64,000 nucleotides of DNA, taken from positions 1-64,000 of the forward strand of contig CAIKTR010000112.1 of the NCBI GenBank assembly GCA_903830425.1. Direction: 5' to 3'. Made by a program: the position numbers and the translations under genes. Shown one piece after another: positions 1-64,000 of the stretch. This stretch comes from an uncultured Opitutia bacterium (lineage in GTDB: Bacteria > Verrucomicrobiota > Verrucomicrobiia > Opitutales > Opitutaceae). Below the pieces are notes generated by a model. The model saw only the letters and a program-made list of their open reading frames with translations. It did no database searches and was not told where the DNA came from. Position 1 is the first letter of the stretch. Each line of letters opens with the position of its first letter.

Positions 1-223
1 ATCTGAGCGGCTGCAGCGCGGGGTCGAAGCCCGGCAGCGCGCGGACCGCTGCGGGCGTCGGCAGCTGCGCCGCGGCGAGCACCCGGGCGGCGTCGGCCTC
101 CGCGGCCACGGCGGCGGCGGGGGTCAGCGGCTCGACCGTGAGCGCGACGAGCGGGTTGCCGGCGAGCGCGGCCAGGGCGAGGCTGCAGTAGAGCGCGAGC
201 AGGCGCGGCAGGGGGGCGGACAT
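1..223 (-). CDS. N-terminal part of a secreted/exported hypothetical protein (runs off the window start)
   Basis: Minus-strand ATG at 223; open to base 1; translation MSAPLPRLLALYCSLALAALAGNPLVALTVEPLTPAAAVAAEAD... resembles a signal peptide. Confidence 0.6.
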   Translation of the reverse strand, partial: MSAPLPRLLALYCSLALAALAGNPLVALTVEPLTPAAAVAAEADAARVLAAAQLPTPAAVRALPGFDPALQPLR

Positions 224-311
224 CCGCCCCTCAGGAAAGACAGACGCCCCGCACTTTCAAGCGGCGAGCCGCCGATCATTCAGGCCCCGGCCCGGGCGGA
301 CCGGCGCGGCG

Positions 312-1619
312 TCAGGCGACGCCGGCGAGCTGGCGGATCTTCTCGCCGGTCAGCCGGCGGCTGGCGGGGAGGGAGTGCGGCACCTGGCCGCCGTGGATCT
401 TGGCCAGCGCGGTGAATTTCTCCCGGGTCGCCTGGACGAACTCCTCGACCGGCCGGGTCTCGCCGAACAGCGCCATCATCTCGGGCAGCCAGCGGTGGCC
501 GTAGCGGACGTGGTTCTGCTCGTCGTTGCGGTCGAAGGCCAGCAGCGTGTCGGCCTCGAAGTCGTTCAGCTCGCGCACGCGGTCCATCACGGTCGCCTTG
601 GTGGGGAAGCTGTTCGCCTCGAATTCCATCGTCATCATCGCGTAGCGCTCGTGCGGCGGCATCTGGATCAGGATGTGGTAGAGGTCGAGGGAGTGCTCGA
701 CGGTCTGGAGGTCGACGCCGAGCTTGGGGAGCTGGCGGAAGCCGAACTGGCTGTGGCGCGACTCGTCCCACAGGTGGCGCGCCAGGTCGTAGTGCAGGTC
801 GAACGGCGCCCCGGGCGTCTCGATGAACACGGTGGCGAGGTAGTCGATGGCGTCCATTTCCATCATCAGCCAGACGTAGACCATGAGGCGGATGACGCGG
901 GCGTCGGTCTGCGGGTCGGTGAGCCAGGGGCGGATGATGGGGTCCTGCTGGGGATCGAAGCCGAAGACGCTGGAGCAGACGGGATAGGGGCGGCGGTTGC
1001 AGGTGGCCGGGTGGGTGTAGGGGGTGCGCTCGTGCGACCAGGCGTAGCCGGCGGGGAGGGGGCGGCGGGGCTCCTGGCCGAGCCAGCCGCCGAGCTCGCC
1101 CAGCGCCTCCGCGAGGTGCGCCGACCAGGCCTGGGCGTCGACCCCCCGCAGGTAGGGCGCGATTTCGCGCTGCTGGCGCTCGCCGTCGCGGATGAACTCC
1201 TCGACGAGCTTCTTGGAGGGCCAGTCGGCGAGCGGGTCGGTGACCCGGAGATAGTGGCGGTAGGCGGCGAGCAGCGCGGGCTGGAGCACGCCGTAGAAGC
1301 CGGCGGCGATCACGAGCGGGTCGGCGGCGGCGGTGCCGGCGGCCTCGGCGAAGATCCGGCGGAGCGAGTCGCGGACGGCGTCGGTGGCGCCGAAGGTCGT
1401 GAGCTCGCGGCCGCGTTCCCGCAGGAAGCGGGCGTGGCCGGCGGACTCCCAGACGTGCTGGCAGACGAGGTATTTGAGCTCCGGCTCGCCGACGCGGGGG
1501 ACGAGGGTGGAGGCGGTGCGGACGAACTCGCGCTCGACCTCGAACAGCAGGCGGAGGAGGCGGGTCATCTCGTTGACCGCAGCCATGCGGCCGGCGGCGG
1601 GGGCGGAAGGGGCGGTCAT
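312..1619 (-). CDS. Ferritin-like (putative di-iron) protein
   Basis: 435 aa ORF; repeated ExxH-type motifs WESAGH, WDESRH, DEQNH in helical context; directly downstream of the PhyH gene. Confidence 0.75.
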   Translation of the reverse strand: MTAPSAPAAGRMAAVNEMTRLLRLLFEVEREFVRTASTLVPRVGEPELKYLVCQHVWESAGHARFLRERGRELTTFGATDAVRDSLRRIFAEAAGTAAADPLVIAAGFYGVLQPALLAAYRHYLRVTDPLADWPSKKLVEEFIRDGERQQREIAPYLRGVDAQAWSAHLAEALGELGGWLGQEPRRPLPAGYAWSHERTPYTHPATCNRRPYPVCSSVFGFDPQQDPIIRPWLTDPQTDARVIRLMVYVWLMMEMDAIDYLATVFIETPGAPFDLHYDLARHLWDESRHSQFGFRQLPKLGVDLQTVEHSLDLYHILIQMPPHERYAMMTMEFEANSFPTKATVMDRVRELNDFEADTLLAFDRNDEQNHVRYGHRWLPEMMALFGETRPVEEFVQATREKFTALAKIHGGQVPHSLPASRRLTGEKIRQLAGVA

Positions 1620-1710
1620 GGGTCGGAAGGAGGGGGCAGGTGCGAGGAGACGGGGCTCCCGGGGAGGCGGGGGCGCCGGGGCGGGCCAGCGGGGCGGGGC
1701 CGGGCCGGGC

Positions 1711-2580
1711 TCAGCAGATGAGGTTGCGCTTGCCGCCCGGGCCGTGGGCGGGCGGGTGGACGCCGATCCAGCGTTCGTCGATCGGCTCGGAGGCGCGCTG
1801 GTAGCGCGTGTCGCTGGAGATGCGGAGGCGGTCGGGGGTGCGGTTGTCGAGCGAGGCGTGCACCATGAACATGCCGAAGGTGAGGAAGTCGCCGGCCTGG
1901 TACTCGGTCGAGAGCCAGCGGCCGCCGAACTTGTTGCGCACCGCCGGGGGGTGGTGGGAGAGCGTGCCGGAGAAGGCCCACTTGCCGGCCTGCATCTTGG
2001 AGACCTCGGTCGGCTTGTTTTCGCAGTAGGCGTCGACGTCGCGGTAGACGTAGCGCTCGAGCAGGTCCATCCGCTGGAAGGATTTCTCGAGGAGCATGAG
2101 GCCGCCCAGCTCGAACGAGACGTCGCCGTAGGGCAGCCAGCAGGTCAGGTGCTGGTGGGTGCCGCGGCCCATGTAGGGCAGGTCGCAGTGGGGGTTGGTG
2201 CCCTTGCCCGGGCCGATGGCACGCAGCCAGGTGTAGTCGTAGTGGCGGATGTCCTCGGCGAAGAAGTTGCGGTAAAATTCGGTCAGCCGGCCGGAATAGA
2301 GGAGGCGCTGGACCGGCTCGTTGCCGGTGGTGAGGTCGGGCTTGAAGAGGTAGCCGGCGTCCGGGCGCGCGATCCCCTCGACGTGGGGAACCCCCGGCGC
2401 GAGGGCGCCGGCGGCGGCCAGGCGCTCGGTCAGGCTGGCCCGGGCCTCCAGCACCTGGTCCCGGTCGAGGTAGCCCTTCATGTACAGGTAGCCGTCCTCG
2501 GCGAAGCGGCGGCGCAGCTCGTCAAAGTCCGTGGCGGCATCCGCCGAGTCCCGCAGCAGGCCGAACTTGTCCTCGCCCAT
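1711..2580 (-). CDS. Phytanoyl-CoA dioxygenase (PhyH) family Fe(II)/2-oxoglutarate oxygenase
   Basis: Motifs HCDLPYMGRGTHQHLTCWLPYGDVSFELGGLMLLEKSF and MVHASLDNRTPDRLRISSDTRYQ; ORF open to 2688 but the 2580 ATG (MGEDKFGLLRDS) leaves an AT-rich promoter region. Confidence 0.82.
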   Translation of the reverse strand: MGEDKFGLLRDSADAATDFDELRRRFAEDGYLYMKGYLDRDQVLEARASLTERLAAAGALAPGVPHVEGIARPDAGYLFKPDLTTGNEPVQRLLYSGRLTEFYRNFFAEDIRHYDYTWLRAIGPGKGTNPHCDLPYMGRGTHQHLTCWLPYGDVSFELGGLMLLEKSFQRMDLLERYVYRDVDAYCENKPTEVSKMQAGKWAFSGTLSHHPPAVRNKFGGRWLSTEYQAGDFLTFGMFMVHASLDNRTPDRLRISSDTRYQRASEPIDERWIGVHPPAHGPGGKRNLIC

Positions 2581-2705
2581 GTCGAGGGCATGGCCGTACG
2601 AGTATATCTGGGGCAGGGCGACGGTGTTCACTGGGAGAAGATACACGCGGTCCGGCCGGTACAAAATAGTTGAAGTGGTAAAAGGCATGTAGATTGTGGG
2701 AAATC

Positions 2706-3557
2706 ATGGCTCATCTGGAGAATCTCCGCGCCCAGTCCTGGCTGGAAAGCCCTCTTGCAACGCCGGTTGGCGGACTGCAGCTGGCGGGGGTGCTGCAGGA
2801 CAATGAAGGGATCAATCCGGGGGCCATGCGTGTTTTGGGAAGCTATGCGCTGATCTACATCACGGCGGCCGACGGGTATTATGCGGATGCCCGGGGGGTG
2901 AAGCGGGACGTGGGGGCGGGGGATGTGATCCTGATCCTGCCGGAGCTGGCGCATGCGTACGGTCCGAACCCGGGGACGGCGTGGCGGCATCTCTACTTTG
3001 TCTTTTCGGGGCCGCAGTTCGACCTGTGGCGCAAGAGCGGGCTGCTGGACCCGGCGCGGCCGGTCTGGCGGGCGGAGCCGGTGGATTTCTGGGCGCGGCA
3101 GCTGGAGGAGACGGTGCGGCCGGAGAAGGGCCATGGCCGGTCGGCGGCGCTGCGCACCCTGGGGCGGTTTCTCGAGGTGCTGGGGGCGCTGCTGGCGCTG
3201 CGCGATACGGAAGCCCGGACGCCGGCGGACCGCGCCTGGCTGGAGGACGGCCAGCGGCTGCTGGGCGGGCCGGATGCGCGGGGCTGGCTCAGCCCGCAGC
3301 AGGTGGCGCAGGCGGTCGGGCTCAGCTACGAGAACTTCCGCAAGCAGTTCGCCATGCACCTGGGCGTGTCACCGGGCCAGTTCCAGAAGCGGAAGCGCAT
3401 CGAGCGCGCCCAGTCGTCGATCTACCATGGCGACCACACCCTGAAGCAGCTGGCGGAGGAGCTGGAGTTCTGCGACGTGTTTCATTTCTCCAAGGTGTTC
3501 AAGCAGATCACGGGCGCGACGCCGTCGGAGTTCCGCCGGCAGGTCCGCGGCGGGTAG
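2706..3557 (+). CDS. AraC family transcriptional regulator
   Basis: Cupin-like N-terminus and C-terminal HTH (QQVAQAVGLSYENFRKQFAMHLGVSPGQFQKRKRIERAQSSI...FHFSKVFKQITGATPSEFRRQ). Confidence 0.9.
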   Translation: MAHLENLRAQSWLESPLATPVGGLQLAGVLQDNEGINPGAMRVLGSYALIYITAADGYYADARGVKRDVGAGDVILILPELAHAYGPNPGTAWRHLYFVFSGPQFDLWRKSGLLDPARPVWRAEPVDFWARQLEETVRPEKGHGRSAALRTLGRFLEVLGALLALRDTEARTPADRAWLEDGQRLLGGPDARGWLSPQQVAQAVGLSYENFRKQFAMHLGVSPGQFQKRKRIERAQSSIYHGDHTLKQLAEELEFCDVFHFSKVFKQITGATPSEFRRQVRGG

Positions 3558-3639
3558 GCCGCCGCGGGCGGGCGCGGGGGTGCGCCCGCGACCGCGGGGG
3601 GGGGACGGTGGGTGGCGCCGGCGGTGGCGCGGGGGCGGC

Positions 3640-5964
3640 TCAGTCGAACTTCGGCCAGGTGGCGCCGGGGATGGGGCGCCAGAGGATGTTGCGGTCGATG
3701 CGCGGGCGGCGGTGGCGGTATTTCCGCATGAGCCGGATTTTTTCGCGCAGGAGCTGGGGCAGGTCCTCGCCGTAGAAGAACGTGTTGTTGCCGGCGGCGG
3801 AGAGCACCATGACCTCGGTCTTGGCGTGCTCGAGCAGGTCGATCAGGCTGGCGGTGTTGGCGAGCTCGAGGTCGATGGCGGCCTGCAGCTGCTGCTCGTG
3901 CCGCCGCTTGGCCGCGGCGGAGGTGCTGTTGAGGTAGCCGTGCACGTGGGCGCACCAGGCGCAGACGGTGCGGAGGGATCCGCACCAGGCGCGGTAGGCG
4001 CGGGCGCGGTCGTGGAGGTCGGTGAACACGGCGTGCGCGGCCGGGTCGCCGGCGGTCTGGGCCTGCAGCTTGGCGAGGCGGGCGAGCAGCTTGGCGAGGC
4101 GGGGGAAGACATTGCGGTCGAAGTACCCGGCCGCCTTGGCGCCGTAGGCCTGCGGCACGAGGTCGAACAGCACGTCCTTGCCCAGGTCATTCATTCCGGG
4201 GTTGTTGTGCTGGAAGCAGCCGTGGCGCTCGTAATAGGCGCGCTCCGCCTCGGGGATCGCCTCGATGTCGGGCACGTAGGGGCGGTCGAAGGTGCGCTGC
4301 CAGCAGAAGCCGAAGCCGGTGAAGAGCGGCACCGGCGGCTGCCAGCTGAGCGCGTCCTCGAACAGGCCCCAGGCGGCGACGAGGCTGGGCGCGTGGCGCT
4401 CGCCGACGAACTGCCGGGCGGTGGCGAGGAGCACGGCGTCGACGGTGAGCCGGGGCGTGAACTGGGCGGCGCGGAGGATGGCGGGGTTGGGCCAGTAGGG
4501 GGTGACGGACGTGTTGCCGAGGCCGCCGAGGGCGCTGATGCGGTTCAGGCCGAGCCGGCGCATGGCGGTGAGCTTCCGGTGGAGCATGCGCGGGTAGGGC
4601 AGGCCGAGCAGCGGCTCGTGGTTCATCACCGGGCCGGCCGAGTACTGCATGACGGGGTCGATGCCGTGGGCGCGCGAGTCCCGGAGCACGGCGCGCTCGC
4701 TCGGGTCGATGTCGGGCTGCAGGGCGCTGCCGGCGACGTGGCCCACGTCGGGGTAGCGCGGGTGGGTGTAGGGCAGCTGGTAGCCGCGGACGAGCAGGGT
4801 GGGGGCCTCCCAGGTGACGTGGTTGCCCATGGTCGCCTTGATGTGGTCCTGCTCGAGCTTGAACGGCTCGATGCGGAGGATGACGTCGAAGTCCGGGTTG
4901 ACCTCGGCGGCGGCGGTCTGGAGGTTGCGCAGGTAGCGGCCGATGCTCTCGCCGGCGGCCTTGGCGATGTTCTCGTGGCTGCGCCACTCGCGGATCATGT
5001 ACGGGCCGCCGTTGCGGCCGACGTAGAGCGAGCCGGTGTGCTCGAAGCCGGCGCCGCTGTCGTTGGTCCAGACGGACATGCAGCTGAGCTCCGGCACGTG
5101 CCGCATCAGGGCCTGGATGGCGGCGCGGTAGTGCTGCAGGGTGACGGGGTGGTCCTGGGCGAGGGTGTAGCGCGGCAGGCGCGAGCGGAACGGATGGTCG
5201 ACGCGGGCGCCGCGGAGCGTGGGGTAGCGCTGGAAGAAGCGCTCGGGCAGGGTGCGCGGCTCGAACATGCACACGCCGGGGCGCAGGCCGTAGCGGCGGC
5301 CCAGCTCGGCGAGCTTGCGCAGGTGGGTGACGTTGGCCTCGAGGTAGTGGGCGGGCCAGAGGCCGCGGGTCAGCGGGGTGTCGACGAAGTGGTTGAACCC
5401 GGGGCAGTAGGTGTAGAACTGCGAGTAATATTCCGACTGCACGCTGTCCTCGAAGGGCATGTGGGCCTGGAGGCCGTTGACCTCGACGTGGGTGAAACCG
5501 CTCTCGGCCAGGGTGGCCACGTAGTGCTCCGGGTCGAAGTGCCGGGCGGTGCGCCAGTACTGGGTGAGGCAGCTGTCCCAGTGCGGGCGGTGCCAGTCGA
5601 AGGAGGCCTGGATCAGGACGCCGCGGTCGAGCTTGGCGCGGGTGGCGTCGCTGAGGCCGTTGGCGAGGAGGCGCACGGCGGCGAAGAGGAGGGCCGGCTC
5701 GTTGGCGACGAGCTCGCCGGTGCCGGCGTCGGTGAGCCGCAGCCACATCCACGCCCCGGTGGCGGGCGCGCCGGGGACCCGGGCCCACTGCCGCGAGGCG
5801 AGCGCCACGTTCACGCCCCGGCCGGGCCGGCGGGCGGGGAGGGCGATCAGGCCGGCGAAGCGGGCCAGTTCCATGGCGGCGGTCTGCTCGACCGGCTGGC
5901 ACGAAACGGGATAGGTCACGCTGCGAAGGCTCAACGCAGCAACAGGGTGGGGAGCGGTGCTCAT
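3640..5964 (-). CDS. Putative glycoside hydrolase with TIM-barrel-like sequence, family not assigned
   Basis: ~774 aa; barrel-like segments (GFTHVEVNGLQ, YGLRPGVCMFEPRTLPERFF, SVWTNDSGAGFEHTGSLYVGRNGG, VILRIEPFK); neighbours are carbohydrate genes. Confidence 0.6.
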   Translation of the reverse strand: MSTAPHPVAALSLRSVTYPVSCQPVEQTAAMELARFAGLIALPARRPGRGVNVALASRQWARVPGAPATGAWMWLRLTDAGTGELVANEPALLFAAVRLLANGLSDATRAKLDRGVLIQASFDWHRPHWDSCLTQYWRTARHFDPEHYVATLAESGFTHVEVNGLQAHMPFEDSVQSEYYSQFYTYCPGFNHFVDTPLTRGLWPAHYLEANVTHLRKLAELGRRYGLRPGVCMFEPRTLPERFFQRYPTLRGARVDHPFRSRLPRYTLAQDHPVTLQHYRAAIQALMRHVPELSCMSVWTNDSGAGFEHTGSLYVGRNGGPYMIREWRSHENIAKAAGESIGRYLRNLQTAAAEVNPDFDVILRIEPFKLEQDHIKATMGNHVTWEAPTLLVRGYQLPYTHPRYPDVGHVAGSALQPDIDPSERAVLRDSRAHGIDPVMQYSAGPVMNHEPLLGLPYPRMLHRKLTAMRRLGLNRISALGGLGNTSVTPYWPNPAILRAAQFTPRLTVDAVLLATARQFVGERHAPSLVAAWGLFEDALSWQPPVPLFTGFGFCWQRTFDRPYVPDIEAIPEAERAYYERHGCFQHNNPGMNDLGKDVLFDLVPQAYGAKAAGYFDRNVFPRLAKLLARLAKLQAQTAGDPAAHAVFTDLHDRARAYRAWCGSLRTVCAWCAHVHGYLNSTSAAAKRRHEQQLQAAIDLELANTASLIDLLEHAKTEVMVLSAAGNNTFFYGEDLPQLLREKIRLMRKYRHRRPRIDRNILWRPIPGATWPKFD

Positions 5965-5989
5965 GGAAAGACGCCCAACGCGAAAGCGA

Positions 5990-6003
5990 TTTTCCCGGGA
6001 AAA
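5990..6003. promoter_or_regulatory. 14-bp perfect palindrome TTTTCCCGGGAAAA, candidate operator between divergent genes
   Basis: Read directly; lies between the hydrolase start (5964, -) and epimerase start (6107, +). Confidence 0.45.
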
Positions 6004-6106
6004 CACAAGCGCGACCCGCCGGCCCGGCGTTGATTAATCCCCCGCGCCCGGGCGCCGGAATTTGCCTGACGGCCGCGGGGGATTCGGTCCAGCATGGGGC
6101 CGACGC

Positions 6107-7297
6107 ATGACCCCGCAGCGACGCGACGCCTTGCTGGCCACCTACCGGGACGGACTACTCCAGGACGTGCTGCCCTTTTGGGTGCGGCACGGCTGGGACC
6201 GCGAGCACGGCGGCATCATGACGGGGGTGGACCGCGCCGGGGCGCTGATCGAGACGGACAAGCCCATCTGGTTCCAGGGCCGCGCGGCGTGGATGTACGC
6301 GACCGCCTACAACACGGTGGCGCCGCGGCCGGAGTGGCTGGAGCTGGCGGGCTCGTGCCTGGACTTCATCCGGCGCCACGGGTACGGGCCGGAGGGGAAG
6401 ATGTATTTCACGGTCACGCGCGAGGGCCGGCCGCTGCGGATGCGGCGGTACGTGTACAGCGAGTGTTTTGCCGCGATCGCGTTTGCAGCCCACGCGAAGG
6501 CCACGGGCGAGGCGCGCTCCGCGGCCGACGCCTGGCAGGCGTGGGCGACCTACCTGCGCCACACCTACACGCCCGGGGTGATGGCGCCGAAGACGGACCC
6601 GGCGACGCGGCCGATGCAGGGGCTCGCGCCGCGGATGATCACGATCGTCACCGCGCAGGAGCTCCGGGCGCAGCTGGGCGACGCGCGGGTGGGCGGGGCG
6701 ACCTGCACCGAGTGGATCGACCGGGCGATCGGCGAGATCGAGCGCGACTTCCTGAAGCCGGACCTCCAGGTGCTGCTGGAGGTGACGGGGCCGGGCGGGG
6801 AGCTGCTGGACCACTTTGACGGCCGCCAGCTCAACCCCGGGCACGCGATCGAGGCGGCGTGGTTCATCCTGCACGAGGCCAAGCACCGCGGGCGCGACCC
6901 GCGGCTCCGGCGCCTCGGGTGCACGATCCTCGACTGGATGTGGGCGCGCGGCTGGGACCGCGAGCACGGCGGCATCCTCTACCATGTCGACGTGCGGGAC
7001 CGGCCGCAGCAGGAGTACTGGCACGACATGAAGTTCTGGTGGCCGCACAACGAGGCGATCATCGCCACGCTGCTGGCCTGGCAGCTGACGGGCGACGCGA
7101 AGTACCTGGCCTGGCACGGGCAGGTGCACGACTGGGCCTACGCGCATTTTCCCGACCGCGAGCACGGCGAGTGGTACGGCTACCTGCACCGCGACGGCAG
7201 CGTGTCGTCGACGCTGAAGGGCGGGATCTGGAAGGGCCCGTTCCACCTGCCCCGGATGCAGTGGTACTGCTGGCGCCTGCTGGCGGAGCAGGGCTGA
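6107..7297 (+). CDS. AGE (N-acylglucosamine 2-epimerase) family epimerase/isomerase
   Basis: FWVRHGWDREHGGIMTGVDRAG...KPIWFQGRAAWMYATAYN...HDMKFWWPHNEAIIATLLAWQLTG is typical of the AGE family. Confidence 0.9.
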   Translation: MTPQRRDALLATYRDGLLQDVLPFWVRHGWDREHGGIMTGVDRAGALIETDKPIWFQGRAAWMYATAYNTVAPRPEWLELAGSCLDFIRRHGYGPEGKMYFTVTREGRPLRMRRYVYSECFAAIAFAAHAKATGEARSAADAWQAWATYLRHTYTPGVMAPKTDPATRPMQGLAPRMITIVTAQELRAQLGDARVGGATCTEWIDRAIGEIERDFLKPDLQVLLEVTGPGGELLDHFDGRQLNPGHAIEAAWFILHEAKHRGRDPRLRRLGCTILDWMWARGWDREHGGILYHVDVRDRPQQEYWHDMKFWWPHNEAIIATLLAWQLTGDAKYLAWHGQVHDWAYAHFPDREHGEWYGYLHRDGSVSSTLKGGIWKGPFHLPRMQWYCWRLLAEQG

Positions 7298-7323
7298 GCG
7301 GCGCGGCCCCGGAATTTTACCCC

Positions 7324-8151
7324 ATGAACCCTCCTCCCACCCGCCGCCCGATCCCCGGCCGCTTCCAGGGCAAGGTCGCCCTGGTCACCGGCGGCACCAG
7401 CGGCATCGGCCAGGCCATCGCGCTGGAACTGCTGCGCGAGGGCGCGACCGTCGCCGTGACCGGCCTGCCGGCCGACGCCGACGAGGGCCGCCGCGCGTTT
7501 GCCGCCGCCGGCTTCGCCCCGCTGCTCCTGGCCGGCGACCTGGCCGACGAGGCGTTCTGCCGGCAGCTCGTCGCGGCGGTGCTGGCGCAGCACGGCCGGC
7601 TCGACTGCCTGGTGAACAACGCGTTCTCCTTCCTCGCGAAGGGGCTCGACGCGACGCGCGCGGACTTCGAGCGGTCGTTCAACGTCGGGCCGTTCGCCTT
7701 CGCGCTGCTCACGCAGCTGGCGGCGGAGCCGATGAAGCGGCACGGCGGCGGCGCGATCGTGAACGTCTCGAGCATCTCCGCGTGGGTCGCCCAGCCGAAC
7801 CGCTGGACCTACAACACCGCCAAGGGCGCGGTGACCCAGCTCACCCGCTGCGCCGCGCTCGACCTCGCGCCGCACCGCATCCGCGTCAACAGCGTCAGCC
7901 CCGGCTGGATCTGGACGCGCGAGGTGGACAAGGCCGCCGGCGGGGACCGGGACAAGTACGACCCGGTCTGGGGCCAGTTTCACATGCTGGCGCGCATGGG
8001 CCACCCGGTGGAGATCGCCGGCCCGGTGCTTTTCCTGCTGAGCGACGACGCCTCCTTCATCACCGGCACCGACCTGCCGGTGGACGGCGGCTACAACGGC
8101 CTCGGCCCCGAGGGCCTCGGCCAGCACACCCGGATCGCCGGCACGCAGTAG
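7324..8151 (+). CDS. SDR family oxidoreductase
   Basis: GKVALVTGGTSGIGQAIA Rossmann motif; YNTAKGAVTQLTR active site; C-terminal GTDLPVDGGYNG. Confidence 0.93.
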   Translation: MNPPPTRRPIPGRFQGKVALVTGGTSGIGQAIALELLREGATVAVTGLPADADEGRRAFAAAGFAPLLLAGDLADEAFCRQLVAAVLAQHGRLDCLVNNAFSFLAKGLDATRADFERSFNVGPFAFALLTQLAAEPMKRHGGGAIVNVSSISAWVAQPNRWTYNTAKGAVTQLTRCAALDLAPHRIRVNSVSPGWIWTREVDKAAGGDRDKYDPVWGQFHMLARMGHPVEIAGPVLFLLSDDASFITGTDLPVDGGYNGLGPEGLGQHTRIAGTQ

Positions 8152-8194
8152 GCGCCCGCGCGCCGCGCCCGGCCTCCCCTTTTCCCCGACCCCC

Positions 8195-9046
8195 ATGCCC
8201 AACTTCCCGATCGTCGACACGCACCTGCACCTCTGGGACCTCCGGCGCCTGCGCTACCCGTGGCTGGCGAGCGTGCCGCTGCTCAACCGCGACCACCTGA
8301 TCGAGGACTATCGCCGGGCCTGCGGCCCGGTGGCGGTGGCGAAGATGGTGTTTCTCCAGTGCGAGGCTGACTTTGCGCAGTTCCAGGAGGAGGCGGACTG
8401 GGTGACGGAGGTCGCGCGGACCGACCCGCGCATCCGCGGCATCGTGCCGTGGGCGCCGCTGGAAAAGGGCGACGGCGCCGAGGCCGACCTCGCGCGGCTG
8501 GCGGCGAACCCGCTGGTCAAGGGCATCCGCCGCATCATCCAGTTCGAGGCCGACCCGGAGTTCTGCCTGCGGCCCGGCTTCGTGCGCGGCGTGCAGCTGC
8601 TGCCGCGCCACGGGCTGAGCTTCGACCTCTGCGTGAATCACCAGCAGCTCGCCAACACGCTGAAGCTCGTGCGCCAGTGCCCGAACGTGAGCTTCATCAT
8701 GGACCACATCGCCAAGCCCGACATCAAGGCCGGGCGGCTCGACCCGTGGCGCGCGGAGCTGCGCGAGCTGGCGAAGTTTCCGAACGTGGTGTGCAAGCTG
8801 TCCGGGCTCGTGACCGAGGCGGATTTCAAGCAATGGACGCCCGCGGACCTGCAGCCGTACATCGATCACGTGCTCGACTGCTTCGGGTTCGCCCGCGTGA
8901 TCTTCGGCGGCGACTGGCCGGTCTCCACGCAGGCGACGGACTATCCGCGCTGGGTGCACACGCTCGACGCCGCGATGCCGGGCGCGTCCCCCGACGAGCA
9001 GCACCAGCTCTACGTCCGCAACGCCGAGGCGTTCTACCGGGTGTGA
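8195..9046 (+). CDS. Amidohydrolase family protein (L-fuconolactonase/lactonase type)
   Basis: IVDTHLHLWDLRRLRYPWL start, FIMDHIAKPDIKAG, RVIFGGDWPVSTQATDY. Confidence 0.88.
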   Translation: MPNFPIVDTHLHLWDLRRLRYPWLASVPLLNRDHLIEDYRRACGPVAVAKMVFLQCEADFAQFQEEADWVTEVARTDPRIRGIVPWAPLEKGDGAEADLARLAANPLVKGIRRIIQFEADPEFCLRPGFVRGVQLLPRHGLSFDLCVNHQQLANTLKLVRQCPNVSFIMDHIAKPDIKAGRLDPWRAELRELAKFPNVVCKLSGLVTEADFKQWTPADLQPYIDHVLDCFGFARVIFGGDWPVSTQATDYPRWVHTLDAAMPGASPDEQHQLYVRNAEAFYRV

Positions 9047-9061
9047 GCGAACCGGCGACCG

Positions 9062-9265
9062 TCAGCCGGCGTTGAGGAGTTCCAGCGCCTGTTCGTAGTC
9101 CTCGTCCATGACCTCGACCTTCACGCCGCCGACGGCGTTGGCGTAGAGCCAGTCGAGCGTGATGAGGTTTTCGTCGCGGACGTAGGCGTTGATGCCGCTG
9201 CCTTCCAGCCTGACGCGGAGCAGGTAGGCGTCCATCGGCAGGTTGAAGCTGGCGAGCGTTTTCAT
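9062..9265 (-). CDS. DUF2007-type small protein
   Basis: MKTLASFNLPMDAYLLRVRLEGSGINAYVRDENLITLDWLYANAVGGVKVEVMDEDYEQALELL. Confidence 0.75.
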   Translation of the reverse strand: MKTLASFNLPMDAYLLRVRLEGSGINAYVRDENLITLDWLYANAVGGVKVEVMDEDYEQALELLNAG

Positions 9266-9327
9266 GCTGGCGGAGGTCAAACCATGCTTCGACTCCTCCG
9301 AGTAAGCAAATGTCGCGGGCAAGCTCC

Positions 9328-9395
9328 GTGGCATGGGCCTCCTGACCCGTGATAAGGTAACTCGCGCAAGACCTGGGTCGGGAGACCCGGGCCAC
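9328..9395. repeat. Two-hairpin REP-like palindromic element, copy A
   Basis: GTGGC ATGGGCC-TCCT-GACCCGT ... CTGGGTC-GGGA-GACCCGG G CCAC; 68 bp; matches copies at 10189 and 12722. Confidence 0.8.
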
Positions 9396-9399
9396 GGCC

Positions 9400-12300
9400 C
9401 TACCTGGTCCAGCTGAGGATCGCGGGCAGGCGGACGGATTCGCCGACGGCGCCGTCGACCAGCCAGACATCCTCGCCCGGGAAAATCTTGGCGGTGGGTG
9501 GGGCGGTGAGCGTGAGGGTGCCGTCATCCTTGGCCGCGAGCACGGTGGCGAGGGGCTGGTCGGTGCGGTTGCACAGGGTGGTGCCGCGGTAGATCGCAAA
9601 AATGCGCAGGGCGGTCTTGCTCAGGACGGTGGCGCCCGCGACGGAGGAGACATGCACGAGGCCCACGCGGAGGTCGTCCTTCACCGTGAGCACGAGGTCG
9701 TCGCCGTTGAGCGTAGCGGCGGTGATGGTGTGGACGGTATCGCGGAAAGGATTCGAGAGATGAAGCACACGGCCGGGGAGATGCATGAGATCGGGTGCGG
9801 GTGAACCGGCGGCGAGCCGGATGCGCAGTTTGCCGGCGGCGACATCGAGGGCGGTGACTTTGCCTTTGAGGCCTGAGGCGGCGAGCCGGTGATCGCCGAA
9901 CTGCAGGAAACTGCCACCGGCGAAGTAGGCGCGGATCGGCTCATTCTTGGCGTCGAGGGTGACGACGGCGACTTCGGCGTCGGTGGCAAGCGCTGGCTGA
10001 CCAGCTGGGGCGAAGTGGACAGGGCCGGAGCCGTGGTGGTGCACCACCATATCACGGCCGCCGTCCGTGCGGGTGATGGTGACAACGGTGCTGTTGTTCA
10101 AATCGTCGCGATGCACTGCGGCGATGAACGGCTCGGTGGTGAACGGCTCAAGCACCGCGGAGAAGGTGCTGGTGAACTCGGGCTCGCGGTGGCTCGGGTC
10201 TCCTGACCCGAGATCGGAAACCCCAGCACCAGACCCGGGTCGGGTGACCCGGGCCACGGCCACTCGGCGGGCGATGAGGTAGGTGACAATCTCGGGGTGC
10301 TTGATCGGCGAGACGCGGGCCTCGGCGCGGATCAGCTCCTGGCCGGGCTGCGGGAGCACGCGGAGGCGGAGGCGGGCGTTGGGATCCTTGTCGTGGACGT
10401 ATTCGGCGATGAAATCATCCGCGCCGGACTGCAGCCGCTGCACGTGGACGAGGTGCTGGAAGCCGGAGCCGGCGTAATTGAGATAGCTGCCCTTGAAGTC
10501 CTTCGCGCCGCGGACGGGGTCGTCGTAGAGTTCGCCGACCTTCACATTCGGACCGGCGAGCGTGCCGGGCTCGGGCGCGGACCAGGTACCGCCGAGCGCG
10601 GTGAATTTTCCGGTCGGGCCGTGCAGGCTGTAGTCGTGCTGGCGGCCGCCGGCCACGTCGAAGAAATCCACGGCATAGCCGCGGTCCTTGGCGGTCGCGG
10701 AGTCGGTCACGTCCACCATCACAAGCGTGCGGCGGAAGGTGGATGTCTGCGGGTAGGTGCCGGAAGCATCGGCGATCAGCGCGCGGGCGAACGGGCTGTC
10801 GGCGAAGAGTTGCAGATGGCCGGCGGGGTTGGCGGGCTGGCGGTGGGCGTCGACGGTGACGGTGTTGTGCGAGATTGTGGTTTTCGACCAGGTGAAGATG
10901 GACGAGTTGAACTCATTCGCGCCGTCGGGATAGCCGAGGTCGGGCATCATGTCCTGGCCGTGCGCGAACAGATCGAAGTGCAGCCGGTCGTGATGATAAT
11001 GCGAAACGTGTAGCCCATAGAAGAGATCAATGGAGCGCGTGTCGGCGGGATTGTTGAGGATCGCGGAGCCGTAGCCGCTGAAAATGCGCGACGGCTGCGG
11101 GGGCAGGGCGCGATCGTTCGCGAGCCCGGGAGCGGGCGGCAGAGCGGGGGAGAACAGGGACTCGTAGGTGCCGAAACTCTTGTCGCCGGTCGCCCCGATG
11201 CCGGCGAGAAACGTGGCGTAGCGCGGGTCGCCGTAAAGCTTCAGGCCAATCTGATACGTGAGGGAATCCTTGCGGATGAGCGGGGCATAGAGGTTGGAGG
11301 AGTCGCCCAGCGGGGCCGAGAGCTGGCCCAGCGTCACGTAGTCGAGCGGCTCGTCGAACATGCGCTTCAGACGCGGGAGCTGGGTGATGTCGTAGCCAAG
11401 CTGCTTGAGGAGCTGGGCGGTCTCGGCGAAGATGCGGACCCAGACGAAATTGTAGTCGGGCGATTCATGTGGCGCGCCGTCGCGGTACACGGAGTCATAG
11501 AACGCATAGTCGAAGCCGATCCGGAGCAGGTGTCCCTCGGTGCGGTGGAGTACCTCGTCCACGTAGCGGTGGTTGTCGCCGTGCTGGCGGACCACCGCGA
11601 GCATCAGCAACGCGCGCTGGTGCGTCCCGTAGTTGCCGCGCATCATGTCGAGGAAATAGCCGTCGATCGCCTCCTCGAAGTAATTGGCCTCGATACAGGC
11701 GCGGATCTGCCCGCCGGTCTGGCCGTAGAACTTCTGCAGCGCGGGGTCGCCGTCGATCGTCTCCCAGATGGCGTCGTAGGCCTCCGCCAGCGACGGCGCG
11801 ACCTGGTAGGATTCCCAGATGAGGTTCACGACCTTGCCGGTGTAGCGCGTGCCCTGGGCGCCCATCAGCTCGCCGAAGCGCGACTGCTGCTCATAATTCA
11901 TCGTCGGATAGACCTCCGCGACGCGCCGGAACAGCACGGCGGCCTTGTGGGCGTAGGTCTTGTCGCCCGTGAGCAGATAGGCCCGGCCGAGGGACCGCAG
12001 ACCGTTGGTGAGGCAGCGGCTGTCGAGGCCGGGTCCCTGCCAGACGAGATGGTTGGCGTGCGCGACAAACCAGTACTTCTGGTCGTCGGGCGCGGTCCAG
12101 CCCCAGCCGTCGTCGGCGTAGGGGCCGGTCAGGGTGGACTTGTCCTTGAAGCCGCTGTGGTAATATGCGGCGTAGTTGTTGCTGGGATAGGTCTCGCCGC
12201 CGATGGGGCACTTCACCTGGAAGGGATGCTGCGGATCGACGACCCACGGGAACGAGGAGCCGTTGCTGCCCTCAAATATTTTCCGGCCGTGGATGGGGCA

Positions 12301-12663
12301 GCCGGCATTGCAGAGTTCGACGGCGCGCGGCACTTCGGCGGTGGTCACGAGGTCGCGCAGGGCCTCGTCGGTCCACGCCGCCCAGTATTTCGCCTCGGTC
12401 ATGAACTGGTCGGCGAGCGCCTTGGCGGCGGGGGAGTGCGCGACGTTGGCGCGGGCCCGGGCGATTTCGGCGTCGGTATGGAGCGTGCGGGCGGACTTGA
12501 GCGGAAACTGCGGCGCGCGGACCTTGGGCGGGAGCATGACGCCGTGCGGGATCTGCGGCTGGACCGGACCGGCGGGAAACCACGGGTCGCGCGCGGCGAG
12601 GGGGGCGAGCGGGAGGAGGAGGGCCAGCGCAGCGGGTCGCAGGCGGGACAGGGTAGAGCGCAA
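9400..12663 (-). CDS. Heparinase II/III-like family protein, exported
   Basis: YGSAILNNPADTRSIDLFYGLHVSHYHHDRLHFDLFAHGQDMMPDLGYPDG...SHNTVTVDAHRQ. ORF open to ATG 12744, but that ATG is inside repeat copy C; TTG at 12663 gives a cleaner signal peptide (RSTLSRLRPAALALLLPLAPLAARDPW). Confidence 0.82.
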   Translation of the reverse strand: MRSTLSRLRPAALALLLPLAPLAARDPWFPAGPVQPQIPHGVMLPPKVRAPQFPLKSARTLHTDAEIARARANVAHSPAAKALADQFMTEAKYWAAWTDEALRDLVTTAEVPRAVELCNAGCPIHGRKIFEGSNGSSFPWVVDPQHPFQVKCPIGGETYPSNNYAAYYHSGFKDKSTLTGPYADDGWGWTAPDDQKYWFVAHANHLVWQGPGLDSRCLTNGLRSLGRAYLLTGDKTYAHKAAVLFRRVAEVYPTMNYEQQSRFGELMGAQGTRYTGKVVNLIWESYQVAPSLAEAYDAIWETIDGDPALQKFYGQTGGQIRACIEANYFEEAIDGYFLDMMRGNYGTHQRALLMLAVVRQHGDNHRYVDEVLHRTEGHLLRIGFDYAFYDSVYRDGAPHESPDYNFVWVRIFAETAQLLKQLGYDITQLPRLKRMFDEPLDYVTLGQLSAPLGDSSNLYAPLIRKDSLTYQIGLKLYGDPRYATFLAGIGATGDKSFGTYESLFSPALPPAPGLANDRALPPQPSRIFSGYGSAILNNPADTRSIDLFYGLHVSHYHHDRLHFDLFAHGQDMMPDLGYPDGANEFNSSIFTWSKTTISHNTVTVDAHRQPANPAGHLQLFADSPFARALIADASGTYPQTSTFRRTLVMVDVTDSATAKDRGYAVDFFDVAGGRQHDYSLHGPTGKFTALGGTWSAPEPGTLAGPNVKVGELYDDPVRGAKDFKGSYLNYAGSGFQHLVHVQRLQSGADDFIAEYVHDKDPNARLRLRVLPQPGQELIRAEARVSPIKHPEIVTYLIARRVAVARVTRPGSGAGVSDLGSGDPSHREPEFTSTFSAVLEPFTTEPFIAAVHRDDLNNSTVVTITRTDGGRDMVVHHHGSGPVHFAPAGQPALATDAEVAVVTLDAKNEPIRAYFAGGSFLQFGDHRLAASGLKGKVTALDVAAGKLRIRLAAGSPAPDLMHLPGRVLHLSNPFRDTVHTITAATLNGDDLVLTVKDDLRVGLVHVSSVAGATVLSKTALRIFAIYRGTTLCNRTDQPLATVLAAKDDGTLTLTAPPTAKIFPGEDVWLVDGAVGESVRLPAILSWTR
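10189..10257. repeat. Two-hairpin REP-like palindromic element, copy B, in frame inside the heparinase-like CDS
   Basis: GTGG CTCGGGTC-TCCT-GACCCGAG ... CCCGGGTC-GGGT-GACCCGGG CCAC; exactly 69 bp = 23 codons (VARVTRPGSGAGVSDLGSGDPSH). Confidence 0.85.
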
Positions 12664-12721
12664 CAGCCGGCAGGGTGAGGCAGTGGCGCGCCTGCGGCAA
12701 ACTTTTGCCGAGGGGAGCGTC

Positions 12722-12784
12722 GTGGCATGGGTCTCCTGACCCATGGCGGAAGTCCGGAATCACGGGTCGGGAGACCCGGGCCAC
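12722..12784. repeat. Two-hairpin REP-like palindromic element, copy C
   Basis: GTGG CATGGGTC-TCCT-GACCCATG ... CGGGTC-GGGA-GACCCG GG CCAC; 63 bp. Confidence 0.83.
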
Positions 12785-12836
12785 AGCGGCAAAGTTTTTG
12801 ACGCGTGGGACGGGGTGTGCATGGCTCCGGGCCCCG

Positions 12837-13364
12837 ATGCCTCCCGCCGCCCGCCGTTTCCTGCTGCTGACCGTGGTCCTCGGCCTGCTGGCGGCCGACG
12901 CGCGGCCGGCGGTGCCGGCCGAGACGCCGGAGCCGGAGGTCGAGGCGGGCTACCTGCGGCTGGGGTTTGACCGGCTGGGGGCGTACAAGTTTATGGCGCC
13001 GGCGTATGACCCGGCGGCGGACGCCAAGGCGCCGCCGGCCTCGGGCGAGGAGCAGATCCCGGCCGGCGTGAAGGGCTGGAGCGGCCGGAAGGCGATCGTG
13101 ACCGGCTTCATGCTGCCGGTGAAAATGGACGGCGGGCTCGTGACCGAGTTCCTCCTGGTGAAGGACCCGATGATGTGCTGCTACGGCGTCGTGCCGAACA
13201 TGAACGAGTGGGTCGTGGTCCGGATGGGGTCGGGCGGAGTGCGGCCGCTGATGGACGTGCCGATCTCGTTCTACGGCACGCTGAAGGTCGGGCCGATGTT
13301 CGAGAACGGCTACCTGACCGGCATCTACCTCCTCGAAGGGGAGCGGATGGGTCCGGTCAAGTGA
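12837..13364 (+). CDS. DUF3299-like exported protein
   Basis: Signal peptide; GWSGRKAIVTGFMLPVKMDGGLVTEFLLVKDPMMCCYGVVPNMNEWVVVRM...FYGTLKVG. Confidence 0.75.
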   Translation: MPPAARRFLLLTVVLGLLAADARPAVPAETPEPEVEAGYLRLGFDRLGAYKFMAPAYDPAADAKAPPASGEEQIPAGVKGWSGRKAIVTGFMLPVKMDGGLVTEFLLVKDPMMCCYGVVPNMNEWVVVRMGSGGVRPLMDVPISFYGTLKVGPMFENGYLTGIYLLEGERMGPVK

Positions 13365-13377
13365 GACGGCGCGGCGG

Positions 13378-16161
13378 TCAGTGCCGGTAGGTGCCGAAGG
13401 CGGGCAGGCCCGCCTCGACGGTGACCTGGAAGGTCTGCTTCACCTGGGTGTCCTTCAGGCTGAAGGTGGCGGTGTATTCGCCCGGCGGCACGAAGCGGTC
13501 GGCTTCGTCCCCCATGTAGTCGAAGCGGTACTCCTTCTGCAGGCGCAGGTCCCAGCTGAGCCGGGTGAAGCCGGGCACGGCGGCCTGCTCGAACTTGGCG
13601 ACCTCGCGGCCGGTCGCGTCGGCGATGGCGACCTTGAACTTCTCGCCCGTGAACGCCTTCACCCACACGGTGAGCAGCGCGCCCTCGGCGGGGTTCTTGC
13701 CCTCGAAGAAGCCGGTGCCGCCGGAGTCGGTCCAGCCCGGCAGCAGCAGGCGGCCGTGCGCGGGCCGGATGCTGAAGAGGTGCGCGTCCTTCGCGGCGAC
13801 CGCGGGCGTGAACTCGCGCAGCGCGCGGCTGTCGTCGAACACGTAGAGCGAGCGGCCGTGGGTGGCGACGACGATGTCGGCCTCGCGCGGGTGGATCTGA
13901 ATGTCGTCCACGCGCACGGCGGGCAGCCCGCCGAACTTCACCCAGTTCTGGCCGGCGTTGAGCGAGGTGAAGAGGCCGAACTCGGTGCCGAGGTAGAGGA
14001 CGCTCGGGTTGACGGGGTCCTCGCGCAGCACGATGGCCGGATGCGTCGCGGGCAGGTCGCCGGTCACGCGCGTCCACGCGGCCCCGAGCTGGGTGAACCG
14101 GTAGACATAAGGCGTGTCGTCGCCGGCGCGGTAGCCGGTGAACACGACGTAGCCGGCGCCGGCGTCGGAGTGGCTGGGCTCGATGCGCGCGACCCACTTG
14201 CCGCGGGCCTCGGCGGGCACCTGGGCGGTGAGCTCGGTCCACTGCCGGCCCTCGTCGGAGGTGACCCAGAGCCGGCCGTCGTCGGTGCCGGCGAAGAGGC
14301 GGCCGGCCTGGAGGGGGGACTCGGCGAGGGCGTAGACGACGGCGTAGTTTTCGGCCGTGCTGCCGACGGTGGTGGTCTTGTCGCGCTCGTTGTACGACAG
14401 GTCGGGGCTGATGATCTCGAAGGTCTCGCCGTGGTGGGTGAGCTTGAAGACGCGGTTGCCGCCGAGGTAGAGCACGTCCGGGGCGTGGGCGCTGCCGATC
14501 AGCGGGGCGCACCACTGGAAGCGGAAGGCCTTGGAGCCCTCGGTCGGCTTGGGCTGGAAGTCGCGCATCTCGCCGGTGCGGGCGTTGAAGCGGTGGACCG
14601 AGCCGCCCTGCGATTCGGCGAAGATCACGTCCTTGTCCGCCGGGTCGAAGACGGTGTAGAAGCCGTCGCCGCCGCCGATCATCGTCCAGTCCGAGTTGCG
14701 GATGCCCTCCTTGGTGAAGGTGCGGGAGGGCCCGACCCAGTTCGTGTTGTCCTGGAGGCCGCCGGCGATGCGGTAGGGCGTGCCGTGGTCGAGGGCGATG
14801 CGGTAATACTGGCCGGAGGGGACGCTGTTCAGGAACTGCCAGTTCTCGCCGGCATCAAAGGTCTGGTAGAGGCCGCCGTCGGTGCCGATCAGGAGGTGCG
14901 CGGAGACCGGCGGGACCGGCTGGGCGGCCGGCTTCGCCGGCGGGGGCGGCACGCTGCCCGGCTGGATGGCGATGGCGTGGACGTCGGAGTGGACGTTGCC
15001 GGAGCGGTCCTCGCGGAAGGTCTGGCCGGCGTCGTCGGAGACGTAGACGTGCCAGGCGATGACGTAGACGCGCCGGTCGTTGGCCGGGTCGATGGCGAGC
15101 CGGCTGAAGTAGAAGGGCCGCGGGTTGAAGCTGTTCACGCGGGTCCAGGTGGCGCCGGCGTCCTCGGAGCGGAACACGCCGCCGCTGCGGCTGTGGTTCT
15201 GGTCGATGTCGCTGGTGCCGCCCTCGTCGCTTTGGACGATGGCCATGACGGTGCCGGGCTTGCCGGGCGCCACGGCGAGGCCGATGCGGCCCATCCGGGC
15301 CGGCAGGTGGTGGGTCAGCTTGGTCCACGTCGTGCCGCCGTCGGTGGACTTGAAGATGCCGCCGACATCGGCGGCGTCCCGGGTGGCGTTCACGCCGTAG
15401 AGGAAGGCCCAGGGCTTGCGCTGCCGGGCGTAGAGGGCGGCGTAGAGGAGGTCCGGGTTGGCGGGATCCATGGCGACGTCGGCGCAGCCGGTGAGCGCGT
15501 CGTGGGGCGCGGGCGCGCCGAGGACGAGCTGCCAGGACCGGCCGCCGTCGGTGGTGCGGTAGAGGCCGCGTTCGCCGCCCTCGGCCCAGAGCGAGCCGCC
15601 GGCCGCGGCGAACACGATGTTGGGGTTTTTCGGGTGGATCAGGATCCGGCGGATGGTGCGCGAGTCCTTCAGGCCGGCGTAGGCCCACTGGCCGCCGCCG
15701 TCGGTGGACTTGAAGAGCCCGACGCCCCAGCCGGAGGAGTTGCGGTCGTTGCCCTCGCCGGTGCCGACCCAGACGACCTCGCTGTCCGACGGCGCGACGG
15801 CCACGGCGCCGATGGACTGGGCGGGCTGGTCGTCGAAGATCGGGGCGAGGGTGACGCCGTGGTTGGTGCTCTTCCAGACGCCGCTGGTGGCGTAGCCGAC
15901 GTAGAAGACCCCCGGGTGGTGCGGGTCGATCGCGAGGTCGGAGATGCGTCCGCCCATGACGGCGGGGCCGATGGCGCGGGCCGCGAGGCCCTTGAGCTGG
16001 GCCTCGGTGACCGGCGCGGGGACCGGGGCAGGGACGACGGCCGGAGCGGCCGCGGCCGCGGCGGCGGGGACGGTGGGTGCGGCGGGGACGGGAGCGGCGG
16101 TCGCGGCGGTGGAGAGCGCGGCCCAGGCCGCCAGGGAGAGGAGCGGGAGGCGCAGAGACAT
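13378..16161 (-). CDS. Secreted VPS10/sortilin- or BNR-repeat (sialidase-like beta-propeller) protein
   Basis: Repeated Asp-box motifs (STDGGGQWAYAG, TTDGGRSWQLV, STDGGTTWTKL, SEDAGATWTRV, SDDAGQTF, SLNAGQNWVKFG); signal peptide. Confidence 0.85.
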   Translation of the reverse strand: MSLRLPLLSLAAWAALSTAATAAPVPAAPTVPAAAAAAAPAVVPAPVPAPVTEAQLKGLAARAIGPAVMGGRISDLAIDPHHPGVFYVGYATSGVWKSTNHGVTLAPIFDDQPAQSIGAVAVAPSDSEVVWVGTGEGNDRNSSGWGVGLFKSTDGGGQWAYAGLKDSRTIRRILIHPKNPNIVFAAAGGSLWAEGGERGLYRTTDGGRSWQLVLGAPAPHDALTGCADVAMDPANPDLLYAALYARQRKPWAFLYGVNATRDAADVGGIFKSTDGGTTWTKLTHHLPARMGRIGLAVAPGKPGTVMAIVQSDEGGTSDIDQNHSRSGGVFRSEDAGATWTRVNSFNPRPFYFSRLAIDPANDRRVYVIAWHVYVSDDAGQTFREDRSGNVHSDVHAIAIQPGSVPPPPAKPAAQPVPPVSAHLLIGTDGGLYQTFDAGENWQFLNSVPSGQYYRIALDHGTPYRIAGGLQDNTNWVGPSRTFTKEGIRNSDWTMIGGGDGFYTVFDPADKDVIFAESQGGSVHRFNARTGEMRDFQPKPTEGSKAFRFQWCAPLIGSAHAPDVLYLGGNRVFKLTHHGETFEIISPDLSYNERDKTTTVGSTAENYAVVYALAESPLQAGRLFAGTDDGRLWVTSDEGRQWTELTAQVPAEARGKWVARIEPSHSDAGAGYVVFTGYRAGDDTPYVYRFTQLGAAWTRVTGDLPATHPAIVLREDPVNPSVLYLGTEFGLFTSLNAGQNWVKFGGLPAVRVDDIQIHPREADIVVATHGRSLYVFDDSRALREFTPAVAAKDAHLFSIRPAHGRLLLPGWTDSGGTGFFEGKNPAEGALLTVWVKAFTGEKFKVAIADATGREVAKFEQAAVPGFTRLSWDLRLQKEYRFDYMGDEADRFVPPGEYTATFSLKDTQVKQTFQVTVEAGLPAFGTYRH

Positions 16162-16221
16162 GAGCCGCAGAAAACAGGGGCCCCGGCCGGGGGCAAACAA
16201 AAGCGCGGAGGGCGGCCGGGC

Positions 16222-16677
16222 TCAGCGCGAGATATCGCGCTGGGTGAGGACCCGGAAGCCGCGCTGGTTCAGCGCCTGGGTGGCGACGTCGGCATCCTCA
16301 ATGTTGAGGGCGAGGGCGGACTTGCCGTCGGGGCGCTGGATGAAGCTGTAGACGTAGTGGACGTTGATCTCGGCCTCGAGCAGCGCCGCGAGCACGTCGC
16401 GGAGGGAGCGCTGGCCGTCGATCTCGACCGCGAGGACGTCGCACTCGGTGAAGGGAAAATCGTTGCTGACCATCAGCACGCGGGCCTTCTCGCGGTCGTC
16501 GACGATCAGGCGGATGACGGCGCTGTCGGTGGTGTCGAGCACCGTGATGGCCATGATGTGGACCTGGTGTTCCCGGAAGAGGGAGGTCAGGTCGTAGAGG
16601 CGGCCGACGCGGTTTTCGGCGAAGACGGAGAACTGGCGCACGGGGTCGGTGGCGGGGATGATCTTGGGCGCGGCCAT
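16222..16677 (-). CDS. ACT domain-containing protein
   Basis: RQFSVFAENRVGRLYDLTSLFREHQVHIMAITVLDTTDSAVIRLIVDD...; likely start MAAPKII at 16677. Confidence 0.85.
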   Translation of the reverse strand: MAAPKIIPATDPVRQFSVFAENRVGRLYDLTSLFREHQVHIMAITVLDTTDSAVIRLIVDDREKARVLMVSNDFPFTECDVLAVEIDGQRSLRDVLAALLEAEINVHYVYSFIQRPDGKSALALNIEDADVATQALNQRGFRVLTQRDISR

Positions 16678-16762
16678 GGCGGGCGAAGGGAGCGTGGCCG
16701 GGCGGCGGGGCGCGGTCAATTGCGGGCTGGCCGCGGGGCCGGGCCGGACTACAGTCGGACCC

Positions 16763-17674
16763 ATGCCCACGGAACTGGCCCGCCATCATGCCGTCACCCA
16801 GCAGCGCGCCCACAACAGTGCGCGGCTGGTGCTGCGGGGCATCGGGCTCAACGCCCTGCTCGCCGCGGTCAAGCTGGCCGGGGGCATCTTCGGGCACACC
16901 TACGCGCTGATTGCGGACGCGGCGGAGTCGATCCTCGACATCCTGTCCTCGACGCTGGTGTGGGCGGGGTTCCGCGTGGCGGCGCAGCCGCCGGATGCCA
17001 ACCACCCCTACGGCCACGGCAAGGCCGAGCCGCTGGCCGGGCTGGCGGTGGCGGTGATCATCTTCGCGCTGGCCGCCTGGGTGGCGATGCACTCGCTGCA
17101 CGAGATCGTCACCCCCCACCAGGGCCCCGCGTGGTGGACGCTGCTGGTGCTGGCCGGGGTGATCGTGGCGAAGACCTGGTTCTCGCGGCGGATGGGCCTG
17201 GCGGGCGAGGCGGTGGGCAGCACCGCCCTGGGCATCGAGGCGCTGCACCACTGGTCGGACGCGATGACCTCGGCGGCGGCGTTCATCGGCATCTGCATCG
17301 CGCTGTGGGGCGGCAAGGGCTGGGAGACCGCCGACGACTGGGCGGCGCTGTTCGCCTGCGTGATCATTGCGTTCAACGGCTTCGGGATGTTCACCAAGGC
17401 GCTGGGCGACGTGATGGACATCTCGGTCCCCAAGAACTTCGAGGACGAGGTGCGCATGATCGCCCTTGCGGTGCCCGGAGTGCGGGCGCTCGACAAGGTG
17501 CGCGCCCGGAAGAGCGGGCTCAGCCACCTCGTCGACATCCAGGTCCGGGTGGATGGCAACCTCAGCGTGCGGGCCGGCCATGACATTGCGCACGCGGTCA
17601 AGGACACGCTGCTGGCCTCCTCGCCGCACGCGATCACGGACGTGACGGTGCACATCGAGCCGGCGCGGGACTAG
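16763..17674 (+). CDS. Cation diffusion facilitator (CDF) family transporter
   Basis: LIADAAESILDILSSTLVWAGFRVAAQPPDANHPYGHGKAEPLAGLAVAVII; HHWSDAMTSAAAF. Confidence 0.93.
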   Translation: MPTELARHHAVTQQRAHNSARLVLRGIGLNALLAAVKLAGGIFGHTYALIADAAESILDILSSTLVWAGFRVAAQPPDANHPYGHGKAEPLAGLAVAVIIFALAAWVAMHSLHEIVTPHQGPAWWTLLVLAGVIVAKTWFSRRMGLAGEAVGSTALGIEALHHWSDAMTSAAAFIGICIALWGGKGWETADDWAALFACVIIAFNGFGMFTKALGDVMDISVPKNFEDEVRMIALAVPGVRALDKVRARKSGLSHLVDIQVRVDGNLSVRAGHDIAHAVKDTLLASSPHAITDVTVHIEPARD

Positions 17675-17693
17675 GCGGCGGCCCGCCGGCGGG

Positions 17694-18395
17694 TCAGGTG
17701 ATGTGGGCGGCCTGCAGGGCCGCCATGATGCGCTCCCCGCCGCCCTGGATGTGCTGCCGCATGATCGTCCGGGCGGCCTCGGCGTCGCGGCGCTCGATCG
17801 CATCGACGATGGCGTGGTGCTTCGACGACGGGTTGCTCGGGTCCATCTGGCGGCCGATGCGCAGGTAGGTGGGGCGCTGGTACATGTCGAGGGCGGACAT
17901 GACGATGTTCTCGAGCATCGAATTGCGGGCGCAGCGGACGACGAGCAGATGGAAGTGGGAGTTGGCCTGGCAGTACTGGATGAAGCTGTGTTCCTCGCTC
18001 GGGTCGTGCGGCTGGGTGGCCTGGGCGCGCAGGGCGGCGAGGTCCGCGGGGGTGGCGCGCTCCGCGGCGAGGGCCGCGGCCTGCGGCTCCACGATGGAGC
18101 GGAGCTCGATCAGGTTCTTGAAGCCCGCCAGGGTGATGCCGGCGACGCGGTAGCCGGCATGGGGCTGGAAGGAGACCAGCTCCTCGTGGCTCAGCCGGTT
18201 GAGCGCCTCGCGCAGGGGCGTGCGCGAAACCCGCAGCTCGGCGCAGAGCTTCTTCTCGATCAGCCGCTCGTTGGGCGGCAGGGCGCAGGAGAGGATGCGC
18301 TGCTTGAGCACCGCATAGACATGGTCCGGCAGGGCCGTCGGCCGCGTCGTGTGCGGCGAGATTTCTATCAACGAAGGCCTGACCGCGGTGCTCAT
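17694..18395 (-). CDS. GntR family transcriptional regulator (FCD subfamily)
   Basis: LPDHVYAVLKQRILSCALPPNERLIEKKLCAELRVSRTPLREALNRLSHEELV; C-terminal FCD domain. Confidence 0.92.
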   Translation of the reverse strand: MSTAVRPSLIEISPHTTRPTALPDHVYAVLKQRILSCALPPNERLIEKKLCAELRVSRTPLREALNRLSHEELVSFQPHAGYRVAGITLAGFKNLIELRSIVEPQAAALAAERATPADLAALRAQATQPHDPSEEHSFIQYCQANSHFHLLVVRCARNSMLENIVMSALDMYQRPTYLRIGRQMDPSNPSSKHHAIVDAIERRDAEAARTIMRQHIQGGGERIMAALQAAHIT

Positions 18396-18460
18396 GGGTG
18401 GATCGATTTCAAGGCTGCAAGGTTCATCCGGGACACGGAAACAGAATGTCATAAATTAGC

Positions 18461-18478
18461 TTGTATACAAGTATACAA
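18461..18478. promoter_or_regulatory. Perfect inverted repeat TTGTATAC-AA-GTATACAA, candidate GntR/FCD operator
   Basis: 8-bp arms with 2-bp spacer in the divergent gntR/nhaC-like intergenic region. Confidence 0.75.
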
Positions 18479-18519
18479 ATTGCCCTTGTGCCTGTTGCCC
18501 CTCTTTTTCTGCGCGCTCC

Positions 18520-19953
18520 ATGGATCCTGGTGTCATCACTCCCTCGGCCGAATTGAAGCGGCAACCGAATCTGGGCCATTCGCTGGTTCCGATTGCCGGC
18601 ACGGCTCTGCTGATCGGCGTCGGCTTCGGCTGCTACCAGGTCAAGGTTGAGATCCTGCTGGTGATCGCGACGCTGCTGACCAGCGGCCTGGCGGTCTGGC
18701 TCGGGCTGGGCTGGAAGGAAATCCAGGCCGGGATGATGCAGAGCATCATGAAGGGCATGCCCGCGATGCTGATCGTCGTCGTGGTGGGCGCGCTGATCGG
18801 CAGCTGGCTGGCGGCCGGGACGATCCCGATGCTCATCTACTACGGGCTGGGGCTGATCTCGCCCAAGCTGTTTCTGGTCACGGCCTGCCTCGCCACGGGG
18901 ATCGTGTCGATGCTGACGGGCACGGGCTACGGCACGATCGGCACGGTGGGGGTGGCCTTCATGGGCATCGCCCACGGGCTGGGCGTGCCGCCGGCGCAGG
19001 CGGCCGGGGCGCTGGTGGCGGGCGCGTACCTGGGGGACAAGGTCTCGCCGTTCGCGGCGAACGCCAACTTCGCCGTGGCGATCGCCCGCGTGAACATTTA
19101 CGACCACATCCGGCACTGCCTCTGGACGACGGTGCCCGCCTTTGCCACCGGGCTGGCGGTGTACGCGGTCGTCGGGCTGTCCACGGACGTCGTGGCGGGC
19201 GCCTCGCTCGCGGCCGACGACCAGGTGCGGCAGGCGCTGGCCCAGCATTTCGTCTTCAGCCCCTGGCTGCTGCTGCCGCCCGCGGTGACGCTGCTGCTGG
19301 CGGCCCGGAACCTGCCGGTGCTGCCCGGCATGCTGCTCTCGGTCGCGGTGGCCGTGGCGCTGGCCATCCTGGTGCAGGGCGTGCCCTGGGCCGAGGCGCT
19401 GAACGTGACCGTGACGGGCTTTAAGCCGGCGACCGGCCTGCCGATGGTGGACCGGCTGCTGGCGCAGGGCGGCATGCAGGCGATGATGCACGTGACGCTG
19501 ATCGCGCTGTGCGCGTTCGCCTTCAGCGGCGTGCTGCAAAAGGCCGGGCTGCTCGGGCCGGTCCTGAAGCTGCTGTTCCAGTTCACCACCAACACCCGGC
19601 GGCTCGTCTCGGCGACGGTGGGCAGCTGCCTCGTGGTCGAGCTGATGACGGGCGCGGCCTTTGTCACGATCCTGCTGCCCACCGAACTGTTCGCGCCGGT
19701 CTACCGGCAGATGGGCCTGGCGGGAAAAAACCTCAGCCGGGCGGTCGGGGACAGCGGCATTGTCGGGGTGCCGCTGATCCCGTGGAGCATTGCGGGGGCG
19801 TTCATGAGCAGCGCGCTCGGCGTGCCGGTCCTGGCCTATGCGCCGTGGGCGATCTTCTGTTATGCCGGCATTTTCTTCACCCTGCTCGTCGGCTTCACCG
19901 GCTTCACGATGGCCGCGCGGAAGCACGACGACGAAACCCAGCCGGGGAGCTGA
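18520..19953 (+). CDS. Na+/H+ antiporter NhaC family protein
   Basis: Multi-TM; GTGYGTIGTVGVAFMGIA, AGALVAGAYLGDKVSPFAANANFAVAIARV, ELMTGAAFVTILLPTELF. Confidence 0.88.
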   Translation: MDPGVITPSAELKRQPNLGHSLVPIAGTALLIGVGFGCYQVKVEILLVIATLLTSGLAVWLGLGWKEIQAGMMQSIMKGMPAMLIVVVVGALIGSWLAAGTIPMLIYYGLGLISPKLFLVTACLATGIVSMLTGTGYGTIGTVGVAFMGIAHGLGVPPAQAAGALVAGAYLGDKVSPFAANANFAVAIARVNIYDHIRHCLWTTVPAFATGLAVYAVVGLSTDVVAGASLAADDQVRQALAQHFVFSPWLLLPPAVTLLLAARNLPVLPGMLLSVAVAVALAILVQGVPWAEALNVTVTGFKPATGLPMVDRLLAQGGMQAMMHVTLIALCAFAFSGVLQKAGLLGPVLKLLFQFTTNTRRLVSATVGSCLVVELMTGAAFVTILLPTELFAPVYRQMGLAGKNLSRAVGDSGIVGVPLIPWSIAGAFMSSALGVPVLAYAPWAIFCYAGIFFTLLVGFTGFTMAARKHDDETQPGS

Positions 19954-19956
19954 ACC

Positions 19957-20919
19957 ATGACCTGCCTGGCAATGCATGGAGGGGCCGGCGCGCTGCCCAA
20001 GGCGGACATGACGCCGGAGCAGGCGGCGGAATTTCACACCGCGCTGCACGCGGCGCTGCGGACGGGCCAGCGGGTGCTGGCGGCCGGCGGGCCGAGCCTG
20101 GACGCGGTGGAGGCGACGGTGACCTGGCTGGAGGACTGCCCGCTCTTCAACGCGGGGCGGGGCTCGGCGTTCACGCGCGAGGGCCAGGTGGAGATGGAGG
20201 CGTCGATCATGGACGGGGCGACGCGCGGGGTCGGGGCGGCGATGCTCCTGCGGGCGGTGCGCAACCCGGTGCGGCTGGCCCGCCGCGTGATGGAGCGCAC
20301 GCCGCACGTGGCGCTGGCGGGGGCGGCGGCGGAGACCTTCGCCCGGGCGCAGGGCCTGCCGCTGGAATCCCCGGAATACTTTTTCACCCCGTTCCGCTGG
20401 GAGGCGATGGTGCGCCTGCGCGGCACCGGGCGCACCGCGCTGTCCGAGGACGTGGTGGTGGCCGCCGCGCCCGACAGCCCGGAGGCGGCGGGCACGGTGG
20501 GGGCGGTGGCGCGGGACCAGGCGGGGAATCTGGCGGCGGCGACCTCGTCGGGTGGCACGACCAACAAGTTTGCCGGCCGCATCGGCCAGGCGGCGATGGC
20601 GGGCGCCGGCGTGTATGCGAGCAACGCCACCTGCGCCGTTTCCTGCACGGGCCAGGGCGAGGCGTTCATGCGCGGGGTGGCGGCCTACGACGTGGCGGCG
20701 CTGATCGAGCATCTCGGCCTGGACGTGGTGGCGGCGGCGGAGCGGGTGATCCGGCAGCGGCTGCCCGGCCGCGGCGGCCTGATCGCGGTGGACGCCGCGG
20801 GCCGGCTGACCCTGCCGTTCAACACCGAGGGCATGTACCGCGGGTGGATCGACTCCGCGGGCCGGGTGTTCACGGCAATTTATGAAACCCGGCAGGAATG
20901 GCCGGCCCAGCCCCAATGA
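19957..20919 (+). CDS. iaaA: Isoaspartyl peptidase/L-asparaginase (Ntn-hydrolase)
   Basis: LAMHGGAGALP...GTVGAVARDQAGNLAAATSSGGTTNKFAGRIGQAAMAGAGVYASN. Confidence 0.93.
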   Translation: MTCLAMHGGAGALPKADMTPEQAAEFHTALHAALRTGQRVLAAGGPSLDAVEATVTWLEDCPLFNAGRGSAFTREGQVEMEASIMDGATRGVGAAMLLRAVRNPVRLARRVMERTPHVALAGAAAETFARAQGLPLESPEYFFTPFRWEAMVRLRGTGRTALSEDVVVAAAPDSPEAAGTVGAVARDQAGNLAAATSSGGTTNKFAGRIGQAAMAGAGVYASNATCAVSCTGQGEAFMRGVAAYDVAALIEHLGLDVVAAAERVIRQRLPGRGGLIAVDAAGRLTLPFNTEGMYRGWIDSAGRVFTAIYETRQEWPAQPQ

Positions 20920-21812
20920 AGCTGAACAACCTGCGCGCCCTGCTCCTGCTCCTCGGTCTGCTGGCCGGCGGGTCGGCCGCGGCCGGCGCCGCGCCCGCCG
21001 CGCCCGCGGGCAAGCACCACTTTGTCTACACCCAGGCCGGCAAGCACGTGCTGGTCTGGTATTACCTGCCGGCGGCGGCGGGGCCCGACGCGCCGGTCCT
21101 GGTCGTGATGCACGGGGTGGGGCGCAACGGGGAGGAATACCTGGCCGACTGGACGGCGGCGGCGGAGCAGGGCCGCTTCCTGCTGATCGTGCCCGAGTTT
21201 TCGAAGGCCGAGTTTCCCGGCGACCCCGGCTACAACTACGGCAACACCGTCACGGCGGACGGCCAGCCGCGGCCGCGCGAGCAGTGGTCCTTCGGCATGA
21301 TCGAGCCGGTCTTTGACGCGGTGCGCGCGCGCACGGGCCACCGCACGGACACCTATCGGATCTACGGCCACTCGGCCGGCGCGCAGTTCGTGCAGCGCCT
21401 GCTCTACTTCATGCCGAACCCCCGCCTCACCCGTGCCGTGGCGGCCAACGCCGGCTGGTACATGCTCCCCGACCTGACCGCGGAGTTTCCCTACGGGCTG
21501 AAAGGCACGCCGGTGACGGCGGCCGCGGTGCGCGCCGCGCTGGCCAAGCCGTTCACGGTGCTGCTGGGCGAGGCGGACACCGACCCCAAGGCGAAGGCCC
21601 TGCGCCACACGCCGGAGGCGGACGCCCAGGGTCCCTGCCGCTTCGCCCGCGGGCAGTATTTTTTCAACCGGTCCCGGACGCTGGCGGCCGGGCTGAACAC
21701 CCCCTTTGGCTGGTCCTTGGCGACGGCGCCCGGGATCGCCCATTCCGACCCGGGCATGGAGCCCTTTGCCCTGCGCCACCTGTTTCCAAACCAACCCCAC
21801 CACCAACCCTGA
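20916..21812 (+). CDS. Exported alpha/beta hydrolase (esterase-like)
   Basis: Signal peptide; VLVVMHGVGRNGEEYL; IYGHSAGAQFVQRLLYF; 4-bp ATGA overlap with upstream gene. Confidence 0.8.
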   Translation: MKLNNLRALLLLLGLLAGGSAAAGAAPAAPAGKHHFVYTQAGKHVLVWYYLPAAAGPDAPVLVVMHGVGRNGEEYLADWTAAAEQGRFLLIVPEFSKAEFPGDPGYNYGNTVTADGQPRPREQWSFGMIEPVFDAVRARTGHRTDTYRIYGHSAGAQFVQRLLYFMPNPRLTRAVAANAGWYMLPDLTAEFPYGLKGTPVTAAAVRAALAKPFTVLLGEADTDPKAKALRHTPEADAQGPCRFARGQYFFNRSRTLAAGLNTPFGWSLATAPGIAHSDPGMEPFALRHLFPNQPHHQP

Positions 21813-21825
21813 CCTCGTGCACGAC

Positions 21826-24800
21826 ATGACCTCAACATTCCCCCAGATCCGGACGGCCGCCCTCGCGCTGCTGCTCGCCGCCGGCGCCTCGCTGGCCCAG
21901 GCCCAACTCAACCCGCCGGCGAACGAGCCCGCGAAGAAGGACAAGCCGGACGAGACGATCATCCTGCAGGCCTTCACCGTGACCGGCTCCAACATCAAGC
22001 GGCTCGACCAGGAGAAAACCCTCCCGGTGACCGTGATCAGCCGCGAGGTGATGGAGACGCGCGACGCGGCCCAGGCCTCGGACCTGCTCACCTCCCTGTC
22101 GCAGGTCACCGGCCTGCCGGGCAACGAGACGGCCACGCTCGGCGCCACCGCGCGCGGCGACAACGCGACGGTCTCCCTCCGCGGCATCCCGTCGAGCAAC
22201 ACGCTGGTCCTCCTGAACGGCCGGCGCCTGCCGCCGCACCCGATCAGCCAGTCCGAGGCCGGCGTGCCCACGCTGTCGCCCAACGTCAACCAGCTGCCGA
22301 ACCGCGGCCTGGACCGCATCGACGTGCTGCGGGACGGCGCGTCGTCCATCTACGGCACCGATGCCGTCGCCGGCGTGATCAACTACGTCACCCGCCCGAA
22401 TTTCAACGGCACCGAGCTGACGCTGCGGTTCGGGGAAAACAACCATCACGACGGAGCCGAGTACCGCGCGACGCTGACCCACGGCTTTGCGCTCGCGGGG
22501 GGCAAGGGCCACGCCCTGCTCGTCGCCGACTACTACGACCGCGACGCGATCTATGCGCGCGGCCGGGACTTCTCGGCCGAGGCCGACAACTCCGCCCGGG
22601 CGCCCGCCCCGTGGAACGCGTCCACCGACACCACGTTCAACCTGCGCTCGGCCACCACCGAGTACGGCAACTTCTCCACCGGCACGGTGAACTCCTCCGG
22701 CGTCTTCACCGCCGCCCGCCCGACGGGCGTGTCCTCCACGCTGGTCGCCTCCTCCGGCACCTTTTTCCTCGCCCCCACCGCCACCGGGGTCGGATTTCAG
22801 ACCACCACGCCCAGCCGCACCGGCGTGACCCACGACTATTACTGGAACAACAACAACTACCGCGTGATCCAGCCCGACTCGAAGCGGAGCAATATTTTTC
22901 TCAGCGGTGAGTACCGCCTCCTGCCCCGCCTGACCTCGTTCTCCGAGTTCAGCAACTACCGGGCCCGTTCCGTGACCTATCGCGAGCCCGACGGCATCAC
23001 CGCCTCGACCGACGGCGACATCATCGTGCCCGCCACGAACCCCTTCAACCCCTTCGGCACGCGCTTCTGGTCCACGACCGGCGCGGCCAACACCGACGGC
23101 ACGCCGCGCCTCACGGGCACGCCCGCGGCCGTCCGCATCACCAACAAGCGCCTGACCGACCTCATGCAGCGCACGGCGACCGTGACCGACAGCATCTACC
23201 GCGGGGTCACCGGGGTGCGCGGCCAGCTGCTCGAGACCTGGAACTGGGAGGCTGCGCTGCTCTGGGCCGACGCCCGCGTCACCGACGACGAGGCCGGACC
23301 GAGCCGCAAGAGCCTGATCCAGGCGGCGATCAACCAGACCGACCCGGCGCTCGCCTTCAACCCCTTCACCCGCACCTTCGCGGTGCAGAACGGCACCCTG
23401 GCGGTCGTCGGCCCGTACGTGAACCCCCAGAGCGTCCAGTCGACCTTCCGCTCGCAGTTCATCCGCGAGGGCATCACCAAGCTCGGCAGCGGCGACTTCC
23501 GCGCGAGCGGCGACCTGTTTCCGCTCTGGGGCGGCAACCAGGTGGGCGCGGCCTTCGGCGGCGAGTTCCGCTACGAGACGTTTGACGACTTCCGCCCGCC
23601 CTACGCCGGCCTGAACCCGGCCGGCTCCGGCCTCGACCCGGCGTCGAACGACTTCCTCGGCTTCTCGCCCAATTCCGACACCCACGGCAACCGCCACGTG
23701 GTGGCCCTCTATGCCGAGACCATCATCCCGCTCGTCGGCCACCAGTTCCGCCTCCCGCTGGTCGAGTCGCTCGAGCTGTCGGCGTCGTCCCGCTACGAGA
23801 GCTACTCGGACTTCGGCAGCACGACCAAGCCGAAGCTCGGCCTGAACTGGCGCCCGGCGTCCTGGGCGATGGTGCGGGTGTCCTACAACGAGGGGTTCCA
23901 TGCGCCCAACCTCGCCCAGCTCTTCACCGGCACGCTGATCCGCACGGTCACGGGCAGCACCGACACCTACCGCAGCAGCGTCACCGGCCTGCCGACGGAC
24001 GGTCCGTCCAACCGCCGCAGCATCGCCTCCGGCAATCCCAACCTCCAGCCCGAGGAGTCGACCGGCAAGTCCGCCGGCGTGGTGGTGGACCTGCCGCAGC
24101 TCAAGGGGCTGTCGCTGGGGGTGGACTACTGGGAGATCCGGCAGAAGAACGTGATCGCCTCGTCCGGCTCGATTGCGGATGACAACCAGGCGCTGCTCGC
24201 CGCCACCCAGGCGGCGCTGGCGGCCGGGCAGGCCATCGGGTCGATCGACCTCGGCTCCGGCACGGCGGGCTACAAGGGCGACGGCTCCGTCAGCCGCCTG
24301 GCGGTGACCCAGGCCGACCGCGACTTCTTCACCGCGTACAACGCCACCCGGGTCCCGGGCAACCAGCGGGCCGTGGTGGGCGCGATCGACTACCTGCGCA
24401 CGACCTACTTCAACAAGGCCTCCGAGTTCGTGAACGGGTTCGACTTCGACCTGGCCTACCGCCTGCCGAAACTGCCGCTCGGCACCGTCACGCTCAGCTC
24501 GACCTGGACGCTGCTCAACAGCTTCTACGCCTACAACGCCGCCGGCGCCACCCGCACGGAGCTGCTCGGGACGAATGCCGCCGCCGTGGGCGGTGCGACG
24601 CCGAAGTGGCGCGGCAGCCTGGCGGTCAACTGGCGCCGGGAGCAGTGGACGGCGGGCCTGGCCGGCTATTACATCGGCCACTACACCGACAGCGGCGCGA
24701 CCACGACCCAGACCACCTACGATGCGCTGGGCCAGCCGGGCTACCTCCAGCCGGTCTTCACCAACGGCAGCTACAGCTTCCGCTATGTCGTGCACGACAC

Positions 24801-25002
24801 GATCTCCTACAACGCCTACGTCTCGTACCGCATCCAGGCGCCCGGCCACTGGTGCCACGACACCACGCTCCGCTTCGGCGTCGTCAACCTGCTCGACGCC
24901 CAGCCGCCGCTCTCGAGCGACTCGCGGGGCTACGATCCCGCCCTCTACAACCTGATGGCGCGCGGCCGCGCGTGGTCGCTGCAGCTGACGAAGAAGCTCT
25001 GA
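21826..25002 (+). CDS. TonB-dependent receptor
   Basis: Signal peptide; plug motifs ITVTGSNIKR-like, NTLVLLNGRRLPPH, DRIDVLRDGASSIYGTDAVAGVINYVTR; long beta-barrel. Confidence 0.95.
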   Translation: MTSTFPQIRTAALALLLAAGASLAQAQLNPPANEPAKKDKPDETIILQAFTVTGSNIKRLDQEKTLPVTVISREVMETRDAAQASDLLTSLSQVTGLPGNETATLGATARGDNATVSLRGIPSSNTLVLLNGRRLPPHPISQSEAGVPTLSPNVNQLPNRGLDRIDVLRDGASSIYGTDAVAGVINYVTRPNFNGTELTLRFGENNHHDGAEYRATLTHGFALAGGKGHALLVADYYDRDAIYARGRDFSAEADNSARAPAPWNASTDTTFNLRSATTEYGNFSTGTVNSSGVFTAARPTGVSSTLVASSGTFFLAPTATGVGFQTTTPSRTGVTHDYYWNNNNYRVIQPDSKRSNIFLSGEYRLLPRLTSFSEFSNYRARSVTYREPDGITASTDGDIIVPATNPFNPFGTRFWSTTGAANTDGTPRLTGTPAAVRITNKRLTDLMQRTATVTDSIYRGVTGVRGQLLETWNWEAALLWADARVTDDEAGPSRKSLIQAAINQTDPALAFNPFTRTFAVQNGTLAVVGPYVNPQSVQSTFRSQFIREGITKLGSGDFRASGDLFPLWGGNQVGAAFGGEFRYETFDDFRPPYAGLNPAGSGLDPASNDFLGFSPNSDTHGNRHVVALYAETIIPLVGHQFRLPLVESLELSASSRYESYSDFGSTTKPKLGLNWRPASWAMVRVSYNEGFHAPNLAQLFTGTLIRTVTGSTDTYRSSVTGLPTDGPSNRRSIASGNPNLQPEESTGKSAGVVVDLPQLKGLSLGVDYWEIRQKNVIASSGSIADDNQALLAATQAALAAGQAIGSIDLGSGTAGYKGDGSVSRLAVTQADRDFFTAYNATRVPGNQRAVVGAIDYLRTTYFNKASEFVNGFDFDLAYRLPKLPLGTVTLSSTWTLLNSFYAYNAAGATRTELLGTNAAAVGGATPKWRGSLAVNWRREQWTAGLAGYYIGHYTDSGATTTQTTYDALGQPGYLQPVFTNGSYSFRYVVHDTISYNAYVSYRIQAPGHWCHDTTLRFGVVNLLDAQPPLSSDSRGYDPALYNLMARGRAWSLQLTKKL

Positions 25003-25079
25003 GCGCGCGTTCCGTGCTCGATTCCCGGCCGCACCCCTGACGAGATCGGGGGTCGCGGCCCGGCCGCGTCCCCCGTGCG

Positions 25080-26339
25080 ATGAAACTCCGGCTGCCCCAC
25101 CTCTATCTCCAGGTCCTCGTCGCGATCGGGCTCGGCGTCGCCGTCGGCTGGCTGGAGCCGGCCTGGGGCGCGTCGCTGAAGGTGCTGGGCGACGGCTTCA
25201 TCCAGCTCATCAAGATGCTGATCGCGCCGATCATCTTCGCCACGGTGGTGGCCGGGATCGGCGGCCTGGGCAACCTGCGCCAGGTCGGGCGGGTGGGGAT
25301 GAAGGCGCTGGTGTATTTTGAGCTGGTGACCACGGCGGCGCTGGCCCTCGGGCTGGTCGTGGCCCGGGTGTTCACGCCCGGCGCCGGGCTGCATGCGGCG
25401 GCGGCGGCGCTCGACGGCTCGGCCGTGGCCCAGTACGCGGGGGCGGCGAAGTCGCTCGGCGCCGTCGACTTCCTGCTGCACCTCATCCCCCGCACGTTCG
25501 TCGGCGCGTTCGTCGAGGGCGACATCCTCCAGGTGCTGGTGGTGGCCGTGCTCTTCGGGCTGGCGCTGGCCGGGCTGGGCGAGCACGGCCGGCCAATCGT
25601 CAACGGGCTCAACAACCTCGCGCGGGTGTTCTTCGGCATGGTGACCCTGGTGACCCGGCTGGCGCCGCTCGCGGCCTTTGGCGCGATGGCGTTCACCGTC
25701 GGGAAGTACGGCCTCAGCTCGCTGGCCTCGCTCGCGGGCCTGCTGGCCTGCGTCTACCTGACGTGCCTCCTCTTCATCGTGCTGGTGCTCGGCGGCATCG
25801 CCCGCGCCGGCGGCTTCAGCCTGTGGAAGCTCCTGCGCCACCTCCGCGAGGAGCTGCTGATCGTCCTCGGCACCTCGTCCTCGGAGGCGGCGCTGCCGGG
25901 CCTGATGCGCAAGCTGGAGGCCGTCGGCTGCGCCCCGCCGGTGGTCGGCATCGTCGTGCCGGCCGGCTACTCGTTCAACCTCGACGGCACCTGCATCTAC
26001 CTGACGATGGCGGCGCTCTTCGTGGCGCAGGCGACCGACACGCCCCTGACGCTGGCCGGGCAGCTCGGGCTGCTGGCCGTGCTGCTGCTGACGTCGAAGG
26101 GCGCGGCGGGCGTGACCGGCAGCGGCTTCATCGTGCTGGCGGCGACGCTGGCGGCGACCGGCACGATCCCGGTGGCCGGCCTGGCGCTGATCCTCGGCGT
26201 CGACCGGTTCATGTCGGAGGCGCGGGCCCTCACCAATTTCATCGGCAACGCCGTAGCCACCCTGATCGTGGCGAAGTGGGACGGCGCGTTTGACGCGACC
26301 AAGGCCGGTGCCATCCTGGCGCGGCCCCCGGGCTTATGA
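25080..26339 (+). CDS. Dicarboxylate/amino acid:cation symporter (DAACS family)
   Basis: FIQLIKMLIAPIIFATVVAGIGG; GTSSSEAALPGLMRKLEAVG; PAGYSFNLDGTCIYLTMAALF; RALTNFIGNAVATLIVAKW. Confidence 0.95.
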   Translation: MKLRLPHLYLQVLVAIGLGVAVGWLEPAWGASLKVLGDGFIQLIKMLIAPIIFATVVAGIGGLGNLRQVGRVGMKALVYFELVTTAALALGLVVARVFTPGAGLHAAAAALDGSAVAQYAGAAKSLGAVDFLLHLIPRTFVGAFVEGDILQVLVVAVLFGLALAGLGEHGRPIVNGLNNLARVFFGMVTLVTRLAPLAAFGAMAFTVGKYGLSSLASLAGLLACVYLTCLLFIVLVLGGIARAGGFSLWKLLRHLREELLIVLGTSSSEAALPGLMRKLEAVGCAPPVVGIVVPAGYSFNLDGTCIYLTMAALFVAQATDTPLTLAGQLGLLAVLLLTSKGAAGVTGSGFIVLAATLAATGTIPVAGLALILGVDRFMSEARALTNFIGNAVATLIVAKWDGAFDATKAGAILARPPGL

Positions 26340-28093
26340 TGACCGCCGGCCTTGGCCTCCGCCCCCCAGTTGCCCGGCCCGGACTCCGGTCCGGCCGGCC
26401 GCGCCGCGGGTCGGTGGTCCGGCTCGGGTGGCTGTTCTTGGTGCTGGCGCTCGTGGCGGCGGGCCAGGTGCCCGTCCGGGTCGAGCCCGTGGCCGGCCGG
26501 CACGGTATGGTCGTGGCGGGGCATCCCCAGGCGGCGCAGGCCGGGATCGAGGTCCTGCGGGCGGGGGGCACGGCGGTCGACGCGGCCATCGCCGTCTCGC
26601 TCTCGCTGGGCGTGGCGGAGCCGTACGGCTCCGGGCTCGGCGGCAAGCTCATGCTGCTGTATTACGAGGCCGCGACGGGGCGGACCTACGCGCTGGACGC
26701 GATGGACGCGGCCGGCTCGCTCGAGGTGGCGGCGTACCTGCGCCGGCCGGAGGACGACCACAGCTACGGCTATGGCGCGGTCTGCGTGCCGGGCCTGGCG
26801 GCCGGGCTGTGGACGGCGCACGAGCGGTGGGGCCGGCGGAAATGGGCCGACGACGTGGCGCCCGCCCTGCGGCTGGCGCGCGAGGGGTTTGAGGTGCTGC
26901 CGAAGACCCGCGAGTTCTTTGCCGAGCAGGAGAAGAAGCTGCGCCGGGGCGACGCGGAGATCGCGCGGCTCTACCTGCCCGGCGGCCAGCTGCCGGTGGT
27001 GGGGACGCGCCTGCCGAACCCGGATCTGGCGCACACGCTGGAGCTGCTGGCGCAGCGCGGGCGCGCGGGCTTCTACCGCGGCCCGGTGGCCGCGGCGATC
27101 GTCGCGGCCTCGCAGCGGGGCGGAGGGACGCTGACCCTCGACGACCTGGCCCGCTACGAGGCGCGGGTGGTCGAGCCCATCGGCATCGACTTCCGCGGCT
27201 ACCAGCTGCGGTCGAGCCCGCCGCCGACCAGCGGGGCGCCGCTGTTCCTGACCATCATGAAGGTGCTGGAGGCGGAGACCTTCGCCGGCGGGCCGCTGCG
27301 CTCCGCCGCCAACCTCGACCGGCTCGGCCGGGTCTGGCGCGAGGTGCAGACCCGGGTCCAGCGCGGCATCGCCGACGTGCCCGAGGCGCGGTTCAACTTT
27401 GAAAAGCTGGTGGCGCCGGACTCCCTCCGGGAGATCCGCGCCCGCGCCAGCGCGCCCGCGGTGCCCGCCGCCGCCGGGCTGGAGGACAGCGGCGCGTCCG
27501 CCAGCGCGATGGCGGCCACCACCCATTTCCTGGTCGCGGACGCCGCGGGCAACCTGGTGTGCGCGACGCAGTCCCAGAGCCTGCATTTCGGGGCGGGCGT
27601 GGTGCCGCCCGGCACCGGCGTGGTGCTCAACGACTCGATGAGCAACTTTGCGTTCACCGAGCCGCGGAGCGTGAACTTCGTGGCCCCGGGCAAGCGCCCG
27701 CGCAGCACCGTCGCCCCCGTGATCGTGTTCCGTGCGGGCCGGCCGGTCCTCGCGCTCGGCATCCCCGGCGCGGCCCGCATCCCGACCGCGCTGCTGCAGG
27801 TCCTGCTCGACCGGCTGGTGCTGGACCGCCCGCTGGCCGAGGCGATCGGCGACACCCGCGTGCACTTCAACCGCAACTGGCGCCGCGACGACGAGGAGTC
27901 GATCGAGGCGGAGGCGTCGTTTCCGGCGGCCGAGGCGGCGGCGCTGCGCCGGCTGGGCTGGAAGGTCGACCTGACGGAGCCCGCGGGCACCGGCCGGCTC
28001 TTTGGCGGCGTCAATGCGATCGAGTGCCGGCGGGACGGCGGCTACACGGGCTACGCCGATCCGCGCCGCACCAACGCCGCGATCGGCTACTGA
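26336..28093 (+). CDS. ggt: Gamma-glutamyltransferase
   Basis: GMVVAGHPQAAQAGIEVLRAGGTAVDAAIA; catalytic-Thr region ATTHFLVADAAGNLVCATQSQSLHFG; 4-bp ATGA overlap with symporter gene. Confidence 0.93.
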   Translation: MMTAGLGLRPPVARPGLRSGRPRRGSVVRLGWLFLVLALVAAGQVPVRVEPVAGRHGMVVAGHPQAAQAGIEVLRAGGTAVDAAIAVSLSLGVAEPYGSGLGGKLMLLYYEAATGRTYALDAMDAAGSLEVAAYLRRPEDDHSYGYGAVCVPGLAAGLWTAHERWGRRKWADDVAPALRLAREGFEVLPKTREFFAEQEKKLRRGDAEIARLYLPGGQLPVVGTRLPNPDLAHTLELLAQRGRAGFYRGPVAAAIVAASQRGGGTLTLDDLARYEARVVEPIGIDFRGYQLRSSPPPTSGAPLFLTIMKVLEAETFAGGPLRSAANLDRLGRVWREVQTRVQRGIADVPEARFNFEKLVAPDSLREIRARASAPAVPAAAGLEDSGASASAMAATTHFLVADAAGNLVCATQSQSLHFGAGVVPPGTGVVLNDSMSNFAFTEPRSVNFVAPGKRPRSTVAPVIVFRAGRPVLALGIPGAARIPTALLQVLLDRLVLDRPLAEAIGDTRVHFNRNWRRDDEESIEAEASFPAAEAAALRRLGWKVDLTEPAGTGRLFGGVNAIECRRDGGYTGYADPRRTNAAIGY

Positions 28094-28108
28094 GCGGCGG
28101 CGGGCCGG

Positions 28109-28273
28109 TCAGGGGAAGCGCCGGGCGAACTTCCAGCCGGCCCAGACTCCCACCAGGCTGCCGAGGCTGCTGACGACAAAACACCAGCCGAAGCCCGCGC
28201 CGAAGTAATCGGGGAGCGCCCAGCCGGCGTAGCCCCCGACCGTGGTGCCGACGAGGATGCAGAGCCGGTTCAT
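28109..28273 (-). CDS. Small (54 aa) predicted membrane protein, absent from the supplied ORF track
   Basis: ATG at 28273 to TGA at 28109: [54 protein letters not shown]; two hydrophobic segments, terminal RR-rich tail. Confidence 0.6.
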
Positions 28274-28441
28274 GGGCGGGGGCGGGCGGGCGGCACGGGG
28301 CGCAGGCGCATGCCCGCAGGCTGGGCCGGGCCGGCGGGGCGCGCGAGCCGCATCTTATGCGGGGAAAAGCCGGGCTTCATTGGAGGGGGGACCGCCCGAA
28401 TTCCCGTTTACTCGCCCGGGGCCCCCGACCAAGTTAGGTCC

Positions 28442-30268
28442 ATGGAAAAACGACACCCGGCCAGGCCCCTGAGCAAGAACCCACACCTGCTGCGCTGGGT
28501 CGAGAAGATGGTGGCGCTCTGCCAGCCCGAGGCGCTCCACTGGGTGGACGGCTCCCAGGCGGAATACGAGGACCTCTGCGCCCAGCTGGTGGCCAAGGGC
28601 ACGTTCACCAAGCTCAACCCGCAGAAGTGGCCGGGCTGCTATTACGCGCGCTCCGACGCCAGCGACGTGGCCCGGGTGGAGGACCGCACCTACATCTGCA
28701 GCCAGTCCAAGGACGCCGCCGGCCCGACGAACAACTGGGTCAATCCCTACGAGATGAAGAAGACCCTGCGCGGGCTGTTCAGCGGCTGCATGCGGGGCCG
28801 GACGATGTACGTGCTGGCCTACAGCATGGGCCCCATCGGCTCGCCCATGTCGCAGATCGGCGTGCAGCTGACCGACTCGGCCTACGTGGTCGTCAACACG
28901 CGCATCATGGCGCGGCTCGGCCAGCGGGTGTTCGACCTGATCGACGAGGACTTCAAGCGCGTCGTCCCCTGCATGCACTCGGTGGGCCGGCCGCTGGCCA
29001 AGGGGCAGGCGGACGTCGCCTGGCCCTGCAACCAGGAGAAGTACATCGTGCACTTCCCGGAGACGCGCGAGATCTGGAGCTTCGGGTCCGGCTACGGCGG
29101 CAACGCGCTGCTGGGCAAGAAGTGCTTCGCGCTGCGCATCGCCAGCGCGATGGCGCGCGACGAGGGCTGGATGGCCGAGCACATGCTCATCCTCGGGGTG
29201 GAGAATCCCCAGGGGGAGAAGACCTACGTGGCGGCGGCCTTCCCCAGCGCCTGCGGCAAGACCAACTTCGCCATGCTCATCCCGCCGAAGAGCCTGGCGC
29301 GGAAGGGCTGGAAGGTCTGGACGGTGGGCGACGACATCGCGTGGATCAAGCCCGGGGCCGACGGCCGGCTGCATGCGATCAACCCGGAGGCCGGCTTCTT
29401 CGGCGTCGCGCCGGGCACGAGCCACTCGACCAACCCGAACGCCATGGCGTCGCTGGCGCGGAACACGATCTTCACGAACGTCGCGCTCACGCCCGACGGC
29501 GGCGTCTGGTGGGAGGGCATGACCGGGGAGGCCCCGGCCGAGTGCCTCGACTGGCAGGGCAAGCGCTGGACGCCCGAGATGGCGCTCCAGACCGGCGCGA
29601 AGGCCGCGCATGCGAACTCCCGCTTCACCGCGCCGGCGTCGCAATGCCCGACGATTGATCCGGACTGGGAGAAGCCCGAGGGGGTGCCGATCAGCGCCTT
29701 CATCTTCGGCGGCCGGCGCGCCACCACCATGCCGCTGATCTTCCAGGCGTTCAACTGGTCGAGCGGCGTCTACGTGGGGGCGACGATGGGCTCCGAGATG
29801 ACCGCCGCCGCGGCCGGCACGATCGGCAAGGTCCGGCGCGACCCCTTCGCCATGCTGCCCTTCTGCGGCTACCACATGGGCGACTACTTCCGCCACTGGA
29901 TCAACATGCAGCGCAGCCTCACCGAAACCCCGCGCATCTTCCACGTGAACTGGTTCCGCAAGGACAAGGAGGGCAAGTTCATGTGGCCCGGCTTCTCGGA
30001 AAACATGCGCGTGCTGAAGTGGATCGTCGACCGCGCCAAGGGCGGCGGCCGCGCCAAGGAGACCCCGATCGGCTGGCAGCCGCACTACGAGGACCTCGAC
30101 TGGGAGGGGATGGATTTCCCGCGGGAAAAATTCGACGAGCTGCAGGCCTTCGACCGCGCCGCGTGGCGCGCCGAGGTGCTGGGCCACGAGGAGCTGTTCA
30201 TCGACCTGCATGCGCACCTGCCCAAGGAGCTCATGTTCGAGCGCGAGCTGCTGATCTGCCGGATGTAG
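28442..30268 (+). CDS. pckG: Phosphoenolpyruvate carboxykinase (GTP)
   Basis: [17 protein letters not shown]-loop; GTP-PEPCK features throughout ([21 protein letters not shown]-like, [11 protein letters not shown]). Confidence 0.96.
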
Positions 30269-30320
30269 GCGCCCAAAAAAACTTGTGGAACGCGGCCGGC
30301 GGCGCACGGTTCACAGCCCC

Positions 30321-31136
30321 ATGCTCCGCCGCCTCGCCCTCCTCGCCTGCCTCGTGCTCCGGCCGCCCGGCGCCGCCGGGGCCGAGCCGGCCGGCGCGGA
30401 CGGCCTCCCGCCGCCGCTGCTGCACGCGGCCCTCGGCCGGCTGGCCGGGGACTTCGACCGCTGGGCCTACACCGAAACCCGGCTGCGCACCGACGAGCAG
30501 GGCGTGCCCCAGCCCGAGACCGTCATCCGCTTCGACCCGTCCCAGCCCTACGCCGAGCAGTACCGGCCGCTGAAGATCAAGGGCCGGCCGCCGACCGAGC
30601 GGCAGCTGCGCGAGTACCGCCGCCGCGGCGTGAAGCGCGGCGAGAAGCTGGCGCGGGAGGAGGCCGAGGGCAAAATCCCGGGCAGCGAGCTGCCGCGCTT
30701 CAGCGTCAACGGCGGCAACGCCGCGATCGACCTCGCCCGCGCCACCGTCGTCGGCGAGAGCGCGACCAGCGTCACCTACGAGGTGCCCCTGCGCTACGAC
30801 GGGCGCGGCAACCTGCCGGTGGAAAAACTCCAGCTGCTGGCGCGGGTCAACAAGGCCCAGCGCGCCTTCGAGAACGTCGCCCTCAAGGTGCGCAGCGCGT
30901 TCCGCGTGAAGCTGGTCGTCAAGGTCCGGACCGGCGAGGCGAACCTCGACTTCGCGTCGGTGGACCCGGCGCAGGCCCCGGTGCTGACGGCGGTGTCGGG
31001 CGACGCGACGGCCACCGTGTTCTTCGTGAAGTTCGGCGGCAGCTTCGACGTGAAGCGCACGGATTTCCGGCGGGTCAAGCCGTACAGCGAGCGTTTTGGC
31101 GTGAAGATCGGCCCGCTCAAGGCGCTGGATTTCTGA
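30321..31136 (+). CDS. Exported hypothetical protein
   Basis: Signal peptide MLRRLALLACLVLRPPGAAGA; intact ORF with no recognised domain. Confidence 0.7.
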   Translation: MLRRLALLACLVLRPPGAAGAEPAGADGLPPPLLHAALGRLAGDFDRWAYTETRLRTDEQGVPQPETVIRFDPSQPYAEQYRPLKIKGRPPTERQLREYRRRGVKRGEKLAREEAEGKIPGSELPRFSVNGGNAAIDLARATVVGESATSVTYEVPLRYDGRGNLPVEKLQLLARVNKAQRAFENVALKVRSAFRVKLVVKVRTGEANLDFASVDPAQAPVLTAVSGDATATVFFVKFGGSFDVKRTDFRRVKPYSERFGVKIGPLKALDF

Positions 31137-31213
31137 CCGGCGCGCCGGGGACGGGCCGGGCGGAGGGCCAAAACAGGGCTAAGCCCGGGGGCCGACCGTG
31201 CCGAAGATGAGGG

Positions 31214-32068
31214 ATGCCCTCGCCCCGCTTCCAGGCTCCGCTTGAACCCGACCAGATCATCCAGCTGGGCGGCGCGCTGGTGCCCGCCGCGGCCACCCTC
31301 GGCCGCCTGCGCCTGCTCCTGACGGAGCCGAGCACGGACCTGGACGAGATCGTCAACCTGATCCGGCTCGATCCGGCGCTGACGTTCCATGTGGTGCGGC
31401 TGAGCAACAGCGTGCTGTTCGGCACGCGGGAGCGCCAGGACACCCTGGAGGGCGCGGTGGGCCGCATGGGGCTGATCGAGATCTACCAGCTGGTCGGCCT
31501 GGCCGCGACCAAGCAGCTCTGCCAGCGCGACCTGCCCACCTACCGGCTCAAGGCCGCGCGCCTCTGGGAAAACTCCGTGGCCACGGCGGCGGCGGCCGAG
31601 GTGCTGGCGCGGCCGGCGGGCGGGGACGCGGGCCTGAGCTACGCCACCGGGCTGCTGCGCAACCTCGGCGCCGTGATCATCGACGGCTGCTCCGCCGGCA
31701 CGGTCTACCCCGGGGAGGCCGAGTGGCCGCTGGTGTCGGAATGGGAGCGGGAGGTGTTCGGCCTGACGGCGGCGGAGGTGACGGCGACCCTGCTCGACCA
31801 CTGGCGCTTTCCCGCGGAGCTGGTGGACGCGGTGCGCGCGCACCACGAGCCCTTTGCCGAGCCGGCGTCCAACGTCGGCGCGTGCGTGCTCAACCTGGCC
31901 TGCGGGGTGGCCGCCCGGTTCGGCCTCGACCTGCCGGGCGAGACCGGGCACTGGGCCCGGAGCGAGGCCAAGCTGACGCTGGCGGGGGTGACGGACGAGG
32001 TGCTGGAGCAGTGCGCGGAGCATGCGCGCGCGCACTACCTGGCGCTCTGCGCCTCGCTGCACAGCTAG
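31214..32068 (+). CDS. HDOD domain-containing protein
   Basis: LIRLDPALTFHVVRLSNSVLFG...EGAVGRMGLIEIYQLVGLAA; LWENSVATAAAAEVLA; DHWRFPAELVDAVRAHHEP. Confidence 0.88.
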   Translation: MPSPRFQAPLEPDQIIQLGGALVPAAATLGRLRLLLTEPSTDLDEIVNLIRLDPALTFHVVRLSNSVLFGTRERQDTLEGAVGRMGLIEIYQLVGLAATKQLCQRDLPTYRLKAARLWENSVATAAAAEVLARPAGGDAGLSYATGLLRNLGAVIIDGCSAGTVYPGEAEWPLVSEWEREVFGLTAAEVTATLLDHWRFPAELVDAVRAHHEPFAEPASNVGACVLNLACGVAARFGLDLPGETGHWARSEAKLTLAGVTDEVLEQCAEHARAHYLALCASLHS

Positions 32069-32088
32069 CCCGTCCGGTCCCGGGCCGG

Positions 32089-35085
<2,997 letters not shown>

Positions 35086-35253
35086 GGGGTGGAGTTTTTG
35101 CCGAGTTTCGCCGGGGGGGGCCGAATAGGCAAGGGCGGGCGGGTACGCCAAAGGGAGCAAAACGGTGGCCGGGGGGACCTTATGCGCTCGCCCCCCGTCG
35201 GCCGGGGGGGCAGAAACATTCCTGCGACTTTCCGGCCCGGGCCGTGTTCTGGC

Positions 35254-35856
35254 ATGAACGATGAACCTCCAGTGCAAACACCACCCTCGGGGCTGATCCC
35301 TCCGGCCGACTTCACCACGTTCATGCGCGCCTATCAGGACATGGTCTACTCCACCGCCGTCCGACTCGTGAAAAACGAGGCCCAGGCGGAGGACATCTCG
35401 CAGGATGTCTTCCTCAAGGCGCATGAGCACTTCGCCACCCTGGCCGCCAGCCCGACGGCCGGCGGCTGGCTGAAGACCGTCACCACCAACCTCGCGCTCA
35501 ACCACCTCACGCGCTACCGCAACCGCTGGCGGTTCTTCTCGGAATTCCGCCGCGACGACAGCGGAGGGGGGGAGGCCGACGCCCCGGAGGTCGACTTTGC
35601 CGCGCCCGACACCTTTTTCGCGGGCATCGCGGCCGACGAGCGCCGGACGCTGGTGGAGCAGGCCCTGGCGAAGCTGCCCGAGCACCAGCGCGTGCCGCTC
35701 GTGCTGTTCCATTTTGAAGACCTGCCCTACGACGAAATCGCCCGGAAGCTCCGCGTCTCGCTGGCCAAGGTGAAGACCGACATCCTCCGCGCCCGCGCCG
35801 CCCTGGCCCAGATCCTCGCGCACCAGGGCCGCTCCGTCGAAGACCTCAACTCCTGA
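35254..35856 (+). CDS. RNA polymerase sigma factor (ECF/sigma-70 family)
   Basis: YQDMVYSTAVRLVKNEAQAEDISQDVFLKAHEHF; LPYDEIARKLRVSLAKVKTDILRARAAL. Confidence 0.93.
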   Translation: MNDEPPVQTPPSGLIPPADFTTFMRAYQDMVYSTAVRLVKNEAQAEDISQDVFLKAHEHFATLAASPTAGGWLKTVTTNLALNHLTRYRNRWRFFSEFRRDDSGGGEADAPEVDFAAPDTFFAGIAADERRTLVEQALAKLPEHQRVPLVLFHFEDLPYDEIARKLRVSLAKVKTDILRARAALAQILAHQGRSVEDLNS

Positions 35857-35861
35857 CCGCC

Positions 35862-36323
35862 ATGAAAAATTCCCCCGCCGAGCTCGAGCAGATCATCCAC
35901 CAGACCCTGCGGTCCCTGCCGGCCCACCGGGCGCCGCACTCCCTCGAGGTGCGCGTGCTTGCGGCCGTCGCCGCCCGCGCCGCGCGGCCGTGGTGGCGGC
36001 AGTCCTTCGCCCAGTGGCCCCTGGCCGCCCGCGTGGCGTTTGTCCTCAGCTCCGCCGGCCTGGCCAAGCTGGTGCTGCTGGCCACGGTCTGGGTCATGGC
36101 GGGCTTCGACCGCGCCCTGTACACCAGCGCCTTCAGCCGCCAGCCCGCCTGGCTCGAGACGGCCGCCGACCTCGTGCAGGGCCTCGCCGCCTGCGGCGGC
36201 AGCCTCTACCGGAGCATCCCGACGCTCTGGCTGTATGGCGGCCTCGCCTTTGTCGCGATGATGTACCTCGCCCTCTTCGGCCTCGGCGCCGCCGCCTACC
36301 GGACCCTCTACGCCAACCGCTAA
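35862..36323 (+). CDS. Putative anti-sigma-factor-like membrane protein
   Basis: Directly downstream of the sigma gene; short cytoplasmic N-terminus then two TM segments. Confidence 0.6.
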   Translation: MKNSPAELEQIIHQTLRSLPAHRAPHSLEVRVLAAVAARAARPWWRQSFAQWPLAARVAFVLSSAGLAKLVLLATVWVMAGFDRALYTSAFSRQPAWLETAADLVQGLAACGGSLYRSIPTLWLYGGLAFVAMMYLALFGLGAAAYRTLYANR

Positions 36324-36350
36324 CTCCTCCCTCTCCCCAACTGCCCTGCC

Positions 36351-38063
36351 ATGAAAACCTCCCCCCGCCAAATTTTCCTCCGTGCCGCCAGCGTGTGGCT
36401 CCTCACCCTGGGCCTGGCCGTCTTGGCCCAGACGCCGGCGCCCGAGCCGGCGGCGTCCCCCGCCCCGACCCCTGAAAAGTCCAGCCCGGTGGTGTCGCCG
36501 GCCGCGCCCGCGGCCGTCGCCCCGGCCGCCGCTCCCCTCGCTGCGCCCCTCGCTCCGCCCGCCCCGGCCGCCAAGCCGGCGGTGGACGAGGACTCGGAGG
36601 AAGCGGACGACGAGATCGTGGCGCCGGCCCTGGTCTCCGCGGCGCCCGCGGGCAAAAAACGCCCGCATGCCGGCGGCAATGAGATCGTCGCCGTGGGTCA
36701 TGACGCCGTGCTGGCCAAGGACCACAAGGCGAACGTGGTGGTCGCGATTTTTGGTGCCGCCACCAGCGAAGGCGAGGTCGCGGACGCGGTGGTTTCCGTG
36801 CTGGGCGGCACCCGGGTGACGGGGCCGGTGGGCGCCGCGGTGGTGACCGTGCTGGGCAACTCCCATGTCAACAGCAAGGTTGGCGACTCCGTGGTGACGG
36901 TGCTGGGCGACCTGGACCTCGGGCCGCAGGCCGAGGTGGCGGGCGACGTGGTGGTGATTGGGGGCCGCGTGACGCGCTCCCCGCAGGCGATCATCCACGG
37001 CCACCTCAACGAGATTTCCATGGGCGGGATTTTTTCCGACCTGGCGTGGCTGCGCAGCTGGTTTGTTAACTGCGCCCTGTACGGGCGGCTCCTCGCCTTC
37101 GGCCCGCACCTGATGTGGGCGTGGTGGATCGCGCTGGGCTTCCTGGCCGCCTACGTGGTGCTGGCGCTCCTGTTCGGCCGCGGCGTCGGCAAGTGCGTGG
37201 AAACGCTGGAGCAGCGCCCGGGCTATTCCATCCTGGCCGCGCTGCTGACGGTGCTGCTGGGGCCGGTGGTGATCATCCTCCTGATCCTCACGGGCGTGGG
37301 CATCGTGGCGGTGCCGTTCCTGGCTGCGGGCCTGTTTTTCGCCGGGTTCTTCGGCAAGGCCGTCATGCTGGCCTGGATCGGCCGGCGCGTCACCCGGCTG
37401 CTGGGCCTCGACCACCCGGCGCTGGCGGTGCTGGTGGGCGGCGTGATCGTGCTGGGCCTCTACACCGTGCCGATCCTCGGCCTCGTGCTCTACAAGCTCA
37501 TGGGCTGGATCGGCCTCGGCGTCGTGGTCTACACGCTGCTGCTCGGCATGAAGCGGGAAAAGCCCGCCGCGCCGCCGCTCGTCCCGCCCGCGCCCGGCGC
37601 GCCGGCGGCGGAAGCCGCGGCCGGCCAGCCGGCCCTGGTGGTTCCCGCCGGGGCGCTGCCGCCGCCGGTCGGCTCCCCCGCGGCCACGCTTCCCCTCGCC
37701 GGCTTCTGGATCCGCACGGCGGCGCTGCTGATCGACTGCATCCTCATCGGCCTGATCATGGCGCTGTTCCATGCGCACGGGAAGCTGGTGGTGCTGGCGC
37801 TGGCCGCCTACGGCGCGGCCATGTGGAAGCTGCGCGGCACCACCATCGGCGGCATCGTCTGCAGCCTGAAGGTGGTGCGGCTCGACGACCGGGAGATCGA
37901 CTGGTCCACCGCCATCGTGCGGGCGCTGGGGTGCCTGCTCTCCCTGGCGGTGCTCGGCTTCGGCTTCATCTGGGTGGCCTTCGACGACCAGAAGCAGTCG
38001 TGGCACGACAAGATCGCGGGCACGACCGTGGTGCGGCTGCCGAAGGGCGGGTCGCTGGTCTAG
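36351..38063 (+). CDS. Bactofilin/polymer-forming-like repeat protein with TM segments and C-terminal RDD domain
   Basis: Repeats VVAIFGAATSEGEVADAVVSVLGGTRVTGPVGAAVVTVLGNSHVNSKVGDSVVTVLGD, then TM helices and PLAGFWIRTAALLIDCILIGL...TIGGIVCSLKVVRLDD...WHDKIAGTTVV. Confidence 0.82.
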   Translation: MKTSPRQIFLRAASVWLLTLGLAVLAQTPAPEPAASPAPTPEKSSPVVSPAAPAAVAPAAAPLAAPLAPPAPAAKPAVDEDSEEADDEIVAPALVSAAPAGKKRPHAGGNEIVAVGHDAVLAKDHKANVVVAIFGAATSEGEVADAVVSVLGGTRVTGPVGAAVVTVLGNSHVNSKVGDSVVTVLGDLDLGPQAEVAGDVVVIGGRVTRSPQAIIHGHLNEISMGGIFSDLAWLRSWFVNCALYGRLLAFGPHLMWAWWIALGFLAAYVVLALLFGRGVGKCVETLEQRPGYSILAALLTVLLGPVVIILLILTGVGIVAVPFLAAGLFFAGFFGKAVMLAWIGRRVTRLLGLDHPALAVLVGGVIVLGLYTVPILGLVLYKLMGWIGLGVVVYTLLLGMKREKPAAPPLVPPAPGAPAAEAAAGQPALVVPAGALPPPVGSPAATLPLAGFWIRTAALLIDCILIGLIMALFHAHGKLVVLALAAYGAAMWKLRGTTIGGIVCSLKVVRLDDREIDWSTAIVRALGCLLSLAVLGFGFIWVAFDDQKQSWHDKIAGTTVVRLPKGGSLV

Positions 38064-38087
38064 CCGCCGCCGCGCCGGCGGCCGGGG

Positions 38088-38121
38088 GGCGCGAGTGAAA
38101 TTGACTCGCGCCTTTTTCTTT
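38088..38121 (+). terminator. Rho-independent terminator
   Basis: GGCGCGAGT-gaaattg-ACTCGCGCC followed by TTTTTCTTT. Confidence 0.85.
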
Positions 38122-38141
38122 TTCCTCATGGCGGCAATCTT

Positions 38142-38633
38142 ATGCCTCACGCCACACCGCGGGTCGGAATCATCATGGGCAGCACGTCGGACTGGGAGAC
38201 GATGCAGCACTGCACGCAGACGCTCGACCAGCTCGGCGTCCCGTACGAAAAGCGCGTGATCAGCGCCCACCGCACGCCGCAGCTGGCGTTCGAGTGGTGC
38301 GGCGGGGCGGAGGCCCGCGGGCTGCAGGTCATCATCGCCGCCGCCGGCGGCGCCGCGCACCTCGCCGGCGTGGCCGCGGCGCTCACCCCGCTCCCCGTGC
38401 TCGGCGTGCCGATGGAGTCGGCGTCGCTCAAGGGACTCGATTCGCTCCTCTCGATGGTGCAGATGCCGGGCGGCATCCCGGTCGCGACGTTTGCCATCGG
38501 CAAGCCCGGCGCGATCAACGCCGCGCTGTTTGCCGGCGCGATCCTCGCGCTCGGCGACCCGCGGACCAAGGCGGCGCTCGAGGCCTACCGCGCGGCGCAG
38601 ACGCAGAAGGTCGCCGCGGCCACGCTGCCGTGA
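38142..38633 (+). CDS. purE: 5-(carboxyamino)imidazole ribonucleotide mutase
   Basis: [68 protein letters not shown]. Confidence 0.96.
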
Positions 38634-38652
38634 CCCGCGTCGCCGGGGCGCG

Positions 38653-39147
38653 CTAGTTTTTCCGGGCCGCGGCCAGCGGGGCCGGCTGGTCGGGCACGCC
38701 GGTGTCCATGACGTACTTCCACGTGCCGTCGGGCTGGCGCTTCCAAATGGTCAGGAACCAGCCGGCATGCCGGCTCTCCTTGCCGCCGGCGCCGGGGCGG
38801 CGCGACTCGTAGCGCCCGTAGTTGTAGCCGAGGGTGCCGTCGTCGGACACGTCGGTGTACAGGGCGGACCAGGTCAGCGTCTCGCCCGGCTGATCCGGGC
38901 CGATCCGCGCGCGCACCGCCTCCGGTCCGCGATGTCGGCGCGGGTCGGTGTCGAGGAAGGCCACGTCGGGGGCCGCGAAGTGCTCGAACGCGGCCAGAAG
39001 GCCCTTGGCCTGGGCCAGCGCGCAGAAGGCCTCCTCCATCCGGGCCACCTCGAGCTTCAGTTTTTCCCGGTCCGGCGCGGCGGCCGAGAGGGCGGGGCCG
39101 GCGGCGAGCGCGGCCGCGAGGAGCAGGGACCGGGGGTGCAGGTTCAT
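38653..39147 (-). CDS. Exported SnoaL/DUF4440-like protein
   Basis: Signal peptide; AFEHFAAPDVAFLDTDPRRHRGPEAVRARI...GWFLTIWKRQPDGTWKYVMDTG. Confidence 0.72.
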   Translation of the reverse strand: MNLHPRSLLLAAALAAGPALSAAAPDREKLKLEVARMEEAFCALAQAKGLLAAFEHFAAPDVAFLDTDPRRHRGPEAVRARIGPDQPGETLTWSALYTDVSDDGTLGYNYGRYESRRPGAGGKESRHAGWFLTIWKRQPDGTWKYVMDTGVPDQPAPLAAARKN

Positions 39148-39217
39148 GTTGTCCGCCAGGTTGGCGCGGGCCTCCGCCCGAGGCGATCAATTCTGGGTCA
39201 GCCGGGCCGCCCCGGGG

Positions 39218-39745
39218 TCATTGGACGCGCTTGACGAACACCACGCGGTTGGCGGGCACGATGAACATCCGGTAGCCCCCGAAGCTGCGGGTGATGATGA
39301 CCTCGGGGTTCACCAGCTTGGGGGTGAAATAGTGGGTGTCCGGCATCCGCTGCTGCCAGATCTGGCCGTTATCGAGCACAAAGACGGCCCGGCCGGTGAA
39401 GCTCTCGATGACACCCTCGATCTTGGCGTGCAGTTCCTCCTCGGTGACCAGGCGCTTGGCGGGCGTGACCTGCTCGGCGCCGAAGGCCGCGGCGGACTTG
39501 TCGGTGGAGTGGACTACGGCCTCGGCCGGTTTGGCGGGGCGTGGAGGGGGGAGCGCCTGCCGGTGGCGGGCGAGGGCCCCATCCAGGAAGGAAAGCTCCT
39601 CCGGGGTGAGCTTGTTCAGTCCGGCGCGGGCGAACTCCTCCGGCGTGAGGGTCTCCGCCAGCGAATGGGGGGCGGGGCCGGATGCCGCCCGCAGGGGACA
39701 GGCCAGAAGCAGCAGGCTGGTCAGCAGGGCAAGGGTGGGGCGCAT
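39218..39745 (-). CDS. Exported hypothetical protein
   Basis: Signal peptide MRPTLALLTSLLLLACPLRA; GLNKLTPEELSFLDGAL motif. Confidence 0.68.
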   Translation of the reverse strand: MRPTLALLTSLLLLACPLRAASGPAPHSLAETLTPEEFARAGLNKLTPEELSFLDGALARHRQALPPPRPAKPAEAVVHSTDKSAAAFGAEQVTPAKRLVTEEELHAKIEGVIESFTGRAVFVLDNGQIWQQRMPDTHYFTPKLVNPEVIITRSFGGYRMFIVPANRVVFVKRVQ

Positions 39746-39944
39746 GATCCGGGGCGGCTCCTTTCAGGACCTTATGCCCCGAGGGGGCAAGCGCAGCCTT
39801 TCAACAGGTATGGGCACAAAGGCTGCAAACCAGCCTCTCGACGGTGTCCCATCTGCCTGCAGGCGCTCACTTCTTGTCGTAAGACCGGCTAATGACGTTC
39901 GTAACGTAGATGTTGCACTTCATGGCCATCCAAGCCAACACAGC

Positions 39945-39961
39945 GCTAAGTTCAACTTAGC
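39945..39961. promoter_or_regulatory. Perfect palindrome GCTAAGTT-C-AACTTAGC upstream of a TonB-dependent receptor
   Basis: 8-bp arms, 1-bp spacer, in the AT-richer intergenic region before 40010. Confidence 0.45.
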
Positions 39962-40009
39962 TACCAAGCCGGTTAACTTGCAACACACACAACACAAACT
40001 GATAAAACT

Positions 40010-42817
40010 ATGACTACAAGCAACTTCCGTTCGCGGACGTTTCTGGACTCGCTGACGCTATTGGCAGCGGGTCTGTTCGCAGTTTCTGGCGCATTCGCCC
40101 AGAATACCGCTGCGCCTGCTACTACCACGCAGGCGAAGGATAAGGCGATCATGATGGAAAAGTTCGACGTTACGGGCTCCTACCTGCCTGTGGCGGCCAA
40201 TGCGGTGGCGATCCCGGTGATCACCGTGGACAGCAAGACCATTGAGAACTCGGGCAACAACACCAGCGTGCTCGAGATCCTGCGCAAGACGGTGCCGCAG
40301 TTCAGCGGCAACGGCAACTTGGGCAGTTCGAACGCCAACGTCAGCAGCGGTTCCACCAACGGTGGCTCGATGCTCGCGCTGCGCAACACCACGACCCTGG
40401 TCCTGATCAACGGCCGCCGCGTGGCCTATTCCCCCGTGAGTTCCTCCGGCGGCTACCAGTTTGTCGACGTCAACATGATCCCGGTGGCCGCGATTGAGCG
40501 CATCGAGGTCCTGGCCGACGGCGCCTCCGCCATCTACGGCTCCGACGCCGTGGCCGGGGTGGTGAACATCATCCTGAAGTCCGACTTCCAGGGCTTTGAG
40601 ATTGGCGCCCGTTACGGCTACGCGACCGGCCAGGGCCACCAGGCGGTGCGCTCGGGTTACATCGTGGGCGGCGTCAGCAACGGCAAGACCAGCATCACGA
40701 TTTCCGCTGAATGGACGAAGGAAGACCCGATCATGGCCTACGAGCGGCCCTACTCGGCGGTCACCTACGGCACACCGACCTTTGCCGGTTCGGTCAACAT
40801 CGGCGGCAGCTTCTACTACCTGAACCCGACCACCAACACGCCGACCGTGGCTCCCGGCGGCACCAGCACCGCTGGCCTGATCAGCGCCGGCACCTACTCC
40901 GGTCCCCGCACCCAGGGTGCGCAGATGGAGCTCTTCAACCTCTCGCGGTACGTGACGCAGACGATCCAGAATGAGCGCCAGAGCTTCGCGACGTCGTTTG
41001 AGCACCACGTCAGCGACCAGCTGCGCTTCTTCGGCGACCTGCTGTACGTCAGCACGCAGACCGCCTCGCAGATCAACGGCCAGCCGATCAACACCACGCA
41101 GGCGATGCTGGACATCTACTACACCCTGACGGGCGGGACCGCAGGTTCCGACAACGGGAAGGTTCCGGCCGGGCAGTTCGGCAATCCCTTCAACACGGAT
41201 GTCACCGGCCGCAACCGTCTGGTGAACAATCCCCGTCAGTACCTCGACGACACCACCTCCATCCGGGGCGTCTTCGGTGCGGGCGGCGCGATCGGCGGCT
41301 CTGACTGGACCTGGGAAGCGGCGACGGACTACAACCGCGCCAACCAGCAGTACAAGAACCCGGGCGTCATCAACCAGCCCAACCTGAGCGCCGCGGTGCT
41401 CGCGGGCGACTTCAACTTCTTCTCGCGCACGCCGATCACGGCCGCGCACCTTGCCGCCGACCAGATTGTCGGCACCGCGACGGGTGGTTTCATCAGCCAG
41501 ATGACCAACTACGACGTCAAGGTCCGGGGCAAGCTGTTCGACCTGCCCGCCGGCTCGCTCGACGTCGCCGCCGGCGCCGAGATCCGCAAGGAGAACCTCT
41601 CCGCCACGGCCGACCCGCTCAGCCAGATCAACCCGGTCACGGGGGCCCTCGGCTGGAGCGGTGCGACCACGCTCTATCCGTTCGACTCCAACCGCAAGGT
41701 GACCTCGCTGTTCGCCGAAGTCCGCATTCCGGTGGCCAAGGACGCCCCGGGCGCGCACCTCCTCGAACTGTCCGGCGCCGTCCGCCGCGAGAGCTACAGC
41801 GACACGACCGACCCGACCGTGCCGAAGGTGACGATCCGCTACCTGCCGGTAAACGACGAGTTCGCCATCCGCGGCACGTACTCGAAGTCCTTCACGGCGC
41901 CCGCGCTGTTCAACCTGTTCGGCCCGTCCAGCATCGGCTACACGGACCCCTTCACCCTCAATACATTTGGGGGCGGCACGGTGGCCGACCTGCAGACCAA
42001 CTCGATGAGCGGCTCGAACCCGGACCTGAAGCCCTCCAACTCCAAGAACTACACCCTCGGGGTCGTTTACTCCCCGAAGGCGCTCAAGGGCTTCTCGGTG
42101 TCGCTCGACTACTGGAACATCAAGCAGACGGACCTCGTCTCGTCGATCGGCACCACCACCATCCTCCAGGATGTGGAGACCCTCGGCACGGCGTCGACCT
42201 ACCTCAACAAGGTGCACTTCTACAGCTTCACGGGTGCGCATCCGACGGCCAAGGGGCAGATCAGCTCCTATGCCCCGGATGACATCTACGTCATCGACAG
42301 CCTGGTGAACATCGCCGGGGTCAAGCTCTCCGGCTTCGACGCCAAGCTGGCCTACACCTACACCGCCGACAGCGTCGGTCGCTTCGACTTCAGCTCGAAC
42401 ATCGGCATCTACTCGAAGTATGAGGTCACCTCGCTCCCGGGCACCGCGCCCGAGGACGACACCGGCCTCGCGAGCTTTGCCAACGGCACCCTGCCGCGCT
42501 GGTCGAGCTACAGCACGGTCGAGTACACCCGCGGGGCTTGCGTCGGCTTCCTCGGCTGGCGCCACATCCCGTCCGTGAAGAACATCGTCACGGATGAGGC
42601 GCTCGCGGCGTTCGACAGCTTCGACGTCTCGGCCTCCTACGTCTTCGGCTCCGGCGTCAAGTTCCTGTCCGGCTCGAAGATCACGCTCGGCGTCACGAAC
42701 GTGCTGAACAAGTTCGGCCCGCTCGCCCCCGACATCTTCACCGATTCCGGGGTCGACACCGAGACCTACGGCGCGATGGGCCGCTTCGTCTACGTCGACT
42801 ACAAGATCAAGTTCTAA
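40010..42817 (+). CDS. TonB-dependent receptor
   Basis: Signal peptide; TTTLVLINGRRVAYSP, ERIEVLADGASAIYGSDAVAGVVNIILK; C-terminal YKIKF. Confidence 0.95.
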   Translation: MTTSNFRSRTFLDSLTLLAAGLFAVSGAFAQNTAAPATTTQAKDKAIMMEKFDVTGSYLPVAANAVAIPVITVDSKTIENSGNNTSVLEILRKTVPQFSGNGNLGSSNANVSSGSTNGGSMLALRNTTTLVLINGRRVAYSPVSSSGGYQFVDVNMIPVAAIERIEVLADGASAIYGSDAVAGVVNIILKSDFQGFEIGARYGYATGQGHQAVRSGYIVGGVSNGKTSITISAEWTKEDPIMAYERPYSAVTYGTPTFAGSVNIGGSFYYLNPTTNTPTVAPGGTSTAGLISAGTYSGPRTQGAQMELFNLSRYVTQTIQNERQSFATSFEHHVSDQLRFFGDLLYVSTQTASQINGQPINTTQAMLDIYYTLTGGTAGSDNGKVPAGQFGNPFNTDVTGRNRLVNNPRQYLDDTTSIRGVFGAGGAIGGSDWTWEAATDYNRANQQYKNPGVINQPNLSAAVLAGDFNFFSRTPITAAHLAADQIVGTATGGFISQMTNYDVKVRGKLFDLPAGSLDVAAGAEIRKENLSATADPLSQINPVTGALGWSGATTLYPFDSNRKVTSLFAEVRIPVAKDAPGAHLLELSGAVRRESYSDTTDPTVPKVTIRYLPVNDEFAIRGTYSKSFTAPALFNLFGPSSIGYTDPFTLNTFGGGTVADLQTNSMSGSNPDLKPSNSKNYTLGVVYSPKALKGFSVSLDYWNIKQTDLVSSIGTTTILQDVETLGTASTYLNKVHFYSFTGAHPTAKGQISSYAPDDIYVIDSLVNIAGVKLSGFDAKLAYTYTADSVGRFDFSSNIGIYSKYEVTSLPGTAPEDDTGLASFANGTLPRWSSYSTVEYTRGACVGFLGWRHIPSVKNIVTDEALAAFDSFDVSASYVFGSGVKFLSGSKITLGVTNVLNKFGPLAPDIFTDSGVDTETYGAMGRFVYVDYKIKF

Positions 42818-42851
42818 GGTCCGCCTGATCCCAGGCTCGACCGTTCCTCTC

Positions 42852-42885
42852 AAGGCGGCCCGCATGTGCGGGCCGCCTTTTTTTT
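42852..42885 (+). terminator. Rho-independent terminator
   Basis: AAGGCGGCCCGCA-TG-TGCGGGCCGCCTT followed by a T run. Confidence 0.95.
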
Positions 42886-43113
42886 GGCCGGTCCGCGGGC
42901 TCCGTCCACCCATGGCCCGTGCTCCGGCGGCGGGCCCGATGAACCCCGTCGCGTGGGCCGGACTTCCGGCCGGCGGCGTAGGGCCTGCTGGGACAGGGGA
43001 GGCGGCGCGACGGTGGGCGCGCGGCAACCCCGGCTCGCGGCGGCGCGGCCGCACCCCGCCCCGCCGCCGGGGTCGGGGCGGATCGGCCGGCCCAGGAGGA
43101 GGGAGGGGGAGGA

Positions 43114-45204
43114 TTACTTCCCCTTGCCGGCGTCCGGCACGACCACGGGGGTGCCCAGCTTCACGCGGCCTGCCGGCACGTTCATGTTCCGGGAGAGGAA
43201 GTCCTCCACGCGGCGGTAGAAATCGAGCTTGTTCTCGAGTTTGCGGAAGCCGTGCCCCTCGTTTTCCTCGATCAACGCCTCGTAGGTCTTGCCGGCCTGC
43301 TTGAGGCGCGCCTCGAGGACCTGCCACTGGTCGAACCGGACGCGCGGGTCGTTCTTGCCGTAGGCGGCAAAGAGGGGGACCCGGATGTTGGCGATATGGG
43401 CGATCGGATTGACGGAGCGGAGGAGGTCGGCGTCCCGCAGGGGGTGCAGCTCGCGGATTTCCTGGCCCTCGCGGATGACCCGGGGCGGGGCGAAGCTGCG
43501 CGGGGCCCCGCGCGCCTCCAGGTCGGCCACGCCGACGTAGTCGACGCCGCAGCAGTAGAGGTCGGGGGTGAGCGTGAGCCCGGCCAGCACGGCGTAGCCG
43601 CCGTAGCTCGCGCCGAAGATCCCCACGCGGGCCGGATCCGCCAGGCCCTGGTCGATGCACCATTTCACGCCGTCGGTGAGGTCGTCCTGCATCTTGCGGC
43701 CCCATTGACGGTAGCCGCCCAGCTGGAACTGGAGCCCGTAGCCACCGCTGCCGCGGTAGTTGACCTGGAGGACCGCGTAGCCGCGGTTGGCGAGGTATTG
43801 AATCTGGTCGCTGTAGCCCCAGGTGTCGCGCGGGCCAAACGGACCGCCGTGCGGCACGAGGATCATCGGCAGGTTTTTCGCCTCCCGGCCGGCGGGCACC
43901 GTCAGATAGCCCGCCACCTCGAGGCCGTCCCGCGCCCGGAACCGGATGGGCCGCATCGGGGCCATTTTCTCGGGGTTGATGTTGCTGCGGGCGCGGCCGA
44001 TCTGGCTGAGCTCCTGCTTGGTGGCGTTGTAGAGGTAGAACGTGCCGGGGTCCCGGTCGCTGGCGGCCCGGACGACGTAGAGGCTGCCGTCGCTCGTGGC
44101 GCTGACGAGCGAGTTGCGGGTGCCGGGCAGGGCGCCGTTGAGGTCGCGCATCAGCTGGGCCATCTCCGGATCGAGCCATTGGACCTCGGGGTAGTCGTCA
44201 TCGTAGCCGATGCCGGCGAGCTCGCCCTTGGCGTTGAAGATCAGGCCGTCGACGGCGGCGCGGGAGGAAAGCCCGCCGCGGCGGTAATTGGCGAGCCGGT
44301 CCCCGGGCTCGACCCGGGGGTGGGTGAAGATCACCGGGCCCCAGGCTCCGGTCTCGGGGTCGAGCGTGCGCAGGGCGGACTTGTCGTGCTCGAGGAAGGA
44401 TTTGACGTAAAGGGTGCGGCCGTCCTTGGCGAAGACGCTGGGCCGCCAGTGCGGCTCGATCGGGGCGGCCTCCTCAATGAACAGGGACGTCTCCTTGCTG
44501 AACTCCCCGATCGTGCGCCACTCGGTCTTGGCGTCCGGGCGGTATTTGACGCGGATGGGCTCCTCAAAGTCGGTGCAGATGGCGACCCGGATGACCCCGG
44601 CGGCGTCGGCGATCCAGGCCCGGGCGTTGATGTAATTGCGCTCCTCGACGTTTTCCTTGCCGGTGCGGATGTTGACCTTGATGACATCGCCCAGAAACGA
44701 GCTGCCGCGGATGCGGTTCATCAGGATGTGGTCGGGATCCTTCGGCAGCAGGCTGATGAGCGACTTGGGCAGGTCGCGCTCGCTGGCGGGGGCATCGCCC
44801 TGGCCGGCGCCATCGGCGGTGGCCTCGACGCGCTCGAGCTTGTTAATGACGAGGAGATTCCCCCCATCCGGGTCGCAGGCGAACATGCCGTACTGCTCGC
44901 GGCCGCCGAACTGCTGGGCAAAGAGCAGGCGGTCCTTTTTCGCCCAGACAAATGCCACGACGCTTTCCTCCTTCATGTTGGTGAGCCAGCGGATCTTCTT
45001 CGTCTCGCGGTCGAGGATCGCCAGGTTCATCCGCTGGTTGCGGGGGGCCAGCCAGGTCAGGTAGCGGCCGGTGGGCGAGATGCCCACGGACTGGATGTCA
45101 GGGTCGGAAAAGATCGTCTCGAGGGGAATCAGGGCCGGTGTTTCGGCCCGCACCGTGGTGCCCAAAGCCACCACAAGCAGGAGGTTAAGGAGGAGGGTCT
45201 TCAT
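43114..45204 (-). CDS. S9 family (prolyl oligopeptidase-type) peptidase, exported
   Basis: Signal peptide; ILVPHGGPFGPRDTWGYSDQIQYLANRGYAVLQVNYRGSGGYG; GIFGASYGGYAVLAGLTLTP. Confidence 0.93.
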   Translation of the reverse strand: MKTLLLNLLLVVALGTTVRAETPALIPLETIFSDPDIQSVGISPTGRYLTWLAPRNQRMNLAILDRETKKIRWLTNMKEESVVAFVWAKKDRLLFAQQFGGREQYGMFACDPDGGNLLVINKLERVEATADGAGQGDAPASERDLPKSLISLLPKDPDHILMNRIRGSSFLGDVIKVNIRTGKENVEERNYINARAWIADAAGVIRVAICTDFEEPIRVKYRPDAKTEWRTIGEFSKETSLFIEEAAPIEPHWRPSVFAKDGRTLYVKSFLEHDKSALRTLDPETGAWGPVIFTHPRVEPGDRLANYRRGGLSSRAAVDGLIFNAKGELAGIGYDDDYPEVQWLDPEMAQLMRDLNGALPGTRNSLVSATSDGSLYVVRAASDRDPGTFYLYNATKQELSQIGRARSNINPEKMAPMRPIRFRARDGLEVAGYLTVPAGREAKNLPMILVPHGGPFGPRDTWGYSDQIQYLANRGYAVLQVNYRGSGGYGLQFQLGGYRQWGRKMQDDLTDGVKWCIDQGLADPARVGIFGASYGGYAVLAGLTLTPDLYCCGVDYVGVADLEARGAPRSFAPPRVIREGQEIRELHPLRDADLLRSVNPIAHIANIRVPLFAAYGKNDPRVRFDQWQVLEARLKQAGKTYEALIEENEGHGFRKLENKLDFYRRVEDFLSRNMNVPAGRVKLGTPVVVPDAGKGK

Positions 45205-45378
45205 GATTTGATTGAGAGGCAGACAGGGGTTTTCCCGGATCGAGTCAATGCCCGGACATGCTGTCACAGAAATAATGGGTTGCAAACCTCGCGGCGCCTC
45301 CGCTGTGATTGAAAGCGACACAACCATCAACTGGGTGCGGATTACGTTCTCCAGTACCAACACAACCAAACTGACACT

Positions 45379-48300
45379 ATGAACAGATCGCTGCTATCAG
45401 CTGCGTTTGCGGCTGCGCGTTATACGATGATCGCGTTGCTTGGGGCCGGCCTACTCGCCGCCCAGGAAGTTAAGAACGCCGACGTCAAGACCACCGAGAC
45501 CAAGAAAACCCAGACCAAGGACGACGGCGAGCTGCAGAAGCTTGAGAAGTTCGAGGTCACGGGCTCCCGCATCAAGACGATCGAAGCCGAAGGTCCTTCC
45601 CCGGTTAAGATCATCACCCGGACGGATATCGAGAACTCTGGCCGCACCAATCTCACCGATTTGCTGCGCGATCTGCCTGAGGCCGGTTTCACGGGCATCA
45701 ACGAAGGCGGCACCACCGCCGCGGTCCGTGGTTCCACGGCCCTCAGCCTGCGCGATCTCGGCGCCAACAACACGCTGGTCATCGTCAACGGCCGCCGCAC
45801 GGTCACCACGGCCAACGCCTCGGGTGGCACGACCTTCGTCGACCTCAACCGTTTCCCGATCGCCATGGTCGAGCGCGTTGAAGTCCTCAAGGACGGCGCC
45901 TCCGCTGTGTACGGTGCCGACGCCACCGCCGGTGTCGTGAACATCATCCTCCGCAAGGATTTCAACGGCACGGAATTCGGCTACTCCTACGGCAACTCCA
46001 CCAAGACCGACGTGGCGGAGAAGAGCTTCAACTTCTTCGGCGGCGCCGCTTCCGGCAAAGCCAGCATGACCGTGGGTGTGACCAACTTCACCCGTGGCGC
46101 CCTCAAGGGTTCTGACACGAACTTCGGCAACAACGCCGACCTGACGAACCGCTACCTCGCGAAGGGCGGGGTTATGGCTGAAGAGGCCGCCCTCGGCCTG
46201 TTCGACCTCCGCTCCGGCACCGGCCCGCAGGCCCGTGTCAGCGTCACCGGCGTCGCCGCCGGCCAGATCAACGGCTCGAACGGGGTCAACATCCCCGGCC
46301 TGCCCGTCGGCACCGCGATCACGCGTCTCCCGGGCACCGGCGGTGTGGTTCCCTCGGGCGCCGGCGCGCTCCTCGGCACCCTGTCCTCGGCCACGCCGAG
46401 CTTCACCAGCGCCCCCATCATCGGGACCGGCGGTGCGTTCAACGCCACCGCTGCCGCCACCTATGAGGCGCAGCGCCTGTCGGCCGCGGGCAATCCGTCC
46501 AACCTCTACAACTTCCAGGACTTCGTCTGGCTGACCCCGGAAGTGAACCGCACCGGCATGTACACGACCTTCCGCTATGACCTGGCGAAGAACATCGAGC
46601 TCTATGCCGAGGCCTCCTACCAGCAGAACAAGTCGCACATCGAGCTCGCGCCCTCGCCGATCTCGACCGCTGGTGACAACAACATCCTCATGCCGAAGAC
46701 CAATTACTACAATCCCTTCGGCGTGGACCTGAACTTCAACTTCCGCCCGATCGACATCGGCGCGCGCCAGGCCGACATCATCAACAACGACTACTCGTTG
46801 CTCTTTGGTGCCCGCGGCACGGTGCTGGACCGTTTCGACTGGGACATGGCCTACACCTACGGTTATGACGAGGTGGTCGACCTGACCAGCAACGCCATCT
46901 CCGAGAGCCGCCTGCGGGCCCAGATGGCCAAGAGCACCCCGGATGCGTTCAACATCTTCGGCGGCGCCTCCTACAAGAACCCGAAGGCGGTCCTGGATGC
47001 CGTCCGCGTTCAAACCCAGAAGGCCGGCAACTCGGCCCTCGACCTGTGGGACGCCAAGATCTCCGGCGATCTCTTCGAGATCCCCACCGGCACGGTCGGC
47101 ACCGCGGTTTCCGTGGAAGTCCGCAAGGAGAAGTTCAACGTCGCCAACGACGCCATCTCCACGACCCTGGACGACATCATCGGCCAGGTCAGACTCGCCG
47201 CGGCGACCAAGTCGGACCGCACGGTCAAGTCGGCGGCGGCTGAGTTCCGCGTGCCGCTGGTCAAGACCGCCACGCTGCCCTTCGTCTACAAGCTCGACCT
47301 CAACCTCGCGGCCCGCTTCGAAGACTTCAGCGACGGCTACAACAGCGGCGTCAAGCCGTATGCCGGCCTGCGCTACCAGCCGATCAAGGACCTGCTCCTC
47401 CGCGGCTCGTACTCCAAGACCTTCCGCGCCCCGACCCTGCCCCAGCTCTACGGCGGCGAGTCCCAGTCGCTCCCGAACGGTCTGTCCGACTTGCGTCGTC
47501 CCCAGGCCCTCACGGGTGACCCGTTCGACGGCGCCTCGACCCAGCGTCTGGTGCGCGTCGGTGGCAATCCGGCCCTCACGCCTGAGACCGCCGATGTCTA
47601 CCAGTACGGCTTCGTCTACGAGCTGCCGTTCGCCTACGTGAAGGGCCTCTCCGTTGGGGCCTCGTTCTTCCACATCGAGCAGAAGAACATCATCACCAGC
47701 GTCAGCACCACCTACATTCGTACCAACGAAGTGGGCGGCGGCACCGCCGGCCTCGTCATCCGCGACCCGGGCACCGAGACCTACACCAACAACACGGCCT
47801 CCCCGATCAACGTCCTGAGCGGCCCGAACAACGCCGTGACGGCGATCGCGCCCGGCCAGAGCACGACGGTCCCCGGCCGCATCCAGTCCATCCTGTCGGC
47901 CACGCTCAATCTCGCCTACCAGCGGGTTGAGGGTTACGACTTCGAGGTGAACTACAAGAAGCGCACGGCCACCTTCGGCCAGTTCAGCATGCGCAATACG
48001 CTCACCTACACGAAGTTCTACGGCTTCACCACGACGGCTGGTAACACGAATCCCGCCAGCGCCGTTGGTCACGACGGTTATCCGCGCGTCAAGCTCCAGA
48101 GCTCCCTGGCCTGGGCCCTCAAGGAATACACCGCGGGCGTGTCGGCCAACTACACCTCGCACTATGGCGACGTGAACTACGACGGCTACGAGATCGACGA
48201 GTACTACACCGTGGGTGCGTACTTCGGCTACGAGATTCCCGCCGGCATCAGCACCTGGCTGGAAAACACCCGCGTCACGGTGGGTGTGGACAACGCCCTC

Positions 48301-48405
48301 GATAAGCAGCCGCCGCTGTACTACAATGCGGTTGGCTACGACCAGAGCATGATTGGCCGCCCCGTGGGCCGCTTCTGGTACGCTGCGATCAAGAAGACGT
48401 TCTAA
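45379..48405 (+). CDS. TonB-dependent receptor
   Basis: NNTLVIVNGRRTVTT, ERVEVLKDGASAVYGADATAGVVNIILRKDF; ends in KKTF. Confidence 0.95.
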   Translation: MNRSLLSAAFAAARYTMIALLGAGLLAAQEVKNADVKTTETKKTQTKDDGELQKLEKFEVTGSRIKTIEAEGPSPVKIITRTDIENSGRTNLTDLLRDLPEAGFTGINEGGTTAAVRGSTALSLRDLGANNTLVIVNGRRTVTTANASGGTTFVDLNRFPIAMVERVEVLKDGASAVYGADATAGVVNIILRKDFNGTEFGYSYGNSTKTDVAEKSFNFFGGAASGKASMTVGVTNFTRGALKGSDTNFGNNADLTNRYLAKGGVMAEEAALGLFDLRSGTGPQARVSVTGVAAGQINGSNGVNIPGLPVGTAITRLPGTGGVVPSGAGALLGTLSSATPSFTSAPIIGTGGAFNATAAATYEAQRLSAAGNPSNLYNFQDFVWLTPEVNRTGMYTTFRYDLAKNIELYAEASYQQNKSHIELAPSPISTAGDNNILMPKTNYYNPFGVDLNFNFRPIDIGARQADIINNDYSLLFGARGTVLDRFDWDMAYTYGYDEVVDLTSNAISESRLRAQMAKSTPDAFNIFGGASYKNPKAVLDAVRVQTQKAGNSALDLWDAKISGDLFEIPTGTVGTAVSVEVRKEKFNVANDAISTTLDDIIGQVRLAAATKSDRTVKSAAAEFRVPLVKTATLPFVYKLDLNLAARFEDFSDGYNSGVKPYAGLRYQPIKDLLLRGSYSKTFRAPTLPQLYGGESQSLPNGLSDLRRPQALTGDPFDGASTQRLVRVGGNPALTPETADVYQYGFVYELPFAYVKGLSVGASFFHIEQKNIITSVSTTYIRTNEVGGGTAGLVIRDPGTETYTNNTASPINVLSGPNNAVTAIAPGQSTTVPGRIQSILSATLNLAYQRVEGYDFEVNYKKRTATFGQFSMRNTLTYTKFYGFTTTAGNTNPASAVGHDGYPRVKLQSSLAWALKEYTAGVSANYTSHYGDVNYDGYEIDEYYTVGAYFGYEIPAGISTWLENTRVTVGVDNALDKQPPLYYNAVGYDQSMIGRPVGRFWYAAIKKTF

Positions 48406-48431
48406 GTCGCGTTTCCCACGCGTTTAATTCC

Positions 48432-48467
48432 AGGGCGGCCGGTGCAAACCGGCCGCCCTTTTTCTTT
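48432..48467 (+). terminator. Rho-independent terminator
   Basis: AGGGCGGCCGGT-gcaa-ACCGGCCGCCCT followed by TTTTCTTT. Confidence 0.93.
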
Positions 48468-48500
48468 GCTGCTTGGGGCGGGTGAGGCTGGGATTCGTCC

Positions 48501-50507
48501 ATGCCTCTCGCCCCCTCCCGGTTGCTGGCTGCGTTCCTCCTGCTCCTGGCCGCGCCGCTGCTGCGCGCCGCCGATCCCGCCGTCCCGCCCGTGCTCCCGC
48601 TCGATGTCTTCTTCGGCGGCAACAGCATCAGCCGGCCGGCGCTCTCCCCGACCGGCCGCTATCTGGCCTGGCTCCAGCCGGCCAACAACCGGCTCAACCT
48701 GGTCGTGCTCGACCGCCAGCTGGGCCGGAAGCTGCGGCTCACTGACATGAAGGAGGAGAACGTCGTCAATTTCGAGTGGGCCGGGCCTGACCGACTCTTC
48801 TTCTACCAGCAGTACAAGGGGCAGGAGTCCTTCGGCACCTACGCCGTCAACGCCGACGGCACCCAGCTCACCGTCCTCCAGCAGGCGACCCAGCGCGAGG
48901 GCGACCAGATCGAGAATGGCGACACCCGCGCCTACGGCGTGATCGACCGCCTGCCGGACGATCCGCGGCACATCCTCATCGAGGTCATCCGGGGCTCGTC
49001 CGGGCTCGGGGACCCCCACCTGCTCGACATCTACACGGGCAAGAGCCGGAAGCTGATGAACAACCTCGGCAAGATCCGGAGCTGGATGACCGACCATCGC
49101 GGCGTCATCCGCCTCGCGATCGCCAACGACGAGAAGGAGGAGTTCGCCGCCGTGTTCTACCGCGCCGCGGAGGACGCCCCCTGGACCGAGATTGAGCGCT
49201 TCCCCTCCGACGGCCCCACCTGGTCCCCGCTGGGCTTCGACGGCGACAACCAGACCCTCTGGGTCCGGTCCAATCGCGGCCGGGCCACCGAGGCCCTCTA
49301 CACCTACGACCCGGGGGCGAAGAAAATCCTGCGCGAGGTGCTGGCCGACCCGGTCTACGACGCGGGCGGCATCATCTATTCCCGCCACCTCGGCAAGGTG
49401 ATCGGGGTGACGATCGATCGCGAGCGCCCGGAAACCCGCTGGCTCGACGACTCCTACCGCCAGCTGGCCCGGGACATCGACGGCGTGCTCCCCGGCACCC
49501 ACAATTCCATCATCAGCCGGACCGAGGACGAGTCCCTCGTGCTCATCCGGGCGTGGAGCGACCGCGACCCGGGCACGCTGTACCTGCTGGACACGCGGAA
49601 GCTCGAGCTCAAGCGGCTGGCCCGGCTCAACGACCAGGTGTCGCCCGCGCAGATGGCGGCCATGACCCCGGTCCAGTTCCCGGCGCGGGACGGTCTGACG
49701 ATCCATGCCTATCTCACGCTGCCGACGGGTCGTGCGCCGAAGGGGCTGCCGCTGATCATCAACCCCCACGGCGGCCCCTATGGGATTCGCGATTCCTGGG
49801 GGTTTAATCCGGAGATCCAGTTCCTCGCCAACCACGGCTATGCGGTCCTTCAGGTCAACTACCGCGGCTCCGGCGGCTACGGCGTCGCCTTCGAGGAGGC
49901 GGGCTACCGCCAGTGGGGCCTGCGGATGCAGGACGACCTGACCGACGCGGTGCGCTGGGCGGTCGGGGAGGGGACGGCGGACGCGCGGCGCGTGGCGATT
50001 TACGGGGCGAGCTACGGCGGCTACGCCGCCCTGGCCGGCCTGACGATGACCCCCGACCTTTATGTCTGCGGGATCAACTATGTGGGCGTCGCCGACATTC
50101 CCCGCCTGGGCCTGCTGGAGAGTTTCGGCCGCTACGAGGCGCCGTTCAAGCGGTACGTGGCCCGCCGCTGGGGCCACCCGACCCTCGACGCCGCCCAGCT
50201 CAAGGCCACTTCGCCGATCAACCTCGTGGAAAAAATCCGCGTGCCGCTGCTCATGGCCTACGGGCGCTACGACCCGCGGGTGACCTACGACCAGTACATC
50301 GTGCTGGAGTCCGAGCTGAAAAAGCACGGCAAGAGCTACAAGAACATCACCCTCGGCAACGAGGGCCACGGCTTCAACAAGTACGAGAACCGGATCGGCT
50401 TCTACCGGGAGATGGAGGCCTTCTTCGCCGAGCACCTGCCGAGCGACGTCGGCGGCGCCCACGTCATCATCAAGCCGGCGCGCGTGATCGACCTGCCCGC
50501 CAAGTAG
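48501..50507 (+). CDS. S9 family (prolyl oligopeptidase-type) peptidase, exported; paralogue of 43114..45204
   Basis: INPHGGPYGIRDSWGFNPEIQFLANHGYAVLQVNYRGSGGYG; IYGASYGGYAALAGLTMTP. Confidence 0.93.
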   Translation: MPLAPSRLLAAFLLLLAAPLLRAADPAVPPVLPLDVFFGGNSISRPALSPTGRYLAWLQPANNRLNLVVLDRQLGRKLRLTDMKEENVVNFEWAGPDRLFFYQQYKGQESFGTYAVNADGTQLTVLQQATQREGDQIENGDTRAYGVIDRLPDDPRHILIEVIRGSSGLGDPHLLDIYTGKSRKLMNNLGKIRSWMTDHRGVIRLAIANDEKEEFAAVFYRAAEDAPWTEIERFPSDGPTWSPLGFDGDNQTLWVRSNRGRATEALYTYDPGAKKILREVLADPVYDAGGIIYSRHLGKVIGVTIDRERPETRWLDDSYRQLARDIDGVLPGTHNSIISRTEDESLVLIRAWSDRDPGTLYLLDTRKLELKRLARLNDQVSPAQMAAMTPVQFPARDGLTIHAYLTLPTGRAPKGLPLIINPHGGPYGIRDSWGFNPEIQFLANHGYAVLQVNYRGSGGYGVAFEEAGYRQWGLRMQDDLTDAVRWAVGEGTADARRVAIYGASYGGYAALAGLTMTPDLYVCGINYVGVADIPRLGLLESFGRYEAPFKRYVARRWGHPTLDAAQLKATSPINLVEKIRVPLLMAYGRYDPRVTYDQYIVLESELKKHGKSYKNITLGNEGHGFNKYENRIGFYREMEAFFAEHLPSDVGGAHVIIKPARVIDLPAK

Positions 50508-50542
50508 GGCGGCGGCCGCGGGTCAGGCCGGGGTCCGCGCGG

Positions 50543-52384
50543 CTATTTCCACCCCACCGCGAGCACATCCCGCCGCTGGGCCCAGTCCAGCTCGGGCAGG
50601 CCGCGGGTCGGGGCCACCCGGCCCAGCACGGCCCGGGCCGTGCGCGCCGGCACCGTGACGCGGCCGTCGGTCAGCGCCAGCCGTTCGACCCGGACCTGGC
50701 CGATCCCCAGCAGCACGAGCCGCAGTTCCGGCAGGTGGGCGCGGTCGCCGTCCCAGACGACCGGGGCGGCATGCTCCCGCACGACCCGGCCGCGGGGCTG
50801 GGCGCCGCGGGTCTGAAACTCGATCGTGAGGCACTCCTGGCAGTTGGCCCACGTGCCGTCCGGCTGGCGCTGCTCGACGCGCACGAGCTGCAGCGCGGGG
50901 GCGAAATTCCGCACCGCGTAACAGAGCTGCCAGCGCCCGCCGAACACCGGCCGGCCCTGTTGCCAGGCCCGCAGGCGGGTCGCGTCCTTCGCGAGGATGA
51001 GCTCGTTCGTCCCGCGCCGGCGCCGGTCCCGGGTGAAGCCCCACATGGCCCGCGCGGCGCGGCGGCCCGCGACGAGGGCCTGCGCGAAGCGCCGCCCCTC
51101 GGCCGGCGTGGCCAGGCCGCGCGCGGCGCGGCGCACGAACACGTCGCGCTGGGCGAGATAGCGCCGGAAGGCCAGGCTCGCGCGCAGCGGGGCCGGCAGC
51201 GCCGGCGTCCCGGCGGCCTGCGTGCAGAACCGCTCCTCGGCCCGGTAGGGCGCCAGCGGCTCGCGGCGCGAGATCGTGTCCCACCGGTCGTTGATCTGCC
51301 ACCGCGGGTAGCCGCCGAAGGCGTGGCGGTCGCCCGCCAGCGCCACGCGGGCGGACTTTTTCGCCGCGCTGCGGCCGAACGCGCGGGCAAAGCCCCGCGC
51401 CAGCATGGCCGCCGGATCCGTCAGGCCGGGGTTCAGCCACAGGCAGGCGGCGGCGGCATCGACCACCGTCGTCATTTCCATCGCGAGCCGGAAGGGTTCC
51501 CACGAGGTGACCAGCAGCCCCTCGATCCCGAGCCGCTCGCCGTGCCGCCACCACGAGAGGATGTTCTCCAGCCGGTCGGCGAAATGCGGCAGCGGCTCGT
51601 AGCGCGCCGAGCCGTTCATCGGGCAGCCCCACACCGTCAGGCCCCGGGCCCGCAGCTGCTCGCCGACGCGGCTCTCCGCGAAATTGAACAGCTCCACCCG
51701 CGGCCGGCGCGGGAACCCGTAGTAATACCATTCGTACGCGATCACGTCTGCCGGCAGCAGCGGAATCGCCGCGGGCAGGAAATACAGCATGTCGGCCCAC
51801 AGCCCCATGCGCAGCCCGAGCGACCGGGTGAGGGCGTGCAGCCGGTTCACATGGCCCGCGAAGTGCCCGGCGAGCCCGATCCGGGCGATCTCCGCCAAGC
51901 TCAGCGGATGGCGGCCGAGCTGGAAGGACTCGTCGAGCCCGACGTGGACCTTGCCGGCGGTGCAGAAGGGCGCCATGTCGCGCAGCAGCAGCTCGGCGAC
52001 CTCCAGGGTGCGCGGGTGCAGCGGGCAGATTTGGCCGCCGGGGAAGGGCGAGCCGTCGGCCGCCCGCAGCTCGTTGAGGTCGCGCAGCTCGGGCGTCTTG
52101 ATCAGGTACTCGGTGTGCCCGAGCAGGTTCACGATCGGGACGACCTTGATCCCCACGCGGGTCGCCGCGTCCACCAGCCGCGTGAACTGCGCGTAGCTGT
52201 AGGCGTCGCGCCGCGCGACCCCGGGCAGGCTGGGGAACTCGACGGCGTCCTCCAGGTGGAGGTGCAGCTCCTGATAGCCCCACTCGGCATAGCGGGGCAG
52301 TTGGGCGAGCAGCCAGTCCAGCCGCTCCACCTGGCGGGCGAGGTCCCATTGGAAGGAGCGGATCGGGGAAAACGCGGGGGGCAT
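50543..52384 (-). CDS. GH20-like beta-N-acetylhexosaminidase-related glycoside hydrolase, no signal peptide
   Basis: TIM-barrel start YQELHLHLEDAVEFP; VGIKVVPIVNLLGHTEYLIK; catalytic-like KVHVGLDESFQLG. Confidence 0.75.
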   Translation of the reverse strand: MPPAFSPIRSFQWDLARQVERLDWLLAQLPRYAEWGYQELHLHLEDAVEFPSLPGVARRDAYSYAQFTRLVDAATRVGIKVVPIVNLLGHTEYLIKTPELRDLNELRAADGSPFPGGQICPLHPRTLEVAELLLRDMAPFCTAGKVHVGLDESFQLGRHPLSLAEIARIGLAGHFAGHVNRLHALTRSLGLRMGLWADMLYFLPAAIPLLPADVIAYEWYYYGFPRRPRVELFNFAESRVGEQLRARGLTVWGCPMNGSARYEPLPHFADRLENILSWWRHGERLGIEGLLVTSWEPFRLAMEMTTVVDAAAACLWLNPGLTDPAAMLARGFARAFGRSAAKKSARVALAGDRHAFGGYPRWQINDRWDTISRREPLAPYRAEERFCTQAAGTPALPAPLRASLAFRRYLAQRDVFVRRAARGLATPAEGRRFAQALVAGRRAARAMWGFTRDRRRRGTNELILAKDATRLRAWQQGRPVFGGRWQLCYAVRNFAPALQLVRVEQRQPDGTWANCQECLTIEFQTRGAQPRGRVVREHAAPVVWDGDRAHLPELRLVLLGIGQVRVERLALTDGRVTVPARTARAVLGRVAPTRGLPELDWAQRRDVLAVGWK

Positions 52385-52497
52385 GGCTGCACCATGCGGG
52401 GGCGGGGGAAAAAATGAAGGTTGAAAGCGCCGGGCCGGCCGGCCCGCCCGCGGCCGGCGCTTGAACCCGCCGCGGATCCCGCCGTAGCTTCGCCCGC

Positions 52498-52992
52498 ATG
52501 AACGTCCAGATCCGCCAGCTCTTCATTTCCCCCGGCCACAACTTCTTCGGCCGGCACGGCCAGGCGGCGGGGGAGCATGCGACGGTGGAGGTGGCGGGGA
52601 TCGTGTGCCGCGCCGGCCGCGGGGTGGAGGGCGACCGGTTCCTGGACTACAAGCCCGACTACCCGGGGCAGATCACGTTTTTTTCCTGGGAGGTGGTGGC
52701 GGCCGCCCGGCGGAAATTCTCGCGGCCCGAGCTGTCCGCCGGGGCCTTCCGCCGGAATGTCGTGGTCGAGGGCCTGGACCTGCCCGCGCTCATCGGCCGG
52801 CGGTTTTCGCTCGGGGGCGTGGACTTTGCCGGCGTGGTTGAGTCCAAGCCCTGCTATTGGATGGAGCAGGCGGTGGGGCCGGGGGCCGAGGCCTGGCTGC
52901 GGGGCAACGGCGGCCTGCGCGCGCGGATCCTCCGCGACGGCCCGCTGGCGGTGGGGCCCGCGGAGCTAGGCCTGGCCGAGGCGGCGCCGTAG
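52498..52992 (+). CDS. MOSC domain-containing protein
   Basis: GVEGDRFLDYKPDYPGQITFFSWEVV; FRRNVVVEGLDLPALIGRRFSLGGVDFAGVVESKPCYWM. Confidence 0.85.
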   Translation: MNVQIRQLFISPGHNFFGRHGQAAGEHATVEVAGIVCRAGRGVEGDRFLDYKPDYPGQITFFSWEVVAAARRKFSRPELSAGAFRRNVVVEGLDLPALIGRRFSLGGVDFAGVVESKPCYWMEQAVGPGAEAWLRGNGGLRARILRDGPLAVGPAELGLAEAAP

Positions 52993-54375
52993 CCACGCCA
53001 CGGCGCCGGTCTCGTCGGTGAAGGCCCCGTCGAGCTGCGCCTCGAAGGCTTCGTCGAGGAGGGGCTTGAACTCCGGTCCCGGGGTGCGGCCCAGGGCCAC
53101 GAGATGGCGGCCGAGCGCCAGGGGGCGCGGGGCGGCCCGCTCCAGCGCCAGGGCGCGGGCCCGGTCCTGGAGCTGGTCGATGCGCAGGAGGGTCTCGGCG
53201 GAAACCAGGGGCGGGCGGCCGGCGTGGTCGGCCCGCATGACGCACACCAGCTCGTCGATCGTCGCCGGCGCCAGCCGGCGGGCCAGCCGGCGCACGCTCG
53301 GGTCGGTGAACTCCGTCTGCCCGTGATGGTGCGCCAGGTGGTGGACCACGAGCGCGCGGACCGGGTCCGTGAGCTCCAGCGGCGCCCCGATCCGGCGGAG
53401 AAAGGTCTCCGTCAGCGGGCCGCCCGCCGCCTCGTGCCCCGGGCTGATCCAGCGCAGCCGGCCCCGGCGCTCGGCCTGCTCCGTCGTGGCCGGCTTGCCG
53501 AAGTCGTGGGCGAGCACCGCCAGCATCAGCACCCGGCGGACCGGGGCCGCGGCGGACTGCCAGGCCTCCTGCGCGGCGAGGGCGTCGAGGCAGAGCTGGG
53601 TGTGGACGAAGACGTCGCCTTCCGGATGCCATTCCGGCTCCTGCGGCGTGCCGGCGAGGGCGGCGAGCTCGGGAAAGTGCCGCAGCCAGCCGGTCGCCGC
53701 GAGCACCTCGAGCCCGCGGGAGGGCTTGCGGGCGGCCACCGCCCATTTGTCCCACTCGCCCCAGACCCGCTCGACCGGCAGCTCGGCAAAGGTGTCCGCG
53801 ATGCTCCGGCACAGGGCGGCGGTCTCGGGGGCGAGGGTGAAGTCAAACCGCGCGGCGAGCTGAAACGCGCGCAGCACCCGCAGCGGGTCCTCCCCGAACG
53901 CGGCGCTGGTGTGGCGCAGCACGCGGGCGCGCAGGTCGGCCTGGCCGCCGTGCGGATCCAGGATCTCGCCGCTGAACGGGTCGCAGGCGATGGCGTTGAC
54001 GGTGAAGTCGCGCCGCGCCGCCGCCTCGGCGTCGCTGAGCGTGGCGTCCGGCGCCACCGCGAACCCGCGGTGGCCGGAGCCGGTCTTGGATTCGCGCCGG
54101 GGCAGGCTGAAGTCGTACTCGGCGCCGGTGCGGCTGCGGGCCTTGATGACGCCGAAGCTGCGGCCCACGACGTCGGTGGCGCCGAACGGCGCAAGCGCCC
54201 GGTGCAGCGTGGCAAAGTCGACCCCGGCCACCTCGATGTCGAAATCCTTGGGCGTCAGGCCGAGCAGCCAGTCGCGCACGCCGCCGCCCACGAGCCGCGG
54301 GCGGCCCACGCGGCGCACCGCGTCGAGGAGGACGCGCAGGTCGGCCGGCAGAGTGAGGGGCGAGGGGGGGCTCAT
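52966..54375 (-). CDS. cca: tRNA nucleotidyltransferase/poly(A) polymerase family protein with HD domain
   Basis: RLVGGGVRDWLLGLTPKDFDIEV; RRDFTVNAIACDP; GEDPLRVLRAFQLAARFDF; HDFGK HD motif. Confidence 0.92.
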   Translation of the reverse strand: MSPPSPLTLPADLRVLLDAVRRVGRPRLVGGGVRDWLLGLTPKDFDIEVAGVDFATLHRALAPFGATDVVGRSFGVIKARSRTGAEYDFSLPRRESKTGSGHRGFAVAPDATLSDAEAAARRDFTVNAIACDPFSGEILDPHGGQADLRARVLRHTSAAFGEDPLRVLRAFQLAARFDFTLAPETAALCRSIADTFAELPVERVWGEWDKWAVAARKPSRGLEVLAATGWLRHFPELAALAGTPQEPEWHPEGDVFVHTQLCLDALAAQEAWQSAAAPVRRVLMLAVLAHDFGKPATTEQAERRGRLRWISPGHEAAGGPLTETFLRRIGAPLELTDPVRALVVHHLAHHHGQTEFTDPSVRRLARRLAPATIDELVCVMRADHAGRPPLVSAETLLRIDQLQDRARALALERAAPRPLALGRHLVALGRTPGPEFKPLLDEAFEAQLDGAFTDETGAVAWLRRRLGQA

Positions 54376-54409
54376 GGGCGCGGGGGCGGGGGCGGGCTCC
54401 GCCGGCAGG

Positions 54410-54823
54410 TTATCCCCGGATGCCGGGCTCCGGCGATTTTTCCTGGACGCAGGCGGCCGCCCCGAGGCAGAGCCAGCCGGCGAGCAGGGCGACGCCGCCG
54501 CAGGGGGTCACGGGGCCCAGCCAGCGCGGGCCGCCGGCCGCCAGGCCGTAGAGCGATCCGGAAAAGAGCACGCTGCCGACGCACCAGCACCGGGCGGCCC
54601 AGCCGACGCGGCGCTGGGCCTCGCCCCCGGCCAGCCGCAGCCAGGCCGCGGCGCCGAGGAGGGCGGCGGCGTGCAGGAGCTGGTAACGGGCGGCCGTCTC
54701 CCAGGCGAGGGTGGTGCCCCGCTCCAGCAGGCCGGCCCGGAGCGCATGGGCGCCGAACGCCCCGAAAGCGACGCCGGTGGCGCCCAGGAGCCCGGCGGCG
54801 AGGAGAGTGGAGCGGTGGTTCAT
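54410..54823 (-). CDS. DUF423 domain-containing membrane protein
   Basis: GATGVAFGAFGAHALRAGLLERGTTLAWETAARYQLLHAAALL...LFSGSLYGLA...TPCGGVALLAGW. Confidence 0.9.
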   Translation of the reverse strand: MNHRSTLLAAGLLGATGVAFGAFGAHALRAGLLERGTTLAWETAARYQLLHAAALLGAAAWLRLAGGEAQRRVGWAARCWCVGSVLFSGSLYGLAAGGPRWLGPVTPCGGVALLAGWLCLGAAACVQEKSPEPGIRG

Positions 54824-54968
54824 GGCAAGTGGCTCTCACGCTCGCACATCCACGCTTCAAAACAAGGCTGGGATTGGCCGGCGGGCTCCGCCGGAGGCGG
54901 GGCCGCAACCGGCAGAAAACGGGGGTTGACACTCTTCCGCGAAACCCTAGCTCTTGGCCTCTTTTCCC

Positions 54969-55397
54969 ATGAAAACCTTCCTCGCCAAAAAGGAGACGGT
55001 GCAGTCCAAGTGGCATCTCATTGATGCTGAGGGCACCGTGCTCGGCCGTCTCGCGGTGAAATCCGCCAATCTCATCCGCGGCCGTCACAAGGCTTCCTAC
55101 ACCCCGACGATCGACACCGGTGACCACGTCGTGATCATCAACGCCGAGAAGGTCGTCCTCACGGGCCGGAAGGAAGAGAAGAACGAGTACATGTTCTTCT
55201 CCGGGTTTGTCGGCGGCGAGAGCTACCGCAAGCTGTCCCTGATGCGCGAGCGCCACCCCGAGTTCATCATCGAGCACGCCGTCAAGGGCATGCTGCCGAA
55301 GAACCGGATCGCGGCCAAGATGCTGACCAAGCTCCATGTTTTTGCCGGCCCGAAGCACACGCACGAGGCGCAGAATCCCGTCAAAACGACCGTCTAA
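54969..55397 (+). CDS. rplM: 50S ribosomal protein L13
   Basis: [61 protein letters not shown]. Confidence 0.98.
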
Positions 55398-55407
55398 TTT
55401 CCGCCCC

Positions 55408-55806
55408 ATGAGCACCGCCACCACCGTTTTTCTCGGCACCGGCCGCCGCAAGACCGCCACCGCCCGCATCCGCCTCACCGAAGGCTCCGGCAAGCTGATC
55501 GTCAACGGCCGCACCTTTGACAGCTACTTCTCCCACGAGAACTTCTCCAAGCAGGCCTACGCCCCGCTGCTCACCGTCGAGCTCCGCGAAAAGATCGACG
55601 TGGCGGCGAACGTGGCCGGCGGCGGCATCTCCGGCCAGGCCGGCGCCGTGGCGCACGGCATCGCCCGCGCCCTGCAGAAGCTGAATCCCGAGCTGCGCGC
55701 CGCCCTGAAGAAGGCCGGCCACATCACCCGCGATCCCCGCGAGAAAGAGCGCAAAAAGCCCGGCCAGCCCGGCGCCCGCAAGCGCTTCCAGTTCTCGAAG
55801 CGCTAA
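55408..55806 (+). CDS. rpsI: 30S ribosomal protein S9
   Basis: [34 protein letters not shown]-terminal [17 protein letters not shown]. Confidence 0.98.
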
Positions 55807-55828
55807 GCCGCCTCCCGGTCCCTCCTTC

Positions 55829-55863
55829 GCCGCCGTCGCCCTGTGCGCCGGCGGCTTTTTTTT
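55829..55863 (+). terminator. Rho-independent terminator after rpsI
   Basis: GCCGCCG...CGGCGGC followed by 8 T. Confidence 0.8.
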
Positions 55864-56001
55864 GCCCGGCGGCCGGGCTTCCCCCTCCCGGCCGGGGGCC
55901 TCCGGCAGATTTATTTTGTCATCCGGGCCGGTTGGCCCACAGCCTGCTAGGAGAGGCCCGTGGGCGGCTCCGTGGGGGGCGCCACGCACCAAATCCAAAC
56001 T

Positions 56002-56796
56002 ATGAACAAGACCACCACCTCAGTTGTCCTCTGCGCCGCTCTTAGCCTGGGAGCGTTGATCAACCCGGCCCTCGCGGCCGACCCGGTGACGGCCCCCGCG
56101 GCCGTTCCGCTGACGCTCACCACCACGGCCGTCTCGCAGTACATGTTTCGCGGCGTCCGCCTCGGCGGCCTCTGCTTCCAGCCGTCCGTCGAGGCCGCGC
56201 TGGGCGATGGCGCGCTCGGCGTCTGGAGCAGCCTGCCGCTCGCGAGCAAGGTCGACGGCGTCTCCGACCCCGAGTTCGACATCTACGGATCCTACAGCTT
56301 CAAGCTGAGCGACGCCGCCTCCCTCGTCCCCGGCTTCACCTGGTATCTCTACCCGAACGCGGACGAGGCGATCGGCTTCTACCAGTCGACCTTTGAGCCC
56401 AGCCTGGCGCTGAACTACACGCTCGGCGACTTCAAGATCACCCCGAAGGTCTACTACGACCTGGTGCTCTCGGGCCCGACCGCGGAAGTGACCGCGGCGG
56501 TCAGCCTGCCGCTCAAGGACGCGGGCACGTCGCTCGATTTCGCCGCCACCGTCGGCACCTACAAGTGGACCGACGCAGCCGCGGAGACGAACCCGGCGCT
56601 CAAGAACTGGGGCGACTACTGGCAGGTGGGCGTCTCCTCGCCCTACCAGGTGAGCAAGGACGCGAAGCTCGTCGTGGGCTACGCCTACACCCAGGGCACG
56701 GGCAACTATTACAAGCAGGGCACGGACCCGAAGTCGGAAAATTCCGCGGCCGTCGGCCGCGGGGTCGTCACGCTTTCTTACTCCGTCTCCTTCTGA
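56002..56796 (+). CDS. TorF/Gcw_chp-type putative porin, exported
   Basis: Signal peptide; TTTAVSQYMFRGVRLGGLCFQPSVEAALGDGALGVWSS; C-terminal SYSVSF. Confidence 0.82.
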   Translation: MNKTTTSVVLCAALSLGALINPALAADPVTAPAAVPLTLTTTAVSQYMFRGVRLGGLCFQPSVEAALGDGALGVWSSLPLASKVDGVSDPEFDIYGSYSFKLSDAASLVPGFTWYLYPNADEAIGFYQSTFEPSLALNYTLGDFKITPKVYYDLVLSGPTAEVTAAVSLPLKDAGTSLDFAATVGTYKWTDAAAETNPALKNWGDYWQVGVSSPYQVSKDAKLVVGYAYTQGTGNYYKQGTDPKSENSAAVGRGVVTLSYSVSF

Positions 56797-56827
56797 TTCC
56801 CGGCGCCGGCCCGGCGCCCGTCAGACC

Positions 56828-56855
56828 GCCCGCGCCGCCCGGCGCGGGCTTTTTT
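56828..56855 (+). terminator. Rho-independent terminator
   Basis: GCCCGCGCC-gccc-GGCGCGGGC followed by TTTTTT. Confidence 0.88.
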
Positions 56856-56907
56856 GCGCCCCAAAATCTTCCTCGATTCCCGGGCCCGGGTCCCCGAATG
56901 TGCGGCC

Positions 56908-57933
56908 ATGAAAGTCGGCATCATCGGTGCGTCCGGTTACTCGGGCGAAGTCCTGGTCAAGCTCCTCCTCGGCCACCCGCGGGTCACGCTCGCGGCGGTC
57001 ACCTCGCGCACCCATGCCGGCCAGCCGCTCGCGACGGTGATGCCGGCCGTGCGGGGCCGCGACCGCGGGCTGAAGTTTGTCGACTCCGACGCCGCGGCGC
57101 TGGCCGCGAGCGACATCGAGCTGTTTTTCCTCGCGCTGCCGCACGGCGCCGCCGCCACGTTCGCCCGGGCCCTGGTGCCCGCCGGCAAGCGCGTGATCGA
57201 CCTCAGCGCCGACTTCCGCATCGCGGACCTCGCCACCTACCAGCACTACTACGGGGCCCACGCGGCGCCCGAGCTGCTCCCGCAGGCCCGCTTCGTGCTG
57301 CCCGAGCTGACGGCCCCGGCCTGGCGCCAGGAGGTGAAGCTGGTGGCGGCGCCCGGCTGCTACCCCACGAGCGTGCTGGTGCCGCTGGTGCCGCTGCTGC
57401 GGGCCGGCCTGGTCACGCGCGAGCACATCGTGGTCAACGCCTACAGCGGCGTCACCGGCGCCGGCCGGAAGCTGGAGGAGGCCTACCTGTACGCGGAGCG
57501 CGCCGAGAGCACCAAGGCCTACGGCCTGGTGAAGCACCGGCACCTCGCGGAGATCGAGGAGCAGCTGGCGCTGCACACCGGCGCCCCGACCTGCCTCCAG
57601 TTCAACCCGCACCTCGCGCCGATGCGCCGGGGCATCGCCACCACCATCACCGTGCCCGCCGCGCCCGGCGCGACGATCGCGCAGCTCTACGCCGCCTGGC
57701 GGGCGGCCTACGCCGGCGCGGCGTTTGTGCAGCTGCTGCCCACCGGGGAGACCCCGGACACGGCGCATGTCGTGGGCACGAACCGGATCGACCTGTCCGC
57801 CGTGCACGACCCGCGGACCGGCAACTTCATCCTCACCTCGGCCGAGGACAACCTGATGAAGGGCGCCAGCGGCCAGGCGGTCCAGATCATGAACCTCTGG
57901 TGCGGCTTTCCCGAGACCGACGGCCTCGGGTGA
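56908..57933 (+). CDS. argC: N-acetyl-gamma-glutamyl-phosphate reductase
   Basis: KVGIIGASGYSGEVLVKLLLGHPRV; APGCYPTSVLVPLVPL; YSGVTGAGRK; HRHLAEIE. Confidence 0.96.
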   Translation: MKVGIIGASGYSGEVLVKLLLGHPRVTLAAVTSRTHAGQPLATVMPAVRGRDRGLKFVDSDAAALAASDIELFFLALPHGAAATFARALVPAGKRVIDLSADFRIADLATYQHYYGAHAAPELLPQARFVLPELTAPAWRQEVKLVAAPGCYPTSVLVPLVPLLRAGLVTREHIVVNAYSGVTGAGRKLEEAYLYAERAESTKAYGLVKHRHLAEIEEQLALHTGAPTCLQFNPHLAPMRRGIATTITVPAAPGATIAQLYAAWRAAYAGAAFVQLLPTGETPDTAHVVGTNRIDLSAVHDPRTGNFILTSAEDNLMKGASGQAVQIMNLWCGFPETDGLG

Positions 57934-58074
57934 GGCCCGGCCGCCGGCGCGGAAAAACTCTTGTCACGGCGCGCGCCGGTCGCGCAGAGTTCGCCCTCCA
58001 GCGTCAGACGTGGCGGCCCTCCATCCCGGGCCGTTGCCCCCTCCGCCCCGCCTGACGCCCCAGCCCCTGCCATC

Positions 58075-59526
58075 ATGATCGAATTCAAAAACAAAATCCT
58101 CTTCGTCGGTTACGGCGCCGTGGCCGAGTGCACGCTGCCGATCCTCTTCAAGCACCTCCAGGTGCCGGCGAAAAACGTCACGGTGATGGACTTCGAGAAC
58201 CGCACCGCCAAGCTCAAGCCGTGGACGGCGAAGGGCGTGCGCTTCGTGCGCGACCGCGTGACCGAGGAGAACATGGGCCGGCTGCTGGCCAAGCACGTGG
58301 GCGCGGGCGACCTCCTGATCGACCTGGCCTGGAACATCGACGCGCTCGAGATCCTCCAGTGGTGCCGCGACCACGGCGTGATGTACATCAACACCTCGAC
58401 CGAGCTGTGGGATCCGTACAAGAGCGGGTCGCACCCGACGGAGAAGACCCTCTATTGGCGCCACATGAACCTGCGCAAGCTGACGGCGAAGTGGAAGACC
58501 CCGGGCGCGACGGCGGTCATCGAGCACGGCGCCAACCCCGGGCTCATCTCCCATTTCGTCAAGCAGGGCCTGGTCGACATCGGCCGGAAGCTCATCGCCG
58601 ACAAGCGCGCCAAGGGCCGCGCCGCGGAAACCATCGCCGAGCTCAGCCGCACCGGCCAGTTCAACCACCTCGCCCGCGCCCTCGGGGTCAAGGTCATCCA
58701 CTGCTCCGAGCGCGACACGCAGATCACCGACCGGCCGAAGCAGGTGGACGAGTTCGTCAACACCTGGAGCATCGAGGGCTTCCGCGAGGAAGGCACCACG
58801 ACCTCCGAGCTGGGCTGGGGCACGCACGAGAAGCAGCTGCCGCAGTACGCCTTCCAGCACAAGAGCGGCCCGAAGAACCAGATCTGCATCGCGCGCATGG
58901 GCATCAACACCTGGGTCCGCTCCTGGGTGCCGAACTGGGACATCCAGGGCATGGTCGTCCGCCACGGCGAGGCGTTCACCATCTCCGACAAGCTCACCGT
59001 CTGGCAGAAGGGCAAGGCCGTCTACCGCCCGACGATGCACTACGCCTACTGCCCCTGCGACGAGGCCATCGCCTCGCTCAACGAGATGCGCGGCTACAAC
59101 TACAAGCTGAACGTCAACCAGCGCATCATGAACGACGAGATCACCAGCGGCGCGGATGTGCTCGGCGCGCTGATCATGGGCCACCCCTACAACTCGTGGT
59201 GGGTCGGCAGCGACCTCAGCATCGAGGAGTCCCGCCGCCTCGTGCCGCACCAGAACGCGACCACCATGCAGGTGGCGATCTCGGTCGTGGCCGCCTCCAT
59301 GTGGATGATCCAGCACCCGCTCGAGGGCGTCCGCGTGCCCGACGAGCTCCCGCACGACTTCATCCTCAAGGTGGCCAAGCCCTACCTCGGCAAGTGGATC
59401 TCGAAGCCGTACGACTGGACCCCGCTGAAGAACCGCGACACGACCTTCGACGCCCACGCCAAGCCCGACCTCGACCGGAAGGATCCCTGGCAGTTCAAGA
59501 ACTTCCTGATCTCCGACGCCGGGTAA
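58075..59526 (+). CDS. hss: Homospermidine synthase (saccharopine dehydrogenase-like family)
   Basis: KILFVGYGAVAECTLPILFKHL; NTSTELWDPYKSGSHPTEKTLYWRHMNLR; EHGANPGLISHFVKQGL; typical length 483 aa. Confidence 0.93.
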   Translation: MIEFKNKILFVGYGAVAECTLPILFKHLQVPAKNVTVMDFENRTAKLKPWTAKGVRFVRDRVTEENMGRLLAKHVGAGDLLIDLAWNIDALEILQWCRDHGVMYINTSTELWDPYKSGSHPTEKTLYWRHMNLRKLTAKWKTPGATAVIEHGANPGLISHFVKQGLVDIGRKLIADKRAKGRAAETIAELSRTGQFNHLARALGVKVIHCSERDTQITDRPKQVDEFVNTWSIEGFREEGTTTSELGWGTHEKQLPQYAFQHKSGPKNQICIARMGINTWVRSWVPNWDIQGMVVRHGEAFTISDKLTVWQKGKAVYRPTMHYAYCPCDEAIASLNEMRGYNYKLNVNQRIMNDEITSGADVLGALIMGHPYNSWWVGSDLSIEESRRLVPHQNATTMQVAISVVAASMWMIQHPLEGVRVPDELPHDFILKVAKPYLGKWISKPYDWTPLKNRDTTFDAHAKPDLDRKDPWQFKNFLISDAG

Positions 59527-59537
59527 GGCCTCCCCCG

Positions 59538-60677
59538 ATGATCACGCCGCGCGCGCTGCAGAAACTGGCGAAACAACACGGCACCCCGCTGTTCGTCATC
59601 GACCATGACGAGCTGCGGAAAAACTACCGCCAGTTCCGCAAGCATCTGCCGCGCGTGCAGGTCTACTTCGCCGTCAAGGCGAACTCCGACCCCGCCATCG
59701 TCCGCACGCTCTACAAGGAGGGCGCCAGCTTCGACGTCGCCTCGCTGCCGGAGTTCAAGCTCGTCCACGAGAACATCAAGCACCTGCCGGCGAAGCAGCG
59801 GCAGGACTGGATCTGGGACAAGATCATCTACGCCAACCCGACCAAGCCGGCCGACACGCTGGAGCAGCTGAACAAGTACAAGCCGCTGGTCACCTTCGAC
59901 AGCTTCGAGGAGATCAAGAAGATCCAGCGGCACGCGCCCAACGCCGGGCTGGCGCTCCGCCTGCAGGTGCCGAACACCGGCGCGATGGTCGAGCTCTCGT
60001 CCAAGTTCGGCGCGGCGCCGGGCGAGGCGGTGGACATGATCCTCGCGGCCGACCGGGCCGGCCTCACGGTCGAGGGCATCAGCTTCCACGTCGGCAGCCA
60101 GACGACCAACTTCCAGAACTACGTCCAGGCGCTGAACCTGACCGCGGGCGTCTTCAAGGAGGCGAAGGACCGCGGCTACACCAAGATGAACCTGATCGAC
60201 ATCGGCGGCGGCTTTCCCGCGCCCTACGATGCGAGCGTGCGGCCGTTCCCCGAGCTTGCGAAGGTCATCAACACCGAGATCGACCGGCTGTTCCCGCCGG
60301 ACATCCAGATCCTCGCCGAGCCCGGCCGCTTCCTGGTGGCCTCGGCGGGCTACGCGGTCTCGAAGGTCATCGGCAAGGCGGTGCGCGGCGGCAAGATGTG
60401 CTACTACATCAACGACGGCGTCTACCACACCTACTCCGGCGTGATTTTTGACCACTGCAAATACCCGGTGCGGGCGTTCAAGTCCGGCCCGACGCAGCTC
60501 TGCTCCGTCTTCGGTCCGACCTGCGACGCGCTCGACGTGGTCTCGATGGCGGAAAACCTGCCGGACCTCGAGCGGGACGATTTGGTCTACAGCGTGAACA
60601 TCGGCGCCTACAGCCACGCCTCGGCGACCTACTTCAACGGCTTCCCGCCGGCGACGGTCGCCCACGTGAACCAGTAG
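59538..60677 (+). CDS. Type III PLP-dependent ornithine (or related) decarboxylase
   Basis: VQVYFAVKANSDPAIVRTLYKEGASFDVAS; SFHVGSQTTNFQNY; DIGGGFPAPY; AEPGRFLVASAGY; FGPTCDALDVV. Confidence 0.92.
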   Translation: MITPRALQKLAKQHGTPLFVIDHDELRKNYRQFRKHLPRVQVYFAVKANSDPAIVRTLYKEGASFDVASLPEFKLVHENIKHLPAKQRQDWIWDKIIYANPTKPADTLEQLNKYKPLVTFDSFEEIKKIQRHAPNAGLALRLQVPNTGAMVELSSKFGAAPGEAVDMILAADRAGLTVEGISFHVGSQTTNFQNYVQALNLTAGVFKEAKDRGYTKMNLIDIGGGFPAPYDASVRPFPELAKVINTEIDRLFPPDIQILAEPGRFLVASAGYAVSKVIGKAVRGGKMCYYINDGVYHTYSGVIFDHCKYPVRAFKSGPTQLCSVFGPTCDALDVVSMAENLPDLERDDLVYSVNIGAYSHASATYFNGFPPATVAHVNQ

Positions 60678-60705
60678 GGCTGCCGCCGGCCCCGCCGGGC
60701 CGCCC

Positions 60706-62022
60706 TCAGCTCCGGTAGTCCGCGTTTTCGCTCACGTACTCGTGGGTCAGGTCCCCGCCGAGCACCGTCGCGCTCGCCGCCCCGCCGTCCAGGTCCACCC
60801 CGATCTCCACGCAGCGCTCGTGCGGCGGGTAGGCGACCGGGGCGGTGAAGACGCCGTCCTTCGGCGGGGCGCTCGCATAGAGCTCGGCGCCGCGCAGGTG
60901 CGCGACCAGCGCGGCCTCCTTCGCGGGATCCAGCTGAAACACGCCCTGGGCGAAGATCTCGCTGCCGCCGAGGGTCAGCCGCAGCCGCGACAGGTCGGTG
61001 GCCGGCGCGTGCGCGCCCACGTGCTTGCCGATGGCCTGGACCAGCCGGCCGACGTTCGGGTCGTTGCCCGCGACGGCGCACTTGAAGAGGGGCGCGTTGA
61101 CAATCGCCTTGCCCAGCGCGCGCGCCAGCGCCGTCGTGGCGGCGCGCTGCACCTGCACCCGGATCACGTGGCGCACCCCCTCGCCGTTGCGCACGACGTC
61201 CTCGGCCAGGTCCCGGCAGACCCGCGTGAGCGCCTGCTCAAAGGCGGCCAAATCGGCCAGGGGAACCTTCCCGGAGGACACCAGCGCGACGGTGTCCGAG
61301 GTGCTGGTGTCGCTGTCGACGCTGATGGTGTTGAAGGTCGCGTCCACCGCCCGGTCGAGCATGGCGCGGAGCGCCGCGCGCGGCACGGCGAGGTCGGTCA
61401 GCACATAGACGAGCATGGTGGCCAGGTTGGGCTCGATCATGCCCGCCCCCTTCGCGATGCCCACGAGGCGGCCGCCCCCGAGCTCGGCGCTGCGGATCTT
61501 CGGGTACAGGTCCGTGGTCACGATGCCCTCGGCGGCCGGCAGGATCGACCCGCCGGCGAGCGACCCGACGGCCCGGGGCAGCGCCCCGAGCATGGCCTCC
61601 ACCGGCAGGCCCCAGCCGATGACCCCGGTCGAGCTGGGCAGGACCTGGCCGGCCTCCAGCCCGAGCAGGCGCGCGGTCGCGGCGCAGATCTGCTCGGACG
61701 CCGCCACGCCGTCCGGGGCGCAGACGTTCGAGACCTTGTTGTTCACCAGGATCGCGCCGAGCGTCGGCTCCGCGAGCCGGCGGCGGCCGATCACGACCGG
61801 CGCCCCGGGCAGCGCGTTGCGCGTGAAGACCACGGCGAAGTCCGGGGTCGGCGCGTCGAGCGCGAGCAGCGTGAGCGTCATCTGCGCCGGCTTGGGCGCC
61901 TCGCGCGGGGTGAACTCGAGCCGCGCGGTGCCGACGCGGAAACCGGCGGGCAGCGCGGCCTGCGACGTCAGCCAGGCGTGGTGCGCGTCGCGGGAGGCAA
62001 AGGTGAGTTGGGTGCTGGACAC
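60706..62022 (-). CDS. argJ: Bifunctional glutamate N-acetyltransferase/amino-acid acetyltransferase
   Basis: ILVNNKVSNVCAPDGV; SSTGVIGWGLP; EPNLATMLVYVLTD processing site region; NTISVDSDTSTSDTVALVSSG. Confidence 0.96.
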   Translation of the reverse strand: MSSTQLTFASRDAHHAWLTSQAALPAGFRVGTARLEFTPREAPKPAQMTLTLLALDAPTPDFAVVFTRNALPGAPVVIGRRRLAEPTLGAILVNNKVSNVCAPDGVAASEQICAATARLLGLEAGQVLPSSTGVIGWGLPVEAMLGALPRAVGSLAGGSILPAAEGIVTTDLYPKIRSAELGGGRLVGIAKGAGMIEPNLATMLVYVLTDLAVPRAALRAMLDRAVDATFNTISVDSDTSTSDTVALVSSGKVPLADLAAFEQALTRVCRDLAEDVVRNGEGVRHVIRVQVQRAATTALARALGKAIVNAPLFKCAVAGNDPNVGRLVQAIGKHVGAHAPATDLSRLRLTLGGSEIFAQGVFQLDPAKEAALVAHLRGAELYASAPPKDGVFTAPVAYPPHERCVEIGVDLDGGAASATVLGGDLTHEYVSENADYRS

Positions 62023-62224
62023 GCGAAAGCAGTGTGCGCGCGGCGCGCCGGAGTGAAGTAGATTTTCACGGGGCCCGGCGGCCCGGGCGGCGCGCGGCGA
62101 AAAATTTTTGTGGAAATGCGCGGCGGGTGTGCCTTATTTCATCCCCTCCCTCACCCCCTCCCGTGCCTGCCGACTCCTGCTCCCTCCTCCTTGCCGCGGC
62201 CCCGGGCCGCGCGCTTTAACCGCG

Positions 62225-63106
62225 ATGAACGTCGCTGAAGTCACGGCCAAGGCCGAGGTGCTCATCGAGGCGCTGCCCTACATCCAGGATTTCCGGGGCT
62301 CCACCTTCGTCGTGAAATACGGCGGGAGCTTCATGGACGACCCCGACCCGGTCGCCCGGACCCGCGTCGCCTACGACCTCGCCTTCCTCGCGGCCGCCGG
62401 GATCAACGTCGTCGTCGTGCACGGCGGCGGCAAGGCCATCACCCGGGCGATGGAGTCCTCCGGCCTCAAGGCCAGGTTCGTCAACGGCATGCGCGTGACC
62501 GACGAGGCCACCATCGCCGTCGTGAAGCAGACCCTCGACGAAATCGTCAACAAGGACGTCTGCGACGCCATCCTCACCGCCCAGGGCCGGCCGAAGGGCC
62601 TGCCGGGCGACACGGTGCTGGTCTGCCAGAAGCTCGTCGTCGACGACGACGGCAACGCGGTTGACCTCGGCTACGTCGGCGACGTGACGGAGGTGAAGGT
62701 GAAGCTGATCAAGAAGGAGATTGCCGACGGCTTCATGCCGGTGATCTCGCCGGTGGCCGAGGGCCTGGACGGCAAGCCCTACAACGTGAACGCCGACCTG
62801 GTGGCGGGCCGGGTCGCGAGCGCGCTGCGGGCGCGCCGGCTGGTCTACATGAGCGACGTGCCCGGCCTGCTGGCCGATCCGGCGGACCCGACCTCGCTGA
62901 TTTCCACCCTCAAGACCAGCCAGGTCGACGACCTGAAGAAGCGCGGGGTCATCGACAAGGGCATGCGCCCGAAGGTGCTGAGCGCGATGCGCGCGCTCCA
63001 GGAGGGCGTGCAGCGCGTGCATTTCATCGACGGCCGCCTGCCGCACAGCCTCCTGCTGGAGATCTTCACCAACCGCGGCATCGGCACCGAGATCGTCCAG
63101 GGCTGA
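62225..63106 (+). CDS. argB: Acetylglutamate kinase
   Basis: [55 protein letters not shown]. Confidence 0.97.
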
Positions 63107-63216
63107 GGACCCCGCCCCGCGCCGCCGCCTCCCGGGCGCGCCGGGCCGCCGGCCCCGCCCACCGGACCCTTTCCTTTGTCCCGCCCGCCCGATTGCCTGC
63201 CGCCAGCCTCCCTGCC

Positions 63217-64000
63217 ATGAACCCACCCGCCATCGTTCGCACCCGCACCGCCGAGCTCTACGACGCCCACGTGCTGAAGAATTATGCCCGCGCCGCGCTG
63301 ACGCTGGTGCGGGGCCAGGGCGCGCAGGTCTGGGACGACGCGGGCCGCGCCTATCTGGATTTCACGTCGGGGATCGCGGTGAGCTCCCTCGGGCACTGCC
63401 ACCCGCACTGGGTCGAGGCCATCCGGCGCCAGGCCGGCGAGCTCAACCACGTCAGCAACCTCTTCCGCCACCCCAACCAGGGCGAGCTCGCCCGCCGGAT
63501 CGTGCAGCGCGCGGGCCCGGGGCGGGTGTTTTTCTGCAACAGCGGCGGCGAGGCCGACGAGGCCCTGATCAAGCTCACCCGGCTGCACGGCCTGGCGAAG
63601 AGCGGGGTGGAGGGGAAATGCCTCAAGGTCATCTGCGCCCAGAACGCCTTTCATGGCCGCATGTTCGGCGGCATGAGCGCGACGCCGCAGGAGAAGATCC
63701 AGAAGGGGTTTCGCCCGCTGGTGCCCGGCTTTGTCTTTGGCGAGCTGAACAACCTGGCGAGCTTTGCGGCCCTGATCGACGACGACACGACGGCGATCCT
63801 GGTGGAGACGATCCAGGGCGAGGCCGGCATCAACCCCTGCACGCCGGAGTTCCTGCAGGGGCTGCGCCGGCTGTGCGACCAGCACCACCTGCTGCTGCTG
63901 CTCGACGAGGTGCAGTGCGGGGTGGGGCGGACGGGCAAGTTCTACGCGTTCGAGCACGCCGGCGTGATCCCCGACGGCATCGCCATGGCCAAGGGCCTGG
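63217..64000 (+). CDS. argD: Acetylornithine transaminase, truncated by window end
   Basis: ATG at 63217; AYLDFTSGIAVSSLGHCHPHWVEAI; FFCNSGGEADEALIKL; LLLDEVQCGVGRTGKFYAFE; frame open to 64000. Confidence 0.94.
   Translation, partial: MNPPAIVRTRTAELYDAHVLKNYARAALTLVRGQGAQVWDDAGRAYLDFTSGIAVSSLGHCHPHWVEAIRRQAGELNHVSNLFRHPNQGELARRIVQRAGPGRVFFCNSGGEADEALIKLTRLHGLAKSGVEGKCLKVICAQNAFHGRMFGGMSATPQEKIQKGFRPLVPGFVFGELNNLASFAALIDDDTTAILVETIQGEAGINPCTPEFLQGLRRLCDQHHLLLLLDEVQCGVGRTGKFYAFEHAGVIPDGIAMAKGL

Follow-up and report, generated by a model that had tools for sequence, protein, structure and literature searches.

An in-frame REPIN within a polysaccharide-lyase-like gene of an uncultured Opitutaceae bacterium

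A polysaccharide-lyase-like gene of an uncultured Opitutia bacterium carries within its 3' third an inverted pair of GTGG-tagged hairpins (REPIN), here called copy B, which is in frame and has no stop codon. The element was analysed in a window of 64,000 nucleotides (the whole stretch, contig CAIKTR010000112.1 of the GenBank assembly GCA_903830425.1) and compared with the genomes of relatives. We estimate with a probability of about 90% that copy B is an ordinary insertion of a RAYT-type REPIN and that in-frame, stop-free and loop-tolerated copies are the ones that survive selection. The established parts of this reading are the structure of the REPIN, the orthologous site without an insert, the open frame, a host gene kept by purifying selection, a RAYT-like gene with flanking REPs in relatives and the in-frame bias.

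The anatomy was tested with the definition of the GTAG superfamily, a GTRG tag at the foot of a hairpin with a stem of 6-9 bp. Both arms of copy B have a perfect 8-bp stem, a 4-nt loop and a GTGG foot, and face each other as two inverted REPs with a spacer (Table 1). The element starts with GTGGCTCGGGTCTCCTGACCCGAG and ends with the reverse complement of GTGGCCCGGGTCACCCGACCCGGG. REPINs of the relatives have total lengths of 52-129 bp. The computed RNA fold consisted of two strong hairpins with -44 kcal/mol and a z of -3.8 against shuffles, as foreseen by the original prediction of a strong double hairpin in the mRNA, which had also placed the element exactly and given its exact length of 69 bp. 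Because the GTGGCTCGGGTCTCCTGACCCGAG arm read from its own end gives a TGA in frame 0, copy B is open in only one orientation in that frame.

Table 1. Coordinates of the REPINs and of the host gene in the window
Feature	Position	Strand	Remark
Copy A, REPIN	9328-9395		just past the host stop codon; flanks common to G011
Host gene, Hepar_II_III_C protein with remote PL17 alginate lyase likeness	9400-12663	-	likely TTG start, by alignment of orthologue methionines
Copy B, in-frame REPIN (69 bp)	10189-10257	-	minus-strand reading VARVTRPGSGAGVSDLGSGDPSH
Copy B, other arm, GTGGCTCGGGTCTCCTGACCCGAG	10189-10212	+	from its own end, frame 0 would give TGA
Copy B, spacer between the hairpins	10213-10233		21 bp
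Copy B, 5' arm in coding orientation, GTGGCCCGGGTCACCCGACCCGGG	10234-10257	-	loop CGA; about half of the arms have TGA
Copy C, REPIN (63 bp)	12722-12784		just upstream of the host gene; spacer and flanks common to G011

The host gene was called as a minus-strand open reading frame of 1,114 amino acids (9400-12744). Its product matched Hepar_II_III_C of Pfam above the cut-off (E 3e-10), and an alignment of ten sequences compared with the PDB matched PL17 alginate lyases (E 9e-8). The palindrome had been described as lying in frame and stop-free inside a heparinase-like coding sequence, and this was confirmed by its translation, VARVTRPGSGAGVSDLGSGDPSH. The ATG called as the start at 12744 falls within the upstream REPIN, copy C. 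Judged by the methionines of the orthologues, the true start is likely the TTG at 12663, and with this start copy B is the only one of the local REPINs inside the coding sequence. The minus strand of the window also encodes a repeat protein of 940 residues (13378-16200), sialidase or VPS10-like by eye, which six relatives lack at the equivalent locus; there, its neighbours lie side by side.

The comparison with orthologues revealed the empty site. Copy B was absent from all ten orthologues that could be aligned there, which span the genus of the window species and another genus; none of them carries the 23 residues, in agreement with the lineage-specific insertion that had been proposed. At the protein level, orthologues read for example LIARRVA-GPG-EPELTSAF and the window species LIARRVA-VARVTRPGSGAGVSDLGSGDPSHR-EPEFTSTF. 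At the DNA level, a typical relative has gtg gcc gga ccc ggc gaa ccg, compared with gtg gcc (69 bp) cgc gag ccc in the window. The site has therefore gained 69 bp and is missing about 6 bp of the target, an estimate, as the relatives have diverged around the site; the net gain is 63 bp or about 21 codons. The predicted figure of 23 codons thus holds for the element itself, whereas the protein has gained only about 21 residues. No target-site duplication was seen.

The position of the insert in the protein, surface loop or core, was addressed with AlphaFold. The model built from ten sequences had a mean pLDDT of 50.7 and a pTM of 0.38, weak overall and better in the C-terminal part; a single-sequence model of the host protein reached a mean pLDDT of 34.7. 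Residues 812-839, which include the insert, had a pLDDT below 50 and were located between the strands 800-809 and 839-849. The peptide of copy B is accordingly predicted to be a disordered surface loop between two beta-strands in this moderate model.

To follow the repeat family across genomes, the REP pattern GTGGCNNGGGTCNCCNGACCC was searched with 0 mismatches in 95 genomes, which were surveyed by pattern and region and are mostly draft, incomplete assemblies. The pattern was found in 9 of the 95 with 2-176 matches each, and the reversed control pattern had 0 matches in all 95, showing that copy B is not a product of chance. Full REPINs are dispersed in the genome G053 (70 copies), and 42 REPs were found in G011, the nearest relative. 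The window genome has three REPINs, equal to six REPs, all at the host gene; beyond copies A, B and C there was no other REPIN in the 3.5-Mb assembly of this species, a draft of 254 contigs. From these sequences, the REPIN family occurs in several Opitutaceae and appears associated with a dedicated Y1 transposase (RAYT).

The candidate transposase is a RAYT-like gene of G053 (C109) with an NHVHV motif, which has REPINs of exactly the family of copy B on both sides and scored 77.7 bits with the RAYT profile NF047646 (cut-off 80). Homologues with 57-60% identity were found in G002, G047, G016 and G034, all flanked by GTGGC or GTAG hairpins with the same or a close stem. In G002 and G047 these are same-stem REPs, so that a putative cognate RAYT flanked by the same REPs is present in G053, G002 and G047; in G016 and G034 they are similar GTGGC hairpins. 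The IS200-like Y1 genes of G036, G041 and G053 were rejected as the transposase; they are not flanked by the REP of copy B and fit the NCBIfam IS200 models better. Many RAYT genes were observed in the Opitutaceae genomes, many of them flanked by a GTAG or GTGG hairpin of their own type (L251-L270, L273-L288), and offer a rich set for the study of RAYT-REP pairing. A RAYT was not found in the window genome, and movement there therefore cannot be current. A close RAYT was not found in G011 either, and both results fit a REPIN population that would have become extinct in the window lineage, with a relict remaining at a single gene.

The locus was also compared with G011. Its orthologous gene also contains an in-frame REPIN, a different one of 77 bp (VARVSSPVMADQGAEAKPTGQETRAT) at another position (L107 5195-5271). 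REPINs are also located downstream and upstream of the orthologue (L107 3281-3349 and 6856-6918) and match those of the window by spacer or flanks, so that copies A and C are ancestral or were jointly acquired. A G011 frame of 1,381 residues runs through the upstream REPIN; this part was rejected as coding because the orthologue starts lie downstream of it. The main rival explanation is that the window lineage received the complete gene, REPINs included, by transfer or recombination from a relative that is close to G011 and carries REPINs. Such a transfer would explain why all six REPs are at one gene with no other in 3.5 Mb, and it agrees with the missing RAYT and with the copies common to G011. 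Against it, the gene neighbourhood is the same in the relatives and the divergence from G011 is similar for a neighbouring gene (86% identity) and for the host gene (about 82-89% by segment), as expected if the gene was inherited vertically and REPINs were lost elsewhere. The gene tree decided neither way, and a sister relation of the window species and G011 was neither backed nor opposed by it. We consider the transfer unlikely, but it is the alternative to be taken most seriously.

Whether REPINs are generally kept in frame was tested with a six-frame codon model on both flanks of each sampled REPIN. In nine distinct cases, both flanks scored as strongly coding on the same strand. Every one of the nine was in frame, without a single frame shift, which has a chance of about 5e-5 if one third is expected in frame and the cases are independent. 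Seven further in-frame cases were found by inspection and Pfam. At least 16 of the 73 distinct REPINs sampled in the relatives are thus in frame, and with the window copy at least 17 in Opitutaceae. At least 13 are in G053, in kinase, cyclase, helicase, TIR and other proteins. The inserts lie within Pkinase, Guanylate_cyc, DUF3516, DUF2264, nSTAND1 and YjeF_N domains and at the end of TIR domains; in alignments to solved kinases and adenylate cyclases, a gap opens at the REPIN insert. The DNA is high in GC, and many of the long open frames that span REPINs are shadow frames; these were left out of the count.

Target bases were lost at other sites as well. Compared with orthologues, an NTP-transferase-like gene of G011 has gained 69 bp and lost 24 bp, and the DUF3516 helicase of G053 has gained 58 bp and lost about 10 bp (L196 2483-2540). 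The frame is therefore made up even when the length of the REPIN is not a multiple of three. The same loop of the DUF3516 helicase that holds the REPIN in G053 has a single REP and a low-complexity stretch in G036, of another genus (L309), and is plain in 15 other genomes. Several TIR-domain proteins, in G053 (L187, L190, L191, L197) and in G041 (L139), carry an in-frame REPIN where the TIR domain ends, ahead of the linker. These may go back to one insertion copied by gene duplication, or the site may have been struck repeatedly.

A second bias was observed for stop codons. An arm with TCCTGACCC contains a TGA when read in frame 0, and this is present in 60 of 114 arms outside genes. No 5' arm kept the TGA in the 11 frame-0 intragenic cases, window copy included; as paralogous TIR genes are not independent, this is a tendency only, without an exact probability. 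In G011, the arm inside the gene reads GGGTGTCCTCACCC (GGGTG-TCCT-CACCC), where two compensating changes remove the in-frame TGA and keep the stem. This arm is unique among 146.

These observations bear on the explanation that the segment was selected for a function, as an enzyme-altering peptide or an expression-tuning double hairpin in the mRNA, and is not merely tolerated. The stable RNA fold would agree with it, as would the compensated TGA in G011, the two internal positions struck in the same gene, which has flanking REPINs in both species, the same DUF3516 helicase loop struck in two genera, and the several TIR proteins with a REPIN at the same linker. However, the hairpins belong to any REPIN, the struck genes are functionally unrelated, the loop and linker positions are what tolerance would give, and the TIR cases may be one multiplied insertion. 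A selected function is therefore improbable.

The state of the gene was examined by pairwise dN/dS with six relatives. The values were 0.18-0.27 before the insert and 0.25-0.38 after it, so that purifying selection acts on the parts of the gene to either side of copy B. A decayed pseudogene, which had been named as a possible objection, is very improbable with these values and an open frame of 1,114 codons free of stops. The same holds for an assembly artefact, which the draft state of the assembly might suggest: the three local copies are not identical (81% and 75% identity), which makes a collapsed or duplicated repeat unlikely, and the same pattern occurs in independent genomes. The least credible explanation is that the segment belonged to the protein from early on and was lost in other lineages: nothing was found in favour of this, the ten orthologues of two genera are without the segment, and dozens of unrelated sites hold a repeat that matches its DNA.

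Taken together, our results favour the RAYT-type insertion. A REPIN with GTGG tags, probably moved by a RAYT, has inserted in the 3' third of the gene and replaced about 6 bp, keeping the frame. The insert would be translated as about 21 added residues in a flexible loop between two beta-strands, as the moderate model suggests, with a presumably near-neutral effect on the enzyme. Copy B probably persists because it keeps the frame, contains no stop and is tolerated by the protein structure, and frame-breaking insertions would have been eliminated. In the window lineage, the RAYT and nearly all REPINs are by now missing. It is a doubtful, speculative extension that REPINs of this lineage are a repeated source of in-frame loop peptides, with survivors tuned for read-through and with both hairpin and peptide selected, as the loss of the stop codon from the G011 copy with its hairpin intact would illustrate. 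The Opitutaceae set, with its at least 17 in-frame cases, one gene struck at two internal places and one loop struck in two genera, makes tolerance versus selection testable.

Copy B is a clean bacterial case of a short mobile repeat turned into protein sequence, for which the empty site was identified together with the copies nearby and a likely transposase. With the orthologues lacking the residues and the gene intact, the proposed REP-like protein exonisation is supported, an idea that was itself already documented (PMC3733652; PMC10969869). The classic precedent is the Rickettsia palindromic elements (RPE), which occur in frame in many unrelated genes and were judged compatible with protein structure (PMC10969869). 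Both are palindromic and in frame, but RPEs are about 150 bp long, have another sequence and belong to another phylum, and RPE-4 and RPE-6 are of the CGTC type (PMC3733652); copy B has neither a CGTC-type tag nor this length. The REPINs and RAYTs of Pseudomonas (Bertels and Rainey 2011, PMC3116915; Nunvar et al. 2010, PMC2817692) likewise have two inverted REPs with a spacer, many copies and a REP-flanked RAYT gene. There, REPs are usually extragenic, whereas in the relatives at least 16 of the 73 sampled REPINs are in frame within genes, and the window genome is without a RAYT. Another close system was described by Di Nocera et al. (2013, PMC3733652), who found REP dimers inside genes encoding 20-30 residues. 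Opitutus terrae was the richest genome for GTAG repeats, GTGG is a tag variant (GTAG-20 family), some genes were struck twice, and intragenic REPs were argued to be tolerated survivors. The window case shares with it the bacterial family, the REP dimers in coding sequences and the GTGG tag, and differs in the species and the genes. In conclusion, in-frame REP insertion has been described before, most often in this same bacterial family, and copy B adds comparative evidence with the empty sites, the frame count, the stop-codon bias and the REP-flanked RAYT-like gene.
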